Source of the DNA: Candidatus Aerophobota bacterium
Lineage (GTDB): Bacteria > Aerophobota > Aerophobia > Aerophobales > B3-G15
Reading direction: 5' to 3'
NCBI GenBank assembly: GCA_014859225.1
Contig: JACUUP010000034.1
Coordinates: 1-13,375, forward strand
DNA length: 13,375 bases
The notes below the pieces were generated by a model. It did no database searches and was not told where the DNA came from. It saw only the letters and a list, made by a program, of their open reading frames with translations. A program made the translations under genes and the position numbers. Numbering within the stretch: the first letter of the stretch is position 1; every line of letters starts with the position of its first letter. Shown here piece after piece: positions 1 through 13,375 of the stretch.

Positions 1-41
1 ATTCTGAAAATAATAAAAAAGTAAAAAGGAGGATGTAACCA

Positions 42-752
42 ATGGGGAACATGAGTGATAGTATGCAAAAGGTAGCGGATGATATTCGCTCATCGGCTGA
101 TGAGCGAGGAAGATTTCTTCGCGAACTTTCAAGCAAGACGCACAGTATGATAAAAGAACTTCACAATACAAGAGAAGATGAAGTTAAGGCTCTAAAGGAA
201 AGGCTTTTTTCCCAGGAGAAAGCAAGAGTTGAGGCAACACGCAAGTTTATGGATGAGGTTGGGGTGAAAGTTAGCGAAATGCGCTCTGACACCAACAATC
301 TAATAAAGCGATACGGACTTGAGCGCAGGGATGATGCTAAGAAGCTTCAAAATCAACTTTCCTCAGGTGAGAAAAAACGCAAAGAAGATATGAAAAAGGT
401 GCTGGATGAGATCGCCTTGGATACGAGAAAACGCAAAGAAGATGTGAAAAAGGTGCTGGATGAGATTGCCTCTGAGCTTAGCCAGGCACACAGGGTGTGG
501 CTGGAAGTTTGCCGGAAAGTGGCGCCCGAGGTTCCTGTGGTGGAAGAGGAGGTTGAAGAGGCCGCGCCAGCTATCTATGAGGAGAAAATTCTAAATATTG
601 TGAGCAGGCATCCTGATGGAATCAAACTGGTTGATATTGGGGATGAACTGGGGGTAGAGTGGAGAGCCTTAATTGGGATTATCAAATCTTTGGTTGATAA
701 GGGAACAATTGAAAAGATTGATAACATGTACTATCCCAAAAAGGAGGGATAA
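42..752 (+). CDS. GvpC-like helical repeat protein with C-terminal winged helix
   Basis: The 236-aa product has two parts. Residues 1-165 are highly charged and predicted to be almost wholly helical, with an internal repeat: residues 24-74 align with 75-125 at an offset of 51 (shared IKR/IKE, R-x-D-x-x-K-x-L, S-x-E-K-x-R, DE[VI] positions). A shorter 18-aa tandem unit (RKEDxKKVLDEIA) occurs at 113-125 and 131-143. This arrangement, next to gvpN, resembles GvpC, the repeat protein that binds the outside of the gas-vesicle shell and stiffens it. After an acidic Pro/Val/Glu linker (about 160-178), residues 179-234 look like a winged helix-turn-helix (ILNIVSRHPDGIKLVDIGDE, then a wing ending MYYPKK). 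A strong AGGAGG (27-32) stands 9 nt before the ATG; a second in-frame ATG at 51 is possible. GvpC identity is inferred from repeat style and context, not from a clear match to the classical 33-residue repeat. Confidence 0.6.
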   Translation: MGNMSDSMQKVADDIRSSADERGRFLRELSSKTHSMIKELHNTREDEVKALKERLFSQEKARVEATRKFMDEVGVKVSEMRSDTNNLIKRYGLERRDDAKKLQNQLSSGEKKRKEDMKKVLDEIALDTRKRKEDVKKVLDEIASELSQAHRVWLEVCRKVAPEVPVVEEEVEEAAPAIYEEKILNIVSRHPDGIKLVDIGDELGVEWRALIGIIKSLVDKGTIEKIDNMYYPKKEG

Positions 753-753
753 T

Positions 754-1632
754 ATGGAAAGAATGCAAACCCTTCTGCAAGTTGAGCCTGGTGATGACTT
801 TATCATTACTCCATCCATCCAGAATATTTGCAAAAGAGCTATGGCTTATCTTGAGGCAGGCTATCCTGTGCACCTTAGTGGTCCAACCGGGACGGGCAAG
901 ACAACTTTAGCTTTGCATCTGGCAAAACTTCGGAGCCGTCCAGTGATGCTGATATTCGGTGATGAGGAATTTGGCTCATCTGACCTTGTGGGAAGCGAGA
1001 AAGGAGTCCTCTCCAGGCGGTTGGTAGATAACTATATTCATTCGGTCCTAAGAACCGAGGAAAGTATCATACCCCAATGGGTGGACCAGCGCCTTACCAC
1101 CGCTTGCAGGTATGGACACACGCTCATTTACGATGAATTTTCCCGTTCCCGTCCCGAGGCAAACAATGTCCTTCTTGCTGTTCTTGAGGAAGGACTTTTG
1201 AGTCTTCCTGAAACCCGCTATAGGGAAAGCTATATGCAGGTTCACCCTGAATTTAGAGCGGTCTTCACCAGCAACCCTCAGGAATACGCAGGAGTTTACA
1301 AAACCCAGGATGCTCTCTTGGACAGGATGATAACAATCCATCTGGACCATCACGATAAAGAAACTGAAATAGCTATTACTCAGGCTAAATCAGGTATTGA
1401 AAAAAAGGAGGCAGAAAAAATTGTGGATATTGTGAGAAAGCTTAGATGTATGCACGAAAACTCCTGGCCAAGTATCCGGGCATCTATTATGATTGCCAGG
1501 ATACTTGTCCTGCAAAAAGGAAAGGCGAGAATAGATGATTCTATCTTCCTGGAGACCTGCTCTGATATTCTTGGTTCAAATGGTTTTGCAAACAAGGATA
1601 TCACAGAGCTTATACGTAAGGAATTGAGGTGA
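754..1632 (+). CDS. gvpN: Gas vesicle protein GvpN, AAA+ ATPase
   Basis: This 292-aa protein is a MoxR/CbbQ-like AAA+ ATPase of the GvpN family, which in other systems is needed for gas vesicles to grow to full size. The Walker A motif GPTGTGKT is at residues 43-50, Walker B LIYDEF at 124-129 and a sensor-1 stretch FTSNP at 171-175, followed by DALLDRM, as in GvpN/CbbQ proteins. The frame is open further upstream (to 673), but the ATG at 754 is the clear start. It lies 1 nt after the stop of the preceding gene and has AAGGAGGG (741-748) just upstream. The distance to the next gene is 6 nt. The 292-aa length and intact motifs suggest a functional enzyme. Confidence 0.95.
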   Translation: MERMQTLLQVEPGDDFIITPSIQNICKRAMAYLEAGYPVHLSGPTGTGKTTLALHLAKLRSRPVMLIFGDEEFGSSDLVGSEKGVLSRRLVDNYIHSVLRTEESIIPQWVDQRLTTACRYGHTLIYDEFSRSRPEANNVLLAVLEEGLLSLPETRYRESYMQVHPEFRAVFTSNPQEYAGVYKTQDALLDRMITIHLDHHDKETEIAITQAKSGIEKKEAEKIVDIVRKLRCMHENSWPSIRASIMIARILVLQKGKARIDDSIFLETCSDILGSNGFANKDITELIRKELR

Positions 1633-1638
1633 TATACT

Positions 1639-1959
1639 ATGAGCTCAGAAAGAAAAGGTATAAGGAACATCCGCACCCTGCGCGGTCGGGTGGATAAGTG
1701 TCGAGCCAAAACTCCCCAGGGAGCTTTGATTGAACTTGCCCAGCTCGCCCAAAAGAAGGCAAGGCTGCACAAAGAGATGAAAAGATGGGAGGAGAAGATA
1801 AAGCAGATTAACTCTGAGCTGGAGCAGATTGCTACTATGGAAGAGTGGCTCTATCGCTTTGTTGATGGCTTGCAAGTGCCTTCTTGTATTCCATCTGAAA
1901 GTAAAAGAACCTCACAAGCTACTTCCTCACATCTTCATGAGATGAGGATTCAATACTAA
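1639..1959 (+). CDS. Small basic coiled-coil protein of unknown function in gvp cluster
   Basis: I do not recognise this 106-aa protein. The N-terminus is basic (residues 1-25, rich in Arg and Lys). Residues about 28-66 form a heptad-like coiled coil (IELAQLAQKKARLHKEMKRW and on), followed by a short aromatic segment (EEWLYRFVDG) and a Ser/Thr-rich tail that looks disordered. There are no membrane segments or recognisable catalytic motifs. The ATG lies 6 nt after the gvpN stop and uses GAGGTGAT (1626-1633), which overlaps the end of gvpN, so the two are probably translationally linked. Its place between gvpN and the zinc-finger gene suggests an accessory role in vesicle assembly, but this rests only on position. 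Confidence 0.75.
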   Translation: MSSERKGIRNIRTLRGRVDKCRAKTPQGALIELAQLAQKKARLHKEMKRWEEKIKQINSELEQIATMEEWLYRFVDGLQVPSCIPSESKRTSQATSSHLHEMRIQY

Positions 1960-1986
1960 TAGCCGTGAGATAAGGAGAAGAACGAG

Positions 1987-2307
1987 GTGGTGCTTATTAA
2001 GTGCGCTTTTTGTAAGGGTAGAGGGAAAGACCCCTTTGGCATCATGTCCCACCTATCAACATGCTACGCCTGTAAAGGCAAAGGGACTTTGTGGGTTGCA
2101 AAACCCACAAGAGCCTGTCCCTACTGCCAGGGAACTGGAATTTCACCCATTGGTGCAAGAAACTATTGCCTTGCATGCCGTGGCAGAGGTGTTGTCTCTA
2201 TACCAGAGAGCACAGAAACATGCCCTTACTGTGGAGGAACTGGTCGGGAGCCGAGCGGGCTTTACTGTATTGAATGTAAGGGGAAAGGGGTCGTTGTAAA
2301 GAAGTAA
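1987..2307 (+). CDS. DnaJ-type zinc-finger protein with six CxxCxGxG motifs
   Basis: The 106-aa product is almost entirely cysteine/glycine zinc-finger modules of the DnaJ (Hsp40) central domain. CxxCxGxG motifs start at residues 6, 26, 44, 61, 79 and 94 (CAFCKGRG, CYACKGKG, CPYCQGTG, CLACRGRG, CPYCGGTG, CIECKGKG). They form three tandem units of two motifs each, where canonical DnaJ has four motifs binding two zinc ions; three zinc sites are plausible here. There is no J-domain or substrate-binding C-terminal domain. The start is GTG at 1987 (or the adjacent GTG at 1990), with AAGGAG (1972-1977) upstream. It lies two genes upstream of a GvpF/L protein carrying a J-domain, so the two could supply separated DnaJ parts. 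The family assignment is seen in sequence; a chaperone role for gas-vesicle proteins is inference. Confidence 0.85.
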   Translation: MVLIKCAFCKGRGKDPFGIMSHLSTCYACKGKGTLWVAKPTRACPYCQGTGISPIGARNYCLACRGRGVVSIPESTETCPYCGGTGREPSGLYCIECKGKGVVVKK

Positions 2308-2338
2308 TAGATTTAGGTTAGAAGAGGAGGTTAAGACT

Positions 2339-2521
2339 TTGAGATCAACATCAACATTGATAAAATGCTTCGTCCGGATAGACTCACAAGGACACATCGT
2401 AGTTCCCGATAACATCAGAAGAGCTCTTGAATTAAAGGGAAATCAACTGCTTGAGCTGAAAGTCATTGGAACAAGCAGAAACAGAAATATTCTCATCTCC
2501 AAAAGGAAGGTCGCTCTATAA
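2339..2521 (+). CDS. AbrB/MazE-like swapped-hairpin DNA-binding protein
   Basis: This 60-aa protein has the N-terminal AbrB/SpoVT/MazE signature: a beta-hairpin with RIDSQGHIVVPDNIRRALEL (residues 14-33) followed by a KGNQLLELKV strand. Such proteins usually dimerise through swapped hairpins and bind DNA as transition-state regulators or antitoxins. No toxin gene adjoins it, so a regulator of the gvp operon is the more natural reading. The start appears to be TTG at 2339, preceded by GAGGAGG (2324-2330) at an 8-nt spacing; no better ATG exists in frame. The C-terminus (ILISKRKVAL) is short and basic. The fold call is confident; the target is unknown. Confidence 0.75.
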   Translation: MRSTSTLIKCFVRIDSQGHIVVPDNIRRALELKGNQLLELKVIGTSRNRNILISKRKVAL

Positions 2522-2580
2522 AACGGAGCTCAAAAATTTGCAAGAGAAACAGTATTTGTTAGAAAGAGGAGACTTGTTTT

Positions 2581-3576
2581 ATGAGTCAGAATAGAGAGAA
2601 GCTAATCTGCTGTGTAATAGAAACACAGGGAAAAGATTTATCCATCTGTGAAAAGAACGGATTACATCTAATTCCTTACAGAGACATTACTGCTGTTACT
2701 TATAGGGTGGAAAAGGAAAACTTTGAAAAAATGGGTAAAGAAGAGCTTAATAGATGGCTTCTATGGTATCAAAAGGTAAATGTTACCTTTTTCCATTCTT
2801 ACACAATGGTCCCTTTGAGGTTTGGAAATATTACCCAGGATACTACTACCATAAAAGACTTCTTAGCCCGAACGTATCTTCACATTAAGTCAGCTCTTAA
2901 CAGGGTACGGGAAAAATGTGAGTTCGTGGTAAAGGTTTCCTGGGACCTGAGTGCCTTTTTGCGGGAGATAGCCCGGGACAAACAGGAATGGGTGGACAAG
3001 CTTGATGTATCAAAAAAAGTAGAGGTGGGAAAGTTACTTTTTGAAGCTGCCGAGAAAAAAAGGGAAATTATTTCAAACACCACCCATCAAAAACTTTCCC
3101 GCATAGCTTCTGAGTGGACAGAAAATACAAGAAAAGATGCATCCTTGCTCATGGACAGAAGCTACCTTATTGAACAGGATGAAGAAGCCGTTTTTGATGA
3201 GGAGATGGAAAGTCTGGGAAAAGAAAATAAAGCTTATCTTACCTTCAGGTATTTTGGACCTTTACCCCCTTACAGTTTCGTGCCTTTAGAGTTCAACCTG
3301 GCTAACGTTGATGTAATTGATGAGGCGAGGAATACTTTAGAGCTTCCCGAAAGAACCTCCTTGCAAGATATTAAGAGAAATTTTAAGAAACTATCTTTGC
3401 GGTATCACCCTGACAGAAATGCTCTCCATCAAGCCTGTGCTGAACATTTTAGAAGAGTAACCAGGGCATACGATGTTTTGAGAGCTTACTGCTTGAGTGT
3501 GGGAGAGGTGAGTGAGTACTCTTTCTTGAGAGAAGATGTAGAAAAAACCTTTGTAGTAAAAAACAAAATTCCATAA
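2581..3576 (+). CDS. GvpF/GvpL family protein fused to C-terminal J-domain
   Basis: The 331-aa protein has a GvpF/L domain at about residues 1-240, including the conserved PLRFGNI segment (78-84) and the family's C-terminal GPLPPYSFV signature (226-234). GvpF/L proteins are accessory components that contact GvpA and are thought to act in shell nucleation. Instead of ending there, the chain continues into a J-domain (about 243-304): helix II DIKRNFKKLSLRY, the diagnostic HPD tripeptide at 276-278 (RYHPDRN), and helix III with FRRVTRAYDVLRAY. J-domains stimulate Hsp70 (DnaK) ATPase activity, so this protein could bring DnaK to nascent vesicle components. The start ATG has AAAGAGGAG (2563-2571) upstream. 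Usual GvpF/L length is about 220-280 aa; the excess is the J-domain. The intact HPD argues for function. Confidence 0.9.
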   Translation: MSQNREKLICCVIETQGKDLSICEKNGLHLIPYRDITAVTYRVEKENFEKMGKEELNRWLLWYQKVNVTFFHSYTMVPLRFGNITQDTTTIKDFLARTYLHIKSALNRVREKCEFVVKVSWDLSAFLREIARDKQEWVDKLDVSKKVEVGKLLFEAAEKKREIISNTTHQKLSRIASEWTENTRKDASLLMDRSYLIEQDEEAVFDEEMESLGKENKAYLTFRYFGPLPPYSFVPLEFNLANVDVIDEARNTLELPERTSLQDIKRNFKKLSLRYHPDRNALHQACAEHFRRVTRAYDVLRAYCLSVGEVSEYSFLREDVEKTFVVKNKIP

Positions 3577-3590
3577 GATAAGGTATAAAA

Positions 3591-4361
3591 ATGACCTCGT
3601 CATCACAACAAAGTTTAGAAAAAGGAAAGTTCTTCTACGCAGTGATTCTTGCAGATAAAGAAAAAGATGTTGGACTTCTTGGCTTAAATGGGGAAAAGGT
3701 GCATTTCATTTTCTATAAAGATATTGCCGCCGTGGTAAGTGGGCACCCCAGGGTGGACGTTATAAAACTTTTGCGCAAGAATCTTTCTCCCTATCACCGG
3801 GTATGTAGAGAGCTGGGAAAAACTTTCACGACCTTGCCGGCAAAATTTGGCCAGATAGCAAAAGATGAGCATGAAGTTCGCAAAGTATTGGAGGCAAATT
3901 ATACGAGGATTAGAAGTGAGCTTTCCCGATTGCATAATAAAGTTGAGATGGGACTAACGATATTCTGGCAGGTGGATGATGTATTCCAGTATTTTCTCAG
4001 CAAAGATGCTGAGCTTAAATCCCGCAGAGAAAAGCTCTTGCAAAGAGGCGGAAGTGCTTCTCGTATGGAGAGGTTGAACTTTGGAGAATTCTTTCATCAG
4101 AGGATGATAGATGCAAAAGACAAAATTGCCAAACAGGTAATCTCTCTTTTTCCGGCAGAAGAGATAAGGATTGAAGAGCCTTCAGAGGAAAAGATGGTGA
4201 TGAATGTTTCTTTGCTGGTTACAAAGAATAGCTTAAAAAATTTTGATGAGGCACTGACAAAGGTAGCTAACATGCTGGGCGAAGAATATAGCGTGAAGGT
4301 AGATGGACCCTGGCTGCCATTTAGTTTTGTGAAGCGTTTGGAGCTTGGATTTAATCGGTAA
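3591..4361 (+). CDS. gvpL: GvpF/GvpL family gas vesicle protein (second copy)
   Basis: This 256-aa protein belongs to the GvpF/L family. Visible hallmarks are the N-terminal ferredoxin-like strand region (FFYAVILADKE), the conserved LPAKFGQIA block (82-90), a central charged helical segment and the C-terminal GPWLPFSFV signature (239-247). It ends shortly after that signature, as is normal for the family, unlike the preceding J-domain fusion. GvpF/L proteins are minor or accessory proteins required for vesicle formation and bind GvpA. It is separated from the previous gene by 14 nt containing TAAGG (3579-3583). F and L paralogues cannot be told apart reliably by eye, so the symbol is approximate. 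Confidence 0.88.
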   Translation: MTSSSQQSLEKGKFFYAVILADKEKDVGLLGLNGEKVHFIFYKDIAAVVSGHPRVDVIKLLRKNLSPYHRVCRELGKTFTTLPAKFGQIAKDEHEVRKVLEANYTRIRSELSRLHNKVEMGLTIFWQVDDVFQYFLSKDAELKSRREKLLQRGGSASRMERLNFGEFFHQRMIDAKDKIAKQVISLFPAEEIRIEEPSEEKMVMNVSLLVTKNSLKNFDEALTKVANMLGEEYSVKVDGPWLPFSFVKRLELGFNR

Positions 4362-4379
4362 AATATAAGGAGAAAGAGA

Positions 4380-4616
4380 GTGGCTTTTTTGTTAGATGAT
4401 ATTGTCCTGGCGCCGCTTAAAGGTCTTGAGTTTATTGCCAGGAGCATCCGTGATGAGGCAATGCGGGGATTTCTGGATGAGGAAGGGGCAAGAAAAAAAC
4501 TGCGCGAGCTTTACCGGCTCTTTGAGAGCGGCAAAATATCCGAGGAAGAATTTGAGAAGCAGGAAGAAGAAATAGTTCAGCGCCTGGAGCAAATTGAAGC
4601 GTATAAAAAAGGCTAG
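4380..4616 (+). CDS. gvpG: Gas vesicle protein GvpG
   Basis: The 78-aa product matches GvpG in size and pattern: a hydrophobic N-terminal helix (FLLDDIVLAPLKGLEFIARS, residues 3-22) typical of the family, then a long charged helix (EEGARKKLRELYRLFESGKI) ending in the ISEEEFEKQEEE pattern. GvpG is a small essential accessory protein that interacts with other minor Gvp proteins during early assembly. The start is GTG at 4380, with AAGGAG (4367-4372) at a 7-nt spacing. It sits directly after a GvpF/L gene, a common gvp arrangement. The next gene, gvpO, starts 18 nt downstream. Confidence 0.9.
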   Translation: MAFLLDDIVLAPLKGLEFIARSIRDEAMRGFLDEEGARKKLRELYRLFESGKISEEEFEKQEEEIVQRLEQIEAYKKG

Positions 4617-4634
4617 TAAAAAAGGAGGAAGAAT

Positions 4635-4892
4635 GTGCAACTAAAAGAGATTATAGAAAGAGCGAAACGTGAGCTTCAGAATGCTATGAATTTAGAGGTT
4701 TCAACCATTTCAGGAGCCTCTAAGGTAGAGGATGGCTGGCAGGTCACACTTGAACTTATTGAGAGAAAAGCTATTCCCGATACTCAGGACCTTTTAGGTT
4801 CATACGAGGTGCATCTTGATGATGCTGGCGACATGATGAGTTTTGAGCGTAAGAAAGTGCGCCGTCGCATGGATACAGAGGAAACCGAGTAA
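4635..4892 (+). CDS. gvpO: Gas vesicle protein GvpO
   Basis: The 85-aa protein carries the GvpO core: GWQVTLELIERKAIPDTQDL (residues 34-53) followed by LGSYEVHLDDAGDMMSFER (54-72), a pattern in which a Trp-containing strand leads to a conserved IPDT and YEV-x-LD. GvpO is an essential minor protein in haloarchaeal vesicle formation, with proposed regulatory or chaperone-like roles. Translation likely starts at GTG 4635; an ATG at 4633 is out of frame. AAAGGAGG (4621-4628) stands 6 nt upstream. The C-terminus is acidic. The stop codon overlaps the AAAGGAGG of the following gvpJ-like gene, so translation of the two is closely linked. Confidence 0.88.
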   Translation: MQLKEIIERAKRELQNAMNLEVSTISGASKVEDGWQVTLELIERKAIPDTQDLLGSYEVHLDDAGDMMSFERKKVRRRMDTEETE

Positions 4893-4904
4893 AGGAGGTA
4901 AAAA

Positions 4905-5258
4905 ATGGCTATGCAAGCGGAAAAAGATGCGGGCAGAACACTCGCCGATGTAATTGACAGAATTTTAGACAAAGGGCTGGTTATCAATGCCGATATTACT
5001 GTATCTGTAGCAGGAGTTGAGCTTCTCGGGATTAAAATAAAGGCAGCTCTTGCATCATTTGAGACAGCAGCCAGGTATGGTTTGGAGTTTCCTTCAGGAA
5101 CCAATTTGCAGCAAAAAGCCTGGGAAGAGGCAAAGGTAGCTAAGGATATATGCCCCCAATGTGATAAAAGAGTAGCTTTGGATGAGCTTATGGCTATCGG
5201 TTGTCCCTGGTGTGGCTTTCTGCCAGCAAAAGTAAAAAAGTTGCTTGAGGCTGAATAG
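4905..5258 (+). CDS. gvpJ: GvpJ-type gas vesicle protein with C-terminal zinc ribbon
   Basis: Residues 12-62 are a GvpA-superfamily domain (LADVIDRILDKGLVINADIT, then ELLGIKIKAALASFETAARY and GLEF). The NADI and ASFETAARYGLEFP features are those of the minor paralogue GvpJ rather than GvpA, which has DAW at this position. GvpJ is thought to be a minor shell or vesicle-tip component. Unusually, the tail (about 80-108) has two CPxC knuckles, C83/C86 and C100/C103, forming a zinc ribbon rather than the acidic, low-complexity tail of haloarchaeal GvpJ. AAAGGAGG (4891-4898) lies 6 nt before the ATG at 4905; a second ATG at 4911 is possible. Total length is 117 aa. Confidence 0.88.
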   Translation: MAMQAEKDAGRTLADVIDRILDKGLVINADITVSVAGVELLGIKIKAALASFETAARYGLEFPSGTNLQQKAWEEAKVAKDICPQCDKRVALDELMAIGCPWCGFLPAKVKKLLEAE

Positions 5259-5277
5259 GAGGAAAATTAAGATGGGG
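5257..5277 (+). promoter_or_regulatory. gvpK ribosome-binding site and out-of-frame ATG at a G-tract
   Basis: AGGAGG at 5258-5263 is followed after 8 nt by ATG at 5272, the spacing expected for a true start. The four-G run at 5274-5277 puts that ATG out of frame with gvpK and leads to TAG at 5278. A five-G run would restore a continuous gvpK frame. This suggests that the site is the authentic or ancestral gvpK start. Confidence 0.6.
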
Positions 5278-5312
5278 TAGTTGATATTAACCAAAACAAC
5301 CTGAAAGATGCT

Positions 5313-5579
5313 GTGTTGGGATTGGTTATTGCTCTCGTAGAGATAATAAGGGATGCTCTTCGTCTGCAGGCTTTTAAAAGAATGGAGGGAGGAAGTTTAA
5401 CGGATGAGGAGATAGAAAGACTGGGAAACTCACTTTACGCTCTTGATACAGCTATTGATGAAATAAAAGGGGAACAGGGTATAAGTGAGGCTGTTAGGTC
5501 GGTAAGAGAAGGTTTAGATACGATTGTAGATGATGTTATAGATAAAATCCTGAACCCCCAGGATAGCTTGTCCAGTTGA
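5313..5579 (+). CDS. gvpK: Gas vesicle protein GvpK (5' end apparently disrupted)
   Basis: The 88 residues from GTG 5313 show the GvpK core: LGLVIALVEIIRDALRLQA, then MEGGSLTDEEIERLG, a motif characteristic of this family of minor accessory proteins needed for vesicle formation. The same frame is open upstream to 5271 and encodes DGVVDINQNNLKDA, which looks like the normal GvpK N-terminus, but it contains no ATG, GTG or TTG. An ATG at 5272, well placed behind AGGAGG (5258-5263), reads ATG GGG TAG and stops at once. One extra G in the run at 5274-5277 would give ATG GGG GTA GTT GAT, joining the Shine-Dalgarno and ATG to the frame. Either the start has moved to GTG 5313, or the G-tract carries a real or sequencing-derived deletion. 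Confidence 0.88.
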   Translation: MLGLVIALVEIIRDALRLQAFKRMEGGSLTDEEIERLGNSLYALDTAIDEIKGEQGISEAVRSVREGLDTIVDDVIDKILNPQDSLSS

Positions 5580-5598
5580 TAGGAGGTGAGTCAATAAA

Positions 5599-6369
5599 AT
5601 GAACGAAGAAAATGGGCTGTATCTTTACTGCGTAGCCGAAGGTAACGAGGAAAAAAGCTTGGGCAAAATTGGTATTGAAACAAATGAAGTTTACACCATA
5701 GCCTATCGCAACCTGTGTGCGCTGGTGCACCGCTGCCCTGCCAGACCCTACCAATCCAAAGATGAGGAAGTGGTAAAAAAGTGGGTGCAAACCCATCAAA
5801 AGGTTTTAGATATAGCGACAGAGAAGTTCGGCAACATTCTTCCTTCAGCTTTTGATACCATAATTAAAAGCAATAACAGTGCCACTGCTGAAGGGACTTT
5901 GAAAATATGGCTGGCAAAAGAATATGAGAATTTAAAAAATAAGCTGGATAAGCTAAGAGGCAAGGCAGAGTACGGCGTTCAGATTTTCTGGGACCCTAAA
6001 ATCATGGCAAATAAAGTTGCCGGAAAAAATAAGGAAATTGAAAAGTTAAAAGAACAAATAAAATCAAAACCCAAAGGAACAGCATACATGTTCAAATATA
6101 AATTAGAAAAGGTTTTAAAAATAGAAATGGAAAGGGAGATAGATAGATATTTTAAATATTTTTACGAAATAATTAAAAAATGCGTTGATAACCTTAAGGT
6201 GGAGAAAGTTAAAAGAGGCGAGGAAGGAAAGCAAATGTTATTGAACCTGTCTTGTCTGATATCAAAGGATGGTTATAAGAATCTGGGAGAAGAACTGGAG
6301 AAAATTAATAAGCTGGATGGATTTTCCGTTCGTTTTAGCGGACCCTGGCCACCCTACTCATTTGTATAG
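5599..6369 (+). CDS. gvpF: GvpF/GvpL family gas vesicle protein (third copy)
   Basis: This 256-aa protein is the third GvpF/L member. It begins with the characteristic GLYLYCVAEG strand and IAYRNLCALVH, has the central LPSAFDTII block in place of the usual RFG/KFG segment, and carries a Lys-rich helical middle (about 150-215). It ends exactly at the GPWPPYSFV signature (248-256). Compared with the second copy, the middle is longer in charged helix and the RFG-like motif is weaker, suggesting specialisation. A strong AGGAGGTGA (5581-5589) directly follows the gvpK stop (5577-5579), and gvpM starts 9 nt after its own stop. GvpF versus GvpL naming is uncertain. Confidence 0.87.
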   Translation: MNEENGLYLYCVAEGNEEKSLGKIGIETNEVYTIAYRNLCALVHRCPARPYQSKDEEVVKKWVQTHQKVLDIATEKFGNILPSAFDTIIKSNNSATAEGTLKIWLAKEYENLKNKLDKLRGKAEYGVQIFWDPKIMANKVAGKNKEIEKLKEQIKSKPKGTAYMFKYKLEKVLKIEMEREIDRYFKYFYEIIKKCVDNLKVEKVKRGEEGKQMLLNLSCLISKDGYKNLGEELEKINKLDGFSVRFSGPWPPYSFV

Positions 6370-6378
6370 GAGATAAAG

Positions 6379-6624
6379 ATGGAGCCAATTCGGGATAAGC
6401 ATGCTACTCTGGTTGACCTTTTAGATAGGCTTTTGAATAAGGGTTTGGTTATTAACGCTGATATTATTGTCTGTGTTTCTGGTATTCCTTTAATTGGGAT
6501 AAAAATAAATGCACTTATTGCGGGAATGGAGACTATGTTAGAATACGGAGTAATGGAGGCATGGGATGAAGACCTCCGAGCCCGGGAAATGGAGCAAATA
6601 AGCCATGAAAGTGCAAACAAGTGA
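6379..6624 (+). CDS. gvpM: Gas vesicle protein GvpM
   Basis: The 81-aa protein is a GvpA-superfamily minor component closest to GvpM. It has LVDLLDRLLNKGLVINADII (residues 11-30), then GIPLIGIKINALIAGMETML (35-54), then EYGVMEAWDE. The IPLIG, AGMETM and EAWDE pattern parallels haloarchaeal GvpM (IPLVG, AGMTTM, EEWD). GvpM is hydrophobic, essential in small amounts, and contacts GvpF-L proteins and GvpH. AGGAG (6368-6372) overlaps the stop of the preceding GvpF/L gene. Its last 20 nt overlap the start of the HD-GYP gene, so the two are very likely translationally coupled. Confidence 0.9.
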   Translation: MEPIRDKHATLVDLLDRLLNKGLVINADIIVCVSGIPLIGIKINALIAGMETMLEYGVMEAWDEDLRAREMEQISHESANK

Positions 6625-7258
6625 AGAAACATACAGGAATCTTATAAAGGTAGAAGCAAAACTCCAAAAATCGGTAGCCAAACTACAAAAATCTTTAGCG
6701 GGAACAATTCAGGCTCTGGCAAACACAGTTGAAATGAGAGACCCTTACACTGCCGCCCATCAAAAAAGGGTAGCACAGCTTGTCTTAGCTATAGCCAGAC
6801 ACATGAAGCTTTCGGAGGAAAAAATCAATGCTCTTTTGTTCGCTGCTACTATCCACGATTTAGGCAAAATACACATACCTTCTGAAATCTTAAGCAAACC
6901 TGGTAGGTTAACTCAAGTAGAATTAGATATGATTAAAAGCCACCCTCAAGCAGGATATGAAGTCCTGAAAGGTATAGAGTTTCCCTGGCAAGTTGCCAAA
7001 ATCGTGCTGCAACATCACGAGAGGATGGATGGCTCTGGATATCCTCAGGGTTTGAAGAAGGGCGAAATTCTTCTGGAAGCACGTATCTTAGCTGTAGCCG
7101 ATGTGGTTGAGGCTATGTCCTCCCATCGACCTTACCGTGCCGCACCTGGTATGGATAAGGCGCTGGAGGAAATAGTACACAATAAGGGCAAATTATATGA
7201 TGCTTGGGTAGTTGATGCTTGCCGTGCTCTTTTTCGGAGTACAAAATTTACATGGTAA
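6605..7258 (+). CDS. HD-GYP domain phosphodiesterase (probable c-di-GMP hydrolase)
   Basis: The 217-aa protein is a nearly stand-alone HD-GYP domain. A short helical N-terminus with a repeated KLQKS (residues 1-33) precedes the domain. Visible metal-site and signature elements are H52, the HD pair at 84-85 (IHDLGKIHIP), HP at 113-114, HH at 137-138, GYP at 145-147 (MDGSGYPQG) and D166 (AVADVVEAM). HD-GYP enzymes hydrolyse cyclic di-GMP, and some act on cGAMP. No receiver, PAS or membrane domain is attached, so input may come through protein contact. The start ATG at 6605 lies inside gvpM, 20 nt before its stop, so it is part of the gvp operon. With the catalytic ligands intact, activity is likely; a role in linking second-messenger state to buoyancy is inference. 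Confidence 0.92.
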   Translation: MKVQTSEETYRNLIKVEAKLQKSVAKLQKSLAGTIQALANTVEMRDPYTAAHQKRVAQLVLAIARHMKLSEEKINALLFAATIHDLGKIHIPSEILSKPGRLTQVELDMIKSHPQAGYEVLKGIEFPWQVAKIVLQHHERMDGSGYPQGLKKGEILLEARILAVADVVEAMSSHRPYRAAPGMDKALEEIVHNKGKLYDAWVVDACRALFRSTKFTW

Positions 7259-7298
7259 ATGCTCAGTGAACCCCGTCATTGTGAATACACCAATGCGG

Positions 7299-7341
7299 GT
7301 AGCCGCTGCGAAAAATACCGCACCCTGAAGGGTGCGGCTAC
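7299..7341. repeat. Palindromic repeat with two competing stems
   Basis: An 8-bp inverted repeat (CCGCACCC at 7318-7325, GGGTGCGG at 7330-7337, 4-nt loop TGAA) is nested in a second one (GTAGCCGC at 7299-7306, GCGGCTAC at 7334-7341). The two share the right arm at 7334-7337, so only one can form at a time. It resembles the short interspersed palindromic units common in environmental bacterial genomes. It follows the HD-GYP stop by 40 nt and could weaken readthrough, but the trailing T-run is poor (CTACATTTT). Confidence 0.55.
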
Positions 7342-7371
7342 ATTTTGTCAGGATGTATGCAAACCCCGTAG

Positions 7372-7390
7372 GACAGGCGTCTCGCCTGTC
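7372..7390. repeat. Interspersed palindrome GACAGGCG-TCT-CGCCTGTC
   Basis: This is a perfect 8-bp inverted repeat with a 3-nt loop (arms 7372-7379 and 7383-7390), preceded by GTAG. I recognise this form from experience as a high-copy intergenic palindrome in uncultivated bacteria; its copy number in this genome cannot be seen here. It lies 35 bp upstream of the -35 box of the next promoter. Confidence 0.6.
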
Positions 7391-7425
7391 GGGCAAAAAT
7401 AAAACTCCCAAGAATTTCTATCACC

Positions 7426-7453
7426 TTGACAGGGGAAAAATAAGTTATATAAT
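7426..7453 (+). promoter_or_regulatory. Consensus sigma-70 promoter for the cdc48-like gene
   Basis: TTGACA (7426-7431), a 16-bp spacer and TATAAT (7448-7453) match the housekeeping consensus at all twelve positions. The expected transcription start is about 7460, roughly 30 nt before the ATG at 7491. It implies that the Cdc48-like gene and its two downstream partners can be transcribed separately from the gvp genes upstream. Confidence 0.85.
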
Positions 7454-7490
7454 TTTTGTGCAATGCAAAATAAATAGTCGGTAGAAAAAA

Positions 7491-9668
7491 ATGAACGAAA
7501 TGAGCAAAAAAGATTCTGCAGTGAGTTTAAAAGCAGGTGAGGCAAGACCAAAAGATGCGGGCAGGGGAATAGTCAGGATAGACCCAAAAGATATGGTAAG
7601 AATAGGGACAGAGGTAGGAGATGTTGTTAAGGTGAAAGCTAAGAGAGAAACGGTAGCGAAAGTTATGCCTGCATATATGGAGGATAGAGGTAAAGATGCT
7701 ATCCAGATGGATGGCTTGCTGAGAGAAAATGCGAAGGTTGGACTGGGCGAGAAGGTATCTGTTGAAAAAACCTCCTGCCGGTTAGCTGAGAAACTTATCA
7801 TTTGTCCCCTGACAGTTATGAAGAGCATGCACCAGGAAAAAGATAGAAGATATATCGGCAGACTCCTGGAAGGTCTTGCTTTAATAGAGGGTGATAGAAT
7901 ACGAGCTAACCTTTTTGGAACTCGCAGCCAGGACTTCACCGTGGTATCCACCACACCCGAAGGTCCCGTATTAATCTGTCCTGAAACTATCATTAAAACA
8001 AAAGGGGAGGGAAGTAGCGCCGAGGGAAAAGCCAAGGTATCCTACGAGGATATCGGCGGCGTGGAAAAAGAGATACGAAAGGTCAGGGAGATGATTGAGC
8101 TTCCCTTAAAGTATCCGCAGATTTTTGATAGGTTAGGTATTGAAGCACCAAAAGGAGTCCTTTTGCACGGTCCGCCTGGCTGCGGAAAAACTCTAATTGC
8201 CCGCGCCGTAGCCAATGAGACAAATGCCTACTTTGTTCATATCTCAGGACCTGAGGTGATTGGTAAATACTACGGGGAAAGCGAATCCAGGATTAGAGCC
8301 ATATTTGAGGATGCCCAGAGGAATGCCCCTGCCATCGTCTTTATTGATGAAATTGATGCCATTGCTCCCAAAAGGGAAGAGATGGGAGGAGAAAAACAGG
8401 TAGAAAAAAGAGTCGTTGCCCAACTTCTTGCCCTGATGGATGGACTCAAATCACGCGGACAGGTGATTGTCATTGCTGCTACTAATATTCCCAATGTCAT
8501 AGACCCTGCCTTAAGAAGACCGGGAAGGTTTGACCGGGAAATAGAAATAGGCATTCCCGATAAAAATGGCAGATTGGAGATACTGCAAATCCATACGCGG
8601 GGGATGCCCCTATCAGATAGTGTCAACTTGACAAAAATGTCCCAGATTACGCACGGATTTGTGGGCGCTGACCTTGAGGCTTTGTGCAGAGAAGCAGCTA
8701 TGGTCTGCCTTAGAGGACTTTTTCCTAAAATTGACTTTGAACTTGAGGAGATTCCTTACGAGATACTGCTCAAACTTGAGGTAACCATGGATGATTTTAT
8801 GGAAGCTTTAAAACAGGTAGAGCCGTCTGCTATTAGAGAGATATTTACCGAGATTCCTGATGTAAGATGGAGTGATGTGGGGGGACTTGATAACATAAAG
8901 GAGATACTGCAAGAGACAATAGAGTGGCCCTTAAAATATGGGAATTTATTTACTTACGCAGCGACCAAACCACCCAAAGGTATTCTCTTGTATGGCCCTC
9001 CTGGGTGTGGCAAAACTTTACTGGCAAAAGCGGTGGCAAACGAGGCTGAAGTCAATTTTATCTCGGTTAAAGGACCTGAGCTTTTGAGCAAATTCGTAGG
9101 TGAATCAGAGCGGGGTATCCGCGAGGTATTTAAAAAAGCAAAACAGGCATCTCCCTGTATCATTTTTTTTGATGAGATAGATGGTTTAGCCCCGGCTCGG
9201 GGAAAAAGTTTTGATTCACATGTATCTGACCGGGTAATCAGTCAGTTTCTCACTGAAATGGATGGCATAGAGGAACTGAAGGGAGTCATAATCCTGGCAG
9301 CTACCAATAGATTAGATATCATTGACCCTGCCCTGCTTCGCTCGGGTAGATTTGACTTTCTACTTGAGATACCTGTTCCTGATGCACCAACAAGAGAAAA
9401 AATCTTTGAAGTCCACACGAAAGGTAAACCTTTCGCTTCGGATGTTGACCTTAAACTACTCGTTGAAAGGAGCGGAGGGCTGAGCGGTGCTGATATTGAA
9501 CTAATCTGCAAGAGAGCAGCCCTTTTGGCTATAAGGGAATTTTTGACAGACAGGAAAGGGGAGGTTGGCGAAGATTTCAGCCAATTGAACATTTCAACCG
9601 AACATTTCGCAAGAGCAGCCAAGATGCTCCAGGAAGGTAGGGGAAAAATCGTGGCAGGAAACATTTGA
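7491..9668 (+). CDS. Cdc48/VAT-type double AAA+ ATPase
   Basis: The 725-aa protein has the full Cdc48/p97/VAT layout. An N-domain (about 15-170) contains a double-psi barrel beginning [22 protein letters not shown] domain D1 has Walker A GPPGCGKT at 227-234, Walker B VFIDEI at 283-288, pore residues KYYGES and the RRPGRFD arginine-finger region at 342-348. Domain D2 has Walker A 502-509, Walker B IFFDEI at 558-563, pore KFVGES and RSGRFD at 617-622. Such ATPases unfold or extract proteins from complexes. All catalytic residues appear intact; the C-terminus (IVAGNI) lacks the HbYX proteasome-docking tail. The ribosome-binding site is weak, and ATG 7500 is an alternative start. The likely role is remodelling or turnover of gas-vesicle proteins, inferred from context. 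Confidence 0.95.
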
Positions 9669-10357
9669 TGAAAAAACTTCTTTACGTGCCCATGATACAT
9701 ATGGAAGCTGACCTTGGAAGCCTGGCTCCTACTTTCAATCAAAGATGCATTCAAATTTATGGAGAGGAGCGCTGGGAAAAGCATAAAAGAGTTGTCTCAA
9801 AGTTCTGGGATTGTATTGCCACCTTCTTTGATGGTTTGGATGCTTCCAATTTGAAAATTTATCAAGATGGACTGGTTGAAGATGGAAAGTTAGGGCAAAA
9901 GATTGTGGAAGAGGCAGCAAAAAAGGGAAGCAAGAATCACCAAATTATCCTCAACCTGATGCAAAAAGGTGCAAACATCGTAAAAACAGAAGACCTTTCA
10001 CTGGTCAAAAAAGAATATGACACTCTTATGAAGCTTGCAGGAGAAAAACACTTCCTGCAGCGAACAGTTCGCTACATACAATATAAACTCCTGAAAGCTT
10101 CTTTGATGCAAAAAAGAGATAGATTTATCGCCCAAAGGATACATAAAACCCTAAAGGAAGAAGAGCTGGGAGTTCTTTTTATAGGAGTTTACCATGATAT
10201 ACTTTCCCGAATTTCAAAAGATATTAAAGTCTATGAGGTAAAGGAAAAAACGAAGATAAAAGCTTACTTTGATGGACTTATTAGAGAAAAAGATGAAAAA
10301 AAATTTGACGAGTTGGCCGAATATCTCATCCTGCCAGTTGAGGATTTGAAGCTGTAA
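9668..10357 (+). CDS. Unrecognised conserved-looking protein coupled to the Cdc48 homologue
   Basis: The start is the ATG at 9668, which overlaps the preceding stop as TGATG, so translation is coupled to the Cdc48-like ATPase. The 229-aa product is soluble and mixed alpha/beta. It begins with a strand and HME motif (KKLLYVPMIHMEADLGSLAP, residues 2-21), has a Lys-rich helical middle, and contains a second strand motif LGVLFIGVYHDIL (167-179) preceded by RDRFIAQRI. The arrangement RD-x-x-IAxRI followed by a hydrophobic FIGxxHD strand faintly recalls TraB/PrgY-like proteins, but I would not assign it. There is no signal peptide or membrane helix. The context suggests a partner or substrate adaptor of the ATPase in the gas-vesicle module. 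Confidence 0.8.
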   Translation: MKKLLYVPMIHMEADLGSLAPTFNQRCIQIYGEERWEKHKRVVSKFWDCIATFFDGLDASNLKIYQDGLVEDGKLGQKIVEEAAKKGSKNHQIILNLMQKGANIVKTEDLSLVKKEYDTLMKLAGEKHFLQRTVRYIQYKLLKASLMQKRDRFIAQRIHKTLKEEELGVLFIGVYHDILSRISKDIKVYEVKEKTKIKAYFDGLIREKDEKKFDELAEYLILPVEDLKL

Positions 10358-10366
10358 GGTAAAAGT

Positions 10367-11146
10367 ATGTTTCGTTTAATTAAAAAATACAACAACCGAA
10401 GGATGTACGATACCAAAAATAGCAGGCCAGTTACGCTTTTTGACCTTGCAAATCTAATAAAACAGGGTGAAAAAATTCAGGTAATAGACCACGCTACAGG
10501 AGGCGATATTACTCCTGTAGTCCTGGTTCAGATTTTTCTGGAGAATCTTAAAAGCTCAGTTATCCAGTTTTCATCTGGAGGAAAAGTTGTATCACAAAGA
10601 AAGCTTGCAAAAAGGAGGACAATAATGGCTGAAAAAAAACAGGAGGAAATTGACCTTGGCTTAGGAAAAATAAGCTTAGGAGGGATATTTGAGGGAATTG
10701 GTAGTTTGATTGACCTTGCATCCAGGCTATCCGAAGAGGTAAAAGAAATTAAAAAAGAAGGTGAGATAAAGGGGTTAGGCGATAAAGTAAAAGGCGTTTA
10801 CGGTTTTAGTATTAGAACTCTAAGCGGCAAACGACCGGTTGTCCAGACATTTGGCAATATCAAGCGCACCAAAGAAGGACCTGTAATAGAAGAAGTTAGG
10901 GAGCCCATTGTAGATGTTCTTGAGGAGAAAGATTTTGTCAGGGTAATAGCAGAGCTTCCCGGAGTGACCAGGCAGAATATTGACATCAAAGTAAACGGTG
11001 ATATTCTCAATCTTTGTGCCGAAAAACAGGATAAAAAATACGCCAAGGAGATTTTGCTCCCCTTTCAAGTAAAGCAGGACCCTGCAGAGTTTTCCTTTAA
11101 GAACGGGATACTGGAACTTAAGATACAAAAAAAGGAATCTAACTAA
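10367..11146 (+). CDS. PhaR-type N-terminal domain fused to GvpH-like Hsp20
   Basis: Residues 3-60 match the DNA-binding domain of PHB/PHA accumulation regulators (PhaR): IKKYNNRRMYDT, VTLFDLANLIKQGEKIQVID, TGGDIT and the final QIFLE. Residues 87-178 are a linker beginning MAEKKQEEIDLGLGKISLGG, the style of a separate GvpH start. Residues 179-255 are an alpha-crystallin domain (ELPGV at 196-200, FKNGILELKI at 244-253), as in Hsp20-like GvpH. PhaR proteins bind DNA and PHB granules; GvpH binds GvpM and other minor Gvp proteins. The reading frame is continuous across both parts, yet a strong internal AAAGGAGG and ATG (10625) could also yield a 173-aa Hsp20 protein alone. TAAGGT (10355-10360) serves the upstream ATG. 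Confidence 0.88.
   Translation: MFRLIKKYNNRRMYDTKNSRPVTLFDLANLIKQGEKIQVIDHATGGDITPVVLVQIFLENLKSSVIQFSSGGKVVSQRKLAKRRTIMAEKKQEEIDLGLGKISLGGIFEGIGSLIDLASRLSEEVKEIKKEGEIKGLGDKVKGVYGFSIRTLSGKRPVVQTFGNIKRTKEGPVIEEVREPIVDVLEEKDFVRVIAELPGVTRQNIDIKVNGDILNLCAEKQDKKYAKEILLPFQVKQDPAEFSFKNGILELKIQKKESN
10611..10627 (+). promoter_or_regulatory. Internal Shine-Dalgarno and ATG for the stand-alone GvpH-like Hsp20 isoform
   Basis: AAAGGAGG (10611-10618), 6 nt spacing and ATG (10625-10627) form a near-ideal initiation site inside the fusion gene, in frame. It is stronger than the site serving the full-length ORF. The protein after this ATG would be 173 aa and would begin MAEKKQEE. Confidence 0.7.
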
Positions 11147-11161
11147 ACTCGGGATGTGAGC

Positions 11162-12280
11162 CTAAATTTCTCTCATTCCTACCGGAGCAAGCTCAGGGGC
11201 CCTTTTAAACCAATTCCTTGTACGAAAGCACACTCTAACCAGCATGAGCATTACGGGAACTTCAATCAACACTCCTACTACGGTAGCTAAAGATGCACCC
11301 GAGGCAAGACCAAAGAGCATGGTAGATGTGGCAATTGCCACCTCAAAATGATTTGATGCACCAATCATTGCCGCAGGAGCTGCATTTTCGTAGACAAGGC
11401 CCAGGACCTTCGCCAGGATATATCCCACCGCAAAGATTACACATACCTGAATAAACAGGGGAATGGCAATGAGACCAATAACCTGAGGCTGCCTCAGAAT
11501 AACGTCTCCTTTGAGCGCAAAAAGAACCACTAACGTAGCAAGCAAAGCAACAATGGAAACGGTGGTTAACTGGTGCACAAATTTTTTCTCAAACCAGGCC
11601 ATACCTTTCTTTTTTATAATCTTCTTGCGGGAAAAATAGCCGGCGAAAAGAGGAAGACCTACATAAATTAAAACCGACAGAACTATGGTTTGCCAGGGAA
11701 TAGGCATCCGGGCAACTCCCAGTAAAAACCCTCCGAGTGGAGCGTAGAGAAAGAGCATGGTCAAGGAGTTAATTGCCACCATAATCAGGGTAAGTGCCTG
11801 GTTTCCCCGGGCAAGGTAGGACCACATAAGCACCATTGCCGTGCAGGGAGCAATTCCTAAAAGAATAGTGCCTGCTATGTAGGAGCGATACAGTGGAACT
11901 TCCTGTCCTCTGATAATCTCGGTTCCCGGGATAAAAGACCGGAACAAGATCCCAAGGAACAAATACGCGAACAAAAACATGGTAAAGGGTTTTATAGCCC
12001 AGTTGATGATGAGCGTCAAAAGTACCGGCTTGGGGGTCTTTCCAGTTTGTATCACCTGAGAAAAATCAATCTTTACCATAATCGGATACATCATAAAGAA
12101 AAGGCATATAGCAATGGGAATAGAAACCTGGGCAATACTCATTCTATCCAGCCACACAGATAGATGGGGAAAAGCCCTGCCTAAAAGGATTCCTGCAACA
12201 ATACAAAGTGCCACCCAACCTGTCAGGTACTTTTCAAAGATACTTAGCTTTTTTATTTCTACTTTTTCTGTAGATGCCAT
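11162..12280 (-). CDS. acr3: ACR3-family arsenite efflux transporter
   Basis: The 372-aa membrane protein has about ten hydrophobic segments and the ACR3 signature region [20 protein letters not shown] (137-156), with the conserved transmembrane cysteine at C146 and [18 protein letters not shown] after it. A second conserved block, [11 protein letters not shown] (307-317), includes E313. ACR3 proteins export arsenite from the cytoplasm using the membrane potential. The start ATG at 12280 has GGAGGGG upstream, overlapping the end of arsC, whose stop lies 3 nt before. It is the last gene of the arsRC-acr3 operon and converges with the gvpH-like gene across only 15 bp. Confidence 0.95.
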
Positions 12281-12283
12281 TTT

Positions 12284-12682
12284 TTACCCCTCCACTTTTT
12301 GCAGCAAAGCTTTTACTTGTTCCTCTATTATATCCCGCACCTTCCTGAAATCATATATGGAGCCCATCTTTGGATCAGGTATGTCCCATTGAAGAATTCT
12401 TTTGCTGGGAATTGCCGGACAGGTATCCTCACACCCCATGTTTATCAGACAATCAAATTCGTCGTCCACATCAAATATATCCAAAAGTCCTTTTGGTATA
12501 TGCGAGGAAATATCTATTCCCTTCTCTTTCATAACCGCCACAGCAAGTGGATTCACTTTTTTTGCCGGCTTTGAGCCTGCACTAAAAGCTTCAACCTGCC
12601 CCCTTCCCAGCTCTTTTGCGAACCCTTCTGCCATCTGACTCCTGCAGGCATTTTCCACACAGATGAAAGCTATTTTTACCAT
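12284..12682 (-). CDS. arsC: Arsenate reductase ArsC, thioredoxin-coupled (LMW phosphatase fold)
   Basis: With the ATG at 12682 the product is 132 aa and begins MVKIAFICVENACRSQ, the P-loop CX5R of low-molecular-weight phosphatase-type arsenate reductases (nucleophile C8, R14). The resolving cysteines C84 and C88 lie in NMGCEDTCP, followed by WDIPDP (99-104), the catalytic Asp loop. The enzyme reduces arsenate to arsenite for export by the neighbouring ACR3 pump. A GTG at 12694 would add four residues (MCSA) and overlap arsR by 8 nt; the ATG fits the family N-terminus better, though it has only a weak Shine-Dalgarno. Translation is probably coupled to arsR. Confidence 0.93.
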   Translation of the reverse strand: MVKIAFICVENACRSQMAEGFAKELGRGQVEAFSAGSKPAKKVNPLAVAVMKEKGIDISSHIPKGLLDIFDVDDEFDCLINMGCEDTCPAIPSKRILQWDIPDPKMGSIYDFRKVRDIIEEQVKALLQKVEG

Positions 12683-12686
12683 TGCA

Positions 12687-13064
12687 CTACACACGCTCTT
12701 TAACAGGTGAAAGAGGACAATGTCCCGGAGTTCCTCTTAGAGGAACAAGCTTTTCTATAACATTTTTTTCCCGGATAAGGTACCTCTCCTCATCTATTTT
12801 CTCCACAATACTTTGTATTATATCCCATATAGCCTTATCCATTGTATCTTTTGAGAGATAATAAAATATCCACTTCCCTTCCCTTTTTGACTTTATTATT
12901 CCCGTATCCCTCAAAATTCTCAGGTGATTGGAGATACGAGACTGGTTCATCTCGAGAGCTTCCATAAGCTCACACACACAAAGCTCATTTTCTGACAGAA
13001 GATAAACTATTTTTAACCTCACCTCATCGGATAATATCTTCAACACCTCAAGCATTTCTTGCAA
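12687..13064 (-). CDS. arsR: ArsR/SmtB-family arsenic-responsive repressor
   Basis: The 125-aa protein is a winged-helix ArsR repressor. LKILSDEVRLKIVYLL (8-23) is followed by the metalloid site ELCVCEL (C29, C31), then the recognition helix (NQSRISNHLRILRDTGII) and wing (KSKREGKWIFYYL). In the family, arsenite or antimonite binding to these cysteines releases DNA. The start is TTG at 13064, with GGTGAT upstream; ATG 13055 is an alternative. The C-terminal tail (PLRGTPGHCPLSPVKERV, from about 108) looks unlike a normal ArsR end and is encoded by DNA containing two small palindromes. It heads the ars operon. Confidence 0.92.
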   Translation of the reverse strand: MQEMLEVLKILSDEVRLKIVYLLSENELCVCELMEALEMNQSRISNHLRILRDTGIIKSKREGKWIFYYLSKDTMDKAIWDIIQSIVEKIDEERYLIREKNVIEKLVPLRGTPGHCPLSPVKERV

Positions 13065-13076
13065 CTTATATCACCG

Positions 13077-13123
13077 TATCATGTTAGATTGATATATTAT
13101 ACTCAAACCCATATCCTTGTCAA
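13077..13123 (-). promoter_or_regulatory. ars promoter with candidate ArsR operator
   Basis: On the - strand, TTGACA (13123-13118), a 16-bp spacer and TATAAT (13101-13096) match the sigma-70 consensus exactly. Immediately downstream, TATCA-N8-TGATA (13077-13094) is an inverted repeat covering the expected transcription start. This is a typical place for an ArsR dimer to block RNA polymerase. The promoter is clear; operator identity is inferred from symmetry and position. Confidence 0.8.
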
Positions 13124-13143
13124 CTCCCCAAAAAAGCAAAAAA

Positions 13144-13162
13144 GGGGACAGATTTATTTTCT
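13144..13162 (+). repeat. GGGGACAGATTTATTTTCT repeat, direct copy 1
   Basis: This is the first of three 19-bp identical units within 81 bp; this copy and the next are in direct orientation 26 bp apart, each preceded by an A-run. I recognise the unit from experience as a high-copy intergenic repeat in environmental bacteria, of the kind mobilised by REP-associated (IS200-like) transposases; no transposase lies in the window. Confidence 0.75.
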
Positions 13163-13163
13163 G

Positions 13164-13230
13164 AAAAAAGGGGACAGATTTATTTTCTTATTTTCTGTTT
13201 TCAGAAGAAAATAAATCTGTCCCCTTTTTT
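13164..13230. repeat. Long hairpin from repeat copies 2 and 3
   Basis: Copy 2 (AAAAAAGGGG..., 13164-13188) and the inverted copy 3 (13206-13230) are perfect reverse complements over 25 bp, separated by a 17-nt loop. The stem ends in T7 on the + strand and could stop transcription, but its sequence identity to copy 1 marks it as a mobile-type repeat. It lies between the ars promoter and the broken TonB-receptor gene. Confidence 0.8.
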
Positions 13231-13234
13231 TCAA

Positions 13235-13375
13235 GTGACCTTCTTCGCATCAGAGGTGGATAATCTCATAACCTGGAGCGAGACCGAAGCCTGGAGGTGG
13301 GAAGCTCAAAATGTAGGTGCGGCATCTATACAAGGTCTGGAAGGGGAGATCAGGTTAGAGCCCTGGAAAAGACTA
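13235..13375 (+). pseudogene. 5'-truncated TonB-dependent (BtuB-like) receptor fragment, runs off the window
   Basis: From 13235 to the window end one frame encodes FFASEVDNLITWSETEAW, then RWEAQNVGAASIQGLEGEIR. The VDNLITW, QNVG and IQGLE pattern is typical of the late barrel of TonB-dependent vitamin B12/siderophore receptors of the BtuB type. The plug and most of the barrel, which should precede it, are absent, because the repeat hairpin adjoins directly. The frame stays open back to 13088 through the repeats but contains no ATG; the GTG at 13235 is the only nearby start and has no ribosome-binding site. A degraded or repeat-interrupted gene is the simplest reading. The 3' part lies beyond the window. 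Confidence 0.6.

Follow-up and report, generated by a model that had tools for sequence, protein, structure and literature searches.

In haloarchaea, and likewise for the proteins of a B. megaterium operon, GvpF binds the shell protein GvpA and has been proposed to be its chaperone (PMC9501494, PMC11445434), while GvpF2 of Serratia is required for vesicles (PMC4982088). No Hsp40 or Hsp70 component figures in the accounts of gvp components given in PMC9501494 and PMC11445434. With the GvpH/HSP20 proteins and GvpN of the described gvp clusters, the locus considered here shares the idea of chaperone-like proteins and an AAA+ ATPase aiding vesicle assembly. How the very hydrophobic GvpA stays soluble and is fed to the growing shell is the question addressed by the gene described below.

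This gene is situated in a stretch of 13,375 nucleotides from Candidatus Aerophobota bacterium (the window, always taken at its full length) and encodes a GvpF/L domain continued by a J-domain. Class C J-domain proteins are Hsp40 co-chaperones in which a J-domain is combined with an unrelated targeting domain. The fusion resembles them in the J fold, the HPD tripeptide and the basic residues of helix II, with neither the G/F region nor the DnaJ C-terminal domains; it differs from them in that the J-domain is C-terminal on a gas-vesicle assembly protein and is short, the usual helix IV being absent. The zinc domain of DnaJ contains four CxxCxGxG motifs. As in the DnaJ/DnaK system, the J-domain and a CxxCxGxG zinc protein occur together here, sharing one cluster, in some relatives with DnaK as well; unlike in that system, the parts are on separate chains and the zinc protein has six motifs.

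Our verdict is that the fusion is real and widespread, a variant of GvpF/L that would act much as class C J-domain co-chaperones do, and that it is apparently undescribed in the sources searched. These were the open-access literature, with subscription papers and preprints outside the scope, and they yielded no description of a GvpF/L-J fusion or of a gvp-linked DnaK; within them, the impression of novelty recorded in the initial annotation holds. The pair of domains may well be already visible in protein-family databases.

Gas-vesicle cluster of the window

The window carries a gvp cluster, and genes for GvpG, GvpO, GvpK, GvpL and GvpA-family proteins adjoin the fusion (Table 1). The position of the unfused GvpF/L gene is common, as such a gene comes after the fusion in 70 of 86 clusters. 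A typical GvpA N-terminus is seen where another contig (C215) of the same genome ends, and hence the genome probably does have the main shell gene.

Table 1. Genes and protein features of the gas-vesicle cluster in the window
Feature	Position	Strand	Basis and remarks
Long coiled-coil protein, start of cluster	42..752	+	
GvpN-type AAA+ ATPase	754..1632	+	AAA_5 E 5e-17; matches GvpN genes of related clusters
Short coiled-coil protein	1639..1959	+	recurs beside GvpN in related clusters
CxxCxGxG zinc protein, six motifs, apparently related to DnaJ central domain	1987..2307	+	PF00684 E 6.9e-11; alignment A4
GvpF/L-J fusion gene	2581..3576	+	single ORF, 331 aa; Pfam domains, AlphaFold2 model, fold matches
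GvpL_GvpF domain, aa 11-234, C-terminal end GPLPPYSFV	2611..3282	+	PF06386 E 2.3e-40; GvpF fold, Z 21.1 to 6l5d_A
J-domain	3307..3501	+	PF00226 E 3.5e-12; model pLDDT ~97; Z 7.6 to 5nro_B
HPD tripeptide, aa 276-278	3406..3414	+	read from sequence; invariant in alignment A2
Unfused GvpF/L paralogue, immediately 3' of fusion	3591..4361	+	PF06386 E 6e-47
GvpG	4380..4616	+	PF05120 E 1.4e-17
GvpO	4635..4892	+	PF05800 E 4.7e-21
GvpA-family minor shell protein, GvpJ/S type, zinc-ribbon-like C-terminal cysteines	4905..5258	+	PF00741 E 4.5e-17
GvpK	5313..5579	+	PF05121 E 2.8e-16
GvpL	5599..6369	+	PF06386 E 2e-62; NCBIfam GvpL E 1e-52, under its curated cut-off
Second GvpA-family minor shell protein	6379..6624	+	PF00741 E 3e-15
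CDC48-family AAA+ unfoldase	7491..9668	+	TIGR01243 949 bits, above cut-off
Conserved unnamed protein	9665..10357	+	recurs in gvp clusters: 19/58 fused loci of at least 12 kb
PhaR N-terminal domain fused to HSP20	10367..11146	+	PF07879 E 8e-23; HSP20; NF041800 E 9.6e-42

Two further genes of the window may be added. A short AbrB/MazE-like protein (2339-2521, plus strand; weak match), possibly a regulator, is encoded downstream of the zinc protein and upstream of the fusion. An HD-domain (HD_5) protein (6605-7258, plus strand) separates the last GvpA-family gene from CDC48, in the slot occupied by DnaK in some related clusters. A GvpA-family protein of an order relative (G011, locus L014) has a long tail with terminal cysteines similar to those of the GvpJ/S-type protein, and a truncated GvpF/L gene adjoins it at the contig end.

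Domain structure of the fused protein

The open reading frame starts with ATG, has no internal stop and is immediately preceded by a GAGGAG-type ribosome-binding site. Both Pfam domains score well above their cut-offs, GvpL_GvpF (PF06386) with 139.6 bits against 23.6 and DnaJ (PF00226, aa 252-301) with 46.7 bits against 27.8, and the PPYSF motif occupies aa 229-233. The profile search of the genome contigs produced the identical J-domain match (G000:C94:3334-3483). The initial annotation, made from the letters of the DNA, had described a GvpF/L domain and a J-domain with an intact HPD in one chain and had proposed a domain search and a structure prediction as checks; Pfam and the sequence agree with this description, and the predicted model, too, shows a GvpF fold followed by a J fold. 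The J-domain is the sole DnaJ part of the chain, and the class A layout, with J, G/F, zinc and C-terminal domains together, is absent; the NCBIfam DnaJ_bact model gives 39 bits, far below its cut-off of 377, and hence this is not DnaJ proper.

The AlphaFold2 model, constructed from the alignment of 57 fused proteins with the window protein as the first row, has pLDDT 92.3 and pTM 0.84. In the J region, helices are predicted at aa 243-252, 261-275 and 284-307, with the HPD between the second and the third, and they are followed by a short strand at aa 324-328. Over its first 235 residues the model matches GvpF crystal structures (Foldseek and VIA-align; for 4qsg, Z 19.8, slightly below the value for 6l5d_A in Table 1). 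In sequence family, fold and genomic setting this part is like GvpF/GvpL, the difference being that structures 4QSG and 6L5D stop after the GvpF fold, whereas the fusion continues directly into the J-domain. Residues from about 244 onwards match J-domains, among them 5nro_B, a J-domain bound to DnaK (rmsd 2.3 over 61 residues); Foldseek against many J-domains yields probability 1.00 with E-values of only about 0.02. A Z-score below 8 is by itself indecisive, and the Pfam match and the HPD concur with the J fold predicted by the model.

Distribution and conservation of the fusion

The broad sample comprised 386 genomes, mostly one per family. GvpF/L over the cut-off was present in 24 of them, and 14 of these 24 have the fusion. 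In the second survey the species genomes of GTDB were scanned for the GPLPPYS junction of fused proteins, yielding 135 relatives, of which 80 were kept; since this motif was itself derived from fused proteins, fusions are over-represented in the second survey and 14/24 is the fairer figure. Exactly one fusion per locus was observed in 93 of 103 loci, or 86 once duplicates are removed, and the fusion-bearing clusters come from at least 19 named phyla. The fusion is not a one-off and forms a widespread orthologous group. A cultured carrier is Octadecabacter arcticus 238, where the gene is on a plasmid (NC_020910.1) and its product (WP_015497776.1) is annotated only as GvpL/GvpF family. Viral contigs searched with alignments A1 and A2, as well as phage sequences searched by tblastn, contained nothing of the kind.

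Given that the draft genome of the window is fragmented into 273 contigs, one might put the fusion down to an artefact of assembly, to read-through, or to a recent chance event devoid of function. This explanation is refuted by the recurrence of the junction in 85 other non-redundant clusters over many phyla together with the conserved HPD and the grouping of the fused proteins on the trees, and we assign it a negligible probability. A frameshift separating the two domains, considered in the initial annotation, is excluded in practice, as the junction is identical in these 85 independent clusters; the phylogenetic survey suggested there now covers 86 non-redundant clusters, with the fused forms grouped on trees.

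The fused proteins cluster apart from the unfused GvpF/L proteins of the same clusters. In the tree of the GvpF/L domain only (291 rows), the fused state requires two changes, compared with the mean of 73 for shuffled states; in the mixture-model tree of 58 rows it requires one, compared with 19. FastTree leaves three fusions (those of the window, L064 and L133) outside the main fused group. In the mixture-model tree, however, every fusion is on one side of a branch with SH-aLRT 84, and these three, joined at 96, are a divergent branch within the fused group. Since this tree unites all fusions including these three, a single old origin is likely, although not proven.

The HPD is intact in 88 of 93 fusions (81 of 86 non-redundant ones). 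Along with it, the helix-II face that touches Hsp70 is conserved across phyla, and the residues corresponding to E. coli DnaJ positions Y25, R22 (K/R), H33, P34, D35, F47, A53, Y54 and L57 are largely retained. Five fusions, from Chloroflexota and a delta-proteobacterial lineage, have lost the HPD and kept the J helices, and two of them, scanned with Pfam DnaJ, gave no match. These five fusions, and the lack of conservation of the helix IV / QKRAA region of DnaJ in the fusions, are consistent with a J-domain that has become independent of Hsp70 and serves for structural docking or dimerisation, comparable to the J-like domain of Tim16/Pam16. As a general description of the fusions this is distinctly unlikely: an HPD kept in such a large majority is hard to explain without Hsp70, and several of the clusters encode DnaK paralogues. 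In the HPD-less lineages a structural role may be the true one; where the HPD is kept, a purely structural J-domain is unlikely.

DnaK in the gas-vesicle clusters

Neighbourhoods were searched with E. coli DnaK. In eight loci (L105, L109, L117, L120, L134, L138, L139, L142) a DnaK paralogue is linked to the gvp genes on the same strand; in L134 it occupies 10397-12217. Two more are found on other contigs of fusion-bearing genomes: L180, from the genome of L141, is adjoined by gvp genes, and L181, from the genome of Candidatus Scalindua rubra (L153), lies near zinc proteins and a GvpF/L gene. The ten genomes represent four phyla, Chloroflexota, Planctomycetota, Nitrospirota and Candidatus Auribacterota. 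The usual place of the gene is right after the terminal GvpA-family gene, and in nearly all these genomes another, more canonical DnaK is encoded elsewhere. Given 1.25 Mb of locus DNA and a background of one or two DnaK copies per genome, we estimate that chance would yield roughly one DnaK, compared with the eight seen, these cases being partly related by descent. None of the ten non-fused gvp clusters has DnaK. Most fused clusters have no linked DnaK within the locus DNA examined, many of these loci being truncated.

The seven full-length gvp-linked DnaKs compared are separated from the housekeeping copies by a branch with support 100. The ATPase residues are conserved in them, and a stretch of about 26 residues around E. 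coli positions 78-103 is missing from several. In four Chloroflexota lineages with a gvp-linked DnaK (L138, L139, L142, and L141 with L180) the fusion has lost the HPD. DnaK residue R167, which we take to be the one that meets the HPD aspartate, is replaced by K in L139 and by G in L180, and is retained in L138 and L142, the numbers being small.

In the draft genome of the window (91% complete) we found no dnaK, no dnaJ and no other J-domain; its only two Hsp70 matches are weak and of the actin-fold kind. PF00012 matches were obtained in all 16 order relatives searched; these are nearly all a strong DnaK, and the canonical dnaJ adjoins it. The idea of a genome having a J-domain and no DnaK was rejected, as one missing contig explains both absences, and since the relatives carry dnaJ beside DnaK, an assembly gap is the simplest reading.

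Proposed role of the fused protein

We consider it probable that the fusion is a dedicated, class-C-like J-domain co-chaperone of gas-vesicle assembly that brings Hsp70 to hydrophobic GvpA-family clients. The GvpF/L half would bind either the Gvp assembly complex or a hydrophobic shell protein of the GvpA family, and the J half would dock on Hsp70 via the HPD and helix II and stimulate its ATPase. Hsp70 would then clamp the client and hold it soluble until it is passed on, either to the expanding shell or to the GvpF/L or GvpG protein next in line. The initial annotation placed this recruitment at the vesicle nucleation site; the fusion may act there, or instead in the delivery of shell protein, in quality control or in disassembly. 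Where a gvp-encoded DnaK exists, that paralogue would be the Hsp70 used; other lineages, probably including that of the window, would rely on the housekeeping DnaK. The HSP20, CxxCxGxG and CDC48 proteins may constitute the remainder of a vesicle-specific proteostasis module. We infer that the fusion binds the client and stimulates Hsp70, and likewise infer the order of hand-over: by analogy with GvpF, the addition of a J-domain would put Hsp70 on the same client, GvpA. The contact between GvpF/L proteins and GvpA, invoked in the initial annotation, is published for GvpF, that is, for other members of the family (PMC9501494, PMC11445434), and the link to Hsp70 proposed there gains backing, independently of its argument, from DnaK in several related gvp clusters.

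As some fusion-bearing clusters carry their own Hsp70, our results suggest that a dedicated chaperone system takes part in gas-vesicle construction in many microbes. A wider proposal, to which we would give slightly less than an even chance, is that a large part of the non-model bacterial gvp clusters use a self-contained, vesicle-dedicated Hsp70 system, composed of the GvpF/L-J Hsp40, its CxxCxGxG partner, in some lineages the gvp-linked DnaK, HSP20 and CDC48, with the Hsp40-Hsp70 pair rewired in some Chloroflexota, where the HPD is lost and, in two of four lineages, DnaK R167 is changed. The separate gvp-linked DnaK group would exemplify a bacterial Hsp70 specialised for one organelle. The conserved fusion makes the handling of GvpA testable by a single HPD mutation and names DnaK as the molecular partner. 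It also offers parts for gas vesicles as ultrasound reporters; many gas-vesicle clusters fail in E. coli (PMC10344784).

Other chaperone-type neighbours

The fused loci often contain further genes of the chaperone type: CDC48 is present in 65 of 86, HSP20 in 62 and the CxxCxGxG zinc protein in 30, compared with three, three and none, respectively, of the ten non-fused loci; as the loci are of unequal length and the controls few, these counts are indications. In 44 of the 78 clusters with room for it, CDC48 is directly upstream of the fusion. The frequency and position of this unfoldase, together with the frequency of HSP20, are what one would expect if the J-domain, with Hsp70 and CDC48, worked in turnover, directing misassembled shell protein to disassembly, quality control or recycling. 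This is the main rival of the assembly co-chaperone, and we regard it as unlikely: the GvpF/L half acts in assembly in the systems studied (PMC9501494, PMC11445434), growth is already served by GvpN, likewise an AAA+ protein, and the gvp clusters viewed show no consistent linkage to a protease.

The likeness of the zinc protein to the DnaJ central domain is based on sequence. The protein is also weakly similar to anti-TRAP, and a fold search gave no significant match, the best one (E 0.03) being a DnaJ zinc finger.

In the PhaR-HSP20 protein of the window, the N-terminal PhaR part is a DNA-binding domain and the HSP20 part is of the archaeal type. No PhaR part was found in any other gvp locus of at least 12 kb. 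An internal ATG near aa 86 of this gene could yield HSP20 alone.
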